Assembly: GCF_000419445.1 (NCBI RefSeq)
Contig: NZ_AULK01000002.1
Coordinates: forward strand, 1-64,000
From: Gryllotalpicola ginsengisoli DSM 22003
GTDB taxonomy: Bacteria; Actinomycetota; Actinomycetes; Actinomycetales; Microbacteriaceae
Reading direction: 5' to 3'
Length of the DNA: 64,000 nucleotides
The position numbers were made by a program, and so were the translations under genes. The notes beneath the pieces are model-generated. The model saw only the letters and a program-made list of their open reading frames with translations. It made no database searches and was not told where the DNA came from. Position 1 is the stretch's first letter; every line of letters starts with the position of its first letter. Positions 1 to 64,000 of this stretch are shown in pieces.

Positions 1-1
1 T

Positions 2-1490
2 GGCTCTTCGGACTTCGGGTGGGGGCTGGGGGTTGTGCCGGGCCGTGGCGTAGTGGTGTGAGGCGGGTCGAGGGCCCGAGGATCGGTAGCGACCAAGCAA
101 CCCTTCCCCGGGAGTCCTCGACCCGTGCCCGATGCTACGGGGTGCGCCGCCGCGTGCCCATCTTCTGTTGTCTACTGTGATCGTTGTGATGTGCTCGTCG
201 GTCTCGGCGGGCTTCACGTCATCGCTGCGCAGCGCCGCGGCGATGGGGTGCTCGTCATCGATGTCGAGTCACCGCCGGGGTCGGTGGGGTGCCCGCGATG
301 CGGGCAGGTCGCCGAGTCCAGGGGCCGTAAGACGCTCGTGTTGATCGACGCGCCGATGGGCGCAGGGCCGGTGCGGGTGCGATGGCGCAAGCGCCGGTGG
401 CGTTGCGTCGATGATGCGTGCGCACAGAAGTCGTTCACCGAGCAGGACACTGCCGTTGCTGCTTCGCGGGCGCAGCTCACGGCCCGGGCCCTCTCGTGGG
501 CGGTCGCTCAGATGCGGCGGGAGAACGCCTCGGTGCAAGGCATCGCCCGGCAGCTCGGGGTGTCCTGGAAAACGGTGTGGCGGCACGTCAAGCCGGTGCT
601 GGAGCGCCGCGCAGCGGACGAGTCCCGCTTCACTGGTGTCACCACCCTTGGCGTCGATGAGCACCTCTGGCACCACGTCTCGACCAAGCCGGTCGAAGAC
701 GGCGGGCGGGGTCCGAAGGAACTGACCGGGATGGTCGATCTGACCCGTGACGCCAGCGGACGCGTCCGCGCCAGGCTGCTGGACCTCGTGCCCGGTCGTT
801 CCGCGAAGGCCTACGCCGACTGGCTGCAGGAACGCGGCGAGCAGTTCCGCGACCAGGTGCAGATCGCGACGCTGGACCCGTTCGCCGGATACAAGAAGGC
901 CCTCGATGATGAGCTCGACGACGCGGTCGCCGTGCTCGACGCTTTCCATGTCGTCAAGCTCGGCACCCAGGCCGTGGATGAGGTCCGTCGCCGCGTCCAG
1001 CAGGACACCCTCGGCCACCGTGGCCGCAGGGGCGACCCGCTCTACGGGATCCGCAACACCCTCCGCGCCGGACGCGAGAACCTCACCGACCGACAGACTC
1101 AGCGCCTCGCCGACGCGTTCGCCGGGCGGGAGGAGCACGTCGAGGTCGAGGTCGCCTACGAATGCGCCCAGAAGCTCCGCGACGCTTACCGCCGCGCTGA
1201 CCTCGCCGAGGGCAAGAAGATCGCCGAGCAGGTGCTCGACTCGTTCCCGTCCTGCCCGATCCCCGAGATCGCCCGCCTCGGCAAGACCCTCACCCGCTGG
1301 CGGGACGCGTTCCTGGCCTACTGGACCACAGGTCGCTCATCCAACGGCGGCACCGAGGCCGTGAACGGACTCATCGAACTCGCCCGCCGCGTCGCCCGCG
1401 GCTTCCGCAACTACGACAACTACCGACTCAGAATGCTCCTCATCGCCGGCGGCCTCGACCCCACCACCCCCACCTGAAGTCCGAAGAGCC
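2..1490 (+). mobile_element. Complete ISL3-family insertion sequence
   Basis: The element is bounded by imperfect terminal inverted repeats of about 24 bp with one mismatch: positions 2-25 begin GGCTCTTCGGACTTC and the reverse complement of 1467-1490 begins with the same 15 bases. It carries one transposase gene. ISL3 elements usually make an 8-bp target duplication. The right flank reads cgtttact, and only one base (t) of the left flank is in the window; it agrees with the last base of that octamer. Copy number and full target duplication cannot be seen here. Confidence 0.9.
125..1477 (+). CDS. ISL3 family transposase
   Basis: The 450-residue protein moves the enclosing insertion sequence by cut-and-paste DDE chemistry. 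An N-terminal zinc-finger-like segment (CPRCGQ near residue 56, a second Cys pair near 95) precedes a helix-turn-helix (GIARQLGVSWKTVWRHV, about 140-155). The C-terminal DDE_Tnp_ISL3 domain has candidate catalytic residues Asp178 (LGVDEHLW), Asp272 (VLDAFHVVKL) and Glu411 (GGTEAVNG). The GTG start at 125 keeps the whole zinc-finger region, and the stop lies inside the right inverted repeat, as is usual in compact ISL3 elements. Length is normal and no frameshift is seen, so it may be active. There is no passenger gene. Confidence 0.93.
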   Translation: MPDATGCAAACPSSVVYCDRCDVLVGLGGLHVIAAQRRGDGVLVIDVESPPGSVGCPRCGQVAESRGRKTLVLIDAPMGAGPVRVRWRKRRWRCVDDACAQKSFTEQDTAVAASRAQLTARALSWAVAQMRRENASVQGIARQLGVSWKTVWRHVKPVLERRAADESRFTGVTTLGVDEHLWHHVSTKPVEDGGRGPKELTGMVDLTRDASGRVRARLLDLVPGRSAKAYADWLQERGEQFRDQVQIATLDPFAGYKKALDDELDDAVAVLDAFHVVKLGTQAVDEVRRRVQQDTLGHRGRRGDPLYGIRNTLRAGRENLTDRQTQRLADAFAGREEHVEVEVAYECAQKLRDAYRRADLAEGKKIAEQVLDSFPSCPIPEIARLGKTLTRWRDAFLAYWTTGRSSNGGTEAVNGLIELARRVARGFRNYDNYRLRMLLIAGGLDPTTPT

Positions 1491-1529
1491 CGTTTACTCC
1501 CCAGTAGGTGGGACAGCCCAAGAATTTTG

Positions 1530-1559
1530 TTTACATACCGGAAATTCAGGGGTTAGGCT
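1530..1559 (+). promoter_or_regulatory. Candidate promoter of the LASTG surface protein gene
   Basis: TTTACA (1530-1535) and TAGGCT (1554-1559) are separated by 18 bases and lie upstream of the 1685 start. Assigned by pattern only. The promoter sits just outside the insertion sequence, so the insertion leaves this gene's promoter intact. Confidence 0.4.
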
Positions 1560-1684
1560 CAGCCTGTGAGCATGCCGTAAAGTCAGCGGCAAGCGAAGCG
1601 CGATGACCTTTCTGCCGGTCCCGTCGGGGTGGGGGAGAAGACTGTGATGGCGCATCAATCGACACAAAGGGGAACCCGAGACTC

Positions 1685-2221
1685 ATGAAGAAGCTGACCA
1701 AGGCGCTTGTCGCCGCCTCCATCGTCGGTGCCGCCGTTCTCGGCGGACCGATCGCTGCCAACGCCGAGACCTACACGCCCGGTGCGGGTTCGGTCACCAC
1801 CGTCGTCAACAACCTGACGGTCACGTTCAACATCGTCGCCGGCACCTTCGAGCCGGGTAGCGCTGTCACCGCTGACGTCACCGGCCCCGGCACCGTCACG
1901 GTTGGTGCGTTCACCGCCGACGCCGCCGACGTCTCGGTCGGCAACGCGGCTAATGACGGCTCGCTGAGCGCCACGCTGACCTTCTCCGAGGCCGGCACCT
2001 ACACCGTCGTCTTCACGGATGCCGCGGATAACGCCTCCGACCCGATCACCGTCACGGTGGGCGCGGTCTCCGGCACCACCACGGCCGCCACCGGCAGCCT
2101 GGCCTCGACCGGTTCGTACATCTCGCTGGCCACCATCTGGGGCGCGGCGGGTGTCATCGCCCTCGGTGCCGGCTTCGTCACCGTCCGCACGGTCGTCCGT
2201 CGCCAGGGCGCGAAGGCCTAA
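1685..2221 (+). CDS. Secreted surface protein with C-terminal LASTG sorting signal
   Basis: This 178-residue protein has an N-terminal signal peptide (MKKLTKAL, a hydrophobic core, ANA-ET cleavage near residue 28), a Thr/Val-rich beta-type domain, then LASTG at residues 139-143, a hydrophobic segment and a basic tail (RTVVRRQGAKA). LAxTG plus membrane anchor plus positive tail is the layout recognised by class E sortases of actinobacteria, so covalent attachment to peptidoglycan is likely. No sortase gene is in the window. The ATG start follows an AAAGGGG ribosome site. The next gene is a diverged paralogue. The ligand or role is unknown; the domain looks like an Ig-like fold, but that is inference. 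Confidence 0.75.
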   Translation: MKKLTKALVAASIVGAAVLGGPIAANAETYTPGAGSVTTVVNNLTVTFNIVAGTFEPGSAVTADVTGPGTVTVGAFTADAADVSVGNAANDGSLSATLTFSEAGTYTVVFTDAADNASDPITVTVGAVSGTTTAATGSLASTGSYISLATIWGAAGVIALGAGFVTVRTVVRRQGAKA

Positions 2222-2238
2222 GTCGGAAGCAGTTCCCT

Positions 2239-2274
2239 AGAAAGGGGCGGGATCCTCGGATCCCGCCCCTTTCT
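2239..2274 (+). terminator. Strong intrinsic terminator after the LASTG protein gene
   Basis: A perfect 17-bp inverted repeat (AGAAAGGGGCGGGATCC, 2-base centre, exact complement) lies 17 bases after the stop codon. The right arm ends in CCCCTTTCT, giving a short U-rich tail. Being symmetrical, it could also stop transcription from the other side. Confidence 0.85.
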
Positions 2275-2300
2275 GCGTGTCGGGGTGCGGCAGTTTCGTT

Positions 2301-2375
2301 GGTTGAGTAGGCCGCAAAGCGGCCGTATCGAAACCCCGCTGGTTGAGTAGCCCGCCCCGCGGCCGTATCGAAACC
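2301..2375 (+). repeat. Two tandem copies of palindromic repeat family A
   Basis: Copies at 2301-2335 and 2341-2375 share GGTTGAGTAG, a GC-rich palindromic centre (gccgc...gcggc) and GTATCGAAACC. The same element recurs at 15882-15916. A related CTGAGGAG...TCTCGAAG variant recurs at 15933, 26063, 29272 and 36632. These open a 548-bp gene-free stretch (2222-2769) that also holds families C, G and B; no protein-coding gene is supported there. Confidence 0.85.
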
Positions 2376-2390
2376 CGCCCGACGCCAATC

Positions 2391-2454
2391 TCCCAAGACG
2401 CACGCTACGGAGGAGCTTTTCGCAGAAACCTCCTCCCTACGCTGCGTCTTGGGA
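2391..2454 (+). repeat. Palindromic repeat family C, copy 1
   Basis: A 64-bp imperfect inverted repeat with outer arms TCCCAAGACGCA and TGCGTCTTGGGA and inner arms containing GGAGGAG and CTCCTCC around a short cttttcgcagaaa centre. Copies 2 and 3 are at 33425-33488 and 34258-34321. RNA from either strand would form a long hairpin exposing or hiding a Shine-Dalgarno-like GGAGGA. Confidence 0.85.
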
Positions 2455-2470
2455 GTTTCGCGGTGGAGCC

Positions 2471-2563
2471 CTTTTCGCTAGCGGCACACTTCGACGCGAA
2501 GGGCACCGCCGAACGGCGCATCCGATCTGCCCACAGGCGCGAAACGTGCCCCTGGAGAAAAGC
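2471..2563 (+). repeat. Long imperfect inverted repeat (family G)
   Basis: The left arm (from 2471, ccttttcgctagcggcacac) pairs imperfectly with the right arm (ending 2563, gtgcccctggagaaaagc). No second copy was recognised in this window. It lies between family C and family B elements. Confidence 0.5.
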
Positions 2564-2577
2564 CCCCGCCCGCCGCT

Positions 2578-2653
2578 GGTCGACTCAGCCGCGCAGCGGC
2601 GGAATGGAGACCTGCGGCCCCGGGTCTCCATTCACGCGGTGCGTGAGCCGACC
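2578..2653 (+). repeat. Palindromic repeat family B, copy 1
   Basis: A double hairpin: GGTCGACTC, a small GC palindrome, GAATGGAGACC, a spacer, GGTCTCCATTC, then GCGTGAGCCGACC. Sister copies are at 14559-14637 and 15989-16064, with a half copy at 36673-36703. Confidence 0.85.
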
Positions 2654-2734
2654 CGCGCAACGCACCCCCAACCGGTGCCGCCCATTGGGGGCGCGCCACG
2701 TCTGGGGGCATCGCGCCGAGGCATCCGTCTCTAA

Positions 2735-2751
2735 CGTGAGGAATACTCACG
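2735..2751 (+). promoter_or_regulatory. Inverted repeat just upstream of the second surface protein
   Basis: CGTGAG - gaata - CTCACG is a perfect 6-bp dyad 18 bases before the ATG. It could be an operator or a 5'-UTR hairpin; the sequence does not decide which. Confidence 0.35.
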
Positions 2752-2769
2752 CAAGAGAGATGAGATGTC

Positions 2770-3360
2770 ATGCGCACTCTGACGAAGGTGTCGGCCGCCG
2801 CGGCCGTCGCAACGATCATCGGTGTCGGGGCTCCGGCCGCCGCATACGCCGACCAGTACACCCCGCCGTTGCCCGACGGGTGGGCGGAAACGGTGTCGGC
2901 CTGCACGACGGTTAGCCACCACGCAGCGGCGGCGACCTTCGACCCCGGGGCCGCGCTTCAGCTGACGGTCACGGGCGAGGGTGCCGAGCCCGCGCTGGCG
3001 CAGTTCACGGCGGTCGCGATGCGGGCGGAGCAGTTCCAGGTCGTCGCGACGGATGCCGGGGCGGCCGACATCCGGCTGACCTTCCCGCAGGGCGCCGCCG
3101 GCACCTACCAGGTGTCGCTGGTCGAGCCCGGCACGCAGCGCAGCTCATCGGGAGTCGTCACCGTCTCCGGGGTGAGCAGTTGCGCAGCCGCCGACCCGCC
3201 GGTCAGCACGCTGCCGCTCAACGGCACCTCGATCTCGGCCGCCACCGTGTGGGGCGCCGGCGGAGCCATCATCGCCGGCGCGGTCGCGCTGATCGTCACC
3301 TCGGTGCTGCGCTCGCGCCGGGCACGCCGGGCCGCCGCCTCGCCCAAGCCGGTCGAGTAG
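2770..3360 (+). CDS. Secreted surface protein paralogue with degenerate sorting signal (LPLNG)
   Basis: This 196-residue protein parallels its upstream neighbour: signal peptide (MRTLTKV... AYA-DQ), YTP after cleavage, a Val/Thr-rich domain, and a tail ISAATVWGAGG + hydrophobic segment + RSRRARR that mirrors ISLATIWGAAG + RTVVRRQ. At the sortase site it has LPLNG (148-152) rather than LAxTG or LPxTG; the usual Thr is Asn. It also gains Cys residues near 43 and 139 that could form a disulfide. It is probably membrane-tethered; sortase processing is doubtful. Its TAG stop lies inside a GGTcGAGTAGGCCGC repeat arm. Function unknown. Confidence 0.7.
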   Translation: MRTLTKVSAAAAVATIIGVGAPAAAYADQYTPPLPDGWAETVSACTTVSHHAAAATFDPGAALQLTVTGEGAEPALAQFTAVAMRAEQFQVVATDAGAADIRLTFPQGAAGTYQVSLVEPGTQRSSSGVVTVSGVSSCAAADPPVSTLPLNGTSISAATVWGAGGAIIAGAVALIVTSVLRSRRARRAAASPKPVE

Positions 3361-3363
3361 GCC

Positions 3364-3445
3364 GCGCAGAAACGGAAAAAGTGGCGACACGCCGGGCGTT
3401 GCGGCGCTCGTCCCGGCGCGTCGTGCAAAAGCTCCGTTTCTGCGC
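3364..3445 (+). repeat. Long inverted repeat (family E)
   Basis: Arms GCGCAGAAACGGA (3364-3376) and its exact complement (3433-3445), with further imperfect pairing inside (GCGACaCGCCGGG with CCCGGCGCGTCG). It lies between the convergent ends of the 2770 gene and the LysR gene and could act as a bidirectional terminator. Confidence 0.65.
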
Positions 3446-3526
3446 GCAGCCGAGGGAGGTAGATGACGGGGGAGGGCCGGCGCGCCGCCTACTCGACCGA
3501 CAGGAGAGAACCGGCGGGCGGCCCAC

Positions 3527-4480
3527 TCAACCAGCGGAACGCGCGGACTTCGGGAAGCTGATCGCCCGGCGTCCGCGCTGCTTCTCGTCCTTCGCAAGCC
3601 GGTGCAGCTCGGCGCGGGTGATCTCGGCGAGCCGGTCGGCGGCATCCAGCTTCTCGCCCGTGCGGCGAAGCAGCGAGAGCGGAGTGCGCGCGTCCTCGTC
3701 GCGCACGGGCACATAGGTCACGCCCTCGAAGGCGTGCAGCGACGTCAGGAACGGCACGACCGCAACGACCAGCCCGCTCGCGATCGTGGAGAGCAGTACG
3801 ACGTCGTCTTCGGCGTACATCCGGATGGTCGGCGAGAACCCCGCGCGCAGGCACGCGCCCGTGATCGAGTCGAACGCCGTGGGAGACGAGTCGCGGTGGA
3901 ACATGGCGAACGCTTCGCTGCGCAGATCGCTCAGGTCGACCGACGTGCGAGACGCGAGCGGATGCGACGACGGCACGGCGGCCACGAGCGGTTCCATTCC
4001 GAGCAGTTCGAAGTCGATTCCGCTCGGGGCGTCGAGGTACCGCTCGAAGGCGACGTCGATGTGCCCGGCGGTGAGCTCGTACGAGACGTCCTGGCGGTCC
4101 AGCGCGCGCAGCGTCACCTTCGTCTGCGGGCGATCGGCCCTCAGCTGCGGAATGATGCGCGGCATCAGCCCGGCGAAGACCGACGAGATGCCCGACACGC
4201 GCAGCGGGATGAAGGCTGTGGGGTCGTCCGTCACGGCGGCCTCGACGGCGGATGCGTGCACGAGCAGCGCGCGAGCCTCGGCCGCGAGCACCCGCCCGTG
4301 CGGGGTCAGCTCCGGCGCTCGGCGAGGGCCGCGATCGAAGAGGGCGACGCCGAGCTCGCGCTCGAGGCGGGAGAGCGTCTGGCTCAGAGCTGACTGGCCC
4401 ACTCCCAGTCGCGCGGCGGCGGCAGTGAAGCTCCGATCCTGCGCCACGGCGAGGAACGCGCGTAGGTCGCGTAAATCCAC
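3527..4480 (-). CDS. LysR family transcriptional regulator
   Basis: This 317-residue protein has the LysR winged helix-turn-helix at residues 1-60 (DLRDLRAFLAVAQDRSF; ARLGVGQSALSQTLSRLE) and a periplasmic-binding-like effector domain at about 90-300. LysR proteins usually control the divergent operon with a co-inducer that is the pathway substrate or product. Here the divergent operon encodes an amino-acid-type importer and amine-oxidising flavoproteins. A T-N11-A box lies between them at 4594-4606. The C-terminus is repeat-derived: the stop TGA is part of GGTTGAG, the opening of a family A element, giving the ending RSAG. Confidence 0.9.
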   Translation of the reverse strand: MDLRDLRAFLAVAQDRSFTAAAARLGVGQSALSQTLSRLERELGVALFDRGPRRAPELTPHGRVLAAEARALLVHASAVEAAVTDDPTAFIPLRVSGISSVFAGLMPRIIPQLRADRPQTKVTLRALDRQDVSYELTAGHIDVAFERYLDAPSGIDFELLGMEPLVAAVPSSHPLASRTSVDLSDLRSEAFAMFHRDSSPTAFDSITGACLRAGFSPTIRMYAEDDVVLLSTIASGLVVAVVPFLTSLHAFEGVTYVPVRDEDARTPLSLLRRTGEKLDAADRLAEITRAELHRLAKDEKQRGRRAISFPKSARSAG

Positions 4481-4593
4481 TGGTGCCTCCTGTCGAGCGC
4501 GGTGCCGGACCGCATGGTCTCATTCCGGTGAATCGTGCTTTGTCCCTGATTCGGGGGAGTAAAAAGCCTGTTTCAGCATTATTTCATCTGCTC

Positions 4594-4606
4594 TATCGAT
4601 CCGATA
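4594..4606 (+). promoter_or_regulatory. Candidate LysR box (T-N11-A palindrome)
   Basis: TATCG-ATC-CGATA is a perfect dyad matching the T-N11-A form of LysR sites. It lies 68 bases before the substrate-binding-protein start and 114 bases before the LysR start, suitable for coupled control of both. Confidence 0.6.
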
Positions 4607-4673
4607 CATCACCTACCGTGAAGTTTCAACGCATCACCCGACCACTCCGTCCGCTGTCACAAGGGAGAACAAC

Positions 4674-5495
4674 GTGCACCGCAACGCTGTCCGAGCGACC
4701 ATGCTGGCCACTGCGGCCTCTGTCGCCCTCACCCTCACCGCCTGCTCGGGCGCCGCGTCGTCAAGCGACGCCACCGACGACCTCGGCACTCTCACCCCCG
4801 GGGTCCTGAAGATCGGCACGACCAGCAATCAGAAGCCCTACGCGTACACGGAGAACGGCAAGCTGGTCGGCTTCGAGGTCGACATGGCGCGCGCCGTCGC
4901 GAAGGAGGCCGGCCTGAAGCCGGAATTCGTGCAGGAGGACTTCTCGGCGCTGCTCCCGGCCGTCGCCAATCAGCAACTCGACGTCGAGTTCGCCTCGTCG
5001 TCGGTCACCGCCGAGCGGAAGAAGATGGTCAATTTCACCCACATCTACTTCATCGGCTACATCTCGGTCATCACCAACGAGTCGTCGATCACGGATGACC
5101 CGGCCAGCCTCAAGGGCAAGAAGCTCGGCCTGCTCCAGGGCAGCATCGAGGACGACTACGCGCAGAAGAACTTCCCCGGGGCCACGATCGTGCGCTTCCC
5201 CGACGAGCCGTCGATGGACCAGGCACTCAAGGCCCACAGCGTCGACGCGCTGTTCGACGACGCGCCGCCGGCGCAGGCCCTCGCGAAGGCCAACCCTTCG
5301 ATGTCGATCCCGATCAACATCGAGGTCAGCGACATGCCGGTCGCCGCCGCCGTCAGCAAGAAGAACCCGAAGCTGCTCGCCGCGCTGAACAAGGCGATCG
5401 ACAAGGTCATCTCCTCCGGCAAGTGGCTGAAGATCGACAAGAAGTACTACCCGGACCAGCCGGTGCCGAAGCAGTTCGAGCCGACTGACGGCTGA
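4674..5495 (+). CDS. Amino-acid-type ABC transporter substrate-binding lipoprotein
   Basis: This 273-residue lipoprotein captures the substrate outside the membrane for the importer encoded next. It has a signal peptide with lipobox LTAC (Cys near residue 24) and a family 3 solute-binding fold (GVLKIGTTSNQKPYAY, GFEVDMARAVAKEAGL, FTHIYF, KGKKLGLLQGS). GTG at 4674 is chosen because AAGGGAG lies 7-9 bases upstream and the signal peptide starts there. It is the first gene of a six-gene operon whose later products are sarcosine-oxidase-like flavoenzymes. The ligand is therefore inferred to be an N-methylated or other secondary amino acid, but binding residues alone do not show this. Confidence 0.88.
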   Translation: MHRNAVRATMLATAASVALTLTACSGAASSSDATDDLGTLTPGVLKIGTTSNQKPYAYTENGKLVGFEVDMARAVAKEAGLKPEFVQEDFSALLPAVANQQLDVEFASSSVTAERKKMVNFTHIYFIGYISVITNESSITDDPASLKGKKLGLLQGSIEDDYAQKNFPGATIVRFPDEPSMDQALKAHSVDALFDDAPPAQALAKANPSMSIPINIEVSDMPVAAAVSKKNPKLLAALNKAIDKVISSGKWLKIDKKYYPDQPVPKQFEPTDG

Positions 5496-5527
5496 GCCGC
5501 GGCGACGGAACGCGGAGCGTGACCATC

Positions 5528-6313
5528 GTGGAAACCATCCAGAACCTCATCTCGACCTTCCTCAATCCGCAGTACCTTGTCGTGGCGCTGCCCGACATCC
5601 TCAAGTACGGGCTCTGGAACACCCTGTTCATCGCCATCATCGCGACGGCAATCGGCATCGTCATCGGCCTCGTGCTCGCCGCGCTCGGGGTGTCGAACAG
5701 CCGGGTGCTGAGGTGGTTGGCCGGCATCTACACCGACATCTTCCGCGGGCTGCCGGCCGCGCTGACGATCCTCGCCATCGGGGGAGGGTTCGCCCCGATC
5801 GTGAACCCGATCACCCACGGCAACCCGTACCCGCTCGGCATCATGGCGCTCGCCCTGATCGGAGGCGCGTATATCGGGGAGATCTTCCGGGCCGGCATCC
5901 TCGCCATCGACAAGGGGCAGCTGGAGGCGTGCCGCGCGCTCGGCATGAGCTACAACGCCGCCATGTGGAAGGTCGTGATCCCCCAGGGCATCCGCAGTGT
6001 GCTGCCCTCGCTCGTGAACCAGTTCATCGCGATCGTCAAGGACTCGAGCCTGGTCTACTTCCTCGGCTTCGCCACGGCACAGCGCGAACTGTTCCGCGTC
6101 GGCGAGGACGCATCCGTGACCTACGCGAACCTGTCGCCGCTGTTCACAGCCGGAGTCTTCTACCTGATCATCACCGTGCCGCTGACGCACCTCGTCAACG
6201 TGATCGACCGGCGGCTGCGGCACGGGCGTGCGGTCTCCGACGCCACCACGCTCGACGAGGACCTCGTCGCCGAGGTGCCTCTGCCGGCCCGCGCGGCCGT
6301 GGGAAGGGAGTGA
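5528..6313 (+). CDS. Amino-acid ABC transporter permease
   Basis: This 261-residue membrane protein of the HisM/GlnP family has about five membrane segments; the His/Glu/Gln/Arg permease signature covers residues 40-100. The ATPase-contacting EAA loop is LEACRALGMSYNAAMWKVVIPQG (about 130-152, quoted in part). It would form the channel, probably as a homodimer since only one permease gene is present. GTG at 5528 is preferred over the in-frame GTG at 5519 because GGAG at 5514-5517 is 10 bases from the former and only one from the latter. Confidence 0.88.
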   Translation: METIQNLISTFLNPQYLVVALPDILKYGLWNTLFIAIIATAIGIVIGLVLAALGVSNSRVLRWLAGIYTDIFRGLPAALTILAIGGGFAPIVNPITHGNPYPLGIMALALIGGAYIGEIFRAGILAIDKGQLEACRALGMSYNAAMWKVVIPQGIRSVLPSLVNQFIAIVKDSSLVYFLGFATAQRELFRVGEDASVTYANLSPLFTAGVFYLIITVPLTHLVNVIDRRLRHGRAVSDATTLDEDLVAEVPLPARAAVGRE

Positions 6314-6317
6314 AGCG

Positions 6318-7091
<774 letters not shown>

Positions 7092-7093
7092 GC

Positions 7094-8275
7094 GTGGGCT
7101 TCGATGCAGAGGTCGGCGTCGTCGGCGTCGGAACCATGGGCTCGCAGGCCCTCTGGCAGTTGGCACAACGTGGAGTGTCCGCGATCGGCTTCGAGCAGTT
7201 CGCGCCCGGCCATGACCGGGCCGGCGCCGGGGGAGAGAGCCGGCTGTTCCGCACTGCGTACTTCGAGAGCAGCCGCTACGTGCCGCTGCTGCGCCTCTCG
7301 AAACTGCTCTGGCGCCGGCTCGAGGCGGCAACCGAGACGAGCCTGCTGCACGTGAACGGCGCGCTCATGATCGGCGAGGAGGGCGGCGACTTCCTCGCCC
7401 GCGTGCAGCGCTCGATCGACGAGCACGGCATCGACCACGAGGTGCTCGACGCGCAGGAGATGCAGCGGCGGTACCCGCAGCACCGCATAAGCGCCGGCCA
7501 GGCGGCGATCCTTGACCGGGAGTCGGGCTTCCTCCGGCCCGAGCTCGCGGTCGCCTCGGCCGCGCGGGCCGGGGAGAGCCTCGGCGCGCGCATCCGTCGC
7601 CGTTCACGCGTCGACGAGATCCGCTTCGAAGACGACGCCGTCACCGTGCTCGCCGACGGAGAGCTCTTCCGGTTCCGCCGCCTCATCGTCGCGGCCGGCG
7701 CCTGGACGTCGCAACTGCTGCTCGGCCTCGCGCCGCTGACGGAGGTCGTGCGCATCGCGATGACCTGGTGGCAGGCGAAGCAGCCCGCCGCGTACACCGA
7801 GGATGTATTCCCCGTCTTCGCGCGCGTCACCGACGGATACGACATCTCGGGGTGGCCGTCGCTCGATGCCGCGACCGTGAAGGTCGGGCTGAACAACGGA
7901 TGGGACCGTGTCGGCGATCCCGACGCGCTCGACCGCACCGTTCCCGACGCGCTGTTCGAGGAAATCCGGAACGCCGTGGGCGAGCTGATGCCCGGGCTCA
8001 TCCCCGAGCCGGTGCGCATCGGCGTCTACATGGACGGCTACACGGCCGACCATGACCCCTACGTCGGCCCGCTGCAGTGGGACCCGCGGGTCACCGTGCT
8101 CGGCGGGTTCAGCGGGCACGGCTTCAAGATGGCGCCCGCCATAGGCCTCGCGGCGGCGGATTACGCGACCGAGAACGGCACCGAGTTGCCGATCGGATTC
8201 CTGCACCCGAACCGCTTCGTCACGAATGTCACCGCAGCCGACCGCATGCGCTTCCGGCGCACGGCCGCTGCTTGA
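7094..8275 (+). CDS. FAD-dependent N-methyl-amino-acid/sarcosine oxidase-like protein, without the flavin-linking Cys
   Basis: This 393-residue flavoprotein of the DAO / monomeric sarcosine oxidase - N-methyltryptophan oxidase group would oxidise a secondary amine. The dinucleotide-binding motif is GVGTMGSQALWQLA (residues 11-24) followed by Glu in IGFEQF. The C-terminal GGFSGHGFK matches the family. In characterised members FAD is covalently bound to a Cys just before that region; the aligned position here is Tyr312 (IGVYMDG). FAD is therefore probably non-covalent, or the enzyme uses another acceptor. GTG at 7094 starts 2 bases after the ATPase stop. A second homologue follows directly. Confidence 0.85.
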   Translation: MGFDAEVGVVGVGTMGSQALWQLAQRGVSAIGFEQFAPGHDRAGAGGESRLFRTAYFESSRYVPLLRLSKLLWRRLEAATETSLLHVNGALMIGEEGGDFLARVQRSIDEHGIDHEVLDAQEMQRRYPQHRISAGQAAILDRESGFLRPELAVASAARAGESLGARIRRRSRVDEIRFEDDAVTVLADGELFRFRRLIVAAGAWTSQLLLGLAPLTEVVRIAMTWWQAKQPAAYTEDVFPVFARVTDGYDISGWPSLDAATVKVGLNNGWDRVGDPDALDRTVPDALFEEIRNAVGELMPGLIPEPVRIGVYMDGYTADHDPYVGPLQWDPRVTVLGGFSGHGFKMAPAIGLAAADYATENGTELPIGFLHPNRFVTNVTAADRMRFRRTAAA

Positions 8276-8293
8276 AAGAAGGAGAGAGAACAC

Positions 8294-9484
8294 GTGGAAA
8301 CCATCACGACAGATGTCGCAGTCGTCGGCCTCGGCGCATTCGGATCGGCCGCGTTCTGGCGGCTGGCGGCCCGGGGCGTCGACGTCGTCGGCATCGAGCG
8401 TTTCGGGCTGGGGCATCCGCTCGGGTCCTCGCACGGGGTGACCCGGCTCTTCCGCGTCGCGTGCCAGGAGCACCCCGGCCTGTCGGCCGTCGCGCGCAAA
8501 TCCCTCGAGCTGTGGACGGCGCTGGGCGCCGCGAACGACGAGGTGTACGTGAACCAGGTGGGCTGCGTCTCCTCCGGGGCGCCGACGTCGCGGCCTGTCG
8601 CCGGCGCGGCCCTCGCCGCGAAGACGGCGGGCCTGCCGGTGACCCACCTGGACCACGAGCAGTTCACCGCCGCCTACCCGATGTATGCCGAACCCGGCAT
8701 CGATGAGAACACGGTCGCCGTCTTCGACCCGGAAGCAGGGATCTGCTACCCCGAGCGTGCAGTGCGTGCTCAGGGCGAGGCGGGCATCGCGGCAGGAGGG
8801 CGCGCCCTGCTCGACACCCGAGTCACGTCGATCGAGTTCACGGATGCCGGCGTGCGGGTGCTCACCCCCACCGTGATCATCGAAGCGAAGCAAGTGATCG
8901 TGTCGACCGGGGCCTGGAACAAGAAGCTGCTTCCCGAACTTCCGCTGGGGCCGCGGCGCACGCCGCTGTTCTGGTGGAAGCCGAAGGACGACGCCACGAG
9001 CTCGTTCGACCTCTCGAGCTTCCCCGCGTTCATCCACGAGCTGCCCGACGGCCGCCATCTCTGGGGTCACGGCTCGAGCGAAGACCACCTGATCAAGATC
9101 GGCATGGAGGACAGCGAGGCTCCCTTCACCGCCATCGACGCCGACACGGTCGACCGGTACGTCCATCCGCACGAGGACATCGACCAGCTCTCCTCGTGGA
9201 TCGCCGACACTTTCCCCGAGATCGACCCCACTCCCGTGAAGGTGATCCCGTGCATGGTGACCAACTCGCCCGACGGCCAGTTCCTGGTCGGCCGACCTGG
9301 AGACGACCCGCGGCTGATCATCGCCGGCGGTGACCACGGCCACGGCTTCAAGCACGCCGCCGGTGTCGGCGAACTGCTGGCGCAGCTGGCGACCGGCGAG
9401 GAGTTGTACGCCGACATCGAGTTCATGAACCCCAACCGGTTCGAGGAAGTCGCGGCGGCGCGGCGGGTTGCGACGGCGGTGTGA
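8294..9484 (+). CDS. FAD-dependent N-methyl-amino-acid/sarcosine oxidase-like protein, flavin-linking Cys present
   Basis: This 396-residue paralogue of the preceding gene has the same architecture: dinucleotide-binding GLGAFGSAAFWRLA near residue 10, acidic IGIERF, and C-terminal GGDHGHGFK. Cys320 (VIPCMVTN) sits where monomeric sarcosine oxidase and N-methyltryptophan oxidase carry the 8-alpha-S-cysteinyl-FAD linkage, so this copy is the likelier covalent flavoenzyme. The catalytic product would be the demethylated amino acid, an aldehyde and peroxide. GTG at 8294 is supported by AAGGAGAG at 8279-8286. It overlaps the SDR gene by 4 bases (GTGA), implying translational coupling. Confidence 0.87.
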   Translation: METITTDVAVVGLGAFGSAAFWRLAARGVDVVGIERFGLGHPLGSSHGVTRLFRVACQEHPGLSAVARKSLELWTALGAANDEVYVNQVGCVSSGAPTSRPVAGAALAAKTAGLPVTHLDHEQFTAAYPMYAEPGIDENTVAVFDPEAGICYPERAVRAQGEAGIAAGGRALLDTRVTSIEFTDAGVRVLTPTVIIEAKQVIVSTGAWNKKLLPELPLGPRRTPLFWWKPKDDATSSFDLSSFPAFIHELPDGRHLWGHGSSEDHLIKIGMEDSEAPFTAIDADTVDRYVHPHEDIDQLSSWIADTFPEIDPTPVKVIPCMVTNSPDGQFLVGRPGDDPRLIIAGGDHGHGFKHAAGVGELLAQLATGEELYADIEFMNPNRFEEVAAARRVATAV

Positions 9485-10173
9485 GCGGCGGCGTCGCACT
9501 CGTAACCGGAGCGTCGCGCGGCATCGGCAAGGCCATCGCGCTCGAGCTGTCGTCGACGCACACGATCATTGCCGGCGCCCGCACGGCCGAGGCACTCGCG
9601 CCGCTGCGCTCGCAGCTTCCGGATCTAGTTCCGTTCGTGTGCGACCTTGGGTCGGAGGCGCAGACCGCGGCGGCCGTGGCCGAGCTGGGCCTCACCGAGC
9701 TGGACGTGCTGGTCAACTCCGCCGGCGTCGCGGACGAGAGGCCGTTCGACACGTTCACGCGCGAGGACTGGCGGAAGCAGTTCGAGGTCAACGTGTTCGC
9801 CGTGGCGGACCTGACGGCCCGCCTGCTGCCGGCCCTGCGCGCGGCGCGCGGAACGATCGTGATGCTGAATTCCGGTTCGGGGCTGTTCTCCTACGCAGGC
9901 GGCTCCGTCTACACGGGCACGAAGTTCGCCCTGCGCACGATGGCCGATTGCCTGCGGGAAGAAGAGCGCACGAACGGGGTTCGCGTCACCTCCGTCCATC
10001 CGGGCTATGTCGATACCGACATGGGGCGGGGCGTCATCGAGCGCAAAGGGCCCGGGCAGACGTTCGTGCAGCCGCGGACCATTGCGAGCGCGGTGCGACT
10101 CGCCGTCGATGCGCCACCCGAAGCGCAGGTGGAGATGCTGTCCATCCGGCCGTCGAGAGGAACAGTTCTATAA
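9481..10173 (+). CDS. Short-chain dehydrogenase/reductase
   Basis: This 230-residue classical SDR has an NAD(P)-binding motif TGASRGIG (residues 9-16), a Rossmann Asp in VCDLGS, NSAGVAD, a catalytic Ser within LNSGSG and YTGTK (YxxxK). It is the last gene of the importer-oxidase operon and is coupled to the oxidase by a GTGA overlap, so it probably processes the aldehyde or keto product of the oxidases. The substrate is unknown. Arg at positions 13 and 38 (near ARTAEAL) would favour NADP(H), which is inference. Confidence 0.88.
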   Translation: MSGGVALVTGASRGIGKAIALELSSTHTIIAGARTAEALAPLRSQLPDLVPFVCDLGSEAQTAAAVAELGLTELDVLVNSAGVADERPFDTFTREDWRKQFEVNVFAVADLTARLLPALRAARGTIVMLNSGSGLFSYAGGSVYTGTKFALRTMADCLREEERTNGVRVTSVHPGYVDTDMGRGVIERKGPGQTFVQPRTIASAVRLAVDAPPEAQVEMLSIRPSRGTVL

Positions 10174-10238
10174 GGGTGGGGCGAAATGTGGGCACGCCGG
10201 AAGCACAGTATTCGAGCGGCATACCTATCGCGGCACTC

Positions 10239-11702
10239 CTAGAACGGCGCGTCGTCGTCAACGGCGTCGTCGTCTGCGGCGCGGGCGGAGTGCGGGGGCG
10301 ACGGGGCGATCGGGATCTCGGGCTCGGTGCGGTAGTGACGACCGGTCGGTGAGATCCACTCGAGGATTCCACCGGCGTACTGCATGAGGCCCCACCCTGC
10401 CTCATGCTTGACATGGTGATGGTTCGCGCACAGGCAGGCCAAGTTGCCGAGCCGGGTGGGGCCGCCGCGGGCGTAGGCGATGGTGTGGTCGACCTCGCAC
10501 TGCTCGGCCGGAACATTGCACCCGGGCGCGCGGCAGTGGCGGTCGCGCAGTTGCACGATGCGTTTCAGCTCGGCGGGCACCCGGTAGGTCTTGCGGTCGA
10601 AGTCGACGATCGCGCCGGTGATCGGATCGGTGAGGATTCGACGCAGGCTCGGAGCCCGGGCGACCAACTCGCGCGCCTTGACCGGGTCGATCATGCCGAT
10701 GCCGGAAATGCTCGCCGGCGCGTCACCGCCCGCGAGCGTTGCGGCGGGAATGAGCACGCTCACAGAGATCGGCGCGCGGGCGGCGATCGTGGCACAGGTC
10801 GCGCTGCCCCCAGCCGCGATGACAGGGGCGGCGCCCTCGTCGGCGTTCTCAGCAGTGCCCGCGCCCGCCCCACCTGTCACTGCGCCGATGGTCACTGTGC
10901 CGTGGGCGAGCACTTCGACGAGCACGTCGGCTTCCAGCTGCCGCAGCGTCCGAGTGTCGCCGTGCGCTTGCGCCTCGTGAGCGGCATTGCGCATGCCGGT
11001 AGCGATCACCGCGGCATCCGTCGCATCAAGATACGCCGTCAACCACGCCATGCCGTCGCGGGCGCCCTCGACCCGCACGTGGCGCGCGGCCACCGCGCGC
11101 TCGTGACGGTCGGGGAGGGGCTGTGACTGCACCGTGTCGGCGATCAGCCGAAGCCGATGCTGAAACTGCCCGACGGACAGTTTTCGCGCCCACGGCATCG
11201 CCTCGCGCTGCACCGCCTCGCGCGCCGCATCATCGAGATCGGACGTCTCGCGCACGATTGCCTGCGCATGACCCAGCGAGATCTCGCCCGACTGCAGTGC
11301 CGCCAGCGCGACCTCGCAGTGCTCGATGAGCTCCCACGCGCCGCCGAGCTGGGCCGCCGCCGTGCGCGGACTGACGCGGGTCGCGGCTGCTACCTCCATC
11401 GCAGCAGCACGCCACCGCAACTCGCGGCAGCGCTGCTCGCTCACGTCGGCGCCGGTCGCCAGGGCATCCTCAGCATCGATACGCGCCTTCTCGAGGGCGT
11501 CGTCGCCCACGTGCCAAAGCTCGATCTGGCGCTGTGCCTGCAGCTGCGCGATCTGCGCATCGAGCGCCTGCACTCGTCGCAGCCGATCGGCGCAGAGGTC
11601 TTTCAGAACGAAATCGAGCTCGATCATGTCTGACGCGTCGACGGCGGAATCAAACACATGTTCTGAACTCATAGAGTCAAGGGTAGAGGGCGCCCCTGAC
11701 AT
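10239..11702 (-). CDS. DUF222 protein with HNH endonuclease motif (13E12 repeat type)
   Basis: This 487-residue protein belongs to the multicopy actinobacterial DUF222-HNH family. A DUF222 domain (about 50-370) is followed by a HNH/ββα-metal motif: CRAPGCNVP, CEVDHTIAYARGG, LACLCANHHHVKHEAGW (about 415-460). Paired Cys residues probably bind structural zinc, and DH...N...H is the nuclease core. The family is often called mobile or repeated, but its role is unproven. ATG at 11702 is preferred: GGGAG lies 6 bases upstream; an in-frame GTG exists at 11753 and another ATG at 11672. It is convergent with the SDR operon. Confidence 0.85.
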   Translation of the reverse strand: MSGAPSTLDSMSSEHVFDSAVDASDMIELDFVLKDLCADRLRRVQALDAQIAQLQAQRQIELWHVGDDALEKARIDAEDALATGADVSEQRCRELRWRAAAMEVAAATRVSPRTAAAQLGGAWELIEHCEVALAALQSGEISLGHAQAIVRETSDLDDAAREAVQREAMPWARKLSVGQFQHRLRLIADTVQSQPLPDRHERAVAARHVRVEGARDGMAWLTAYLDATDAAVIATGMRNAAHEAQAHGDTRTLRQLEADVLVEVLAHGTVTIGAVTGGAGAGTAENADEGAAPVIAAGGSATCATIAARAPISVSVLIPAATLAGGDAPASISGIGMIDPVKARELVARAPSLRRILTDPITGAIVDFDRKTYRVPAELKRIVQLRDRHCRAPGCNVPAEQCEVDHTIAYARGGPTRLGNLACLCANHHHVKHEAGWGLMQYAGGILEWISPTGRHYRTEPEIPIAPSPPHSARAADDDAVDDDAPF

Positions 11703-11753
11703 TGGCCGCTCCCGGCGGCGTGGTTGTGAAAAAGTATTCGATACTCGTCCCAC

Positions 11754-12518
11754 TCACGCCCCGACCCAACACTCCCACAGCGCGACGTCGACGAAGCCGA
11801 GTCGCTCGTACACGCCGTGCCCGGCACCGCTGGACTGCAGCCAGGCCCACGACGCGCCGGAGTTGCGGGCATCCGCCACGATCGCGGCGGTCAGCGCAGC
11901 GCCGTACCCGCGTCGCCGCGCGTCGGGAACCGTCGCGACGTTGAAGACGCCCACGCTGACGCCGCGGCGCAGGCCGAGCCCCGTCACCACCGGTTCGCCG
12001 GCCACCGAGCCGACGTAGTAACCGAGGTCGCGGTCGCCGGCAAGCGGCGGCGAGACGAGAGGCGCGAAGACGCTCTCGGGCGCACCGAAGCCGGCGGCCG
12101 CGACCCGCGCGTGCAGGTCCGCCTCCTCGGCCCGCAGCCGGCGCACCTCGAGCTCGGGCACCTCCGGAGCGTTCGGGGTCGCGTCGAGACGCATCAGCGG
12201 AAGATCCGCATCGCGGGTCAAACCGCGCGCCCGCGCGAGCTCGGCGAGGGCGCCGGCCCCGACGGGGAACTGCACGCAGTGCGGCAGTCCCGCCGCGGCG
12301 ACGCGCTCGAGCATTCCCATGACCAGGCCGGCGTCCCCACGCCCGGTGCCCTCACCGGCGGCACGACACCACACCCCGTTGAGCGTCGGAGCCGGCAGCC
12401 CGGTCACGGCCGCCAGCATGCCCGGCCCCGGCTCCGCCCACCCGCCGGGCAGACGCTCGGCGAGCCACGCCCACGCATCGCAGAGCGCAGTCTCCGTGGC
12501 GGTGGGCAGGTCATTCAC
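11754..12518 (-). CDS. GNAT family N-acetyltransferase
   Basis: This 254-residue protein's C-terminal half is a GNAT acetyltransferase domain (acetyl-CoA P-loop near VATVPDARRRGYGAAL, about residues 185-200; YERLGF near 235). The N-terminal half (LPGGWAEPGPGM, LNGVWCRA) resembles the FR47/GCN5-like two-lobed members. The acceptor is unknown. GTG at 12518 is chosen because GGAGAG lies 6-8 bases upstream. The start overlaps the upstream TetR stop by 8 bases, so the two genes form an operon and the acetyltransferase is probably under TetR control. Confidence 0.82.
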   Translation of the reverse strand: MNDLPTATETALCDAWAWLAERLPGGWAEPGPGMLAAVTGLPAPTLNGVWCRAAGEGTGRGDAGLVMGMLERVAAAGLPHCVQFPVGAGALAELARARGLTRDADLPLMRLDATPNAPEVPELEVRRLRAEEADLHARVAAAGFGAPESVFAPLVSPPLAGDRDLGYYVGSVAGEPVVTGLGLRRGVSVGVFNVATVPDARRRGYGAALTAAIVADARNSGASWAWLQSSGAGHGVYERLGFVDVALWECWVGA

Positions 12519-13200
12519 GATCTCTCCTTCGCTTGACGGATGCCCCGTGCCCGTCGAGCACCAGCCGCTGAATGCCCGCGCGCACCCAGTCGCGGTAGGC
12601 GCGCTGCGACCAGCCGAACTGGCCGACCAGGTGCTCATAAGTCTCGTGTGCGACCAGCAGTGAGAGCGTGGCCGCCGTCTCGTCGAGAGCGGATGCCTCG
12701 ACGACACCGCGCTCGACCAACCAGCCTGCAGCCAGACGGATGTCGTCGCGCCGCCGCTCCAGCATCCCGTGGAACATCTGCGCGATCTCGGGGTCGGCGT
12801 CGGCAGCCGAACGCACCGCACGCCAGATCGCCGACGACCGGGCGATGCCTTCGGTCACGGTGTGCACGTAGTCGTCCATCACCCGGCCCACGTCGGCCTG
12901 CGCGAAGATGCGCTGGAACGCCTCGCGCTCGCCTAGCGAGTGCTCGCCCTCCTCCCCGGCGAAGGTCACCTCGAACGCGGCGGCCAGCAGCGCCCGTTTG
13001 GGGCCGGCCAGGTTCACAGACTCGACCGACACCCCGGCGCGCTCGGCGATCCCGCGCATCGTGGTGCGCTGGTAGCCGAGCTCGGTGAACAGTTGCGCGG
13101 CGGCGCCGACGATCGCCGCGCGGGTGCGGCGCGCCTGCTCGGCCCGGCGCGGGAACGAGCGCGCCCGGCCCCCGGGTGCGGGGCTTGTCGTCGTCGGCAT
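12511..13200 (-). CDS. TetR family transcriptional regulator
   Basis: This 229-residue protein has the TetR helix-turn-helix at about 28-70 (IVGAAAQLFTELGYQRTTMRG; IAERAGVSVESVN) and an all-helical ligand domain. It is divergent from a macrolide-type glycosyltransferase and co-transcribed with a GNAT acetyltransferase, both drug-modifying enzyme classes, so it may repress a small detoxification cluster. A TAGTG-AATA-CACTA dyad overlaps its start codon. The recognition helix reads SVESVNLAG rather than the more common tyrosine-bearing form, hinting at an unusual DNA site. Confidence 0.88.
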   Translation of the reverse strand: MPTTTSPAPGGRARSFPRRAEQARRTRAAIVGAAAQLFTELGYQRTTMRGIAERAGVSVESVNLAGPKRALLAAAFEVTFAGEEGEHSLGEREAFQRIFAQADVGRVMDDYVHTVTEGIARSSAIWRAVRSAADADPEIAQMFHGMLERRRDDIRLAAGWLVERGVVEASALDETAATLSLLVAHETYEHLVGQFGWSQRAYRDWVRAGIQRLVLDGHGASVKRRRDRE

Positions 13201-13213
13201 AGTGAATACACTA
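13200..13213 (+). promoter_or_regulatory. Candidate TetR operator
   Basis: TAGTG-AATA-CACTA, a 5-bp inverted repeat with 4-base spacer, overlaps the tetR start and lies 47 bases before the divergent glycosyltransferase start. It could repress both. Confidence 0.5.
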
Positions 13214-13260
13214 GCGCTGTAATCAATGGAGCGGCGGCGCCGCCTGAGAGGGGAAAACCC

Positions 13261-14580
13261 GTGTCATCCGTTCTGCTGTGCGCCACCCCGAACTACGGCC
13301 ATGTGACGCCGATGCTCGCCATCGGCCGCAACCTCGTCGACCACGGCCACGACGTCGCCGTGGTCACCGGCTCGCGCTTCGGCGACGCCGTGCGTGCCGG
13401 CGGCATGACCCACGTGCCGCTGACCGGCCCCGCCGACTACGACGACCGCGACCAGGCGTCCTTCCTGCCCGACCGCGAGAAGTACCGCGGCATCGCGCAG
13501 GCGCAGTACGACATCCAGACGATGTTCATCCGCACCATCCCGAGCCAGTACGCGACCGTGCAGCAGGCGATCGCCGAGCGCAGCTCCGACGTGGTGATGG
13601 GCGACATCGCCTTCCTCGGCGTCGCCCCACTGCTCACCGCCGGCCCGAGCGGGCGGCCGCCCGTGATCGGCATCGGCGTGCTGCCGCTCAGTTACAGCAC
13701 TCCCGAGGTCGCGCCGTACGGCATGGGGCTGCAGCCGGGGCGGTCGGCGGCGACGCGGCTGCGCAATCGGATGCTTCAACTGCTGCTCAGCAAGGTCGTC
13801 TTCCGCCGCACCCAGCAACTCGCGCAGCAGATGATGGCCGAGGTCGGTGCTGCGCCTCTGACCGGCTGGGTGATGGACTTCACCGGATCCTTCGACCGCT
13901 TCCTGCAGCTGACCGTGCCCGAGTTCGAGTATCCGCGGGCGCTGCCGCCGTCGGTCGAGTTCGTCGGGCCGGTGCTGCCCGCGTCGGCGGGCGGCGGCGC
14001 GGCGCTGCCCCCGTGGTGGGGCGACCTCGCCGCGGCGGGCTCGGTCGTGCACGTCAGCCAGGGCACCATGGACAACCGCGACCTCACCCGCCTGATCATT
14101 CCGACGATTCGCGCGGCGGCCGACAAGCGCGACCTACTGCTCGTGGTCAGCACCGGCCGGGCCGACGGCGAAGCCGAGCTCGTCGCCGCCCTCGGAGAGC
14201 TGCCCGCCAACGTTCGCGTCGCCGCCTACTTGCCTTACGACCGGCTGCTGCCGCAGGTCGACGTGATGATCACCAACGGCGGCTACGGGGGAGTGCAGCA
14301 GGCCCTGGCCCACGGCATCCCGCTCATCGCCGCCGGAGACACCGAAGACAAGCCCGAGGTCTGCGCCCGCATCGCCTACAGCGGAGCCGGCGTCGACCTC
14401 AAGACCGGCACCCCGACGGTCGAGGCCGTGTCGGCAGCGATCGACCGGGTGCGGGCCGGCGCCGGGTACCGCGCCGCGGCCCGCCGCATTGCCGAGTCGA
14501 TGGCCCGCTACGACGCGCTCGCCGCGATCGAGCGCCACGTGGTGGCCGCCAACCCGGTGGTCGACTCACGCGAAGCGTGA
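13261..14580 (+). CDS. UDP-glycosyltransferase of the macrolide/GT1 family
   Basis: This 439-residue GT-B enzyme would transfer a sugar from a nucleotide donor to a small hydrophobic acceptor. The N-lobe begins LLCATPNYGHVTPMLAIG (acceptor side with the catalytic His19-type residue in YGH). The C-lobe carries the donor motif MITNGGYGGVQQALAHGIPLIA (about 335-356, quoted in part); the usual HGG is NGG. GTG at 13261 follows AGAGGGG. Divergence from TetR-GNAT suggests antibiotic or xenobiotic glycosylation. The last codons (SREA-stop) come from a family B repeat that begins at 14559. Confidence 0.82.
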   Translation: MSSVLLCATPNYGHVTPMLAIGRNLVDHGHDVAVVTGSRFGDAVRAGGMTHVPLTGPADYDDRDQASFLPDREKYRGIAQAQYDIQTMFIRTIPSQYATVQQAIAERSSDVVMGDIAFLGVAPLLTAGPSGRPPVIGIGVLPLSYSTPEVAPYGMGLQPGRSAATRLRNRMLQLLLSKVVFRRTQQLAQQMMAEVGAAPLTGWVMDFTGSFDRFLQLTVPEFEYPRALPPSVEFVGPVLPASAGGGAALPPWWGDLAAAGSVVHVSQGTMDNRDLTRLIIPTIRAAADKRDLLLVVSTGRADGEAELVAALGELPANVRVAAYLPYDRLLPQVDVMITNGGYGGVQQALAHGIPLIAAGDTEDKPEVCARIAYSGAGVDLKTGTPTVEAVSAAIDRVRAGAGYRAAARRIAESMARYDALAAIERHVVAANPVVDSREA

Positions 14581-14637
14581 ATGGAGACCAAAGGTCCGCG
14601 GGTCTCCATTCACCCGCTTGCGCGGATGAGTCGACCA
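14559..14637 (+). repeat. Palindromic repeat family B, copy 2 (overlaps the glycosyltransferase 3' end)
   Basis: GGTCGACTCACGC, GCGTGAATGGAGACC, GGTCTCCATTCACCC and GATGAGTCGACC form the double hairpin. The glycosyltransferase stop codon TGA (14578-14580) lies in the first arm. Confidence 0.85.
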
Positions 14638-14651
14638 GCGGGCGATGGCTG

Positions 14652-14783
14652 CCGAAACGACGCAAACGGATGCTTCGCCCCAGCCATAACCGCATCTACT
14701 GTCGTCTCAGCGAAACCCCTTCCGCCGAAATCGCACTCGTTGCGGGTATGTGCGGCGTGAAGCATCCGTTGGTGCTGTTTCGG
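14652..14783 (+). repeat. Long spaced inverted repeat (family D)
   Basis: The left arm (CCGAAAC..C...AACGGATGCTTC) pairs with a right arm about 95 bases later (GAAGCATCCGTTGG..CTGTTTCGG). Both arms contain the abundant octamer ACGGATGC/GCATCCGT. It fills most of the 254-bp gap before the luciferase-like gene; no gene is seen there. Confidence 0.55.
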
Positions 14784-14834
14784 TGAGACGCCGGGGGCGG
14801 AATCACCGCACCCGCCCCCGCGTTGGCACGAGAG

Positions 14835-15887
14835 ATGACCGCGCTCGCCGATGTTCCCCTGAACGTGCTCGACCTCGCGTGGCGGGGCTATGGCCAGACG
14901 AATGCGGATGCGGTCGCCGCATCCGTCGCCATAGCCCGCCGTGCCGAAGAGCTCGGCTATCACCGCTACTGGTTCGCCGAGCACCACGGCATGCCGGGCA
15001 TCGCGTCGAGCTCGCCGGCGGTGCTGATCGGAGCCGTCGCCGCGGTGACCGAGCGCATGCGCGTCGGCTCGGGCGGGGTGATGCTGCCCAACCACGCTCC
15101 GCTCGTCGTCGCCGAGCAGTTCGGCACGCTCAAGGCGCTCTACGGCGACCGCATCGACCTCGGCCTCGGCCGCGCGCCCGGCACCGACGGCGCCACTGCG
15201 CTCGCGCTGCGCCGCACCAAGGAGGGCCTCGACGCCTCCACCTTCCCGCAGGAGCTGCTCGACCTCATCGGCTTCTTCCACGGGGGCATGTCGCCCGAGA
15301 ATCCGATGTCGAAGCTGCTCGCCGTGCCCGGTCTCGGCGACGCCCCCGAGATCTGGCTGCTCGGATCGTCGGGCTTCTCGGCCCAGGTCGCCGGCGCGCT
15401 CGGGCTGCCCTTCGCGTTCGCGCACCACTTCTCGAGCGACCACACCGAGCAGGCGCTCGGGCTGTATCGCGAGGCGTTCCGCCCCTCCGAATTCCTCGAG
15501 GCGCCGCACGCGATGATCGCGGTGACCTTGATCACGGATGAGTCGCCCGACGTCGTGCGTCGCGAGATGCTGCCCGGCGCGATTTCCTTCATCCGGATGC
15601 GTCAGGGCCACAAGCCCGAGCCCGTGTCGGTCGATGAGGCGCTGGCCTACGAGTTCAGCCCGCTCGAGCTGGAGTTCATCGCGCACCGCAACGCCCGCCA
15701 GGCCATCGGGACGCCTGCGGAGGTGAAGCGTCAGCTGCTGGCGCTGCTCGACTCCACCGGAGTCGACGAGTTGATGCTGCAGCCGGCCGGCGCCACCGCC
15801 GCCGGCCGCGTGCACTCGCTGGAGCTCGCGAAATCGCTCGCCTCTCCCTCGGCCTCTTCCGCCTCTTCCGCCTCCTCCGCTGGTTGA
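14835..15887 (+). CDS. Luciferase-like (LLM class) flavin-dependent oxidoreductase
   Basis: This 350-residue FMN-dependent monooxygenase-type TIM barrel is related to the MsnO8/alkanal-monooxygenase-like group: [13 protein letters not shown] at the start, [44 protein letters not shown]. Reduced flavin probably comes from a separate reductase; the substrate is unknown. ATG at 14835 is chosen over TTG at 14823 (better family fit). The last residues are a Ser/Ala-rich tail encoded by TCTTCCGCC repeats, and the TGA stop is within the GGTTGAGTAG of a family A repeat, so the native C-terminus may have been replaced. Confidence 0.87.
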
Positions 15888-15970
15888 GTAGGCCGCGACG
15901 CGGCCGTATCGAAACCCCGTCCCCACCTCGCCGGCTGAGGAGCCCGCGGAGCGGGCGTCTCGAAGCCCGC
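15882..15970 (+). repeat. Two family A palindromic repeats
   Basis: 15882-15916 is the GGTTGAGTAG...GTATCGAAACC form; 15933-15970 is the GGCTGAGGAG...GTCTCGAAGCCC form. The first supplies the stop codon of the luciferase-like gene. They are followed by a family B element, so the 242-bp gap to the MarR gene is made of repeats. Confidence 0.85.
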
Positions 15971-15988
15971 CGCCCGGGTCTCCCCGCT

Positions 15989-16128
15989 GGTCGACTCGCC
16001 GCCGGAGGCGGCGAATGGAGACCTGCGGCCCTCGGTCTCCATTCACGCTGCGCGTGAGTCGACCGGCGGGGCCGCTGCGCGTGAGTCGACCGGCGGGGCC
16101 GCTGCGCGTGAGTCGACCGGCGGGGGCC
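15989..16128 (+). repeat. Family B palindrome followed by a triplicated 27-bp arm
   Basis: The family B double hairpin spans 15989-16064. Its last arm is amplified as three direct units of 27 bp starting at 16047, 16074 and 16101 (each begins GCTGCGCGTGAGTCGACC; the third has one extra g). The array ends 2 bases before the MarR stop codon. Confidence 0.85.
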
Positions 16129-16129
16129 G

Positions 16130-16597
16130 CTACCGCACCTCGGGCTCGTTCTTGTTGTAGCGGGCGAGCAGTTCTGCGAACTCGGCGACCTCCGCGTCGC
16201 TCCAGTCCGCGAGCCGGTCGAACATCGCGGTGCGCTGCGCTTCCTGCGCCGCGTTCAGCTGAGCCTTGCCGTGCTCGGTGAGCCGCAGCTCCCGGCCGCG
16301 CTGCCGCACATCCTCGGTGTGCGGGGCGTACTCGACGAGCCCGAGCTCGAACAGCCCGGCCACCTGCCGCGACACCGTCGACCGGTTGAGGTGGAAGCTT
16401 GCGGCGATGTCGGTCGCGCGGCAGCCGGGGGTCGAGCCGATGAACTGCAACAGCGAGTGCTCGACGAACGTCAGGGGAGCCGCGAGGCGCCGGGCCCGCG
16501 CCGTGCTGCGACGCGTGATGACGCTGATCTCTTCGAAGATCTGCCCGAGCAGCTCTGACCGGGCGGCCTTCGGTTTCGGGTTCTTGGTGCTGGCCAC
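16130..16597 (-). CDS. MarR family transcriptional regulator
   Basis: This 155-residue protein has a winged-helix domain (TFVEHSLLQFI; GCRATDIAASFHLNRSTVSRQV, about 60-85; wing with VRQRGRELRLTEHG). It probably represses the divergent efflux-type membrane protein gene and itself through the CAGTTG-N7-CAACTG site. GTG at 16597 is used; a TAGGTT -10 box (complement of 16604-16609) lies 7 bases upstream, so its mRNA would be leaderless. The 3' end abuts the 27-bp triplicated repeat. Confidence 0.87.
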   Translation of the reverse strand: MASTKNPKPKAARSELLGQIFEEISVITRRSTARARRLAAPLTFVEHSLLQFIGSTPGCRATDIAASFHLNRSTVSRQVAGLFELGLVEYAPHTEDVRQRGRELRLTEHGKAQLNAAQEAQRTAMFDRLADWSDAEVAEFAELLARYNKNEPEVR

Positions 16598-16657
16598 ACC
16601 GTGAACCTAGTGCACCGCTGACCGGGGCGCACCATGCAATAGTGCCCGCTGCGCAAT

Positions 16658-16676
16658 CAGTTGTGAAATGCAACTG
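16658..16676 (+). promoter_or_regulatory. Candidate MarR operator
   Basis: CAGTTG-tgaaatg-CAACTG is a perfect 6-bp dyad placed at the -35 position, 6 bases before the TAGACT -10 box of the efflux gene. Binding here would block that promoter. Confidence 0.6.
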
Positions 16677-16681
16677 AAGTG

Positions 16682-16687
16682 TAGACT
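16682..16687 (+). promoter_or_regulatory. -10 box of the efflux-type membrane protein gene
   Basis: TAGACT ends 10 bases before ATG 16698, giving a leaderless or nearly leaderless transcript. Confidence 0.5.
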
Positions 16688-16697
16688 GGCGCCCCTG

Positions 16698-17825
16698 ATG
16701 ACCAGTTCTGAGATCGCGCTGACGGCGCAGCATCCGTCGACCACGTCGCCCGGCACCGAGCCCGAACCGACTCGCCACGCCCAACCCGCCACGCACTCGG
16801 CGCCGCGCCGCCCGATCTGGCCGCACCACTCGATGTGGAAGCACCTCGGGCTGCACATCCTGGTGCCGGTGCTGCTCGGCATCGGCATGACGCTGGCGTA
16901 CCTCGGAGCGTTCCACGAGCCGACCCCGCACCACCTGCCGGTGGCGATCGTGGGGCAGGGGGCGCAGGCGCAGGTGTTCGCCGAGAAGCTGAACGACCAG
17001 GCGCCCGACCAGCTCGACGTGCGCACCGTGGCCACCGCCGCCGAGGCGCGCAAGCTGGTGCACGACCGCACCCTCGCCGGCGCCTTCGAGACGACGTCGA
17101 CCCAGGCGAACCTCTACATCGCGACCGCCGCCTCGGCCACGACGGCCGAGGTCGTGCAGAAGGCGTTCCAGCCGATCGCGTTCCAGTTGAAGCTGCCGTA
17201 CAACGTGGTCGACGTGGCACCGGTCGGCAAGCACGACGCCACCGGCCAGGGCATCTTCTTCCTGCTGGTCGGTCTGTCGGTCGGCGGCTACGCGGTCGCC
17301 GCCGCGGTCGCCGCCGTGACGGGCAAGCACGGGCTGCTCGCGCGTGTGCTCGTGCCGGTGCTGGCCTCGGCCGTGGTCTCCGCGATCATCGTCGGCATCG
17401 CCGCATACGTGTACCACGTGTTCGACCGCAACGTGGTGCAGGTGTGGCTGATCTCGTGGCTCTACGACGCCCTCGTGATGTGGATCGGCGTGGCCCTCAT
17501 GCCGATCCTGCGCAGCTGGACGGTGCTGGCCATGACCGTGCTCTTCGTGCAGCTGAACTTCACCTCGTCGGGCGGCATCTTCCAGAAGGCGCTCGAGCCC
17601 GGCTTCTTCGCCGCGCTCAATGACTTCTGGGCCGGCGCGGGCTGGCTGAACTCGGTGACGGCTCTGGTCTACTTCCCCGGCCAGGCATGGGGCACGGATG
17701 CCGCGGTGCTCGGCATCTGGGCCGGAGTCGCCTGCGTCGCCGTGCTCGTCTCGCACCTCGTGGTGCGGCACCACGAGCGCGTCGCCGCCGCGAAGGCCGT
17801 CGCCCCGCACATGGCCGCGGCGTAG
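16698..17825 (+). CDS. ABC-2/YhgE-like efflux membrane protein
   Basis: This 375-residue membrane protein has one N-terminal membrane segment after a Pro-rich cytoplasmic stretch (HILVPVLLGIGMTLAYLG, about 50-70), a 120-residue extracytoplasmic domain, then five membrane segments. This YhgE/Pip-like layout occurs in ABC-2-type export proteins, but no ATPase is adjacent. Divergence from a MarR regulator suggests inducible drug or phenolic-compound export. ATG at 16698 is preferred to an in-frame upstream ATG at 16668, which lies within the operator. Substrate unknown. Confidence 0.72.
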   Translation: MTSSEIALTAQHPSTTSPGTEPEPTRHAQPATHSAPRRPIWPHHSMWKHLGLHILVPVLLGIGMTLAYLGAFHEPTPHHLPVAIVGQGAQAQVFAEKLNDQAPDQLDVRTVATAAEARKLVHDRTLAGAFETTSTQANLYIATAASATTAEVVQKAFQPIAFQLKLPYNVVDVAPVGKHDATGQGIFFLLVGLSVGGYAVAAAVAAVTGKHGLLARVLVPVLASAVVSAIIVGIAAYVYHVFDRNVVQVWLISWLYDALVMWIGVALMPILRSWTVLAMTVLFVQLNFTSSGGIFQKALEPGFFAALNDFWAGAGWLNSVTALVYFPGQAWGTDAAVLGIWAGVACVAVLVSHLVVRHHERVAAAKAVAPHMAAA

Positions 17826-17931
17826 CGGTCGCGCGGCACAGCCGAAGCGGCGCCTTGGGAACGATGCTTCCGTTCCGACTACTAAGGGTTCCGGAGGAAA
17901 ACCGGCGGACGTCGAGCCGGCCCGAATCGCA

Positions 17932-18801
17932 TCACCCGAAGGTGTGCCGGTACGCGCTGGGGGACAGCCCGGTGTCGCGCGTGAAGTGCGCATAGAAGTT
18001 GCTCTGCGAGCCGAAGCCCGCGGCGTGGGCGATCTCGGCCGTATTCATCGACGTTGTCAGCAGCAGTCGCTGCGCTTCCGCGATCCGGCAGCGCGTCAGG
18101 TATTTGCCGAGCGTGGTGCCGACGGTTTCGCGAAAGAGAGTCATGGCGTAATTCGGATTGAGGTGCGTTGCCCGCGCGATGTCGGCGGGTGAGATGTTGG
18201 AGCGAAAGTTCGCCACGGTGAACCGCGCCATTTGGACGACGTGCTGCATGCCGTCGTTGTGCAATCGGGAGTCCTCGCCGTCCAGAGTGCGCCTCGCGTC
18301 GTGCATCAGGTGGTAATGGAGCAGTCGCCTCACCAGCGCGTGGATCTCAAGTAGCGCGAACTGCTCGGTGTCACTGCCGTCGAGATCGGTCAGCCACGAC
18401 GTGAACATCGACTCGACGTCCCTCCCGGCGGCCTCGGCGGGAAGCACGATCGGGCGGTCGGTCAGCAAGTCGCTCAAATTCGAGTCGGGCAGGCCCCAGC
18501 CGAAGACGGTCGCCAAGGGGATGTGGACCCAGCAGTTGTCGCTATCGGCGGGGATCTCGTCGTCAACCAGCCGGTGCGGCGTCGCTCCCCAGAACACCGC
18601 GATCTGGCCTTGTTTCACCTGCAGCGGGCTGCCGCCGAAGAGATAGTCGAGCGAGCCGCTCACCACATAGTTCAATTCGAGGTCGTCGTGGCGGTGAGGC
18701 TTCTGCATCAGCGGAGCCTGTCCGCGTCGCACCCAGATCGCCGGGTCCTCGACCACGACGTCGGAAACCAGACCTGTTGTTCGCAGCCGCCTTTGGTGCA
18801 C
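17932..18801 (-). CDS. AraC family transcriptional regulator of the GH4/sugar transport operon
   Basis: This 289-residue protein has an N-terminal cupin-type sugar-binding domain (PHRHDDLELNYVVSGSL, FWGATPHRL) and a C-terminal double helix-turn-helix (ISPADIARATHLNPNYAMTLF; NTAEIAHAAGFGSQSNFYAHF, about 190-285; quoted in parts). It resembles MelR/RafR-type activators. It is divergent from a GH4 glycosidase and sugar importer, so it probably activates them on binding the cognate sugar. GTG at 18801 is favoured because a TATCGT -10 (complement of 18808-18813) lies 6 bases upstream. Confidence 0.86.
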   Translation of the reverse strand: MHQRRLRTTGLVSDVVVEDPAIWVRRGQAPLMQKPHRHDDLELNYVVSGSLDYLFGGSPLQVKQGQIAVFWGATPHRLVDDEIPADSDNCWVHIPLATVFGWGLPDSNLSDLLTDRPIVLPAEAAGRDVESMFTSWLTDLDGSDTEQFALLEIHALVRRLLHYHLMHDARRTLDGEDSRLHNDGMQHVVQMARFTVANFRSNISPADIARATHLNPNYAMTLFRETVGTTLGKYLTRCRIAEAQRLLLTTSMNTAEIAHAAGFGSQSNFYAHFTRDTGLSPSAYRHTFG

Positions 18802-18878
18802 GGACTCACGATAACCACACCTGAGGATCCTGGAAGATCTCGTTTCGGAGACGGAAGTGCCGACGGCCGTGCCGCTCC

Positions 18879-18884
18879 TAGCCT
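18879..18884 (+). promoter_or_regulatory. -10 box of the GH4 operon
   Basis: TAGCCT lies 6 bases before ATG 18891. No good -35 is visible, consistent with activator dependence on the divergent AraC protein. Confidence 0.5.
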
Positions 18885-18890
18885 GCCGAT

Positions 18891-20342
18891 ATGTCTTCCA
18901 CTTCGACCAAGCCAAAGATCACCATCATCGGCGCTGGTGGCTTCGTGTTCCCCTTCCGGCTCATCGGCGACCTGCTGAGCTTCCCTGCTCTGCGCTCAGG
19001 GCAGCTGTGCCTCATGGACATCAACGCGGACCGCCTCGAGCGCACGGCCACGGCGGCTCGCGAGCTCGCCTCGCACCACGGATTCGAGACCGGCATCATC
19101 GAGACGACCGACCGACGTGAGGCGCTTCGCGACGCCGACGTCGTGATCATCACCTTCCAGGTCGGTGGCATCGAGTCGTACCGCCACGACGTCGAGATCC
19201 CGCGGCGATACGGCGTCGACCAGACCGTCGGCGACACGGTCGGCCCGGGAGGAGTGTTCCGGTTCCTCCGCTCGGTCACAGCTTATGAGGCCATCGCGGC
19301 CGACGCGCTCGAATTGTGCCCCGATGCGCAGTTCATCAACTACGCCAACCCCATGGCGATGGCCACGGCCTTCCTCAACGCCAAAGGCCTCAACACGGTC
19401 GGGTTGTGCCACAGCGTGCAGGGCACGACTCGCATGCTCGCCCGCACTCTGGGAGTGCCTTACGAAGAGGTGAACTTCATCTCCGCCGGCATCAACCACC
19501 AAGCCTGGATCCTCAAGTTCGAGCGCAACGGCGAAGACCTCTACCCACGACTGCGCGAGACGATGCGCGCGCGTCATCTGCGCGGGCGCGCAGCACAGGG
19601 ACTGGTCTCCGACCAGGGTGACCACAGCGAGGCTGCTAAGGAAGAGAGCAACTACGAGGGCGGCAACGAGCAGGTCCGCACCTCGATCATGGAGGCATTC
19701 GGCTACTTCGAAACCGAGTCGAGCCATCACGCCTCGGAGTACCTGCCGTACTTCCGCAAGAACCCCGACCTCGTCGCGGAGTTCATCCCGGAACGGTGGG
19801 ACTACTACGAGATCTGCGCTTCTCACGACGAGCAGGGCGACATCGACGAGCAGCTGCAGAAGCTCAAGAAGGAGCTCGCCCCCTCGGTCGAATACGGGGC
19901 GACCATCGTGAACTCGCTGGTGACCGGCCAGCCGAGCGTGATCTACGGCAACGTGCCCAATGCCACCTCTCTCATCACCAACCTCCCCTCAGACGCGTGC
20001 GTGGAGGTCCCGTGCCTCGTCGACCGCAACGGGGTGCAGCCGACCGAGATCGGCGATCTTCCCCTGCAACTCGCTGCGCTGAACCGCACAAATGTCAACG
20101 TGCAGACGCTGGCTGTGCGCGCGGCACTGACCGGCGACCGCGAGAGCGTCTACCACGCTGTGGCGCTGGACCCGCTCACTGCTGCCCTGCTCACCCTCGA
20201 TGAGATCCACTCGATGACGGATGAGTTGATCGAAGCGCACTCGGCACTTCTGCCCGAGGCGTTGCGGCATTCCTCGAGCCGCCACGACGTAACGGATGCC
20301 TCCCCGGCGCCCTCTCAACAGGAGACGGTTCCCGCTCTCTGA
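18891..20342 (+). CDS. GH4 family glycosidase (alpha-galactosidase/alpha-glucosidase, MelA type)
   Basis: This 483-residue cytoplasmic enzyme hydrolyses an imported glycoside by the NAD+- and Mn2+-dependent redox mechanism of GH4. The NAD-binding motif is IGAGGFVFPFR at residues 12-22, an Asp-containing LMDINADRLER follows, then NYANPMAM, GLCHSVQG (metal-binding Cys and His) and SAGINHQAW. CHSVQ is typical of the alpha-galactosidase branch. It is the first gene of an operon with a sugar ABC importer, so the imported substrate is probably an alpha-galactoside (melibiose or raffinose type) or a related uronide. Confidence 0.88.
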   Translation: MSSTSTKPKITIIGAGGFVFPFRLIGDLLSFPALRSGQLCLMDINADRLERTATAARELASHHGFETGIIETTDRREALRDADVVIITFQVGGIESYRHDVEIPRRYGVDQTVGDTVGPGGVFRFLRSVTAYEAIAADALELCPDAQFINYANPMAMATAFLNAKGLNTVGLCHSVQGTTRMLARTLGVPYEEVNFISAGINHQAWILKFERNGEDLYPRLRETMRARHLRGRAAQGLVSDQGDHSEAAKEESNYEGGNEQVRTSIMEAFGYFETESSHHASEYLPYFRKNPDLVAEFIPERWDYYEICASHDEQGDIDEQLQKLKKELAPSVEYGATIVNSLVTGQPSVIYGNVPNATSLITNLPSDACVEVPCLVDRNGVQPTEIGDLPLQLAALNRTNVNVQTLAVRAALTGDRESVYHAVALDPLTAALLTLDEIHSMTDELIEAHSALLPEALRHSSSRHDVTDASPAPSQQETVPAL

Positions 20343-20406
20343 ATGAAGCGCGGCCGACGCCGTGCGACGTCGATCGCGTCCACCACCTACGAACAAAGGA
20401 GTTTGT

Positions 20407-21756
20407 ATGTCTTCCCCCTTTTCGTCCAGCGGCGATAACGCCCTCACTCGGCGCCAGGTCTTCCGCTACGCCGCGGCAGCCGCAGGAACCGTGGCGCTCG
20501 GCTCGACTCTCGCAGCGTGCTCCACGGGCGCCGCATCGTCGCAGGCGACCGTCGGCCCCAACACGAAGGCCGACCTCGTACTGACCACGTGGAATATCGC
20601 GGCCGACATCGTGACCTACAAGAAGTTCGCCGCCGACTACAAGAAGAAGTATCCCGGCGTCAACATCAAGGTGCAGGTCACGCCGAACGGTGACTTCAAT
20701 CAGTACCTCAGTACGCAGCTGGCCGGCGGCAACGCTCCCGACATCATCCGCAACACCTGGCAGCAGATCGGACGCTGGGCGGCGAACGGCGGCTTCATCG
20801 CGCTCGACGACTACCTTCCCAAGGATTACGGGAAGGACTTCGGTTCGACGTTCTGGAGCGCTGCCCAGCTGGACGGCAAGGTGCACGGCGTCCCGCAGCA
20901 CACCGACACCTTCGGCACGTACTACCGCACGGATGTGATGGACCAGATCGGGGCGAAGCCCCCGGCCAGCCTCGATGACGCGTGGACCTGGGACGAGCTC
21001 GTCTCGCTCGCCCGCGAGGTGAAGAAGGCGACGGGCAAGTCCGCCGTCGCATATGGCTTCGAGGGAGTGAACACCGCCTACCGCTGGCTTCCGATCCTGT
21101 ACATGCACGGCGGCAAGCTGATGGAAGACGACGGCAAGACGCCGGCGATCAACACGACCGAGGGCGTCGAGGCCATTGCATGGTTCCAGAAGCTGTACTC
21201 GGACGGGTTGATTCCGAAGTCCAACACGATCAAGGGCTCGACTACGGCGGCGGTGGAGAACACCTTCACCAGCGGCGAGGTCGGCCTCATGATGTGGGGC
21301 GACTGGATCATGGGCGACATCGGCAAGGCGCTTCCGCAGGACAAGTGGAACATCACCTACATGCCGAAGGATCAGTCCGCTGCATCCGATCTCGGCGGCA
21401 ACCTGCTCTCCGTGTCGAAGGACTCGAAGTACCCGGCGGTCGCGGCCGACTTCATCCAATTCGTGTGCAATCAGCAGAACATGCAGTACTTCTGTGAGAA
21501 CGACCTGTTCCTGCCGGTTCGCACCCAGCTGATGAACACGCAACTGAACTTCAAGTCGAACAAGGAACAGATGGCCGTGTTCAGCAAGCAGGCGTCGACG
21601 GTTCCCGCTGCCATGGCGAAGGTGGAGACGCTGCCCGACTTCGCCGCGATCAACCAGGTTCTCGCTGACCAACTCGACCTCTGCTTCATCGGGCAGCAGA
21701 CGCCGAAGGCCACCGCGAAGAACATCGCCGACGGAATCAAGAATGCGTCCTCATGA
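20407..21756 (+). CDS. Sugar ABC transporter substrate-binding lipoprotein, Tat-type signal
   Basis: This 449-residue family 1 solute-binding protein has a twin-arginine signal (TRRQVFRYAAAAAG) ending in lipobox LAAC (Cys near 38), so it may be exported folded by Tat and then lipidated. The binding domain shows LVLTTWNIAADIV, KYPGVNIKVQ, GGNAPDIIRNTW and FTSGEVGLMMWGDW. ATG at 20407 is set by AAAGGAG 5-11 bases upstream; a longer in-frame start at 20362 lacks a site. Its stop overlaps the first permease (ATGA). The ligand is inferred to be the glycoside cleaved by the GH4 enzyme. Confidence 0.9.
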   Translation: MSSPFSSSGDNALTRRQVFRYAAAAAGTVALGSTLAACSTGAASSQATVGPNTKADLVLTTWNIAADIVTYKKFAADYKKKYPGVNIKVQVTPNGDFNQYLSTQLAGGNAPDIIRNTWQQIGRWAANGGFIALDDYLPKDYGKDFGSTFWSAAQLDGKVHGVPQHTDTFGTYYRTDVMDQIGAKPPASLDDAWTWDELVSLAREVKKATGKSAVAYGFEGVNTAYRWLPILYMHGGKLMEDDGKTPAINTTEGVEAIAWFQKLYSDGLIPKSNTIKGSTTAAVENTFTSGEVGLMMWGDWIMGDIGKALPQDKWNITYMPKDQSAASDLGGNLLSVSKDSKYPAVAADFIQFVCNQQNMQYFCENDLFLPVRTQLMNTQLNFKSNKEQMAVFSKQASTVPAAMAKVETLPDFAAINQVLADQLDLCFIGQQTPKATAKNIADGIKNASS

Positions 21757-22730
21757 CCAACGTGATCTCCCACAGCGTCACCAAGGGCGCGACGGGTCGG
21801 GGCGACGGAGGAGAGGCGGCTCCGTTGCCTCAGCGGAACAGCCAGGCGGGGCGGCGCAAGTCGCGGCGCGAAGCCCGCGTGGCGCCCTGGGCCTTCATCA
21901 GCCCGAGCCTGGTGCTCTTCGCAGTGTTCGCGTTCGCGCCCATCATCGCGGCCGTGGTGCTGAGCTTCCAGAACGTGCAGGTCTTCGGAGGCGGTACCTG
22001 GGTCGGGCTGCAGAACTACCAGCAGATGCTGACTGCTCCGCTGTTCTGGACAAGCGTGTGGAACACCATAGTGTTCACCGTCGGCACTGTGCCCACGAGT
22101 ACAGCTCTCGGGCTGCTGCTCGCAGTGATGCTGAACCGCAAGCTGCCCGGTCGCGGCATCATCCGCAGCCTCTACTTCCTGCCGATGGTCGTCTCGGGCG
22201 TCGCGGTCTCGCTCGTGATGGTGTGGATGTTCAACAGCGATGACGGCATCGTCGACGCGTTCTTGCAGACCATCGGGTTGCCACGGATCGACTGGCTCAG
22301 TTCGCCGCATTGGGCGATGGTGACCATCATCCTCGCCGTGGTGTGGGGGCGAATCGGCTTCTGCATGGTGACGTACCTGGCAGCCCTGCAGGGCATCAAT
22401 CCGTCACTTCTCGAGGCGGCCCAGATCGACGGTGCCGGCAACTGGCGTCGGTTCGCGTCAATCACGTGGCCGCTGCTGAACCCGACGACCTACCTGCTCA
22501 TCGTGTTGAACATCGTGTTCTCACTTCAGGCCTTCGACGTGATCTACGTGATGACCGGCGGCGGTCCTGGCTTCTCGACAACAGTGCTGATCCAGTACAT
22601 TTTCCGGTCGGCTTTCACAGACGGGAAGATGGGCTACGCCTCGGCCGTCGGTATCTTCCTCGTGGTCGCGCTGCTCGTTCTCACGTGGCTGCGTAGCCGC
22701 CTCTCTCGGAAGTCGGAGGACTTCGCATGA
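21753..22730 (+). CDS. Sugar ABC transporter permease (MalF type)
   Basis: This 325-residue permease has six membrane segments and the EAA loop EAAQIDGAGNWRRFASITWP (about 228-247). The N-terminal 45 residues are a basic, cytoplasmic extension. It pairs with the next gene product to form the channel and is translationally coupled on both sides by ATGA overlaps. Confidence 0.92.
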   Translation: MTNVISHSVTKGATGRGDGGEAAPLPQRNSQAGRRKSRREARVAPWAFISPSLVLFAVFAFAPIIAAVVLSFQNVQVFGGGTWVGLQNYQQMLTAPLFWTSVWNTIVFTVGTVPTSTALGLLLAVMLNRKLPGRGIIRSLYFLPMVVSGVAVSLVMVWMFNSDDGIVDAFLQTIGLPRIDWLSSPHWAMVTIILAVVWGRIGFCMVTYLAALQGINPSLLEAAQIDGAGNWRRFASITWPLLNPTTYLLIVLNIVFSLQAFDVIYVMTGGGPGFSTTVLIQYIFRSAFTDGKMGYASAVGIFLVVALLVLTWLRSRLSRKSEDFA

Positions 22731-23620
22731 CGACGATTACTGCAGCCAACGGTGCGGCGGCTTCGACGGCTCCCGCATCCCCCGCGCCTCGGCCGAAGCG
22801 GGAGCGAAACAGCGTCGGCCGGTGGGTGGTCTGGGCGCTGCTCGTTGCCGGCGCGCTGCTGATGTTCTTCCCGGTCTACTGGGTCTTCGTCACGGCCATC
22901 AGCCCGGGGGGTCTCGCGCAGAGCGGCGGCTTCGCCCTCTGGCCGTCACGGGTCGACCTCGGCGTCTTCGCTCGCGTTTTCAAGAGCCAGCCGATAGGGC
23001 TGTGGATGCTGAACTCGACGATCACCTCGGTGGCGAGTGTCGTGATCTCGGTGGTCATCAGCCTGCTGGCCGGATACGCGTTCGCGAAGTACAGGTTCCG
23101 CGGCCGAGACGCGATCTTCGCACTCATGCTTCTCACGATCATGGTGCCGATCCAGGTGATCGTCGTGCCCGAGTTCGTGATCGTGTCGAAGCTCGGACTC
23201 GTGAACTCGTATTGGTCGGTGATCCTGCCGAGCGCAGCGCAGGGGATCTGCATCTTCATCGCCCGCCAGTTCCTCGTGGCGCTACCCGATGAGCTGATCG
23301 AGGCCGCACGGGTGGACGGGGCGGGCGAGTTCAAGATCTTCCGTAGCGTCGTGCTGCCGATGAGCGGCCCGCTGATCGCGGTACTCACGATTCTCACCTT
23401 CGTGTGGCGCTGGAACGACTTCATCTGGCCGCTGATCGCCCTGCAGACACCGGACAAGTTCACGATGTCGGTCGGTCTCAACTCACTCAACGGCGCGTAT
23501 GCGCACCCCTGGGATCAAATCATGGCGGTGACGCTGCTCTCGATGATTCCGGTGATCGTCGTGTTCCTGGTGTTCCAACGTCAGTTCGTGCAGGGGATCG
23601 CTGAGACGGGGCTGAAGTAG
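22727..23620 (+). CDS. Sugar ABC transporter permease (MalG type)
   Basis: This 297-residue permease has a Pro/Ala-rich cytoplasmic N-terminus, six membrane segments and the EAA loop EAARVDGAGEFKIFRSVVLP (about 192-211). It is the last gene of the operon. No ATP-binding protein follows, as in many actinobacterial CUT1 importers served by a shared MsiK-type ATPase encoded elsewhere. Confidence 0.92.
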   Translation: MTTITAANGAAASTAPASPAPRPKRERNSVGRWVVWALLVAGALLMFFPVYWVFVTAISPGGLAQSGGFALWPSRVDLGVFARVFKSQPIGLWMLNSTITSVASVVISVVISLLAGYAFAKYRFRGRDAIFALMLLTIMVPIQVIVVPEFVIVSKLGLVNSYWSVILPSAAQGICIFIARQFLVALPDELIEAARVDGAGEFKIFRSVVLPMSGPLIAVLTILTFVWRWNDFIWPLIALQTPDKFTMSVGLNSLNGAYAHPWDQIMAVTLLSMIPVIVVFLVFQRQFVQGIAETGLK

Positions 23621-23640
23621 CGCGGAAAGCTGGATGCGCG

Positions 23641-23665
23641 GGCGCGGGCCATGGGCCCACGCGCC
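23641..23665 (+). terminator. Possible terminator of the sugar transport operon
   Basis: GGCGCGGGCC-at-GGGCCCACGCGCC forms a strong GC hairpin 20 bases after the last permease. There is no U-tract, so it is only a candidate. Confidence 0.4.
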
Positions 23666-23733
23666 GCTTCGGCAGCGACGGCGGTGCTGCGCCGAATCTC
23701 TTGCCGACGGAGAGCGGCCAGGACACAGACTCG

Positions 23734-24147
23734 CTAATCCTCGCCCTCGGCCGGCTGCTCGTACCCGAGCAGCCACTTCACGCCGAAGGCGTCGATGACC
23801 TGGCCGTCGCTGGCTCCCCAGGGGCGCTCCTGCAGCGGGTCGATGACCGTGCCGCCCTCAGCCAGGCCGTCGAACCAGGCGTGCAACTGCGCCGGCGTGC
23901 CGTCACCGAGCAGCGCGAACATCAGCCCCGTGCTGCTGAACGTCGCCTCGTCGGCGCCCGCGTCGGCCGCGTAGAGCGAGACCGGCCCGGTCAGCACGCC
24001 GTGGGCGATGTCGTCAGGGGGGCCGTCATTGCGGCTGAATTCGGCGAACGTGTTCAACTGCAATTGGCCGCCGAACACGCGCTGGTACAGGGTGAGCGCC
24101 TCACGTGCCGTGCCGGGGAACAGGAAGTAGGGCCGAGGAGTCGCCAT
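23734..24147 (-). CDS. VOC family (PhnB/glyoxalase-like) protein
   Basis: This 137-residue vicinal-oxygen-chelate protein of the PhnB / 3-demethylubiquinone-methyltransferase-like type: YFLFPGTAREALTLYQRVFGG, LMFALLGDG, PWGASDGQVIDAFGVKWLL (quoted in parts). The WG.S.G.v.D.fG.kW ending is characteristic. Members lack one established activity; several bind metals or antibiotics. ATG at 24147 is used because the family begins at MATPRPYF; an in-frame ATG at 24183 would add 12 atypical residues. It is convergent with the sugar operon. Confidence 0.85.
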   Translation of the reverse strand: MATPRPYFLFPGTAREALTLYQRVFGGQLQLNTFAEFSRNDGPPDDIAHGVLTGPVSLYAADAGADEATFSSTGLMFALLGDGTPAQLHAWFDGLAEGGTVIDPLQERPWGASDGQVIDAFGVKWLLGYEQPAEGED

Positions 24148-24244
24148 GCCCACAAGGTAGCGGCCCGCCGCGTCGGCGACCACCTCCCGGTAACGATCGA
24201 AGCGAGTTTCGCGCCGCCACCGCCCGCTCCCGCGTCACCGCCAC

Positions 24245-24553
24245 CTAGGTCCGGTCGAGGTCGCTGCGCGTGCGGCGGTATTGCCGATACGCGTGCAGGT
24301 ACCGGCGGAGGATCCACACGCGGAGACCGACCAACAGTGCACCGAGCACGACGCCGAACCATGCCCCGAGATAACCCTGCACGACTCCCACGACGCTCAC
24401 CCCGATGAGGAAGAGCCAGTTGGCGAGCTGCACGAAGCCGAACACGATGAGCTTGCGGCCCGGCGGCCGCAGGAACACGCGCTCTTGCTCCTTCTTCGGC
24501 GCCGTGCCGTCGTCGCTCACCACGGGGGAGTACCCGGCCCTCGGCCGTGTCAC
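24245..24553 (-). CDS. Small two-helix membrane protein of unknown function
   Basis: This 102-residue protein has a charged N-terminus (KKEQERVFLRPPGRK), two membrane segments (about 38-57 and 62-80) and a basic C-terminus (RRYLHAYRQYRRTR). Not recognised. The first start is GTG 24553; an in-frame GTG at 24520 is also possible. Neither has a clear ribosome site. It is divergent from the phosphomutase gene. Confidence 0.6.
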   Translation of the reverse strand: MTRPRAGYSPVVSDDGTAPKKEQERVFLRPPGRKLIVFGFVQLANWLFLIGVSVVGVVQGYLGAWFGVVLGALLVGLRVWILRRYLHAYRQYRRTRSDLDRT

Positions 24554-24596
24554 GTCGGCCGACGCATCCGATCACCCGCTCGTGCACGCGCCTGCC

Positions 24597-24602
24597 TAGG
24601 CT
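24597..24602 (+). promoter_or_regulatory. -10 box of a leaderless phosphomutase-SCO1664 transcript
   Basis: TAGGCT lies 6 bases before ATG 24609, which has no ribosome site. Confidence 0.55.
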
Positions 24603-24608
24603 GGCGGC

Positions 24609-25277
24609 ATGGCCACGGTGATCCTCGTGCGGCACGGGCGCAGCGTCGCGAACGCGCGAGGAGTGCTCGCCGGGCGCGCCGCCGGCGTCGGACTCGACGA
24701 CACCGGGCGGGAGCAGGCCACCCGCACCGCCGAGCGCCTGGCCGCCGTGCCGCTGGCCGCGGTCGTCTCGAGCCCGCTGCTGCGCTGCCGGCAGACCGCG
24801 CGGCTGATCCTCGACCACCAGCAGACAACCCCTGCCCCCGCAGCGCCCATCGACCGCGGACTCATCGAGTGCGACTACGGCGAGTGGCAGGGCCGCGCTC
24901 TCGCCGACCTCGCCCGCGAGAGGCTCTGGTCGGTGGTGCAGTCCCGCCCGTCGGCCGCGACCTTCCCCGGCGGAGAATCCATGGCGGGCATGCAGGCCCG
25001 CGCCCTCACCGCCATCGCCCGGCACGACCGCCGCATCGAGGACGACCACGGGCCAGGCGCCGTGTGGGCCGCCGTCACGCACGCCGACATCATCAAGGCG
25101 GTGCTGGCCGAGGCGTCCGGACTGCCGCTCGACCGGTTCCAGCAGATCACCGTCGCCCCGGCATCCGTCTCGATCGTGCGCTACGACGCCGACGGCGCGA
25201 CCGTGCTCGCCCGCAACGCGAGCGACGCGACCGCGCTGACGGATGCCGCCCCCGCACGCCCCGGGACCGCGTCATGA
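24609..25277 (+). CDS. Histidine phosphatase family protein (MSMEG_4193-type putative phosphomutase)
   Basis: This 222-residue member of the phosphoglycerate-mutase-like histidine phosphatases has the catalytic RHG motif at VRHGRS (His8), a second Arg in SSPLLRCRQTA, Glu in IECDYGEWQGR and a second catalytic His in VTHADI. The order RHG / YGEW / THAD matches the actinobacterial MSMEG_4193 type. Substrate unknown. It overlaps the next gene by ATGA. In mycobacteria and streptomycetes the homologue lies in a conserved cluster with DUF3090 and SCO1664-type genes; DUF3090 is absent here. Confidence 0.87.
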   Translation: MATVILVRHGRSVANARGVLAGRAAGVGLDDTGREQATRTAERLAAVPLAAVVSSPLLRCRQTARLILDHQQTTPAPAAPIDRGLIECDYGEWQGRALADLARERLWSVVQSRPSAATFPGGESMAGMQARALTAIARHDRRIEDDHGPGAVWAAVTHADIIKAVLAEASGLPLDRFQQITVAPASVSIVRYDADGATVLARNASDATALTDAAPARPGTAS

Positions 25278-26044
25278 CCATCGCCGCCGAGCTCGGCGAC
25301 GGGCAGATCGAGCTCGTCTCGCGCATCCCCTCCGCGTCGAACGCCGCGTTCTTCGGCCGCGTCGGCGACACCGCCGTGATCTACAAGCCGTCGGCGGGGG
25401 AGAAGCCGCTGTGGGACTTCCCCGACGGCGATCTCGCCCAGCGCGAGCTCGCCGCGTACCTCGTCTCCGAGGCGCTCGGCTGGAACATCGTGCCGCCCAC
25501 CTGCGTGCGCGACGGGCCGTTCGGGCCCGGCATGGTGCAGCTGTGGCGAGAGCCCGGCCGCGGCCGACGCGCGGTCGAGCTGGTGCCGCGTCGCGAGCGG
25601 ATGACGGCGGGGCGGCGGCGCGTCTTCGACGCCGTCGGCGACCCCGAGCTGCCCGTAGCCATCGCCCACGAGGACTCGGCCGAGCTGCGCCGCATCGCCG
25701 TCTTCGACGTGGTCGTCAACAACGCCGACCGCAAGGGCGGGCACATCCTCGAGATGCCCGACGGGCACCGGCACGGGGTCGACCACGGGCTGACCTTCCA
25801 CGAGGACGACAAGCTGCGCACCGTGCTGTGGGGGTGGGCGGGGGATGCCCTGCGGCCGGACGAGCTCGCGGGCGTCGCGCGGCTGCGCGCCGCCCTCACC
25901 GGTGCCCTGGGCGCCGAGCTCGCGGGGCTGCTCAGCTCCGCAGAGGTGGAGGTGCTCGACTGGCGGTGCGAGCTGCTGCTCGACGAGGCGCGGTTCCCCG
26001 AGCCGCGGATCGGCTGGCACGCGGTGCCCTGGCCCCTCCTCTGA
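25274..26044 (+). CDS. SCO1664 family protein
   Basis: This 256-residue actinobacterial protein with a PI3/PI4-kinase-like fold signature: AVIYKPSAGEKPLWDFPDG (N-lobe Lys), ELAAYLVSEALGW, then DVVVNNADRKGGHIL (catalytic-loop-like DxxxNNxDRKGGH) and HGVDHGLTFH. It may phosphorylate or bind a small molecule, but no activity is established. ATG at 25274 overlaps the preceding stop, giving translational coupling with the phosphomutase. It is followed by repeats and an intrinsic terminator. Confidence 0.85.
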   Translation: MTIAAELGDGQIELVSRIPSASNAAFFGRVGDTAVIYKPSAGEKPLWDFPDGDLAQRELAAYLVSEALGWNIVPPTCVRDGPFGPGMVQLWREPGRGRRAVELVPRRERMTAGRRRVFDAVGDPELPVAIAHEDSAELRRIAVFDVVVNNADRKGGHILEMPDGHRHGVDHGLTFHEDDKLRTVLWGWAGDALRPDELAGVARLRAALTGALGAELAGLLSSAEVEVLDWRCELLLDEARFPEPRIGWHAVPWPLL

Positions 26045-26062
26045 CGCGCGCCTCGAAGCCCG

Positions 26063-26131
26063 TTCCCTGAGGAGCGCGGAGCGCGTCTCGAAGGGCGGGC
26101 TTCGAGACGCCGGCTGCGCCGGCTCCTCAGC
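26063..26131 (+). repeat. Head-to-head pair of family A variant repeats
   Basis: CTGAGGAGCGCGGAGCGCGTCTCGAAG (in part) at 26063-26095 faces an inverted copy at 26096-26131 (CTTCGAGACGCCGG...CCTCAGCC). The pair can fold into one long hairpin just after the SCO1664 stop. Confidence 0.8.
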
Positions 26132-26165
26132 CATCGGGAACGGGGAGGCGGCGCCGCGGAACGAC

Positions 26166-26193
26166 GAAGCCCCCTCCTTGCGGAGGGGGCTTC
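26166..26193 (+). terminator. Intrinsic terminator
   Basis: GAAGCCCCCTCC-ttgc-GGAGGGGGCTTC is a perfect 12-bp stem between the SCO1664 gene and the convergent tRNA-Pro. It can serve both directions. Confidence 0.85.
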
Positions 26194-26200
26194 ACGAATG

Positions 26201-26274
<74 letters not shown>

Positions 26275-26348
26275 GTCGGCCCCGAAGGGCCTCGGCCAGT
26301 CTACCCGATCGTGTGAGCGGCGCAGACCATGCGGCCCGGCCCCGGAGG

Positions 26349-28877
26349 TCAGCCGGTGCCCGGTGTCGGTTCCGTCTGATCACCGCCGCCGAGCAGGCCG
26401 CCGGCATCGCCTCCGCTGTCGCCGCTGCCCGCGCCGGTGTCCGTTCCCGTGCTCGGGCTCGGCTGGCTCGTCTGCGAGGCCTGCTGACTCGGCTGGGACG
26501 TCTGCGAGGGCTGCGAGGTCGCCGACGCCGACGGCGAGGGCGTCGCCGTCGTGCTGGGCTGCGGCGCGGTCGTGGCCGGCGGCTGGTAGTTCGAGCCGTA
26601 CAGCAGCTCGCTCGAAGGCGCGGGCCAGTCCCCGCCGCCGTAGACGGCGTTGAGCGCCGCGATGATGGGCTTCGCGACCACGAGCTTGGCGTCGCCGCCG
26701 TAGACGTACGCCCCCGTGGTCGCATTCGTGAAGCTCTGTTTTCGGATGTTCACCCACTCGGACTGCGGACCCGTGTTGCCGACCCACGTCGCCTGCGCGA
26801 CCTTCGTGGTCGAGGTGATGAGCCAGTTCTGCTGCGCCTCGTCACTCGTACCGGTCTTGCCGAACAGCGGGATGCCGTCGCCCGGGTTGGCGAGCGCGCC
26901 GGTGCCCGGGGAGACCATGACGGTCTTCAGGGCGTAGATCACGGCGTCGGCGATGTCCTTGGGGATGGCCTGCGTGCACGTCGTCTTCGGCACGGTGATC
27001 GACTTGCCCGTATCCATCCGGGTGATCTTGTCGATCGCGATCGGCGTGCAGGTCATGCCGCCGTTGGCGAACCCGGCGTAGGCCTCGGCCATCTGCAGCG
27101 GCGAGACCGAGTTCACGCCGATCGCGCTGGTCGGCGCGGTCGACCACTTGTTCGCCGGGTTCGCGCTGTCCACCCCCATCGACTTCGCGAGCTCGTGCAC
27201 CTCGCACAGGTTCAGCTGCTCGGCCATGGCCATGTAGGCCGTGTTCACCGACAGCTGCGTCGCCGACAGCACCGAGCGGTAGCCGGCCTCCCACGACTCG
27301 TCGTTCTGCACCTGGAACAGCGCGTTGCCGCCGTAGGGAGCATCCGACCCGCAGGTCGATTTGAAGTCCTGGTAGTTGAACCAGGTGCTCGACCCGTTCA
27401 CGGTCTCGTAGAGGGTGTGCCCCTTCTCCAGCCAATCGGCGAGCACGAACGGCTTGAACGACGAGCCCGTCGGGAACCCGCCCGAACTGCCGTACTCGTA
27501 TGGGGTGGTGTAGTTCACCGCCGTCGCCCCCGGATCGGAGGTCGCCCCCGCGGTGTACGTCTTGTTCTCGGCCATCGTCACGACGCGGCCGGTGCCGACC
27601 TCCATCGACACGTTGGCGGCGCCGAGATCGTAGGTCGTCGAGTGCGGGATCACCGCGTCCAGCGAGCTCTGCGCGGTGGACTGCAGGTCGAGGTTCAGCG
27701 TCGTGTAGACGTTCAGCCCGCCCTGGCGGAACAGGCGGCGCCGGTCGTCGGCCGTCTTGCCGAAGGCCTTGTCCGACAGCATGATGTCCTGCACGTAGTC
27801 GCAGAAGAACCCGGCGTCGTACTGCTGCGCCGTGGAGCAGCCCGACGGCACGTCCTTCAGCTTCGGCGTGATCGGCTGCTTGACCGTCTCCTCGTACTGC
27901 TTCTTCGTGATCTTGTCGTTCACGAGCATCCGCTCGAGCACGTAGTCGCGGCGGTCCTTGGTGGCCTTGTAGCCGTTGTCGGGGTTGCTGCCCGGGTTCT
28001 CCTTCGCGGTCTGGTCGATGCGCAGGTTGGCCGGGTTGTTCAGGATCGCGACCAGCGTCGCCGCCTGGTTCAGGTCGAGCTTCGCGGCGCTGGTGCTGTA
28101 GTAGTGCTGGGCGGCGGCCTCGACGCCGTAGGTCGAGCCGCCGAAGCCGACCAGGTTGAGGTAGCCGAGCAGGATCTCGTTCTTCGAGTAGCTCTTGCTC
28201 AGCCCCATCGCGTAGCGGATCTCCTGGATCTTGCGATCCACGCTGACCCCGGCCGCGTCCTGGTAGCAGTCGTTGAGCTTCTTCTCCTGCTGCTTCTGCT
28301 GCTTCTTCGTCGCGTTCGCGTCGACCGAGTACTCGCTCTCGCAGCGCTGCACGAGCACGTTCTTCACGTACTGCTGGGTGATCGACGAACCGCCCTGCAC
28401 GCTGCCGCCGAGGGCGGTGCTGGTCGCGCCGCGCAGCGTGCCGATGATGTCGACGCCGCCCTCCTTGTAGAAGCGCGGATCCTCCGTCGCCACCGCGGCG
28501 TCCTTGACGGTCTGCGCGACCTGGTTCCACTTCACGTCGACGCGGTTCTGGTAGTAGAACTGCGCGATCTTCACCCACTGGCCGCCCTTGGTGGCGTAGA
28601 ACGCCGTGTACTGGTCGGGCGGGTCGATCTTCAGATAGTCGGGCAGGGAGTTGAAGGCATCGGAGCCCTTGTTGACGATGGTCGAACTCGCGAACGCGGC
28701 GGGCGACAGCAGTGCCCCGACGAGCACGCCGGCGAGGACGCTCAGCCCCAGAAAGGACGCGATCGCGCCGACCTTGCTACCTGAGCGGGACCCCCGGAAC
28801 GACGCGAAGACAGACACGGAGGAGAGGGTACCCAGGCAGGGTGGGAGCTTTCTCAGTGGGCGCCGTGATCGACCCAT
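26349..28877 (-). CDS. Class A penicillin-binding protein (transglycosylase/transpeptidase), no PASTA domain
   Basis: This 842-residue bifunctional cell-wall synthase has an N-terminal anchor (about 35-65), a GT51 glycosyltransferase domain (EDPRFYKEGGVD near 131; GGSSITQQYVKN) and a transpeptidase domain with SxxK in TGSSFKPF (near 471), SVNTAY and FGKTGTSDE. The tail (about 770-842) is a Ser/Pro/Thr/Gln-rich, disordered extracellular stretch. It is the third gene of a minus-strand operon and a paralogue of the first gene, which instead ends in PASTA domains. ATG 28877 is used; GTG 28817 is an in-frame alternative. Confidence 0.9.
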   Translation of the reverse strand: MGRSRRPLRKLPPCLGTLSSVSVFASFRGSRSGSKVGAIASFLGLSVLAGVLVGALLSPAAFASSTIVNKGSDAFNSLPDYLKIDPPDQYTAFYATKGGQWVKIAQFYYQNRVDVKWNQVAQTVKDAAVATEDPRFYKEGGVDIIGTLRGATSTALGGSVQGGSSITQQYVKNVLVQRCESEYSVDANATKKQQKQQEKKLNDCYQDAAGVSVDRKIQEIRYAMGLSKSYSKNEILLGYLNLVGFGGSTYGVEAAAQHYYSTSAAKLDLNQAATLVAILNNPANLRIDQTAKENPGSNPDNGYKATKDRRDYVLERMLVNDKITKKQYEETVKQPITPKLKDVPSGCSTAQQYDAGFFCDYVQDIMLSDKAFGKTADDRRRLFRQGGLNVYTTLNLDLQSTAQSSLDAVIPHSTTYDLGAANVSMEVGTGRVVTMAENKTYTAGATSDPGATAVNYTTPYEYGSSGGFPTGSSFKPFVLADWLEKGHTLYETVNGSSTWFNYQDFKSTCGSDAPYGGNALFQVQNDESWEAGYRSVLSATQLSVNTAYMAMAEQLNLCEVHELAKSMGVDSANPANKWSTAPTSAIGVNSVSPLQMAEAYAGFANGGMTCTPIAIDKITRMDTGKSITVPKTTCTQAIPKDIADAVIYALKTVMVSPGTGALANPGDGIPLFGKTGTSDEAQQNWLITSTTKVAQATWVGNTGPQSEWVNIRKQSFTNATTGAYVYGGDAKLVVAKPIIAALNAVYGGGDWPAPSSELLYGSNYQPPATTAPQPSTTATPSPSASATSQPSQTSQPSQQASQTSQPSPSTGTDTGAGSGDSGGDAGGLLGGGDQTEPTPGTG

Positions 28878-28904
28878 TGTTACGCGCCCGATATGCGCGA
28901 GCTG

Positions 28905-29951
28905 TTAGGCGACGGATGCCTCGGCCGTCGGCACCAGCGTCAGCAGCGACGCCTCGGGCGGGCAGGCGAAGCGCACCGGCGCGTAGATCGATGTGCCGAG
29001 TCCCGCGCTCACATTGAGGTAGGAGGAGCGCCGGGCGTGCTGCCACATGCTCAGCCCCTTCACCTGCTGGCGGGGGATGTCGCAGTTGGTCACGAGCGCG
29101 CCGAAGCCCGGCACGCAGATCTGGCCCCCGTGCGTGTGGCCGGCGAGGATCAGCTGCGCGCCGTGGTTGACGAAGTCGTTCAGCACCCGCTGGTACGGCG
29201 CGTGCGCGACGCCGATGCGCACCACGGAGTTCTGGGGCGATCGAGGAGCGCCGCGGCGCCCCTTCCCCGCCGGCTGAGGAGCGCCTTGGCGCGTCTCGAA
29301 GCCCCACTCCTCGTCGAAGCTCTCCTCGAGCTCGTCGATCGCGCCGGCCACGAGGTCGAGCCGGTCGTAGCCGCGGTGCGGGTCGTCGACGCCGAAGAAC
29401 TCGAACCGGGTGCCCTTGACCGTGATCGCGGCCGCCGTGTTGTTGAGGCCGGTCAGCCCCAGGTCGTCGAAGTAACGCCGGAGCGCGTCGATGTCGAGCC
29501 GGGTCGCCTCGCCGTGCAGGCGGGAGGGGCCGGTGAAGTACTTCATCGGATTGCGCGGCTTCGGCGCGAAGTAGTCGTTCGAGCCCCACACGTACACCCC
29601 CGGCGTGCCGCGGAACGGCTCGAGCCCGGCCGCCACCCCGATCAGGCCGTCCCGGTGCCCGAGGTTGTCGCCGGTGTCGACGATCAGGTCGGGCTGCAGG
29701 CGGGCCAGCGCCGCGATCCAGGCCTGCTTGTCGCGCTGCCACGGCGCCATGTGCAGGTCGCTCAGGTGCAGCATCCGGATCGGCTCGGCGCCGGCCGGCA
29801 GCACCGGCACGATGTGCTCGCGCAGGGTGAAGAGGTTGCGCTCGACGAGGGCGCCCCAGGCGAGCGCACCGGCGGCCAGGGCGGCGCCGGTCGTGACGAG
29901 GGAGCCCGCGCCGCGCCATCCGTTGGACCGGGATGGGCTAATGGTGGCCAT
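28905..29951 (-). CDS. Metallophosphoesterase, membrane-anchored, with a repeat-derived insertion
   Basis: This 348-residue calcineurin-like phosphoesterase of the YkuE type has an N-terminal membrane segment (about 17-35), then metal-site motifs LSDLH, DTGDN, GSND (in place of the common GNHD/E) and GHTHGG. It probably acts on the outer membrane face or on lipid-linked phosphates. It overlaps the upstream PBP gene by 14 bases and lies between two PBPs, suggesting a cell-wall or undecaprenyl-phosphate-related role (inference). Residues about 215-240 (FETRQGAPQPAGKGRRGAP, in part) are encoded by a family A repeat at 29272-29305 plus a partial unit, an in-frame insertion before the GHTH motif. 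Confidence 0.88.
   Translation of the reverse strand: MATISPSRSNGWRGAGSLVTTGAALAAGALAWGALVERNLFTLREHIVPVLPAGAEPIRMLHLSDLHMAPWQRDKQAWIAALARLQPDLIVDTGDNLGHRDGLIGVAAGLEPFRGTPGVYVWGSNDYFAPKPRNPMKYFTGPSRLHGEATRLDIDALRRYFDDLGLTGLNNTAAAITVKGTRFEFFGVDDPHRGYDRLDLVAGAIDELEESFDEEWGFETRQGAPQPAGKGRRGAPRSPQNSVVRIGVAHAPYQRVLNDFVNHGAQLILAGHTHGGQICVPGFGALVTNCDIPRQQVKGLSMWQHARRSSYLNVSAGLGTSIYAPVRFACPPEASLLTLVPTAEASVA
29272..29305 (-). repeat. Family A variant repeat inside the phosphoesterase gene
   Basis: GGCTGAGGAGCGCC-ttggcg-CGTCTCGAAGCCCC is the same element found between genes elsewhere. A partial unit (cgatcgaggagcgccg) precedes it at about 29238. The insertion keeps the reading frame. Confidence 0.8.
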
Positions 29952-32658
29952 GACCGCCGCCGCCGGGGGCCGGAGACGAGCCGCCGCTGTCGCCGTCGCC
30001 GCTGCTCTTGGCCGCCGCCTTGACGGTGATGGTGACCTCGGCGCCCTCCTTCGCTTCCGAGTCGGCGCCGGGGCTCTGCGCGGAGACCGTGCCGGACGTG
30101 CTGCCGCTGACCTTCACGTGGAAGCCCGCCGCGAGCAGTGTCTTCGTGGCGTCGGCCACCGACTTGCCCACCACGTTCGGCACCTTCACCAGGTTGCCCT
30201 TCGAGGTGTAGACCTGCACGACCGAGCCCTTGCTGGCCTTGCTGCCCGCGCCCGGGTTGGTGCCGGCGACCTTGCCCTTCTCGACGGAGGAGTCCTTTTC
30301 GCCGCCGTCCTGGTAGGTGAAGCCGAGGCCGGAGAGGATGGACTTCGCCTCACTGACCGTCTTGCCGCTCAGGTCGGGCACCGGGATCTGCTCGCCGTTG
30401 GTCAGCTTGTCGTCCGGTGCGGGGAACTCGCTGCCGCCGTAGACGCGGTTCAGCTCCTGCAGGATCGGTTTCACGACGCTGAACTTGACGTTGCGCCCCT
30501 GGTTCGGCCCTGGCCAGGTCAGGCTCTGGAAGCCGACGTTGCCCGACACGTTGCCGACCCAGACCGCGTTGGCGACCTTGGTGGTCGAGGAGACCAGCCA
30601 GTTCTCCTCGGAGTTGTCGGAGGTGCCGGTCTTGCCCATGATCGGCACGCCGTCGCCCGGGTTCGCGGCCTGGGCGGTGCCGCCGGCCTGGAACGGGGTC
30701 TTCAGCGCGTAGGCCACCGTCGCGGCGATCTTCGGGTCGATCGCCTGCGTGCACGTCGACTTCGGCACCGCGAGCGACTTGTTGTTCGCGTCGACGATCT
30801 TGTCGATGTAGATCGGCGAGCAGGTCTTGCCCTTGTTGGCGATGCCGGCGTAGGCGACCGCCATGTCGACCGGCGCGATGTAGTTGGTGCCGAGGATCGA
30901 CGCCGGCTGGTAGTTGAGCTGGCTCGGAACCGGCTTGCCGTTGTCGTCCTTCACGATGACGAGCTGCCCCGCCGAGTTGTACTCGCGCTCGTACGGGTAC
31001 GCGGGCTTCACGCCGAGCGACTTCGCGACATCACGGATGCCGCACATGTCGAGCTGCTCGCCCATGACGGCGTACGCGGTGTTGACCGACTCCTTGGTCG
31101 CGGTGAGCACGGTCATCCGCCCGCCCTCGCCGGCCGTGTCGTTGCCCAGAGTCCAGGTTCCGGCGAAGGGGCCCGATTGACAGGAGGCGTGATAGTTCGA
31201 CTGCGGAATGGTGACGGTGCCCGTGGGTGCGTTGACGTAGTCGTTGAGCGCGTGGCCCTCTTTCAGCCATTCGATCAGCGAGAAGGTCTTGTACGACGAC
31301 CCCGTTTGGAAGCCCGCGGACCCGCCGTGCTGGTAATCGAAGGGGTAGGCGACGGTCGTCGAATCCGATTGCAGCGTATTCGTCGTGTTGTACGGCCGGT
31401 TCTGCACCGCCATCACCACGCGGCCGGTGCCCACCTCGACCGACACGTCGGCGGCGCCGAGGTCCATGCCGGCGCGGGTCGCGGGGATGTAGGCGCTGAG
31501 ATTGGCCTGGGCGCTGGACTGCAGGTCGAGGTTCAACGCGGTGTAGATCTTCAGGCCGCCGTGGTTCAGCAGCTCGTCGCGATCATCCTGCGTCTTGCCG
31601 AACACGGTGTTGCTCTGCAGCTCGTTGATCACCGCCTGGCAGTAGAACGCGGCGTCGTACTTCGCGGCCTGCGCGCAGCCGGAGGGCTGCGGGGTGATCT
31701 TCGGCTTGATCGGGGTCTTGACGGCCGCCTCGTACTGCGCCTTGGAGATCTTCTTGTTCTTCAGCATCGAGGAGAGCACGTAGTCGCGCCGCTGCTTGGC
31801 CAGCTTGTATCCCGACTTCGGGCCGTTGTCGGGGGACTCCTTGTCGGTCAGGTCGATGCGCAGCTTGTTCGGGTTGTTGACGATGCCGACGAGCGTGGCG
31901 GCCTGCGCCAGCGTGAGCTTGGCCGCCGTCGTGTCGAAGTAGTAGCGGGCGGCGGACTCGATGCCGTAGATCTGGCCGCCGAAGCCGGCGATATTGAGGT
32001 ATCCGAGCAGGATCTCGCGCTTGGTGTACTTCTTCTCCAGGCCGATGGCGAGCTTCATCTCCTGCACCTTGCGGGCGGGAGTCTGCTGCGTGTACTCGTC
32101 GTAGCAGTCCTGGTACTTCTTGTCCATCTCGGCCTGCGCCTTCTTCTGCGCATCGCCGGTGCCGTCGACCAGCACGTTGTACTTCTCACAGGTCTGCAGG
32201 CGCACGTTCTTGACGTACTGCTGCGTGATCGACGAGCCGCCCTGCACGTCGCCGCTGCCGCCGAGGTAGGTCACCGCGATGGCGCGGGCGGTGCCCTCGA
32301 GGTCGATGCCGCCGTGCTCGTAGAAGCGCGGGTCCTCGGCGCTCACCGCGGCGTCCTTGACGATCTGGTTGACCTGGTCCCACTTGTCGATGATGCGGTT
32401 CTGCGAGTAGAAGGTCGCGATCGCCTGCGGCTTGCCGTTCTTGGTCGCGTACATCGTCGAACGCGTCGCCAAGGGGTCGATCTTGATGTACTCGGGCAGA
32501 CCCTCGAACACACCGATGCTGTTGTTCGCCGCCATGCCGGTGACCGCCACCGCCGGGGTCACCGCCGCGGCGACCAGCAGGCCTGCGACCACGCTCATCG
32601 CGATGAAGCCGATGAGGCCGCCGATCACACCTGTGGCAGTGACATTTCGGGCAGACAT
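29938..32658 (-). CDS. Class A penicillin-binding protein with two PASTA domains (PonA-like)
   Basis: This 906-residue bifunctional peptidoglycan synthase has a membrane anchor (about 12-38), GT51 domain (EDPRFYEHGGIDLEG; GGSSITQQYVKN), and a transpeptidase domain with SxxK in TGSSYKTF (near 453), SVNTAY and MGKTGTSDN. Two PASTA repeats follow (about 760-825 and 826-890; PNVVGKSVADATKTLLAAGF) and a Gly/His-rich end. PASTA domains bind peptidoglycan fragments and can be tied to Ser/Thr-kinase control. ATG 32658 is chosen because TATCTT (complement of 32666-32671) lies 7 bases upstream, giving a leaderless transcript. It is the first gene of a three-gene operon. Confidence 0.92.
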   Translation of the reverse strand: MSARNVTATGVIGGLIGFIAMSVVAGLLVAAAVTPAVAVTGMAANNSIGVFEGLPEYIKIDPLATRSTMYATKNGKPQAIATFYSQNRIIDKWDQVNQIVKDAAVSAEDPRFYEHGGIDLEGTARAIAVTYLGGSGDVQGGSSITQQYVKNVRLQTCEKYNVLVDGTGDAQKKAQAEMDKKYQDCYDEYTQQTPARKVQEMKLAIGLEKKYTKREILLGYLNIAGFGGQIYGIESAARYYFDTTAAKLTLAQAATLVGIVNNPNKLRIDLTDKESPDNGPKSGYKLAKQRRDYVLSSMLKNKKISKAQYEAAVKTPIKPKITPQPSGCAQAAKYDAAFYCQAVINELQSNTVFGKTQDDRDELLNHGGLKIYTALNLDLQSSAQANLSAYIPATRAGMDLGAADVSVEVGTGRVVMAVQNRPYNTTNTLQSDSTTVAYPFDYQHGGSAGFQTGSSYKTFSLIEWLKEGHALNDYVNAPTGTVTIPQSNYHASCQSGPFAGTWTLGNDTAGEGGRMTVLTATKESVNTAYAVMGEQLDMCGIRDVAKSLGVKPAYPYEREYNSAGQLVIVKDDNGKPVPSQLNYQPASILGTNYIAPVDMAVAYAGIANKGKTCSPIYIDKIVDANNKSLAVPKSTCTQAIDPKIAATVAYALKTPFQAGGTAQAANPGDGVPIMGKTGTSDNSEENWLVSSTTKVANAVWVGNVSGNVGFQSLTWPGPNQGRNVKFSVVKPILQELNRVYGGSEFPAPDDKLTNGEQIPVPDLSGKTVSEAKSILSGLGFTYQDGGEKDSSVEKGKVAGTNPGAGSKASKGSVVQVYTSKGNLVKVPNVVGKSVADATKTLLAAGFHVKVSGSTSGTVSAQSPGADSEAKEGAEVTITVKAAAKSSGDGDSGGSSPAPGGGGHGHH

Positions 32659-32746
32659 AGGATTCAAGATACAGACGGGAACCTGGCAACCGGCTCGGGC
32701 GCTCCCGCATTCGCGCGGATTCGTACGCATCGATCGAGGAGAGAAT

Positions 32747-32905
32747 TTGGCTCGCTGGGAGTACGTGACTACCCCGCTTCTGCTGCACCGTGAGACGGCG
32801 ATCCTGAACAACTGGGGCTCCGAGGGATGGGAGCTGGTTCAGGTCGCGCAGGGCCCGGAGGGCGGCCTGATCGCGTTCTTCAAGCGCCCGGTGGACGAGT
32901 CCTGA
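32747..32905 (+). CDS. DUF4177-type small protein
   Basis: This 52-residue protein (ARWEYVTTPLLLHRET, NWGSEGWELVQVAQGPEGG, FFKRP) matches short DUF4177-like proteins that often precede a RidA gene in Microbacteriaceae. It starts at TTG 32747, supported by GAGGAGA 5-10 bases upstream; a longer frame from 32432 overlaps the divergent PBP gene and is not credible. Its stop overlaps the RidA start by one base (TGATG). Function unknown. Confidence 0.75.
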   Translation: MARWEYVTTPLLLHRETAILNNWGSEGWELVQVAQGPEGGLIAFFKRPVDES

Positions 32906-33384
32906 TGGGCGCCCCCGTCTCCGCCGAATCGCGCCTCGCCGAGCTCGGCATCACGCTGCCCGAGGTGCCCGCGCCCGCCGGGGCGTACGTGCCCGCGGTG
33001 ATCACCGGCTCCCTCGTCTACACCGCCGGCCAGCTGCCGTTCGTCTCGGGCTCGCTGCCCGCGGTCGGCCGGGTCGGCGAGGGGCCGGGGCTCGTGGCAT
33101 CCGATGACGCGAAGGAGTACGCACGCATCGCCGCCGTCAACGCGCTCGCCGCCGCCCGCTCGGTGCTGGGCTCGCTCGACCGGGTCACCCGGGTGGTCAA
33201 GGTCGTCGGCTTCGTGGCATCGGATGCCTCGTTCACCGGTCAACCCGGCGTCATCAACGGCGCCTCCGAGCTGCTCGGGGACGTCTTCGGCGCCGCAGGC
33301 GCCCACGCCCGCTCGGCCGTCGGGGTGGCGGCGCTGCCGCTCGGCTCGCCCGTCGAGGTGGAGCTGGTGCTCGAATTCGAGTAG
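32905..33384 (+). CDS. ridA: RidA family protein
   Basis: This 159-residue member of the RidA/YjgF/UK114 family typically hydrolyses reactive enamine/imine intermediates from PLP enzymes. Seen: GSLVYTAGQLPFVSG, NALAAARSVLGSLDRV, KVVGFVASDASF and the C-terminal ELVLEFE. The Arg that binds substrate carboxylates in canonical RidA (usual RAAVGVA..P) is present in ARSAVGVAALP. The protein is longer than the 130-residue norm and fits the YjgF-like subgroup of actinobacteria. It is coupled to the DUF4177 gene. Confidence 0.88.
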   Translation: MGAPVSAESRLAELGITLPEVPAPAGAYVPAVITGSLVYTAGQLPFVSGSLPAVGRVGEGPGLVASDDAKEYARIAAVNALAAARSVLGSLDRVTRVVKVVGFVASDASFTGQPGVINGASELLGDVFGAAGAHARSAVGVAALPLGSPVEVELVLEFE

Positions 33385-33424
33385 GCGCGGGCGGGGCCCC
33401 TCGCTCGACCGGGCGATGCGAGAA

Positions 33425-33488
33425 TCCCAAGACGCAGGCTAGGGAGGAGCTTTTCGGCAGAAGTTCCTCCCTATCGTGCGTCTTGGGA
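33425..33488 (+). repeat. Palindromic repeat family C, copy 2
   Basis: Arms TCCCAAGACGCA and TGCGTCTTGGGA with inner GGGAGGAGCTTTTC and AGTTCCTCCCT. The right arm encodes the last codons (RISQDAR) and stop of the frameshifted DUF559 gene on the minus strand. Confidence 0.85.
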
Positions 33489-34192
33489 GATTCGGTGCGA
33501 GCCGTGGCCGAGGTGGAAGGCGATCTCCGCCCGCACCCTGGCCCAGTCGTGCATCACCTCGGCGTAGCCGTAGCGCAGGACGGTGTATCCCATCCGCCTC
33601 AGCCGGCGGTCCTGCCGGCGGTCGCGAGCCAGCTGCCCCGAGTCCTCCAGGTGCTGCTTGCCGTCGAGCTGGATGATCAGCCTGTCGCCGATCAGCAGGT
33701 CGACAGGGTGTCCGTCGATGACGACCTGCTCGCGGCACGGCACTCCCTCGAGGATGAGCCTCACGCGCGTGACCGATTCGAGTCCGGAATCCGCGAGGAC
33801 ACTCAGAGCATGTTGAGGCCTGACTCGAGGTAGATCAGGTCGCCGAGGGGATCGAGCGGTGCGCTGTCCCAGTGGGCACGCGGCCGCGGCTCGACACCGT
33901 CGTCGACGAAATGGCTGTGGTTGGCGCGGAACGCCACATGCAGCCTGCCGTCGTCGACGACCCAGATGCCGCGCAACCGCGCTGCCGAGACGCACGCGAG
34001 CCTGCCGCCGAGCGCGACCGCACGCACGAGGGCCGGGTCGGCCCACGGCCGAGCGACCACGCTGCGACTGACGGGGATCAGCTGGCCGTCCGCGATCCAG
34101 CGGCGCAGCTTGTGATCCGTGACGCCTTCGGCACGAAGCATCCGTCTCGTCACGATGCCCAGGTTGTCTCTCAGCAGGGTGCGAACCGTCAT
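33471..34192 (-). pseudogene. Frameshifted DUF559 (Vsr-like nuclease-domain) gene with AbiEi-type N-terminus
   Basis: Two overlapping minus-strand frames make one family protein. The N-terminal frame (33803-34192) has an AbiEi-antitoxin-like winged helix (GIVTRRMLRAEGVTDHKLRRW) and ends prematurely after YLESGLNML. The C-terminal frame resumes at about 33830 with SVLADSGLESVTRVRLI and the DUF559 core (VDLLIGDRLIIQLDGK, DRRQDRRLRRMGYTVLRYGY). A single-base indel near 33805-33830 explains this. DUF559 has a Vsr/restriction-endonuclease-like fold. The 3' end runs into a family C repeat, so the original C-terminus is also altered. A sequencing error is possible. Confidence 0.72.
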
Positions 34193-34257
34193 GCCGTCGA
34201 GGGTGCGGCTTGTCGCCGGACGGTGAGCCCGCCGGGCGGCGGCCTGTGGAGCGAAAT

Positions 34258-34321
34258 GCCCAACACGCAGCGCAGGGAGGAACTTTCTGTGGAAAGTTCC
34301 TCCCTGGCGTGCGTTTTGGGA
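34258..34321 (+). repeat. Palindromic repeat family C, copy 3
   Basis: A diverged copy: CCCAAcACGCA outer arm, inner GGGAGGAACTTT and AAAGTTCCTCCC, closing TGCGTtTTGGG. It lies 14 bases after the acs stop and could terminate acs transcription. Confidence 0.85.
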
Positions 34322-34334
34322 AATCCGCGGCGCG

Positions 34335-36305
<1,971 letters not shown>

Positions 36306-36476
36306 CGAGAGTCGCTCCTTTGCGAGTTGCCTTCAGGTGCCTGCGGTGTGTGGACTGCGTGCTGGGCCGCGCCCGGCGGCCCTGCGAGGCACGGCGCGCT
36401 CGTCATTATTTAATGGCGAACCCGCCGACGGAGTCCACCGTATCGCCGGTGCGGTGAACGGGTTCAGAAATGGACG

Positions 36477-36504
36477 TTGCGTTGCGTTGCGGATGCCGTA
36501 CACT
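36477..36504 (+). promoter_or_regulatory. Candidate promoter of the 6C RNA
   Basis: TTGCGT (36477-36482), 16-base spacer and TACACT (36499-36504). The implied start near 36509-36511 gives an RNA of about 100 nt ending at the terminator hairpin. Confidence 0.55.
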
Positions 36505-36508
36505 GAAC

Positions 36509-36612
36509 ACGGCCGGATTTCGTATCCAGCCTGCGGCGCGTGAAGTTCCCCCCAACTGGCGCGTCGCTGTGGCGGCACCTGTTCCCCCCAATAGGTGCCG
36601 CCCCCTTCTTTT
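36509..36612 (+). ncRNA. 6C small RNA
   Basis: This RNA of about 100 nt has two hairpins, each with a six-cytosine run in its loop: CCCCCC at 36548-36553 (stem CGCG...CGCG) and at 36584-36589 (stem GGCGGCACCT with AGGTGCCGCC). The second hairpin is followed by CCCTTCTTTT and acts as terminator. This is the defining layout of the actinobacterial 6C RNA family (B11 in mycobacteria). Its position just upstream of the tad-type pilus locus matches the mycobacterial gene (beside Rv3660c). C-rich loops are thought to pair with G-rich translation-initiation regions of target mRNAs. Confidence 0.85.
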
Positions 36613-36631
36613 AACGGGTCGGTGTCTCGCC

Positions 36632-36703
36632 AGCTGAGGAGCCGGCCCCGCCGGCGTCTCGAAGCCCCCGCCGGTCGACTCACGCGCAGCGTGAATGGAG
36701 ACC
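36632..36703 (+). repeat. Family A variant followed by a half family B element
   Basis: 36632-36667 is AGCTGAGGAGCCGG...GTCTCGAAGCCC; 36673-36703 is GGTCGACTCACGCGCAGCGTGAATGGAGACC (in part), one half of family B. They lie in the 502-bp gap 36306-36807, which otherwise holds the acs upstream region, the 6C RNA and about 100 bases (36704-36807) with nothing recognised except a TACCGT -10 box at 36795-36800. Confidence 0.75.
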
Positions 36704-36807
36704 CTAGGCTCCCACTTCCCCCGCACACCCCCGCGCCGCGCCCGGTTCTCCACGATTCCGCGCTCACGCCCGCAGGGGCGACGGATGCCGCGGCTACCGT
36801 GCCTCGC

Positions 36808-37923
36808 GTGACCGATCGACCCGCCGCCGCATCCACCCCGCCGGAGCCCTTCGTGCCCCGGCGCGGCGGCGCCGACATGCGGTCGCGCGGCGGCCCGGTC
36901 AGCGCCCGGCGCATCAGCCAGGCGCGGGCGGATGCCGGGAGAGAAGCCGGGCCGCCGATCCCTTTCCCGGGCGCCTCGGGGGAGGCATCCGTGCCCGCCC
37001 CGGACTGGTCGGAGTTCGGCGCGCTCGCCCCCTATCTCGCGCTGCCTGCGGTGACCGACGTGCTCGTCGCTTCGGACGGCGCGCTGTGGCTCGACGAGGG
37101 CGCCGGCCTGCGGCGCGACCCGCTCTGGCGGCTTGCGGAGGACGAGGTGCGCGCCCTCGCGGTGCGGCTCGTGGCGCTCGGCGGGCGCCACGTCGACGAG
37201 GCCTCGCCCATCGCGAGCGTGCGGGTGCGCGACGGCGTGCGCGTGCACGTCGTGCTGCCGCCGATCTCGACCGGCGGAACCGTGATCTCGATCCGGGTGC
37301 CGCGCGCCGCGCGCCTCACGCTCGACGAGCTGGCCGCCGCCGGCATGATGCCGCCCGCCGTCGCCGAGCGGCTGCGCGAGGCGGTCGCCGCCCGGCAGAA
37401 CCTGCTCATCGCCGGCGCCACCGGGTCCGGCAAGACGACCCTGCTGTCGGCGCTGCTGTCGCTCGCCGCACCCGACGAGCGCATCGTGGTCGTGGAGGAC
37501 GTCGCGGAGCTGCGCCCGGCGCATCCGCATGTGGTGTCGCTCGAGGCCCGGCAGCCGAATCTCGAGGGCGCCGGCGGAATCGGGCTCGCGCGCCTCGTGC
37601 GCGAGGCGCTGCGCATGCGCCCCGACCGGCTGGTGGTGGGGGAGTGCCGCGGAGCGGAGGTGCGCGAGCTGTTCGGCGCGCTCAACACCGGCCACGACGG
37701 CGGCGCTGGCACGCTGCACGCCAATTCGCTGGCCGACGTGCCGGCGCGCATCGAGGCGCTCGGCGCCCTCGCCGGACTCGACGACACGGCGGTCGCGCGG
37801 CAGGCCGCCAGCGCCGTCGACCTCGTCGTGCAGCTCGACCGCCGCGGCGGCCGCCGGCGCGTCGCCGCGCTCGGCCGGCTGAAGGTCGGGCCGGGCGGGC
37901 GGCTCGAGGCGGTCGCGGCATGA
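36808..37923 (+). CDS. TadA/CpaF-family ATPase of a Flp/tad-like pilus system
   Basis: This 371-residue secretion ATPase (VirB11/CpaF family) powers assembly of Flp-type pili. The N-terminal domain includes VTDVLVASDGALWLDEG. The core has Walker A GATGSGKTTLL (about 205-215), an Asp box (VVVEDVAELRP), Walker B-like RPDRLVVGECRG and the His box HDGGAGTLHANS. It resembles Rv3659c. GTG at 36808 follows TACCGT by 7 bases (leaderless); ribosome sites are absent. It overlaps the next gene by ATGA. The Ssd/CpaE-like gene that precedes it in mycobacteria is missing. Confidence 0.9.
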   Translation: MTDRPAAASTPPEPFVPRRGGADMRSRGGPVSARRISQARADAGREAGPPIPFPGASGEASVPAPDWSEFGALAPYLALPAVTDVLVASDGALWLDEGAGLRRDPLWRLAEDEVRALAVRLVALGGRHVDEASPIASVRVRDGVRVHVVLPPISTGGTVISIRVPRAARLTLDELAAAGMMPPAVAERLREAVAARQNLLIAGATGSGKTTLLSALLSLAAPDERIVVVEDVAELRPAHPHVVSLEARQPNLEGAGGIGLARLVREALRMRPDRLVVGECRGAEVRELFGALNTGHDGGAGTLHANSLADVPARIEALGALAGLDDTAVARQAASAVDLVVQLDRRGGRRRVAALGRLKVGPGGRLEAVAA

Positions 37924-39017
37924 GCCGGGCGACGGATGCTCCGGCGCCGGCGCCGCGCGCTGCGCCCGCCCGCTCGACCGCCGACGCGCTGGAAGAGGTG
38001 GCCGCGATCGCGCAGCGCCTCGGGGTGCTGCTGGCCGCCGGAGTGACGCCCGAGCGGGCGTGGGCATACGTGGCCGAGACGGCGGATGACGCCGAGGCCG
38101 CGGCGCGCGACCGCTCCGCGGGCGGGCCTCCAGTCGGCGGCGGGCGGGGGATGCCGCGGGCGGGCCCGTCGGCGCTCAACCCCGGCGTGGTGGTTGCGCA
38201 GGCGGCGGCCGCCGCGGGGCGCGCCGACGACGTCTCCGAGGCGATTGCCGCGGTGTGTGGCGGCGCCCCGCGCGCCGGCGCCGCCCGGCACCGGTCGATC
38301 GCGTGGGGGCTGTTCGCGGCCGCCTGGGCGGTGGCGGTCCGCTCGGGCGCCCCGTTGGCTGCGTGCCTGCAGCGGTTCGCCGCCGAGCTGTCGCATGCGG
38401 CGGCGTTGCACCGGGAGCTGGGCGTCGCGTTCGCCGGCCCCCGGTCGACGGCCCGGCTGGTCGGGGCGTTGCCGCTGGTCGCGCTGCTGTTCGGACTCGG
38501 CATGGGGTTCGACACCCCGCGGGTGCTGTTCGCCACGCCGGTGGGGTGGGCGTGCCTCGGTGCGGGCCTCGCGCTGATGCTCGCCTCGCAGCGGTGGAGC
38601 CGCCGCCTGCTGGCCCGCGCCGAGCCACGGGAGCTCGTGCCCGGTCTCGAACTCGAGCTGATGGCGGTGGCGATGGCGTCGGGCGCCTCAGTGGAGCGGG
38701 CGCGCGGGCTCGTGGCATCCGTCGTCGACGCGTACGCGGCGTTCCTGCCCGTGCCGGCCCGCGAGGCCGACGCCCGCGCGCTCGACCGGGTGCTCGCGCT
38801 CGCCGCCCGCGCCGGAGTGCCGACCGTCGGGCTGCTGCGCGCCGAGGCCCAGCGGCGACGCGCCGACGCCGACGCCATGGGGCGGACGGCCGCGGCCGCG
38901 GTCGCGGTGCGGCTCATGCTGCCGCTCGCGGTGTGCGTGCTGCCGGCGTTCATGTTGCTCGGCGTCGTGCCCGTGCTGGTGGCCCTGTTCTCCTCCACAG
39001 GGGTGACCTTCGGCTGA
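37920..39017 (+). CDS. Type II secretion F-family inner-membrane protein (TadB/TadC combined)
   Basis: This 365-residue pilus platform protein has two GspF-like cytoplasmic regions: about 20-165 (QRLGVLLAAGVTPERAW; CLQRFAAELSHA) and about 235-330 (ELMAVAMASGASVERARG). Two membrane segments lie in the middle (about 180-215) and one or two at the end (about 335-360). Mycobacteria use two separate genes (Rv3658c, Rv3657c) for these halves, so this looks like a fused or duplicated single protein. ATG at 37920 overlaps the ATPase stop. Confidence 0.83.
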   Translation: MSRATDAPAPAPRAAPARSTADALEEVAAIAQRLGVLLAAGVTPERAWAYVAETADDAEAAARDRSAGGPPVGGGRGMPRAGPSALNPGVVVAQAAAAAGRADDVSEAIAAVCGGAPRAGAARHRSIAWGLFAAAWAVAVRSGAPLAACLQRFAAELSHAAALHRELGVAFAGPRSTARLVGALPLVALLFGLGMGFDTPRVLFATPVGWACLGAGLALMLASQRWSRRLLARAEPRELVPGLELELMAVAMASGASVERARGLVASVVDAYAAFLPVPAREADARALDRVLALAARAGVPTVGLLRAEAQRRRADADAMGRTAAAAVAVRLMLPLAVCVLPAFMLLGVVPVLVALFSSTGVTFG

Positions 39018-39107
39018 CTTTCCACATTCCGCGGGGTCCGCGCGCTGCGACGTCGGCACTCTGCCCCATGATCGATCCGCCCGCGCCAAGAGAAGACAGG
39101 AGAACCC

Positions 39108-39302
39108 ATGAACCCGTTCCGCACCCTGACCGCCCGTGCGCGGGCGCTCGCCGACGAGGCCGGCTCGGCCACCGCCGAGTACGTCGTCGCCACGATGGCC
39201 GCCGTCGGCTTCGCCGGGCTGCTGGTCGTCATCCTGAAAGGCGACGAGGTGCGCAGCATGCTCACCGACCTGGTGCACCGTGCGCTCACGGTCGGCAGCT
39301 GA
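39108..39302 (+). CDS. DUF4244 pilin-like protein (Flp type)
   Basis: This 64-residue protein is the likely major pilin. A basic leader (TLTARARALADEAG) precedes SATAEYVVATMAAVGFAGLL: Gly before the cleavage point, Glu at +5 and a hydrophobic helix, as in Flp pilins. DUF4244 proteins occupy this place in actinobacterial tad loci (Rv3656c). ATG with AGGAG at 39094-39100. No prepilin peptidase gene is in the window. Confidence 0.85.
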   Translation: MNPFRTLTARARALADEAGSATAEYVVATMAAVGFAGLLVVILKGDEVRSMLTDLVHRALTVGS

Positions 39303-39675
39303 CCGGATCGCCTCGCGCGGCGGCGAACGCGGCACCGTGACCGCCGAGTTCGCCGTCGTGCTGCCGGGAGTGCTGATGGTGCTCGCGCTCTGCCTCGGCG
39401 CCGTGCAGGTGGTGGCGCAGCAGGTTGCGCTGGCCTCCGCGGCCTCGAGCGGGGCACGGATGCTGGCGCGCGGCGACGACCCGGGCACGATGCGCTCCCG
39501 GGTGGCCGCCGCCGCCTCCGGCGCCTCGATCGCCCAGAGCACCGACGGGGCGTTCGTCTGCGTCGCCCTCACCCAGCAGGCGCACTTCGGCCCGGTCGGC
39601 CTCGGCCGGCTCGAACTGCACGCCCGCGGCTGCGCGCTCGGGCCGGCCGACCCGGATGCGGAGGACGGATCATGA
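39280..39675 (+). CDS. TadE-like minor pilin
   Basis: This 131-residue protein has an N-terminal GGERGTVTAEFAVVLPGVL (Gly before T, Glu at +4/5, then a membrane helix), typical of TadE-like pseudopilins, and a short extracytoplasmic domain with two Cys residues (FVCVALT, ARGCALG). It corresponds to Rv3655c by position. GTG at 39280 overlaps the DUF4244 gene by 23 bases; no better start is visible before the conserved motif. Confidence 0.78.
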   Translation: MRSRSAADRIASRGGERGTVTAEFAVVLPGVLMVLALCLGAVQVVAQQVALASAASSGARMLARGDDPGTMRSRVAAAASGASIAQSTDGAFVCVALTQQAHFGPVGLGRLELHARGCALGPADPDAEDGS

Positions 39676-39995
39676 GCGGGTCGGTGCTCGCGGTCGGCGT
39701 GCTGGGCGCGACGGTGCTGCTCGCGGGCGCCGCACTGCCGGCGGTCGGGGCGGTGGCGGCGCAGCAGAACGTGCAGAACGCCGCCGACGCGGCCGCTCTC
39801 GCCGCGGCCGACACGATCTCGGGGCGCTCGGCGGGGTATCCGTGCGACAACGCGCGCCGCGCCGCGACGCTCGACGGTGCCGAACTCGCTTCGTGCGAGA
39901 CCAGCGGACCGGTGGCGCTCGTCTCGGCCCGGGCCCGCTACCTCTCCTTCGAGGTCTCGGCGCGCGCCCGCGCCGGCCCTCCCGGCACGCCGTGA
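39672..39995 (+). CDS. Rv3654c-family TadE-like protein
   Basis: This 107-residue protein has a membrane helix at the N-terminus (VLAVGVLGATVLLAGAAL) followed by VAAQQNVQNAADAAALAAADTISG (quoted in part), the signature of Rv3654c/TadE-like helices, and two Cys residues (YPCDNAR, ASCETSG). It overlaps the preceding gene by ATGA and is the last gene of the pilus operon. Confidence 0.82.
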   Translation: MSGSVLAVGVLGATVLLAGAALPAVGAVAAQQNVQNAADAAALAAADTISGRSAGYPCDNARRAATLDGAELASCETSGPVALVSARARYLSFEVSARARAGPPGTP

Positions 39996-40011
39996 TTCCG
40001 CCGCCGCGAGG

Positions 40012-40254
40012 CTAGGAGAAGTCTGCGCCGAAGTAGCGGTAGTCGACGACGCTCGGGGCGCCGTCGCTCTCGTCGAACTCGCTGATCGCCCCGCTGCGGG
40101 AGTAGACGAAGCGCTTGCCCCGGTCGTTCGCCGGGATGCTGATGCGCGGCTGCGGGTCGCCGGATTCGAGGAACGCGGCCCTCATGGTCTTGCCTTCCAG
40201 CGGGCCGTCCGTGAGTTTCGCGGTGTACGTCCTGCGCGCTGTTGTGGTACTCAT
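40012..40254 (-). CDS. Conserved hypothetical small protein
   Basis: This 80-residue protein (RRTYTAKLTDGPLEGKT, FLESGDPQPRISIPAND, YRYFGADFS) is not recognised. It is soluble, has no Cys and has a beta-rich look. ATG 40254 is used because the upstream in-frame extension to 40323 is Ala-rich and overlaps the topA upstream region. It is convergent with the tad operon and divergent from topA. Confidence 0.6.
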   Translation of the reverse strand: MSTTTARRTYTAKLTDGPLEGKTMRAAFLESGDPQPRISIPANDRGKRFVYSRSGAISEFDESDGAPSVVDYRYFGADFS

Positions 40255-40439
40255 GACGCTCATTGTCCTCATCCGGGCCGCCGCGGCAAGGGGGGCATAT
40301 TTCGCAGCGGCCGCCCCGTTCACACTGTGTATGGTGTGCCTGCAAGGCCACGCATCCGCACCGGGAGTGCGTCATCCGCAGCGCCGCAATCACATTCAAC
40401 AGTCACGACGCGTCGAACGCGTCGACCAAAAGGAGTCAG

Positions 40440-43154
40440 GTGCCAGGCAACAAGAAGCTGGTCATCGTCGAGTCGCCCACGAAGGTGAAGTCGATCGCCC
40501 AGTACCTCGGCGACGGGTATGAGGTGATGGCCTCGGTCGGCCACATCCGCGACCTCATCGAGCCGAAAGACCTGCCTGCGGACAAGAAGAAGGGGCCCCT
40601 CGGCAAGTTCGGCGTCGACGTCGAGAACGGCTTCAAGCCCTGGTACGTCGTCTCCGACGGCAAGACCAAGGTGGTCACCGAACTCAAGCGCGCGCTGAAG
40701 GATGCCGACGAGCTCATCCTCGCCACCGATGAAGACCGCGAGGGCGAGGCCATCGCGTGGCACCTGCGCGAGGTGCTCAACCCGAAGGTGCCGGTCAAGC
40801 GCATGGTCTTCCACGAGATCACCCGCGAGGCGATCGAGGCCGCCCGCGACGCCACCCGCGACATCAACATGGAGCTCGTCGACGCGCAGGAGACCCGCCG
40901 CGTGCTCGACCGCCTCTACGGCTACGAGGTCAGCCCCGTGCTGTGGCGCAAGGTCGCCCCGGGCCTCTCGGCCGGCCGCGTGCAGTCGCCGGCCACCCGG
41001 CTCGTCGTCGACCGCGAGCGGGAGCGCCTGGCCTTCGTGCCCGCCAGCTACTGGGATCTGAGCGCCCGGTTCACGCCCGGCGAGGACACCGCCCCGTTCG
41101 GCGCCAGGCTCGTCAGGCTCAACGGCGAGCGGGTGGCGCAGGGGCGCGACTTCGACGACAAGGGGAAGCTGAAGAGCGCGGCATCCGTGCTCACCGACGA
41201 GAGCGCACACGCGCTCGCCGACGCGCTCAACGCCGACTCGACGACCGCCGCGGTCAGCAAGGTCGAGTCGAAGCCGTACTCGCGCCGCCCCGCCGCGCCG
41301 TTCACCACCTCGACGCTGCAGCAGGAGGCCGCGCGCAAGCTGCGGTTCAGCGCGCGGCAGACGATGAGCGTGGCGCAGTCGCTGTACGAGAACGGCTACA
41401 TCACCTATATGCGCACGGATTCGCCGTCCCTGTCGCAGCAGGCGACAAAGGCGGCCCGCGCCCAGGCCGCGGCGCTGTACGGCGCCGACACGGTGCCGGA
41501 GAAGCCGCGCGTGTACACCGGCAAGTCGAAGAACGCGCAGGAGGCGCACGAGGCGATCCGCCCGGCCGGCGAGGTGTTCCGCAGCCCCGACGAGGTGCGG
41601 AAGAGCCTGTCGGCCAACGACTTCAAGCTCTACGACCTGATCTGGAAGCGCACCGTCGCCAGCCAGATGGCCGATGCCAAGGGCCAGACCGCGTCGGTCA
41701 CCATCGAGGCGAAGGTCGTCGGCGGCGAGCTCGACGGCACCGTCGCCGAGTTCTCCGCGTCGGGCACGGTGATCACCTTCCGCGGCTTCCTGCACGCGTA
41801 CGAGGAGGGGCGCGACGAGGAGCGTGACGCCGACCGCAGCGACACCGAGGCCAAGCTGCCGCCGCTGACGGAGGGCCAGAGGCTCGAGAACGCGGGCGTC
41901 GAGGCCGAAGGTCACCAGACCACCCCGCCGCCGCGCTACACCGAGGCGAGCCTCGTCAAGGCGCTGGAGGAGATGGGCGTCGGCCGCCCGTCGACCTACG
42001 CGCAGATCATCTCGACGATCATCGACCGCGGCTACGTGACCCTGCGCGGGCAGGCGCTCGTGCCGAACTGGATCGCGTTCTCGGTCGTGCGGCTGCTGGA
42101 GGACCACTTCGGCGACCTCGTCGAGTACGACTTCACCGCCGAGCTCGAGGACGACCTCGACCGCATCGCCGAGGGCGACGAGGAGGGCCGCGACTGGCTG
42201 AAGGGCTTCTACTTCGGCACTGAGAACCACCGGGGGCTGCGCGGCGTCGTCGACAACCTCGGCGAGATCGATGCGCGCGAGGTGAACTCGATCCGCATCG
42301 CCGACGACATCACCCTGCGCATCGGCCGCTACGGCCCGTACCTCGAGGTCGCCGACCCGGCGAACCCCGACGCCGCGCCGCGCCGGGTGAACATCCCCGA
42401 CGACCTCGCCCCCGACGAGCTGACGCCCGAGAAGGCCCGCGAGCTCGCCGACGCCCCCGAGGTGGGCGACCGGGTGCTCGGCACGCTCGAGAACGGCACG
42501 CAGATCGTCGTGAAGGACGGCCGGTACGGGCCCTACGTGACCGAGGTGCTGCCGGAAGCGGCATCCGATGAGACCGTCGCCGACCCCGAGGCCAAGCCGA
42601 AGCGCAAGACCAAGAAGGCCGACGCGCCCAAGCCGCGCACCGCGTCGCTGTTCAAGTCGATGAGCGTCGACACGATCGACTTCGAGACCGCGCTGAAGCT
42701 GCTCGAGCTGCCGCGCACCGTGGGGGAGGACCCGGAGACGGGAGAGCCCATCGTGGCGGCCAACGGGCGCTACGGGCCCTACCTGAAGAAGGGCACCGAG
42801 ACCCGCAGCCTGGAGAGCGAGGACCAGATCTTCGACATCGACCTGCCGCGCGCGCTCGAGCTGCTCGCCCAGCCGAAGTACGGCGCACGCCGCGCCTCCA
42901 GCGCGCTCAAGGAGTTCGACCCCGACCCGGTCAGCGGCAAGCCGATCCGGGTGCGCGAGGGCCGCTTCGGGCCGTACGTCACCGACGGCGAGACCAACGC
43001 GACGATCCCGCGCGGCGAGGACGTCGAGGCGATCGACTTCGACCGGGCCGTGCAGCTGCTGGCCGAGAAGCGGGCCAAGGGCCCGGCCAAGAAGCCGACC
43101 CGCCGCTCGTCGACCGCGAAGAGCACCTCCCGCCGGACGACGGCGAAGAAGTGA
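40440..43154 (+). CDS. topA: DNA topoisomerase I
   Basis: This 904-residue type IA topoisomerase relaxes negative supercoils. The TOPRIM domain (LVIVESPTKVKSIAQYLG; ATDEDREGEAIAWH) is followed by the core with nucleophile Tyr323 in GYITYMRTDSPS. The C-terminal part has four topoisomerase C-terminal repeats (GRYGPYL/V motifs near 620, 690, 775 and 845) and a Lys/Arg/Ser-rich tail. No zinc fingers are present, as usual in actinobacteria. GTG at 40440 is set by AAAAGGAG 5-12 bases upstream. It overlaps tmk by GTGA. Confidence 0.95.
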   Translation: MPGNKKLVIVESPTKVKSIAQYLGDGYEVMASVGHIRDLIEPKDLPADKKKGPLGKFGVDVENGFKPWYVVSDGKTKVVTELKRALKDADELILATDEDREGEAIAWHLREVLNPKVPVKRMVFHEITREAIEAARDATRDINMELVDAQETRRVLDRLYGYEVSPVLWRKVAPGLSAGRVQSPATRLVVDRERERLAFVPASYWDLSARFTPGEDTAPFGARLVRLNGERVAQGRDFDDKGKLKSAASVLTDESAHALADALNADSTTAAVSKVESKPYSRRPAAPFTTSTLQQEAARKLRFSARQTMSVAQSLYENGYITYMRTDSPSLSQQATKAARAQAAALYGADTVPEKPRVYTGKSKNAQEAHEAIRPAGEVFRSPDEVRKSLSANDFKLYDLIWKRTVASQMADAKGQTASVTIEAKVVGGELDGTVAEFSASGTVITFRGFLHAYEEGRDEERDADRSDTEAKLPPLTEGQRLENAGVEAEGHQTTPPPRYTEASLVKALEEMGVGRPSTYAQIISTIIDRGYVTLRGQALVPNWIAFSVVRLLEDHFGDLVEYDFTAELEDDLDRIAEGDEEGRDWLKGFYFGTENHRGLRGVVDNLGEIDAREVNSIRIADDITLRIGRYGPYLEVADPANPDAAPRRVNIPDDLAPDELTPEKARELADAPEVGDRVLGTLENGTQIVVKDGRYGPYVTEVLPEAASDETVADPEAKPKRKTKKADAPKPRTASLFKSMSVDTIDFETALKLLELPRTVGEDPETGEPIVAANGRYGPYLKKGTETRSLESEDQIFDIDLPRALELLAQPKYGARRASSALKEFDPDPVSGKPIRVREGRFGPYVTDGETNATIPRGEDVEAIDFDRAVQLLAEKRAKGPAKKPTRRSSTAKSTSRRTTAKK

Positions 43155-43801
43155 CCGCGGGCCTCTATCTCACGGTCGAGGGGCTCGACGGCTCCGGCAA
43201 GACGACGCAGATCGACCGGCTGGCGGCCTGGTTGACGGATGCCGGGCGCACGGTCACGGCGACCCGGGAGCCCGGCGGCACCGAGGTCGGGCAGCTGATC
43301 CGCGACATCGTGCTGCACCACCGCGGCGACATCGCCCCGCGCGCCGAGGCGCTGCTGTTCGCCGCCGACCGCGCCCACCACATCGCCACGAAGGTGCGGC
43401 CGGCGCTCGAGCGCGGCGACGTCGTCGTGCAGGACCGCTACATCGACTCGTCGGTGGCGTTCCAGGGCGCGGGCCGCGTGCTCGACCCGGCCGAGGTGCG
43501 CCGGCTGTCGGAGTGGGCGACCGGTGGGCTGTACCCGCGGCTGACGATCCTGCTCGACCTCGATCCAGCCGCGGCGCGCGAGCGCCTGGTCAGCGCGCAG
43601 AAGGCGTACGACCGCATCGAGGCGGAGGCTCTGGAGTTCTCCGAGCGCATCCGTGCCGCCTATCTCGCGATGGCGCAGGCCGACTCCGAGCGCTGGGCCG
43701 TGCTCGATGCGACCGAGCCCGCGGACCGCATCGCCGCGCGCATCCGCGAGCGCGTCGAGCCCCTGTTGACGGGCGGCGAGAGCGTCGGACCGCTTCGGTA
43801 G
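43151..43801 (+). CDS. tmk: Thymidylate kinase
   Basis: This 216-residue kinase phosphorylates dTMP to dTDP. The P-loop is EGLDGSGKTTQIDRL (residues 9-23), the DR(Y/H) motif is QDRYIDSS, and TREPGGTEVG binds dTMP. GTG start overlaps the topA stop. The TAG stop is at once the first part of a TAGCCT -10 box for holB. Confidence 0.94.
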   Translation: MTAGLYLTVEGLDGSGKTTQIDRLAAWLTDAGRTVTATREPGGTEVGQLIRDIVLHHRGDIAPRAEALLFAADRAHHIATKVRPALERGDVVVQDRYIDSSVAFQGAGRVLDPAEVRRLSEWATGGLYPRLTILLDLDPAAARERLVSAQKAYDRIEAEALEFSERIRAAYLAMAQADSERWAVLDATEPADRIAARIRERVEPLLTGGESVGPLR

Positions 43802-43804
43802 CCT
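43799..43804 (+). promoter_or_regulatory. -10 box of a possible internal holB promoter
   Basis: TAGCCT overlaps the tmk stop codon and lies 7 bases before ATG 43812, which lacks a ribosome site. This suggests a leaderless internal transcript. Confidence 0.45.
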
Positions 43805-43811
43805 GAGTCAG

Positions 43812-44981
43812 ATGAGTGTGTGGGCCGAGCTGACGGGGCAGCGCGACGCGATCGCCGTGCTGCGCGCGGCGGCGGCCGCGGACCGGCCCGGCCAGCGCGC
43901 CGCCGGTTCCGGCAACGCCATGACGCACGCCTGGCTGCTCACCGGCCCGCCGGGCTCGGGCCGCTCCAACCTCGCGTTCGCGTTCGCGAGCGCGTTGCTG
44001 AGCACCGCGGGGCCCGACGGCGACCCCGTGACGGATGCGCAGGTGAAGGCCCGCACGCACCCCGACCTCACCGTGCTGTCGACCGAGAAGGTGATCATCT
44101 CGATCGACGAGGTGCGCGAGCTCGTGCGCAGCGCCCAGTACTCGCCGTCGGTCGGCCGCTACCGCGTCATGATCATCGAAGACGCCGACCGCATGACCGA
44201 GCGCACCAGCAACCTGCTGCTCAAATCGCTCGAGGAGCCGCCCGAGCGCACCGTGTGGGTGCTGTGCGCCCCGAGCGACACCGACCTGCTGCCCACCATC
44301 CGGTCCCGCGTGCGCACGGTGCGGCTCACCGTGCCCACCGTGGCCGACGTCGCCCAGCTGCTCACCACCCGCGACGGCGTCGACCCGGCCCTCGCCGAGC
44401 AGGCCGCCCGGCACGCGCAGTCGCACATCGGCATGGCCCGCCGGCTCGCGACCAACGCCGACGCCCGCGCCCGCCGCGACGAGACGCTCGACCTGGTGCT
44501 CGGCGTGAACACCGTCTCGGCCGCGGTGCTCGCCGCCGCGCGGCTGCTGCAGATCGCGAGCGAGGACGGCAAGGCGATCACCGAGGAGCGCGACGCGCAG
44601 GAGCGGGAAGAGGCGCTGCGCTCGCTCGGCGTCGAGCCCGGCGGCACCGTGCCCCCCGCGCTGCGCGGCCAGCTGCGCGCCCTCGAGGAGGACCAGAAGC
44701 GGCGCGCCACCCGCAGCCTGCGCGACGGGCTCGACCGCATCCTCGTCGACCTGCTCTCGCTGTACCGCGACGTGCTGATGGTGCAGCTCAGCAGCGACGC
44801 CGCCCTCGTCAACGCCGAGCGCGCCGACGAGCTCCGGCGGCACGCCGCCGCCACCACGCCCGCCGCTTCGCTGGCCGCCATGGATTCGATCGCCGAGGCC
44901 CGCACCCGCATCGACGCGAACGTGAACCCCACCCTCGCGCTCGAGGCGATGCTCGTCACCGCGATCGGCGTGGGCTCGTGA
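43812..44981 (+). CDS. holB: DNA polymerase III subunit delta'
   Basis: This 389-residue clamp-loader subunit has GPPGSGRSNLAFAFAS in place of a Walker A (the catalytic Lys is Arg), VMIIEDADRMTERTSNLLLKSLEEPP and an SRC-region variant TIRSRVRTV, all normal for the ATPase-inactive delta' subunit. The topA-tmk-holB order is conserved in actinobacteria. It overlaps the next gene by GTGA. Confidence 0.92.
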   Translation: MSVWAELTGQRDAIAVLRAAAAADRPGQRAAGSGNAMTHAWLLTGPPGSGRSNLAFAFASALLSTAGPDGDPVTDAQVKARTHPDLTVLSTEKVIISIDEVRELVRSAQYSPSVGRYRVMIIEDADRMTERTSNLLLKSLEEPPERTVWVLCAPSDTDLLPTIRSRVRTVRLTVPTVADVAQLLTTRDGVDPALAEQAARHAQSHIGMARRLATNADARARRDETLDLVLGVNTVSAAVLAAARLLQIASEDGKAITEERDAQEREEALRSLGVEPGGTVPPALRGQLRALEEDQKRRATRSLRDGLDRILVDLLSLYRDVLMVQLSSDAALVNAERADELRRHAAATTPAASLAAMDSIAEARTRIDANVNPTLALEAMLVTAIGVGS

Positions 44982-46603
44982 GCCGCGCCACGGGCACCCG
45001 GCACGGCCGTGGCCCGCAACGTGCCCGGCGGCTCCTGCGCGCCGGCGCGGTGGCCGTCGCGGCGGCGCTGCTGCTGGCGGGGTGCTCCCTCGGCCAGCAG
45101 AAGCTGCCGACGCAGACGTCGACGCCGCTGCCCGCGGCATCCGCCCCCACGACCTCGACCACGCCGGGCGCCAGCGCGAGCGCGCAGGCGGCGGCCGACG
45201 CGGCGGCGACCCGCAAGCTGTACAGCCAGGCGCTGGTCTGGACCGACTGCTCGGGCGGCTTCCAGTGCGCGAAGGCGAAGGCGCCGCTGGACTGGGAGAA
45301 GCCGTCGGGCGCCCAGATCACCCTCGCGCTGATCCGCAAGCCGGCGACCGGGAAGCGCCTCGGCTCGCTGTTCGTCAACCCCGGCGGACCGGGGGAGTCG
45401 GCGGTCGACTTCGTGCGCAGCAACGTCGGCGACATGGACAAGACGATCCAGGAGCACTACGACGTCGTCGGATTCGACCCGCGCGGGGTCGGCGCCTCGA
45501 CCGCCGTCAGCTGCTACGACGACACCGAGTTCACCAAGTACCTCTACGACATCCTGCCCGGTCAGCGGGGCAGCACCGAGTGGCTGGCCGCGGCCCGCGC
45601 CTCGACCGCCGCATTCGGCAAGGCGTGCCTCAAGAACACGGGGGCGCTGCTCGGCCACATCGACACCTGGAGCACCGCCCACGACCTCGACATGCTGCGC
45701 TCGGACGTCGGCGACGCGAAGGTCAACTACTTCGGCTTCAGCTACGGCACGGTGATCGGCTCGGTGTACGCCGACCTGTTCCCGGGCAACGTCGGCCGCA
45801 TGGCGCTCGACGGTGTCACCGACCCGGCCAAGAGCTACGACGAACTCGTCGAAGAGCAGACCAAGGGGTTCGAGTCGAACCTGCGCTCCTACCTCGAGTG
45901 GTGCCTCGGCGGCAGCGACAAGACCTGCCCGTTCTCCGGCTCGGTCGACAGCGCGTTGTCGCGCATCGGGCAGCTGCTGCAGCAGGTCGACCAGAACCCG
46001 ATCCGCAACAGCGACGGGCGGATGCTCGGCTCGACGACCCTCGTGACCGCGATCATCACCCCGCTGTACTCGCAGTCGGCGTGGCCGAATCTCGACGTGC
46101 TGTTCCGCGACGTCGCGAACGGAAGCGCGAAGGTCGCCTTCCTGCTCGCCGACTCGTACAACGACCGCAGCAGCGACGGGAAGTTCTCGAGCAACCTGAT
46201 CGAGGCGTTCAGCGCCATCGACTGCGTCGACTACACCTTCGACGACGACCTCGCCCACATGCGGGCCGAGGCGGCGAAGCTCGAGCAGATCGCGCCGACC
46301 ATCGGGAAGTACCAGAGCTACGGCGGCATCGCCTGCGACGGGTGGCCGGTGAGAGCCACGCATCCGCTCGGACCGGTGTCGGCGCCCGGGGCCGCCCCGA
46401 TCCTCGTGGTGGGCACCACGAACGACCCGGCGACGCCCTACCAGGAGGCCGTCGACGTGTCAAAGGAGCTCGAGAGCGCGCACCTCGTGACCTACCACGG
46501 CAATGGGCACACCGCCTACGGCCAGTCAAACTCGTGCGTGACGGGCACCGTCGACGACTACTTCGTGAACGGAACCGTTCCGGCCGAGGATCCGAACTGC
46601 TGA
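44978..46603 (+). CDS. Secreted alpha/beta-hydrolase lipoprotein (TAP-like tripeptidyl aminopeptidase)
   Basis: This 541-residue lipoprotein of the SlpD/SlpE/TAP family has basic N-terminus RARRLLRAGAVAVAAALLLAGC (in part; lipobox LAGC, Cys near 33) and a Ser/Thr/Pro linker to about 70. The hydrolase core has the oxyanion motif NPGGPGES, nucleophile GFSYGT, and a TAP-like C-terminal lid domain ending VTYHGNGHTAYG with the catalytic His. It would cleave N-terminal tripeptides or related substrates outside the membrane. GTG at 44978 overlaps the holB stop; the gene commonly follows holB in related genomes. Confidence 0.88.
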   Translation: MSRATGTRHGRGPQRARRLLRAGAVAVAAALLLAGCSLGQQKLPTQTSTPLPAASAPTTSTTPGASASAQAAADAAATRKLYSQALVWTDCSGGFQCAKAKAPLDWEKPSGAQITLALIRKPATGKRLGSLFVNPGGPGESAVDFVRSNVGDMDKTIQEHYDVVGFDPRGVGASTAVSCYDDTEFTKYLYDILPGQRGSTEWLAAARASTAAFGKACLKNTGALLGHIDTWSTAHDLDMLRSDVGDAKVNYFGFSYGTVIGSVYADLFPGNVGRMALDGVTDPAKSYDELVEEQTKGFESNLRSYLEWCLGGSDKTCPFSGSVDSALSRIGQLLQQVDQNPIRNSDGRMLGSTTLVTAIITPLYSQSAWPNLDVLFRDVANGSAKVAFLLADSYNDRSSDGKFSSNLIEAFSAIDCVDYTFDDDLAHMRAEAAKLEQIAPTIGKYQSYGGIACDGWPVRATHPLGPVSAPGAAPILVVGTTNDPATPYQEAVDVSKELESAHLVTYHGNGHTAYGQSNSCVTGTVDDYFVNGTVPAEDPNC

Positions 46604-46647
46604 GGCATCCGTCTCTCGTCGTTTCTCGTCAAAATGTTGGCCGGTGG

Positions 46648-46659
46648 TGCAAATTTGCA
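46648..46659 (+). promoter_or_regulatory. Candidate TetR autoregulatory operator
   Basis: TGCAAATTTGCA is a perfect 12-bp palindrome 12 bases upstream of a GATAAT -10 box (46671-46676) and 24 bases before the TetR GTG start. AT-rich against the surrounding GC, it is a likely repressor site. Confidence 0.55.
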
Positions 46660-46682
46660 GGCACTGCAACGATAATAGGAAC

Positions 46683-47333
46683 GTGACCGATCTCAAGGAG
46701 CCCGGGCTGCGGGAGCGCAAGCGCGCAGCCACCCGACGGGCCATCGAACGGGAGGCGCTGCGCCTCGCCCTCGACTCCGGACTCGAGAACGTGACGGTCG
46801 ACGAGATCGCCGAAGCGGCCGACGTCTCGCCCCGCACCTTCTTCAACTACTTCCCTACCAAAGAGGCCGCCGTCATCGGCAGCGACCCGATCGGGCCCGA
46901 CGAGGCCGAGATCGAGGCGTTCGTGCACGGCGGCCCGGACCAGCCGGTGCTCGACGGCGTGCGGCTGCTGCTCGCGAGCGTCGTCGCCTCGAAGGGCGCC
47001 GACGAGGCGCGCGAGATCCGCGAACTGCAGAGCGAGCGGATGAAGCTGATGCTGAAGTACCCGCACCTCTTCCGCCAGCGCATGGAGAACATGGAGGAGC
47101 TGACGCAGAAGGTGATCGGCATGGTCGAGCGGCGGCTCGTGACCGATGTCCCCGAGCTCGCGGAGGACCGGTCGGAGCTGCACTCGCAGGCGCGGCTCGT
47201 CGTGTTCGTGGCGTTCGCAGGCATGCGGCACGCGTGGGCCAGCTGGGCGGAGAACGACGGCAAGGGGGAGCTGGCGGATTGCCTCAAGCACTCCTTCGAC
47301 CAGCTGCACGCCCTCGCCCGGGTGAACGTCTGA
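46683..47333 (+). CDS. TetR family transcriptional regulator
   Basis: This 216-residue regulator has a helix-turn-helix at about 15-60 (ATRRAIEREALRLALDSGL; VDEIAEAADVSPRTFFNYFP; quoted in parts). FFNYFPTKEAAV is typical of the TetR subgroup that controls efflux or fatty-acid genes. GTG 46683 is chosen because GATAAT lies 7 bases upstream (leaderless) and the family starts here; an ATG at 46644 would be upstream of the promoter. No target gene is adjacent, so it may act elsewhere. Confidence 0.88.
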   Translation: MTDLKEPGLRERKRAATRRAIEREALRLALDSGLENVTVDEIAEAADVSPRTFFNYFPTKEAAVIGSDPIGPDEAEIEAFVHGGPDQPVLDGVRLLLASVVASKGADEAREIRELQSERMKLMLKYPHLFRQRMENMEELTQKVIGMVERRLVTDVPELAEDRSELHSQARLVVFVAFAGMRHAWASWAENDGKGELADCLKHSFDQLHALARVNV

Positions 47334-47384
47334 CCCCTTTTCCATCCTGTAAGCTAGGGGCTCGTGTGCGGCCCCGGCCGCCAC

Positions 47385-47460
47385 GCCGCCTTAGCTCAGT
47401 CGGCAGAGCGATTCACTCGTAATGAATAGGTCGTGGGTTCGATTCCCACAGGCGGCTCCA
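47385..47460 (+). tRNA. tRNA-Thr (CGT)
   Basis: Cloverleaf: acceptor GCCGCCT with AGGCGGC, D-arm GCTCAGTCGGCAGAGC, anticodon stem ATTCA/TGAAT with loop CTCGTAA (anticodon CGT), T-arm GTGGGTTCGATTCCCAC, discriminator T and encoded CCA at 47458-47460. Confidence 0.95.
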
Positions 47461-47512
47461 CTGAAGTCCTTGTCTCACTCGGGCCGGTCAAAGTCCGCCG
47501 TACACTCGGTCC

Positions 47513-47764
47513 ATGGCACCGGAAGTCGCAGAGCTTATGAAGAGCGCTCGCGCACTGTCGCGCGAGCAGCGCGCAGACTTGGCATATCAAGTCCTGCTCA
47601 CACTTGATGAGAGCGACGAGCCGGTGGATCAAGCAGACATCGACGCTGCCTGGAACGCTGAAGCGGCCGAGCGCCTCGGCGAGCACATGCGTGGCAATCG
47701 TGACGCGATCAGCGTCGAGGAGTCGCACGCGCAGATCCGAGCAAGTTACTCGCGACCGCGGTGA
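47513..47764 (+). CDS. Addiction-module antitoxin (TIGR02574/RelB-like type)
   Basis: This 83-residue antitoxin shows the family pattern: ARALSREQRADLAYQVLLTLDE (quoted in part), DIDAAWNAEAAERLGE and VSVEESHAQI-like SVEESHAQIRA. Such proteins neutralise a ParE/RelE-type toxin encoded directly downstream. Here the downstream frame is only 27 codons and overlaps by GTGA, so the toxin is truncated and the antitoxin is orphaned. It lies beside tRNA-Thr, a common integration neighbourhood. Confidence 0.8.
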   Translation: MAPEVAELMKSARALSREQRADLAYQVLLTLDESDEPVDQADIDAAWNAEAAERLGEHMRGNRDAISVEESHAQIRASYSRPR

Positions 47765-47844
47765 CTCTCGACCGGCGAGAGCTCTCGGATGCGCGGGACG
47801 AGTTGCTCGCGCAGTTCACCTACTACGACCCGGCGGAGAAGTGA
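47761..47844 (+). pseudogene. Truncated ParE/RelE-like toxin remnant
   Basis: GTG at 47761 overlaps the antitoxin stop. The 27 codons (RRELSDARDELLAQFTYYDP) resemble the first helices of ParE/RelE toxins, which normally run to about 95 residues. The frame closes at TGA 47842-47844, inside the start of the 112-bp direct repeat (47838), so the repeat boundary is where the gene was cut. Active-site residues would all be lost. Confidence 0.6.
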
Positions 47845-47949
47845 GCCCGGGGCGCACGTTCTCGCCCGAAAAGTGAGCCGTAGGGCTGAGGCACCGCACT
47901 CCGCGACGGATGCCTCAGCCCTACTGCTTCGCGGCCGTGACGCGCCTCG
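47838..47949 (+). repeat. Left direct repeat flanking the GH59 gene (family F)
   Basis: This 112-bp element begins GAAGTGAGC and ends GCGCCTCG. It contains a hairpin GTAGGGCTGAGGCA / TGCCTCAGCCCTAC and the octamer ACGGATGC. A matching copy in the same orientation is at 52028-52138 with scattered substitutions. The two bound a 4.1-kb stretch holding only the GH59 gene. Confidence 0.85.
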
Positions 47950-48002
47950 TTCCCGTGGCCGTGATGCGTTGTGATCGATTGTGGTTGAGCTCGTGCGAGT
48001 TC

Positions 48003-48031
48003 TTGTTGCGCCCTTGGGCCCGGCGTAGTTT
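48003..48031 (+). promoter_or_regulatory. Candidate promoter of the GH59 gene
   Basis: TTGTTG (48003-48008), 17-base spacer, TAGTTT (48026-48031). It would give a leader of about 80 nt with AGGAG (48109-48113) before ATG 48120. This gene is therefore not leaderless, unlike many neighbours. Confidence 0.5.
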
Positions 48032-48119
48032 CAACGGCACGCGGTCCGGCTCAGCCCGTGATCACCGACGATCACCGCGCTCGGCGAGCCGGATGACGCG
48101 TGCGTACCAGGAGATCGAC

Positions 48120-51100
48120 ATGGCACCATCCGTCTTTCCTCATCGGCGTTCCGGCATCCGTTCACTGCGGTCTCGGGCCGGCATCGTCTGCCTCGCGCTC
48201 GTCGCCGCCGTGCTGCCGGGAATCGTCGCAACCGCCGCGCCCAGCCCGGCCGCAGCAGCACCCGAAGACCCGGTGAGCATCACCGTCAACGGGTCCGACG
48301 TGGCCGCGGCCGCGCAGAACCGCAACGGTCTCACCTTCAAGGGCTTCGGGGTCCTGAGCGCCAACTCCACCAGCTCCCTGCTGATGGACTACAAGGCCGA
48401 GCATCCCGACAAGTACTGGCAGCTCATCGAGACGCTCTTCGGCGGCGACCACCCGATCATGGACACGGTCAAGATCGAGATGGGCAACGACCGCAACACC
48501 TCCACCGGGCCGAACCCCGCGACGATGCGCACCCGCGACGAATACCCCAACGTGGAGCGCGAGCCGGGGTTCCAGCTCGCCGCGGACGCGCAGAAGGTCG
48601 CGAAGCACGACATCCAGGTCAGCATCCTGCGCTGGGATACCCCGGCCTGGGTGAAGACGGACGCCGACGAGTACATCTGGTTCAAGAACACCGTCCTCGC
48701 CGCGTACCGCGAGTACGGGATCATGGTCGGCTCGATCAACCCCGACACGAACGAGACCGGCAGCCCGAACGTCGCCCTCTACAAGGAGTTCTCCTCGTGG
48801 CTGCGCAACGACACCAAGGGGTACGAGGGCGCCACGGCCGACGACCCCAACAATGGCTTCAAATCCGCCACGGAGGAGAAGCTCTTCCACAGCATCAAGA
48901 CAGTCGCCGCCGACACGGTCGGCACGCCGCCGACCAGCTTCGGCGACCAGATGACCGACCCGGACGACTCGTCCCTGCGGGACGCCGTCGACGTCGTCGG
49001 ATTCCACTACAGCAGCGCCGACGACGCGCACGGAAACCTGAAGAAGATCGCCGACGTGCTCGACAAGGAGGTCTGGAACTCCGAGGGCCAGGCCACCTTC
49101 TCGAGCACCGCCGACCGCCCGAACAACACCAACAGCGACGGCCAGGGCGGCACCGGCACCTCGATGGGCGGCACCAACGGCCCCCTGGAGATGGCCAACT
49201 GGATCACCACCGGCTTCGCCAACTCGCGCCGCAGCCTGTACATCTTCCAGCCGGCGATCGGATCGTTCTACGACGGGTTCCAGTACTCGTCGAAGGAACT
49301 GGTCAGCGCTCGCGACCCGTGGTCGGGCTGGATCTACTACGACGGCGGCCTGGCGGTCCTCGAGCAGTTCACCCAGTTCGCGACCCTCGGCTGGGAGAAC
49401 CCCACCGGTGACGCCGATGCCAACGGCATCTGGCGGGCGATCCCGCAGGCCTCCGGCAGCGCGCTCGGCACGGGGAATCCGCCTTCAGGAGCCAGCGCGG
49501 GCGGCGCGTCCTACACGACCCTCGCCGCCCCTGACGGGTCCGACTTCTCGACCGTCATGATCAACGACAGCAAGTACACGAAGACCTACAAGATCTCCGC
49601 GCCGGGCATGAACCTGGGCTCGGACAAGACGATGGAGGTGTGGGAGACCCGTGCGGCCGACGCCGGCGAGGCCTACGACGCCAACTACGTGAAGCCGATC
49701 GACGAGATCCAGCCCGACGGCGAGGGCGTCTACACCGTCACGGTGAAGCCGTACTCCGCCGTGACCGCGACGACCCTCGACCACGCCGTGCGGAACGACG
49801 ACGGCGTGCTGGAAGCCCGGCACGGATACGGCAACACGCTGCCCACCTCGACGGAGTACACCTCCAACCAGGGCGACCGCGACGTGCTCGACACCGACTC
49901 GACCGGCCGGACCAACGGGGTGACCGGCGACGACACCCTGTACGCCGACGACTTCGACTACGCCAACGAGCCCGACGTCAAGACGTACGACCCGCGCACC
50001 GGCAAGCTCGTCGACTCCGGCGAGTCCTACCTGGATAGCCGCGGCGCGGAAGCGAAACCCGCGGGAACACCCGACGTGCAACCCGAGGACAACGGCGCCA
50101 CGCCGCGCTACACGGATGATACGAACGGCGCGTTCGAGTCCGTGGCCACCACCGACCCCGGTCACGGCCGCGTGCTGCGCCAGCAGATCGGCACCGGCAT
50201 GGTGGGCAGCGCCTGGAACAGCGGGGACCCGATGACCACGATCGGCGACAACCGCTGGGCCAACTACCGGGTCTCCGTCGACGTCAAGTTTGACGACGAG
50301 AGCGGCAGCTACGCGAGCGTCGGCGCCCGCGAGCAGGGCGGCGACGGCAACGGGCAGGACGTCTCCGCTGCCGAGCTCCAGGTCGACCCGACCGGCGCCT
50401 GGACCCTGCAGCGCTACGGCACCGTCGTCGCGCAGGGCGACGCGAGCAGCGAGCCGGCGACCAAGTTCGCCGCAGGAGCGGGCGCGTGGAACAACCTCGC
50501 CGTGCAGGTCGCGGGGAACGTGTACACCGCCTACATCAACGGCGCGCAGGTCGCCTCGTACACCGACCCGGACCCGCAGGCCACCGGCCGCATCCAGCTC
50601 GGCTCCGGCTTCACCTTCACCGAGTTCGACAACCTGAAGGTGACCACCGTGCCCGGCTACACCCCGTACTACACGCAGATCATCGACGGGATGCACCAGA
50701 CCAGCTGGGCCGACACCTCGAAGCCGGTGTTGCAGTTCAACGACCAGTGGAACCACCTGAACGGCCAGGGGATGTACGAGTGGCAGCGCACCGCGTCCTT
50801 CTCCACCGGCCAGGGAGCGACGATGTCGTACACCTTCCGGGGCACCGGGCTCGACATCATCGGCAGCAACACCGGTGCCACGACACTCAACGTCATCGTC
50901 GACGGGGTCGAGGTCGAAGCGGATGCGGCGACCCAGAGCGCCGGCAGCGAGCGGACCACCTTCGAGCTTCGCGGACTGCGCGACGGCAAGCATACGGTCA
51001 CCTTCGAGACGGCGAACTCCGCCCAGATCGACATCGACGCCGTCGGCGTCGTGACCGCCAACGCCGACTCCGCCGCCGCCGACACGACGGCTCTGAAGGC

Positions 51101-52022
51101 CGCCGTCGACAAGACCGCCGGGCTCGAGCAGAGCGACTACAACGCGGAGAGCTGGGCGCCGTTCGCCAGCATCCGCTCGGACGCGGAGTGGGCGTTGAAG
51201 CATCCGTCGCCGTACGGGCTCGACACCGAAGGCGCGAACGCCCTCGCCGCACGGTTGGAGGCCGCCGCCGGCCGGCTGGTCTCGCCGGACGACAGCGCCG
51301 ACGTGCGGGACATGGGGGCGGTCGCCGTGCCGTCGGGCGGAGCGCTGCCGACCAGCCTGACCTTCGACGGAACCTCCGTGCCGGTCACCTGGGCGGACAC
51401 CGCCGCCGGCGCCGTCGCCGCCACACCCGAGCTGGGAACGGTCACGGTCACCGGCAAGACGAGCGTCAAGCTGTCCTCCGGCGTGTACCAGCGGTTCAGC
51501 GCGACCGTCCTCGTGACGCCGGACGACCTGAGCTACTTCATCGACTCCGGCTCCTCGAGCTCGGGTGCGGGATCGCTGTACGCCGGCGTGAAGCAGGCGT
51601 TCCCCGACCTGCTGAACGACGCGACCGACCAGAAGTGGGACGGGACGACGGCCGGCTCGACCTGGGGGTACTCGACGGCGGCCTCGACCTTGGTGACAGG
51701 CGATCCGCTGGACTGGGGCTCGTCCTACATCGGCGCCGACTACAACAAGCCGGTCACCTACCACCTGACGCTGCCGGCCGGCACCTTCAAGATCGTGACC
51801 GTGCAGGCGCCCCGCTCGGGCAGCACGACCCAGATCTACAGCACGGTGACTGCGGGCGGCACGGCGACCAAGCAGACGGCGACCTCGACCGGCGCCGCCA
51901 CACAGATCGCGCAGACGGTGACGCTCGATGCGCCGCAGGTCGTGGACGTCGAGTTCGGGACCAACGGGACCAGCGGATACAACGCGCGGCTCGCGCTGGT
52001 GTACGTGCAGCAGGTGCAGTAG
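48120..52022 (+). CDS. Secreted multidomain GH59 (galactosylceramidase-like) glycoside hydrolase
   Basis: This 1300-residue secreted enzyme has a signal peptide (residues 1-45, ending PAAAAP), a GH59 TIM barrel (about 60-480: TFKGFGVLSANSTSS, VKIEMGNDRNT, DVVGFHYSSADD, ARDPWSGWIYYDGG, QFTQFATLGW) and a lectin-like GALC C-domain (about 610-850: YADDFDY, FTEFDNLKV). Candidate catalytic residues are acid/base Glu212 (DTNETG) and nucleophile Glu322 (WNSEGQ). Extra domains follow: a beta-sandwich, probably carbohydrate-binding (about 850-990), a helical linker, a bacterial Ig-like segment (about 1060-1125) and a final beta-sandwich (about 1140-1300). ATG 48120 has AGGAG 6 bases upstream. Known GH59 enzymes act on beta-galactosides; the bacterial substrate is unknown. 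Bounded by direct repeats. Confidence 0.85.
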   Translation: MAPSVFPHRRSGIRSLRSRAGIVCLALVAAVLPGIVATAAPSPAAAAPEDPVSITVNGSDVAAAAQNRNGLTFKGFGVLSANSTSSLLMDYKAEHPDKYWQLIETLFGGDHPIMDTVKIEMGNDRNTSTGPNPATMRTRDEYPNVEREPGFQLAADAQKVAKHDIQVSILRWDTPAWVKTDADEYIWFKNTVLAAYREYGIMVGSINPDTNETGSPNVALYKEFSSWLRNDTKGYEGATADDPNNGFKSATEEKLFHSIKTVAADTVGTPPTSFGDQMTDPDDSSLRDAVDVVGFHYSSADDAHGNLKKIADVLDKEVWNSEGQATFSSTADRPNNTNSDGQGGTGTSMGGTNGPLEMANWITTGFANSRRSLYIFQPAIGSFYDGFQYSSKELVSARDPWSGWIYYDGGLAVLEQFTQFATLGWENPTGDADANGIWRAIPQASGSALGTGNPPSGASAGGASYTTLAAPDGSDFSTVMINDSKYTKTYKISAPGMNLGSDKTMEVWETRAADAGEAYDANYVKPIDEIQPDGEGVYTVTVKPYSAVTATTLDHAVRNDDGVLEARHGYGNTLPTSTEYTSNQGDRDVLDTDSTGRTNGVTGDDTLYADDFDYANEPDVKTYDPRTGKLVDSGESYLDSRGAEAKPAGTPDVQPEDNGATPRYTDDTNGAFESVATTDPGHGRVLRQQIGTGMVGSAWNSGDPMTTIGDNRWANYRVSVDVKFDDESGSYASVGAREQGGDGNGQDVSAAELQVDPTGAWTLQRYGTVVAQGDASSEPATKFAAGAGAWNNLAVQVAGNVYTAYINGAQVASYTDPDPQATGRIQLGSGFTFTEFDNLKVTTVPGYTPYYTQIIDGMHQTSWADTSKPVLQFNDQWNHLNGQGMYEWQRTASFSTGQGATMSYTFRGTGLDIIGSNTGATTLNVIVDGVEVEADAATQSAGSERTTFELRGLRDGKHTVTFETANSAQIDIDAVGVVTANADSAAADTTALKAAVDKTAGLEQSDYNAESWAPFASIRSDAEWALKHPSPYGLDTEGANALAARLEAAAGRLVSPDDSADVRDMGAVAVPSGGALPTSLTFDGTSVPVTWADTAAGAVAATPELGTVTVTGKTSVKLSSGVYQRFSATVLVTPDDLSYFIDSGSSSSGAGSLYAGVKQAFPDLLNDATDQKWDGTTAGSTWGYSTAASTLVTGDPLDWGSSYIGADYNKPVTYHLTLPAGTFKIVTVQAPRSGSTTQIYSTVTAGGTATKQTATSTGAATQIAQTVTLDAPQVVDVEFGTNGTSGYNARLALVYVQQVQ

Positions 52023-52027
52023 GCGGT

Positions 52028-52138
52028 GAAGTGAGCGACGGGCTCACCGTTTCGCCGAAAAGGTGCGCCGTAGGGCCGAGGTGCCGCGAGCGCGACGGAT
52101 GCCTCGGCCCTACGGCTCCGTGGCCGTGATGCGCCTCG
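52028..52138 (+). repeat. Right direct repeat flanking the GH59 gene (family F)
   Basis: The copy of 47838-47949 begins 6 bases after the GH59 stop. It shows GAAGTGAGC, GTAGGGCCGAGG / CCTCGGCCCTAC, CGCGACGGATGCCTC and CGTGGCCGTGATGCGCCTCG. A further half unit (CCTCGGCCCTACGCCTCG) runs to the stop of the DEAD helicase gene. Confidence 0.85.
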
Positions 52139-52141
52139 GCC

Positions 52142-53874
<1,733 letters not shown>

Positions 53875-53878
<4 letters not shown>

Positions 53879-55752
53879 GCTCCCACGGTAGCGCCGAGCA
53901 GCTCCCGCACCGCCGCCGTGATCGCCGCCGCGTCGATGCCGGCCCAGCCGAGCAGCTCGTCGGTGGTGCCCGAGCCGGGCATGCCGGAGACGGCGAGGCG
54001 GCGCAGGCGCAGGGGCTGGTCGAGATCGGATGCCGCGAGCGCATCCGCGACCGCGGACCCGAGCCCACCCTCGGGGTGGTGGTCCTCCACGGTCACGACG
54101 CGGCCGCCGGTCGCCTCGGCGGCGGCGACCACCCCGGCCTCGTCGAGGGGCTTGACCGAGTAGGCGTCGATCACGCGCACCGCGACCCCGTCCTCGGCCA
54201 GCCGGTCGGCGGCGGCGAGGGCCTGGTGCAGGGTGACGCCCGCGGCCACGACCGTGACCCGGTCGGCGTCGCTCGAGCGCAGCGTCTTGGAGCCGCCGAG
54301 CGGGAACCGCTCGGACGCGGGGTAGAGCACCGGGTAGCCGCCGCGCGTGGTGCGCAGGTAGCTGATGCCGGGGGTGCGCGACATCTCCTCGACGAGGGCG
54401 GCGGCGCTCGTCGCATCCGATGGATACAGCACGGTCGAGCCGTGCACCGCGCGCATCATGGCGAGGTCTTCGAGCGCCATCTGCGACGGCCCGTCGGGGC
54501 CGATCTCGACGCCGGCGTGCGAGCCCGCGAGGCGCAGGTCGGCGCCGGAGATCGCGCCCATGCGGATGAAGTCGTAGGCGCGGGTGAGGAACGCGGCGAA
54601 GGTCGAGGCGAACACGGTGTAGCCGCGCACGGCGATGCCGGTGGCGGCGGCCACCATCTGCTGCTCGGCGATGAACATCTCGAAGAAGCGCTCGGGCAGC
54701 TCCTTGGCGAACTCGTCGGAGTGCGTCGAGTTGCTCACCTCGGCGTCGAGGGCGACCACGAGCGGGTCGCGCCGGCCGAGGGCGAGCAGCGCGTCGCCGT
54801 ACGCCTTGCGGGTGGGCACCTTGTCGCCGACCTCGTACGTCGGGCCGTCTCCGCCGCTCGCCGCCGCGCGCTGCGGCGAGCCCCCGGGCGGCTTGGGCCC
54901 CTCGACGGTCACGTCGCGCTCGCCGCCGAGCTCGGCGATCGCCTCGCTCGCGAGATCCTCGGGCAGAGGCTTGCCGTGCCAGTCGGGGCTGTCCTCGACC
55001 TTCGAGAAGCCCTTGCCCTTGACGGTCTTCGCGATGATCACGAGCGGCCGCTCGGGGTCGGCGCCGGCCTGCCCCAGCGCCTCGTCGATCGCGGCGAGGT
55101 CGTGGCCGTCGATGACCGCGGTGCGGGCGCCGAACGCCTCGGCGCGGCGGCGGTAGGCCTCGACATCCCAGCCGAGGTCGGTCTCGCCGCGCTGGCCGAG
55201 CCGGTTCACGTCGAAGATCGCGGTGAGGTTGCCGAGCTTGTAGTAGGCGGCCTTGTCGAGCGCCTCCCAGATCGACCCCTCGGCCAACTCGCTGTCGCCG
55301 CACAGCGCCCAGACGCGGTACGGCAGCTTGTCGAGGTAGCGCCCGGCGAGAGCAACGCCGACGGCGTCGGGCAGGCCCTGCCCGAGCGATCCGGTCGCGA
55401 CGTCGACCCACGGCAGCGCCGGCGTCGGGTGCCCCTGCAGCCGCGCGCCGAAGCGCCGGTAGGTGCTGATCAGCTCGTCGTCGTCGATGGCCCCGGCCGC
55501 CTTGAACACGGCGTACAGCAGCGGCGAGGCGTGGCCTTTCGAGAAGATGAGGTGATCGGATGCCTCGGCGCCCGGGTCCTGCCAGTCGTATCGCAGGTGC
55601 CGGCTGATCAGCACGGCGAGCACATCTGCGGCTGACATGCTGGAGGTGGGATGCCCCGAGCCGGCCGCCGTGCTCGAGCGGATCGAGTCGACGCGCAACT
55701 GCGCGGCCAGCTCCGAGATGTCGGACAGTGCGGATTCGGGTGTGATCTTCAC
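53875..55752 (-). CDS. tkt: Transketolase
   Basis: This 625-residue thiamine-diphosphate enzyme of the pentose phosphate pathway shows GHPTSSMSAADVLAVL, ATGSLGQGL, the ThDP/metal motif GDSELAEGSIWEAL...DVNRLGQRG, catalytic Glu in FIAEQQM and the C-terminal GMPGSGTTDELLG. It is of the shorter, mammalian-like class rather than the 660-700 residue bacterial TktA class. GTG 55752 is chosen because the family start fits; the upstream ribosome site is weak. A Gly/Pro-rich linker (about 285-305) joins the two halves. Confidence 0.9.
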
Positions 55753-55815
55753 GTGGCGACAGGTACCCGCACCCGCACCCGGGTACCGGACCCCGAGGCG
55801 AAGAGGAGTCAGCGG

Positions 55816-57294
<1,479 letters not shown>

Positions 57295-57356
57295 ACGTCC
57301 GGGCGGGCCGCCCCCGCGGGCGTGATGCCGCGGGGTTCGCGGGTACCCGTCCCTCC

Positions 57357-58223
57357 ATGAGCTCACGCCACCTCCGCCTGCCCTCCGGCCGCGCCCTCGG
57401 CATCTCCGTGCTCGGCGATCCGGCCGCGCAGCGCACCGTGCTGCTGTGCCACCCCGCCCCAGGCGCATCCGGATTCGACCCCGACCCGCGCGCCACCCAG
57501 GCGGCGGCCGCGCGCATCGTCTCCTACGACCGGCCCGGCTACGGCTCCAGCGACCCGCTGCCGGCGCTGCCGATCCGCCGCGACAGCACGCTCGAGGAGC
57601 TTGCGGCCGTCGAGGAGTTGGTGGAGCGCGGCGGCGGCCGCGTCGACGGGATCGTCGGCTGGGGCCTCGGCGGTCTCGCGGCGCTCGAGCTCGCGGCCGC
57701 CCGGCCCCGGCGCATCCGTCGCGTCGTGCTCGTGCAGACCCCGAGGCCCCGCAACCGCGACTACGGGGTGCGCGCCCGCCGCGCCCGCGAGTGGTCGCTG
57801 CAGCACCGTGACCCGCAGCTCGCCCACGAGGCGATCGTCGCCGGCACGGGCATCAGCGACCTCTCCGTGCTGGGCGCGCGCGACGACGATCCGGCGCTGC
57901 GTGTGCCCGGCCTGCGCGAACGGCTCGAACGGATGCTGGACGAGTCGGTGCGCCAGGGCGACGCCGGCATCGCCGGCGACCGCCGCATGCTGCGGCTGCG
58001 CGACTGGTCGCGGGTGGCCCGCTCGGTGCGCGCCCGGGTGCTGCTCGTCTACGGCGCGCACGACGAGCGGATGGGGCGGCGCGACGCGCGCTGGTTCGCC
58101 CGCCGCCTGCAGCGCCCCCGGGTCGAGCTCGTGCGCGGCGCCGGTCCGCTCGCGATCGCGAGCGAGTGGGGGCGGATCCTGGACTTCGTCGCCGGGCCCG
58201 CCGGCCGGGGCCGGGCCGGGTGA
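57357..58223 (+). CDS. Alpha/beta-hydrolase fold protein lacking the nucleophile Ser and catalytic His
   Basis: This 288-residue alpha/beta-hydrolase fold protein: oxyanion region LCHPAPGASGFDPDPR, YDRPGYGSS, the nucleophile elbow and VLLVYGAHDERMG. The elbow reads VGWGLGGLAAL, so Gly103 stands where the catalytic Ser (GxSxGG) is expected. The usual GAGH near the end reads GAGP (Pro264). Asp/Glu at the acid position remains. Loss of two triad members predicts no hydrolase activity; a binding or scaffold role is inferred. The gene is intact and codon use is normal. ATG 57357 has no clear ribosome site. Confidence 0.82.
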   Translation: MSSRHLRLPSGRALGISVLGDPAAQRTVLLCHPAPGASGFDPDPRATQAAAARIVSYDRPGYGSSDPLPALPIRRDSTLEELAAVEELVERGGGRVDGIVGWGLGGLAALELAAARPRRIRRVVLVQTPRPRNRDYGVRARRAREWSLQHRDPQLAHEAIVAGTGISDLSVLGARDDDPALRVPGLRERLERMLDESVRQGDAGIAGDRRMLRLRDWSRVARSVRARVLLVYGAHDERMGRRDARWFARRLQRPRVELVRGAGPLAIASEWGRILDFVAGPAGRGRAG

Positions 58224-58258
58224 GGCGGCGCGGGCGCGTGCGACCGCCCTCGCCTTCA

Positions 58259-58264
58259 TAGGCT
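58259..58264 (+). promoter_or_regulatory. -10 box of the leaderless antiporter gene
   Basis: TAGGCT lies 6 bases before ATG 58271, with no ribosome site between. Confidence 0.55.
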
Positions 58265-58270
58265 TCTCAC

Positions 58271-60097
58271 ATGGAACTCGGCGTCTACGTCGTGCTCGGC
58301 GTGGCCGTGATCGTCGCGGTCGCGGCGTTCGCGCGCAAGCTCGGCATCGCCGCCCCGATCATCCTGGTCGTCGTCGGCGTCGGCCTGTCGTACCTGCCCG
58401 GAATGCCCGACCTGCAGGTCTCGCCGCAGCTGATCCTCGAAGGGGTGCTGCCGCCGGTGCTGTACGCGGCGGCGCTGAACGTGCCGCTGACCGACATCCG
58501 CCGCAACCTGGCGCCGATCACGAGCCTGTCGGTGGTGCTCGTCGCGGTCACGGCGTTCGGCTCGGGCCTGCTGCTGTTCGAGCTGCTGCCCGACCTGAAC
58601 CTCGCGGCGGGGATCGCGCTCGGTGCGATCATCGCCCCGCCCGACGCGGTCGCCGCCACCTCGATCGGCCGCCGGCTCGGCCTGCCGCCCCGGCTGCTCA
58701 CCCTGCTCGAGGGCGAGGGCCTCGTCAACGACGCGACCGCCCTGGTGCTGCTGCGCTCGGCGACCGCCGCCGCGGCCGGCGCCCTCGCCTCGCCCTGGGC
58801 CGGCGTGCTCGACTTCCTCTACGCCGTCGTCGTCGCGCTGGTGATCGGCGTCGCCGCCGGCATCGCCACGGTCTGGGTGCGCGCGAAGCTGACCGAGGCG
58901 ACCCTCGACACGGCCCTCTCGCTCGTCGTGCCGTTCGTCGCGTTCATGCCCGCCGAGGCGCTGCACGCCTCCGGGGTGCTCGCGGTCGTGGTCGCCGGCC
59001 TGTACACCGGCAGCTACGGCCCGCGGCACCTCACCCCGCAGGCGCGCATCAGCGAGCGCATCAACTGGAGCACCGTCCAGTTCCTGCTCGAGAACGCCGT
59101 GTTCCTCGTCATCGGGCTCGAGATCCGCCCGCTCATCGCCGACGTCGACGGGCAGCCGCTCGGCGTGTGGGAGTCGGTCGGCATCGGCCTGCTCGCGGTG
59201 CTGGCGCTGATGGTCATCCGCTTCGTGTGGATCGGCCCGCTCGTCTACGGCCTGCGCCGCCGCGCCGAGCACGATGAGAGACGGATGCTGCGCCAGTGGC
59301 TCTTCATCTCCTATTACCGCACCCACCCGGTCGAGAGCCGGCGGCAGGCGCGGCGCAAGGCGTACCTGGAGCGGCGCTACCCGCGCCGCCGCGCCGACCT
59401 CGACGAGGTGCGCGACAACCGGATCGACTGGAGGGGCGGGGTGGCGCTCGGCTGGTCGGGCATGCGCGGGGTGGTGACGCTCGCCGCCGCGCAGTCGCTG
59501 CCGCGCGCGGACTACATCTCCTACCGTCCGCAGCTGATCCTGATCGCGTTCACCGTCGCCGTGGTGAGCCTGGTGCTGCAGGGCGGCACGCTGCCGTGGC
59601 TGATCCGGGCGCTCAGGCTCACGAGCGGCGACACCGAGACGGAGCGGCGGCAGCTGGCCGAACTGCTCGACACGATCAGCGACGCCGGGCTGAACGCGCT
59701 CGACGACCCCGCCCGGGTGCCCGCCGAGGTCGAGGGCGCCGACCCCGAGGTGTTCGAACGGGTGCGCCGCGCCTCCAACCTGCGGGCCGAGGCGGCGTGG
59801 GAGCGCGCCGAGACGCGCGACGCCCCGCTCATCGAGCAGCCGCACCGGCTGTTCAACCGGCTGCGGCTGCTCGTCGTGCAGGCCGAGCGCGAGAAGCTCA
59901 TCGAAGAGCAGCGGCTGGGCAGCTACCCGACGCGCGTGCTCGCTCAGGCGCAGGCGCTGCTCGACCTCGAGGAGACCCGCCTCGACCCGCTGCGTGCGGC
60001 GCAATCGCGGCCGCCGGCGCCGCTGGCGAGCGCATCCGACCCGTCCGCTCCGGCCCGCTCCCGCGCCACCCGGCCTCCCAGGCGGCCCCGGTTATAG
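58271..60097 (+). CDS. Na+/H+ antiporter, CPA1 family
   Basis: This 608-residue cation/proton exchanger for pH and salt homeostasis has 11-13 membrane segments over residues 1-430. The ion-binding region is IALGAIIAPPDAVAATSIG, and EGEGLVNDATALVL carries the conserved ND pair. A cytoplasmic loop rich in Arg (about 330-380) precedes GWSGMRGVVTLAAAQSLP. The C-terminal cytoplasmic tail (about 440-608) is long and helical, possibly regulatory. Leaderless start as noted. Confidence 0.92.
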   Translation: MELGVYVVLGVAVIVAVAAFARKLGIAAPIILVVVGVGLSYLPGMPDLQVSPQLILEGVLPPVLYAAALNVPLTDIRRNLAPITSLSVVLVAVTAFGSGLLLFELLPDLNLAAGIALGAIIAPPDAVAATSIGRRLGLPPRLLTLLEGEGLVNDATALVLLRSATAAAAGALASPWAGVLDFLYAVVVALVIGVAAGIATVWVRAKLTEATLDTALSLVVPFVAFMPAEALHASGVLAVVVAGLYTGSYGPRHLTPQARISERINWSTVQFLLENAVFLVIGLEIRPLIADVDGQPLGVWESVGIGLLAVLALMVIRFVWIGPLVYGLRRRAEHDERRMLRQWLFISYYRTHPVESRRQARRKAYLERRYPRRRADLDEVRDNRIDWRGGVALGWSGMRGVVTLAAAQSLPRADYISYRPQLILIAFTVAVVSLVLQGGTLPWLIRALRLTSGDTETERRQLAELLDTISDAGLNALDDPARVPAEVEGADPEVFERVRRASNLRAEAAWERAETRDAPLIEQPHRLFNRLRLLVVQAEREKLIEEQRLGSYPTRVLAQAQALLDLEETRLDPLRAAQSRPPAPLASASDPSAPARSRATRPPRRPRL

Positions 60098-60098
60098 T
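60093..60098 (+). promoter_or_regulatory. -10 box of the dacB-like gene
   Basis: TATAGT overlaps the antiporter stop and lies 6 bases before GTG 60105: a leaderless start. Confidence 0.55.
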
Positions 60099-60104
60099 TC
60101 CAGG

Positions 60105-61712
60105 GTGCACGACCCGAATGACCCCCGCGACGGCGCCGAGCTGCCGCCCACCGAGCCGTTCACGACCGTTCCCGACGCCGTGGAGGCGGGCCCGGCGCCC
60201 GCCCGGGCGGCCGCCGCGCCGGCATCCCTCGCCTCCCGCGCGTGGGGCGGGGTGCTCACCTCGATCCGCACCCACCCGAGCACCTGGCTCGTCGCCGCGG
60301 TGGCCTGCGCGTTCGTCGTCATCGGTGCAGGAGCCTTCGCGGCCGGCGCCTCAGCCGCGCCCGAGCAGCCCGCCGCGCTGACGGCGCCCGCCCCCTCCTC
60401 CCACTCGGCCTCGGCCACGCCGAGCGCCTCGGCGACGCCGACCCCGTCGGCCACCCCGACCCCGACCGTGACCCCGCGGCCCACCGCGAACCCGGCCGCG
60501 CCGGCCGAGGCGCTCAAGACCTGCTCCGTCGCCGCCGAGGCCGCCGACGGCCGCCTCGGCACGCTCGAAGCCCAGGTGATGGACGCCAAGACCGGCGAGG
60601 TGCTGTTCGACCGCAACGGCACCACTCCGGCGCCGACCGCGAGCATCATGAAGACGATCACGGCCGCCGGCGCGCTCGCCGCGCTCGGCAGCGAGACCAA
60701 GATCGCCACCACCGTGGTCAAGGGCGCCAAGCCCGGCCAGGTCGTGCTCGTCGGCGGCGGCGACCCGACGCTCAGCCGCGGCAACGGCTCCTGGTTCCAG
60801 GGCGCCCCCACCCTCACCGACCTCGCCGCCCAGGTGAAGGCGGCGTGGAACGCCGACCCGGCCAACGCCGGCCAGCCGATCACCGAGGTCGTCACGGATG
60901 CCTCGCTCTTCGGCGGCCCCATGTGGCAGTCCAGCTGGGACGAGCAGGAGGAGCGCGTCAACCAGGGCTCCACCGCGTACATCGCCGCCCTCATGGTCGA
61001 CGGCGACAAGCAGGACCCGACGAAGCTGGAGTCGCCCCGCGGCACCGACCCCGTCGGCACCGCCGGGCAGGCGTTCGCGCAGGCCCTCGGCGGCAACGTG
61101 ACGGTCTCGAGCGGCACCGCCCCCAGCGGCGCGAAGCAGCTCGGCGTCGTCTACTCGCAGCCCGTCTCGACCCTGCTGAACGAGGCGCTGGAGAACTCCG
61201 ACAACACCGTCATGGAGATGCTCGCCCGCCTCACCGCCATCAAGGAGGGCGCCGGCAACACCTTCACCGCGATCGACGCCGGCGAGAAGGCCGCGCTGAA
61301 GACGCTCGGCGTCGACACCACCGGCCTCACCATCGTCGACGGCTCGGGGCTGTCCGCCGACAACCGGGTGCCCCCGTCGTTCTTCACCAAGTTCATGATC
61401 AAGGTGCTGAACCGCGAGTCCGGTCTCGGGCTGATCTACGACTCGCTGCCGGTCGCCGGGCAGACCGGCACGCTCGCCGCGCAGTACGGGCGGTTCCAGG
61501 GCGACTCGGCCGTCGCCGCCGGGCACGTGCACGCCAAGACCGGGTGGATCGTCGGCGGCTACACCCTCGCCGGCATCATCGACGCCAAGGACGGCACCGA
61601 GCTCACCTTCGCCATCTACGCCCTCGGCAACGTCGGCGACAGCGCGAAGTCCGCGATCGACTCCCTCGCGGCCGCGATCTACACCTGCGGCGGCAACCTC
61701 TCGAACAGCTAG
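60105..61712 (+). CDS. dacB: D-alanyl-D-alanine carboxypeptidase/endopeptidase (PBP4/DacB, peptidase S13)
   Basis: This 535-residue low-molecular-mass PBP trims peptidoglycan stem peptides. A cytoplasmic N-terminus (about 1-60) is followed by a membrane segment (about 60-85), a Ser/Thr/Pro linker, then the S13 domain: SxxK in TASIMKTI (about 182-188), SDN in ENSDNTVMEML, and HAKTGWIVGG. VVLVGGGDPTLSRG is also typical. GTG 60105 is set by the TATAGT -10; an in-frame upstream extension would overlap the antiporter gene. Related operons often place dacB near tilS-hpt; here it precedes pncA. Confidence 0.9.
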   Translation: MHDPNDPRDGAELPPTEPFTTVPDAVEAGPAPARAAAAPASLASRAWGGVLTSIRTHPSTWLVAAVACAFVVIGAGAFAAGASAAPEQPAALTAPAPSSHSASATPSASATPTPSATPTPTVTPRPTANPAAPAEALKTCSVAAEAADGRLGTLEAQVMDAKTGEVLFDRNGTTPAPTASIMKTITAAGALAALGSETKIATTVVKGAKPGQVVLVGGGDPTLSRGNGSWFQGAPTLTDLAAQVKAAWNADPANAGQPITEVVTDASLFGGPMWQSSWDEQEERVNQGSTAYIAALMVDGDKQDPTKLESPRGTDPVGTAGQAFAQALGGNVTVSSGTAPSGAKQLGVVYSQPVSTLLNEALENSDNTVMEMLARLTAIKEGAGNTFTAIDAGEKAALKTLGVDTTGLTIVDGSGLSADNRVPPSFFTKFMIKVLNRESGLGLIYDSLPVAGQTGTLAAQYGRFQGDSAVAAGHVHAKTGWIVGGYTLAGIIDAKDGTELTFAIYALGNVGDSAKSAIDSLAAAIYTCGGNLSNS

Positions 61713-61717
61713 CGAAA

Positions 61718-61723
61718 TAGACT
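61718..61723 (+). promoter_or_regulatory. -10 box of the leaderless pncA-gabD transcript
   Basis: TAGACT lies 7 bases before ATG 61731. Confidence 0.5.
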
Positions 61724-61730
61724 CGGGCAT

Positions 61731-62318
61731 ATGGCCCGGGCGCTGCTGATCGTCGACGTTCAGAACGACTTCACCGAGGGCGGATCCCTCGGCGTGGACG
61801 GGGGAGCGGCCGTCGCCGCCGGGATCACGAAGCTGCTCGAGAGCAAGCCGGGCGCCTACGACCTGGTGATCGCGAGCCGCGACTGGCACGACCCCGACAG
61901 CGACAACGGCGGCCACATCGCCGCCGACCCCGACTACGTGAACACCTGGCCGGTGCACTGCGTGAGCGGAACCGAGGGGGCCGAGTACCACCCGGCCCTC
62001 GCATCCGATCGCATCGACGTGCACATCAAGAAGGGGCAGGGCAAGCCCGCCTACTCGGCGTTCGAGGGTGCGGACGACTTCGGCAAGACGATCGGCGAGG
62101 TGCTGCAGGCGCACGGGGTCGACGAGCTCGACGTCGCCGGCATCGCGACCGACTACTGCGTGCGGGCCAGCGCGCTGGACGCGCTGCACGACGGCGAGCG
62201 GGTGCGCGTGCTCACCGACCTGGTGGCGGGCGTGGCGGATGCCACGAGCCGCGCCGCCCTCGACGAACTGAAGGCTGCCGGCGCCGTGCTCGCCACGAGC
62301 GCCGACGTGGAGGAGTGA
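61731..62318 (+). CDS. pncA: Nicotinamidase (isochorismatase family)
   Basis: This 195-residue amidase converts nicotinamide to nicotinate for NAD salvage. Catalytic triad: Asp in VDVQNDF, Lys in KKGQGK, Cys in TDYCVRAS. The metal site is in SRDWHDPDSDNGGHIA (Asp, His, His). WPVHCVSGTEGAEYHP is also diagnostic. In the same orientation, only 3 bases before the dehydrogenase start, so co-transcribed. Confidence 0.92.
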   Translation: MARALLIVDVQNDFTEGGSLGVDGGAAVAAGITKLLESKPGAYDLVIASRDWHDPDSDNGGHIAADPDYVNTWPVHCVSGTEGAEYHPALASDRIDVHIKKGQGKPAYSAFEGADDFGKTIGEVLQAHGVDELDVAGIATDYCVRASALDALHDGERVRVLTDLVAGVADATSRAALDELKAAGAVLATSADVEE

Positions 62319-62321
62319 GAG

Positions 62322-63809
62322 ATGACGATCGAGACCGCGACCAGCGCCCGTGAGGCGGAGCTGCTGGCGAAGGTGCCCACCGGGCTGTTCATCGGCGGCC
62401 AGTGGGTCGACGCGTCGGGCGGCGGCACCTTCGAGGTGCTGGACCCGGCGACCGGACGAGTGATCCACACCGTCGCCGACGCGACGCCGGAGGACGGCAT
62501 CCGTGCCCTCGACGCGGCGGCCGCCGCGCAGACCGAGTGGGGCCGCACGGCACCGCGCGTGCGCAGCGAGATCCTGCGGAAGGCGTGGGAGCTGCTGCAG
62601 GAGCGCCGCGACGAGTTCGCGCTGCTGATGACGCTGGAGATGGGAAAGCCGCTTGCCGAAGCCGACGGCGAGGTGGGCTACGGCGGCGAGTTCCTGCGCT
62701 GGTTCGCCGAGGAGGCGGTGCGCATCTCCGGCCGCTACGGCATCAACCCCGAGGGCACCGGCCGCATGATCGTCTCGCACCACCCGGTCGGGCCGTGCTA
62801 CCTGATCACGCCGTGGAACTTCCCGCTCGCGATGGCGACCCGCAAGATCGCGCCCGCGCTCGCCGCCGGCTGCACGGTCGTGGTGAAGCCGGCCGAGCTG
62901 ACGCCGCTGACCACCCTGTACTTCGCGCAGCTGCTCGCCGACGCGGGCGTGCCGGCCGGCGTGGTGAACATCGTGCCGACCACCTCGGCGTCGGCGCTGT
63001 CGAAGCCGATCATCGCCGACGGGCGGCTGCGCAAGCTGTCGTTCACCGGCTCCACGGAGGTCGGCCGCGTGCTCATCGCGCAGGCGGCGCAGAACGTGCT
63101 GCGCACCTCGATGGAGCTCGGCGGCAACGCGCCCTTCGTCGTGTTCGACGACGCCGACCTCGACCAGGCGGTCGACGGGGCGATGGCGGCCAAGTTCCGC
63201 AACATCGGCGAGGCGTGCACCGCCGCCAACCGATTCATCGTGCAGCGCGGCGTCGCCGACGAGTTCGCCCGCCGCGTCACCGAGCGGGTGCAGGGCCTCA
63301 AGGTCGGGCGCGGCACCGACGACGGCGTCACGATCGGGCCGCTGATCGACGACCGGGCGGTCGCCAAGGCGCACGAGCTGGTGACGGATGCCGTGAACCG
63401 CGGCGCCTCGCTGCGCACCGGCGGCTCCCCGCTCGACGGCCCCGGAACGTTCTACCAGCCGACCGTCGTCTCCGACGTCGCCCCCGGCAGCGACATCCTG
63501 CGCACCGAGATCTTCGGGCCGCTGTTGTCGATCGTGCCGTTCGACGACGAGGACGACGCGGTGCGGCTGGCCAACGACACCGAGTACGGGCTGGTGTCGT
63601 ACGTGTACACGCGCGACCTCGCCCGCGGGCAGCGGATGATCGAGCGGCTCGAGACAGGGATGATGGGCCTGAACGCCGGCGTGATCTCCAACGCGGCGGC
63701 GCCGTTCGGCGGGGTGAAGCAGTCGGGGCTCGGCCGCGAGGGCGGCTTCGAGGGTATCCACGAGTACCTAACCGTGAAGTACACGATGACCCCGAACCCG
63801 TTCGGGTGA
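62322..63809 (+). CDS. gabD: NAD(P)-dependent succinate-semialdehyde-type dehydrogenase
   Basis: This 495-residue aldehyde dehydrogenase shows TPWNFPLAMATRKIAPALAAG, VVKPAELTPL, FTGSTEVGR, catalytic Glu in MELGGNAPFVV and catalytic Cys in GEACTAANRF, with EIFGPLLSIVPF at the end. The pattern fits the GabD/succinate-semialdehyde dehydrogenase group, completing GABA or related C4 catabolism; exact aldehyde specificity is inferred. ATG 62322 with GGAGTGAG upstream, coupled to pncA. Confidence 0.87.
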   Translation: MTIETATSAREAELLAKVPTGLFIGGQWVDASGGGTFEVLDPATGRVIHTVADATPEDGIRALDAAAAAQTEWGRTAPRVRSEILRKAWELLQERRDEFALLMTLEMGKPLAEADGEVGYGGEFLRWFAEEAVRISGRYGINPEGTGRMIVSHHPVGPCYLITPWNFPLAMATRKIAPALAAGCTVVVKPAELTPLTTLYFAQLLADAGVPAGVVNIVPTTSASALSKPIIADGRLRKLSFTGSTEVGRVLIAQAAQNVLRTSMELGGNAPFVVFDDADLDQAVDGAMAAKFRNIGEACTAANRFIVQRGVADEFARRVTERVQGLKVGRGTDDGVTIGPLIDDRAVAKAHELVTDAVNRGASLRTGGSPLDGPGTFYQPTVVSDVAPGSDILRTEIFGPLLSIVPFDDEDDAVRLANDTEYGLVSYVYTRDLARGQRMIERLETGMMGLNAGVISNAAAPFGGVKQSGLGREGGFEGIHEYLTVKYTMTPNPFG

Positions 63810-63822
63810 GCGGGGCGGGGGT

Positions 63823-64000
63823 ATGGCGTTGGAAGGTGTGCTGACCGGCCTGAGCGCGGGGGCGGTGATCCCGTTCGGCGGCGACCGCTTCACCACGGTG
63901 CCGCCCGAGCTCGCCGAGGCGTTCCGGCCCGGCGATCAGCTGCACGTCGTGCAGACGACCGGGGCGCTGCTGCACGTGCCGGCCGCGGTGCGCGAGGCGG
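63823..64000 (+). CDS. Partial CDS of unknown function (runs off the window)
   Basis: 59 full codons are visible (GVLTGLSAGAVIPFGGDRF, PPELAEAFRPGDQLHVVQTTG, LLHVPAAVREA; quoted in parts). Start ATG 63823 follows GGGGCGGGGG. It is 13 bases after the dehydrogenase stop and probably in the same operon. The N-terminus resembles aldehyde-dehydrogenase-superfamily relatives, but that is a weak impression and the family cannot be fixed from this much sequence. Confidence 0.5.
   Translation, partial: MALEGVLTGLSAGAVIPFGGDRFTTVPPELAEAFRPGDQLHVVQTTGALLHVPAAVREA

What the first reader, a model, noticed from the sequence alone, without database searches (positions are those of the whole stretch)
4594..10173. 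Six-gene importer plus two-oxidase operon, one oxidase lacking the flavin-linking Cys
An amino-acid ABC importer is followed directly by two sarcosine/N-methyltryptophan-oxidase-like flavoproteins and an SDR, with 2-18 base gaps or GTGA overlaps, and a divergent LysR gene with a T-N11-A box. Cys320 is kept in the second oxidase but the first has Tyr312 at that place. Division of labour (two substrates, two steps, or a heteromeric enzyme) is possible. The substrate is not one I can assign to a described pathway.
Basis: partly seen in the sequence, partly recalled or inferred. Interest (0 to 1): 0.55.

Follow-up and report, generated by a model that had tools for sequence, protein, structure and literature searches.

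The report
Sugar-amino-acid importer with two oxidases
A bacterium carries a compact gene set that probably imports sugar-linked amino acids and cuts them with two related flavin enzymes, one of which lacks the cysteine that normally ties the flavin to the protein.

Summary
LysR (3527-4480, minus) diverges from SBP-permease-ATPase-OX1-OX2-SDR (4674-10173). OX1 Tyr312 aligns with MSOX Cys315; OX2 keeps Cys320. The lost Cys is not a local oddity: OX1 belongs to a well-supported clade of 87 tree rows, 74 without Cys, all with Asp/Glu at MSOX position 317, none with His45, and with the main active-site residues kept. The substrate can be narrowed. The binding protein's best solved relative is a deoxyfructosyl-amino-acid (Amadori compound) binding protein, 96% identical to that of an Agrobacterium soc-like operon (175.6 bits; next 128.5), and the permease falls in the same block. 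OX2 orthologues sit beside such importers in 7 of 8 rows of their clade; a more distant plasmid operon adds a BadF-type gene, mannose-6-phosphate isomerase and glutaminase. Best reading: import and oxidative cleavage of Amadori compounds, a soc-pathway variant with MSOX-family oxidases. OX1 probably binds FAD non-covalently. An obligate heteromer is disfavoured. Substrate and cofactor state are inferred, and known bacterial fructosyl-amino-acid oxidases could not be compared.

The parts
3527..4480 (-). LysR-family regulator, divergent
   Evidence: PF00126 and PF03466; 57% identical counterpart at the same place in two Curtobacterium-type operons, 38-40% in L039, L128, L129
4594..4606 (.).
   Evidence: not conserved in Curtobacterium-type operons
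4609..4621 (.). second T-N11-A dyad TCACCTACCGTGA, the better candidate LysR site
4674..5495 (+). solute-binding lipoprotein of the soc type
   Evidence: PF00497; best PDB hits 6hqh, 5l9o, 5lom, the last two named deoxyfructosyl-amino acid binding protein, E 1.3e-50
5519..6313 (+). ABC permease of the soc type
   Evidence: PF00528; 48-71% identity to eight soc-type permeases, 25-32% to seven other PAAT permeases
6318..7091 (+). ABC ATPase (PAAT type)
   Evidence: PF00005; GlnQ-like, below that model's cut-off
7094..8275 (+). OX1: MSOX-family flavoprotein without the linking Cys (Tyr312; Gly46 at MSOX His45; Asp314 at MSOX Tyr317)
8294..9484 (+). OX2: MSOX-family flavoprotein with linking Cys320; probable amadoriase
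9481..10173 (+). SDR oxidoreductase, possible glucosone reductase
   Evidence: PF00106; 69-70% identical counterpart in two Curtobacterium-type operons, 29% in the Paraburkholderia operon

Best explanation
The locus is a scavenging operon for Amadori compounds (N-deoxyfructosyl amino acids, the early products of sugars reacting with amino acids). The LysR regulator is taken to sense substrate and switch on the importer. The soc-type binding protein, permease and ATPase bring the glycated amino acid in. OX2, a covalent-FAD MSOX-family oxidase, oxidises the C-N bond of the sugar-amine with O2, giving free amino acid, glucosone and H2O2. OX1, a sister enzyme with FAD held non-covalently, does the same on a different subset of conjugates. 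The SDR reduces the released dicarbonyl sugar, a job that the Gfo/Idh/MocA gene may do in the Agrobacterium soc operon. Shown here: gene content, homologies, residues, repeated linkage of these oxidases to soc-type importers, purifying selection. Inferred: the substrate, the reaction of each oxidase, the SDR's role, the cofactor state and the induction.
For: The SBP's best PDB matches are the deoxyfructosyl-amino acid binding protein, 47 bits above the next protein; that solved protein is 96% identical over 240 residues to the SBP of Agrobacterium L140. L140, beside repABC, reads LacI | SBP-permease-ATPase-Gfo/Idh/MocA-FAD oxidase, which fits socR and socABCD next to repABC in PMC4231840 (passages seen). 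The SBP of the Arthrobacter ZXY-2 operon gives the same ranking, 180.8-181.3 against 110.5 bits. Permease identity splits cleanly: soc-type block of nine 48-72%, seven other PAAT permeases 24-35% to that block. L131 has a LacI (43%) and SBP (67%) like those of L140, a soc-type permease and ATPase, and an OX2-type oxidase. L144 has an OX2-type oxidase, importer, BadF-type ATPase gene, mannose-6-phosphate isomerase and glutaminase, as expected for fructosyl-glutamine. Paraburkholderia L141 has LysR | oxidase-ATPase-SBP-permease-oxidase-SDR with unrelated oxidases. OX1 stands next to a soc-type permease in a Xanthobacteraceae MAG contig, L053, without OX2. Amadoriases give amine, glucosone and H2O2 (PMC5813194, passages). 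The carboxylate anchors Arg52 and Lys348, named in PMC12582975 (passages), and Lys265 are kept in both oxidases.
Against: No ligand or activity data. The window SBP is only 38% identical to the L140 SBP, and its binding residues could not be checked because the structure paper is not held. Of six soc-like SBP genes found in 394 class genomes (window included), three (G856, G080, G108) have no oxidase like OX1, OX2 or the L140/L141 oxidases in the 19 kb fetched. Eight of eight more distant OX2 homologues examined (42-45% to OX2) have no soc-type importer beside them. OX1-type oxidases elsewhere sit with SSS, MFS, Glt-symporter-like, NhaC-like and other ABC transporters and with hydantoinase genes, so OX1 may not act on Amadori compounds in general. 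The regulator is LysR, and the L140-type dehydrogenase and oxidase are missing. The nearest solved enzymes are sarcosine oxidases, not amadoriases.
Confidence: 0.58

Rival explanations
1. Uptake and stepwise oxidation of N-methylated, N-alkylated or cyclic amino acids: the importer brings in, for example, an N-methyl amino acid and OX1 and OX2 oxidise two substrates or two steps, releasing formaldehyde or a ring-opened product.
For: Both oxidases pass NCBI's N-methyl-L-tryptophan oxidase cut-off; nearest solved enzymes are MSOX, a Thermomicrobium sarcosine oxidase and MTOX; MSOX acts on sarcosine and weakly on proline and thioproline (PMC12582975, abstract start and passages).
Against: The importer is of the soc type; OX2's clade has changed pocket positions in 8 of 8 rows (Tyr55 to Cys, Met245 to Ile, Tyr254 to Trp, Tyr317 to Val or Ile), though four other Cys rows also have Cys55 and seven Trp254; no gene of formaldehyde handling was recognised in the operon.
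Confidence: 0.22
2. Uptake of an opine of the mannityl, octopine or another N-carboxyalkyl type, with OX1 and OX2 cleaving the secondary amine and the SDR working on the released sugar or keto acid.
For: The soc genes of Agrobacterium serve santhopine, which is both an opine and an Amadori compound (PMC4231840 passages); a secondary amine with a carboxylate fits Arg52 and Lys348.
Against: Nopaline-binding chains rank far below the deoxyfructosyl binding protein for the ZXY-2 SBP (58.1 against 181.3 bits) and are not among the best 60 of 95 shown for the window SBP. The overlap with the best explanation is large, since santhopine belongs to both.
Confidence: 0.12
3. OX1 and OX2 form one heteromeric enzyme in which only OX2 carries a linked flavin.
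For: In the four loci with an intact close OX1 orthologue (window, L038, L135, L039) the next gene is OX2-type, in L039 cut short before the Cys region.
Against: OX2-type genes stand in importer operons without OX1 (L128, L129, L131, L144) and OX1-type genes in loci without OX2 (L041, L053 and others); OX1 keeps the main active-site residues; the nearest solved relatives are called monomeric.
Confidence: 0.06

Closest known systems
Agrobacterium soc (santhopine / deoxyfructosyl-glutamine) operon, socR-socABCD; L140 taken as an example
   Same: soc-type binding protein, permease and ATPase with an amine oxidase and a dehydrogenase in one operon
   Different: LysR instead of LacI; MSOX-family OX1 and OX2 instead of the ThiO-like oxidase of L140 (18-19% identity); SDR instead of Gfo/Idh/MocA
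Monomeric sarcosine oxidase / N-methyltryptophan oxidase (MSOX, SolA)
   Same: Fold (OX1: Z 52.8, 1.6 A over 377 residues; OX2: Z 49.1, 2.0 A over 374); Arg49, Arg52, Lys265, Lys348
   Different: OX1 lacks Cys315 and His45 and has Asp at 317; OX2 has Cys at 55, Trp at 254, Val at 317; 27-33% identity
Fungal amadoriases (FAOX / FPOX)
   Same: Proposed reaction; FAD linked to Cys in the fungal enzymes (PMC5459902, passages), as expected for OX2
   Different: Distant: pairwise E 6e-4 for OX2; a profile of Cys-less rows reaches them at E 1e-16, about the level of glycine oxidases; folds match less well than MSOX
Bacterial fructosyl-amino-acid oxidases (Corynebacterium, recalled; an Arthrobacter enzyme in a reference list)
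   Same: Proposed reaction
   Different: Known here only from titles in reference lists; sequences and papers were not available, so identity with OX1 or OX2 is untested

Membership tests
soc-type Amadori importer | binding protein closer to the deoxyfructosyl-amino acid binding protein than to other amino-acid binding proteins of known structure | tested here: met
   175.6 against 128.5 bits
soc-type Amadori importer | permease in the soc block | tested here: met
   48-71% to eight soc-type, 25-32% to seven others
soc-type Amadori importer | binds deoxyfructosyl amino acids | not testable with these tools
   needs a ligand assay; residue list in a paper not held
soc catabolic operon | oxidase, Gfo/Idh/MocA dehydrogenase and LacI regulator of the L140 type | tested here: not met
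   OX1/OX2, SDR and LysR in their places
MSOX/MTOX covalent-FAD oxidase: OX1 | Cys at MSOX 315 linking the flavin | tested here: not met
   Tyr312
MSOX/MTOX covalent-FAD oxidase: OX1 | Arg49, Lys265 and carboxylate anchors Arg52, Tyr55, Lys348 | tested here: met
   Arg50, Lys263, Arg53, Tyr56, Lys345
MSOX/MTOX covalent-FAD oxidase: OX2 | Cys at MSOX 315 | tested here: met
   Cys320
MSOX/MTOX covalent-FAD oxidase: OX2 | anchors Arg52, Tyr55, Lys348 | tested here: not met
   Arg54 and Lys353 kept, Tyr55 replaced by Cys57
N-methyl-L-tryptophan oxidase (NF008425) | curated score cut-off 257 bits | tested here: met
   298.1 and 292.6 bits; 38 of 38 Cys-less rows also pass an E-value that I set to about that cut-off, so the model does not separate Cys-less enzymes
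Amadoriase / fructosyl-amino-acid oxidase | oxidises fructosyl amino acids | not testable with these tools
   genomic linkage only
Bacterial fructosyl-amino-acid oxidase | sequence relation to the characterised bacterial enzymes | not tested
   sequences not available here; papers not held

The most novel reading that the evidence does not exclude
The Cys-less clade (Asp/Glu at 317, no His45) may form its own covalent flavin bond, an 8-alpha-O-tyrosyl or 8-alpha-N-histidyl link at the old cysteine position. 44 of 74 Cys-less rows have Tyr there and 12 have His, both residues that link flavin in other families (recalled; the VAO-family abstract listed names both). That would be a second flavinylation chemistry inside the MSOX fold, beside the cysteinyl type in the same operon. 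Against it, 18 rows have Phe, Trp, Gln or Gly.
Probability: 0.06. Interest if true: 0.7.

Novelty: new variant of a known kind. Interest (0 to 1): 0.45.

Why it matters
It suggests a substrate class for an operon that automatic naming would call N-methyltryptophan oxidases, and it points to a large group of MSOX-family enzymes that lack the hallmark flavin-linking cysteine while keeping most of the active site. A Cys-less and a Cys-bearing sister in one operon are a natural pair for asking what the covalent flavin link is for. Oxidases acting on glycated amino acids and peptides are also used in glycated-haemoglobin assays (PMC5459902, abstract start).

Tried and rejected
Rejected: OX1 as a decaying gene (dN/dS between two Curtobacterium-type copies, L038 and L135, is 0.107 for OX1, 0.165 for its paralogue and 0.076 for OX2; dN/dS was not computed for the window's own copy, which is 65-67% identical in protein). 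Rejected: Cys loss as a private quirk (whole clade). Disfavoured: obligate heteromer. Led nowhere: gene calling trained on single high-GC loci failed for L038 and was redone with the window's codon table. Simple promoter and terminator scans gave one hit each, not informative. Paper searches for a non-covalent MSOX clade showed none in their listings (openly licensed papers only); one search was meant for the bacterial fructosyl-amino-acid oxidase and was badly worded. A search for operon precedents showed none in the 20 of 44 listings printed. No Cys-less relative was recognised among solved structures, but the 53 sequences were not checked for Cys one by one. Structure models could not be loaded into Python, so Tyr312 near the flavin rests on sequence alignment plus whole-fold agreement.

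Limits of the counts: the search for related loci used peptide patterns from OX1, one of which (YMDGYTAD) spans the Cys position, and kept the best 80 of 164 loci, so 74 Cys-less rows of 126 overstates how common they are. A whole-genome search without such patterns gave 29 matches at E 1e-60 in 19 of 297 genomes (window included), of which 20 lack Cys and 9 have it. Three Cys-less genes appear twice among the 126 rows under two locus ids (L010/L133, L011/L132, L012/L134), so 71 distinct genes. Rows with BLAST scores under 150 bits, lengths outside 281-519, identical rows, and loci L009, L119-L124 and L139 were left out before the tree. Transporter adjacency (39 of 54) counts any run-mate with four or more hydrophobic segments, leaves out L109 and misses truncated permeases. 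The names soc, SocA, SocC and SocD for genes of L140 are mine, from their order and PMC4231840; the letters were not checked.
Full report
Observation. The window holds a divergent LysR gene (3527-4480, minus) and six co-directional genes from 4674 to 10173: binding protein, permease, ATPase, OX1, OX2 and SDR. Gaps are 23, 4, 2 and 18 bases, then a 4-base overlap. OX1 Tyr312 and OX2 Cys320 both align with MSOX Cys315. OX1 also has Gly46 where MSOX has His45, and Asp314 where MSOX has Tyr317. Both keep Arg49, Arg52, Lys265 and Lys348 in MSOX numbering. Predicted models are confident (pLDDT 91.4 and 89.2) and match MSOX best (OX1 Z 52.8, 1.6 A over 377 residues; OX2 Z 49.1, 2.0 A over 374).

The Cys loss is a clade trait. 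In a tree of 126 rows (the two window proteins, 121 homologues, and MSOX, a Thermomicrobium sarcosine oxidase and SolA as references), 87 rows fall on one side of a branch with SH-aLRT support 99. All 87 have Asp or Glu at position 317 and none has His45 (one row does not cover it). 74 of them lack Cys315 (44 Tyr, 12 His, 7 Phe, 6 Trp, 3 Gln, 2 Gly); 13, of which eight are Arthrobacter, have Cys. The other 39 rows all have Cys and none has an acid at 317; 36 of these have His45 and 3 have Thr. Among the 74, Lys348 is kept in 74, Lys265 in 73, Arg49 in 73 (one gap) and Arg52 in 71. Parsimony needs two changes of the Cys state. Sampling leans towards Cys-less rows; the search without such patterns gave 20 of 29 Cys-less. 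NCBI's N-methyl-L-tryptophan oxidase model takes 38 of 38 Cys-less rows tested at an E-value that I set to about its cut-off.

Operon conservation. Between L038 and L135 all eight genes compared, LysR included, look constrained (dN/dS 0.06-0.29; OX1 0.107, OX2 0.076). The operon is accessory: 0 of 3 other genomes of the genus have OX1 at E 1e-40, and OX2 at E 1e-90 is in 8 of 398 genomes of the family, the window's own included. An ISL3 transposase gene lies at 512-1477.

Substrate clue. The binding protein's best solved matches are 6hqh, 5l9o and 5lom; the last two are named deoxyfructosyl-amino acid binding protein (175.6 bits; next chain 128.5). That solved protein is 96% identical to the binding protein of Agrobacterium L140, where, beside repABC, the order is LacI | SBP-permease-ATPase-Gfo/Idh/MocA-FAD oxidase. 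PMC4231840 (passages) puts socR and socABCD for deoxyfructosyl-glutamine, an Amadori compound of decaying plant material, next to repABC. That L140 is the soc operon is my inference from this. Arthrobacter dokdonellae L142 has the same order. Paraburkholderia L141 has LysR | oxidase-ATPase-SBP-permease-oxidase-SDR with oxidases only 17-22% identical to OX1 and OX2. Arthrobacter ZXY-2 L144 has LacI | OX2-type oxidase-SBP-permease-ATPase-BadF-type gene-mannose-6-phosphate isomerase-glutaminase; its oxidase is 45% identical to OX2. L131 has LacI and SBP like those of L140 (43% and 67%) with an OX2-type oxidase. L128 and L129 have LysR | OX2-SBP-permease-ATPase. In OX2's own clade 7 of 8 rows lie beside such an importer; the eighth (L130) stands 62 bases from a contig end with nothing soc-like on its visible side. 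Permeases split into a soc block of nine (48-72%) and seven others (24-35% to the block); a MAG contig with OX1 and no OX2 (L053) falls in the soc block.

Results against. Of six soc-like binding-protein genes found in 394 class genomes, three have no such oxidase in the 19 kb around them. Eight of eight more distant OX2 homologues examined (42-45% identity) have no soc-type importer. Cys-less oxidases elsewhere sit with many transporter types: SSS, MFS, Glt-symporter-like and NhaC/ArcD-like by profile, various ABC types, an oligopeptide-like ABC set in Agrobacterium vitis, and genes that I read as a TRAP set from their sizes and position only. 39 of 54 have a transporter-like gene in the same run by a hydropathy count. 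So the clade as a whole is best called a group of amino-acid-like amine oxidases; the Amadori reading is for this operon.

Mechanism. The residues that hold the substrate carboxylate in MSOX (Arg52, Lys348; PMC12582975, passages) and those tied to oxygen reactivity (Arg49, Lys265; PMC5459902, passages) are preserved in both, so both should oxidise an amino-acid-derived amine with O2. Amadoriases release amine, glucosone and H2O2 (PMC5813194, passages). The SDR as a glucosone reductase is inference. OX1 as non-covalent is inference from the missing Cys. In FsqB, Lys448, which I take as MSOX Lys348, is needed for holding FAD (PMC6222107, passages), and OX1 keeps this Lys.

Regulation. Two T-N11-A dyads start 15 bases apart; the second (4609-4621) is the conserved one.

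Novelty. A variant of a known kind: a soc-type importer joined to MSOX-family oxidases, one Cys-less. The listings of six searches of openly licensed papers showed no description of the Cys-less clade. Bacterial fructosyl-amino-acid oxidases are described in papers that I saw only as titles in reference lists; that one of them may have non-covalent FAD is recalled, not checked. If their sequences fall in either clade, part of this is already known.

Noticed in passing
L138:1385-6373 (own genome C2, 1.4-6.4 kb beyond the window end): Cluster of proline-racemase family, DHDPS family, Pyr_redox_2 with BFD domain, and DAO genes: looks like a 4-hydroxyproline degradation set (pathway name recalled).
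   Followed up: partly
L138:14669-19377 and L139:3374-10690: A second OX1-like oxidase with His at the Cys site and Arg at Lys265 (L028 in the tree) lies with a D-2-hydroxyacid dehydrogenase, another DAO oxidase, an isochorismatase-family gene, an M24 peptidase-like gene, an FMN-dependent dehydrogenase and ABC-like genes read by eye.
   Followed up: partly
window 512-1477: ISL3-family transposase gene upstream of the operon.
   Followed up: no
window 10239-11753: DUF222-domain protein directly behind the operon on the minus strand.
   Followed up: no
L054:8150-11960; also L050, L077, L080: Hydantoinase/oxoprolinase A and B genes follow a Cys-less oxidase in several loci; Pfam was run on the L054 pair only, the others by clustering.
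   Followed up: no
L043:692-6968 and similar Bacillaceae loci: GntR/UTRA regulator, two DAO-cluster oxidases (one profiled, ThiO-like), a soxA-like Pyr_redox_2 protein and an SSS symporter stand in front of the Cys-less oxidase.
   Followed up: no
L143:8001-9167: Agrobacterium vitis plasmid gene annotated solA is an OX1 relative with Tyr-Met-Asp at the linking site, behind oligopeptide-like ABC genes.
   Followed up: no
L039:2891-3874: OX2-type gene of Arthrobacter crystallopoietes ends early, before the Cys region; truncation or draft-assembly error.
   Followed up: no
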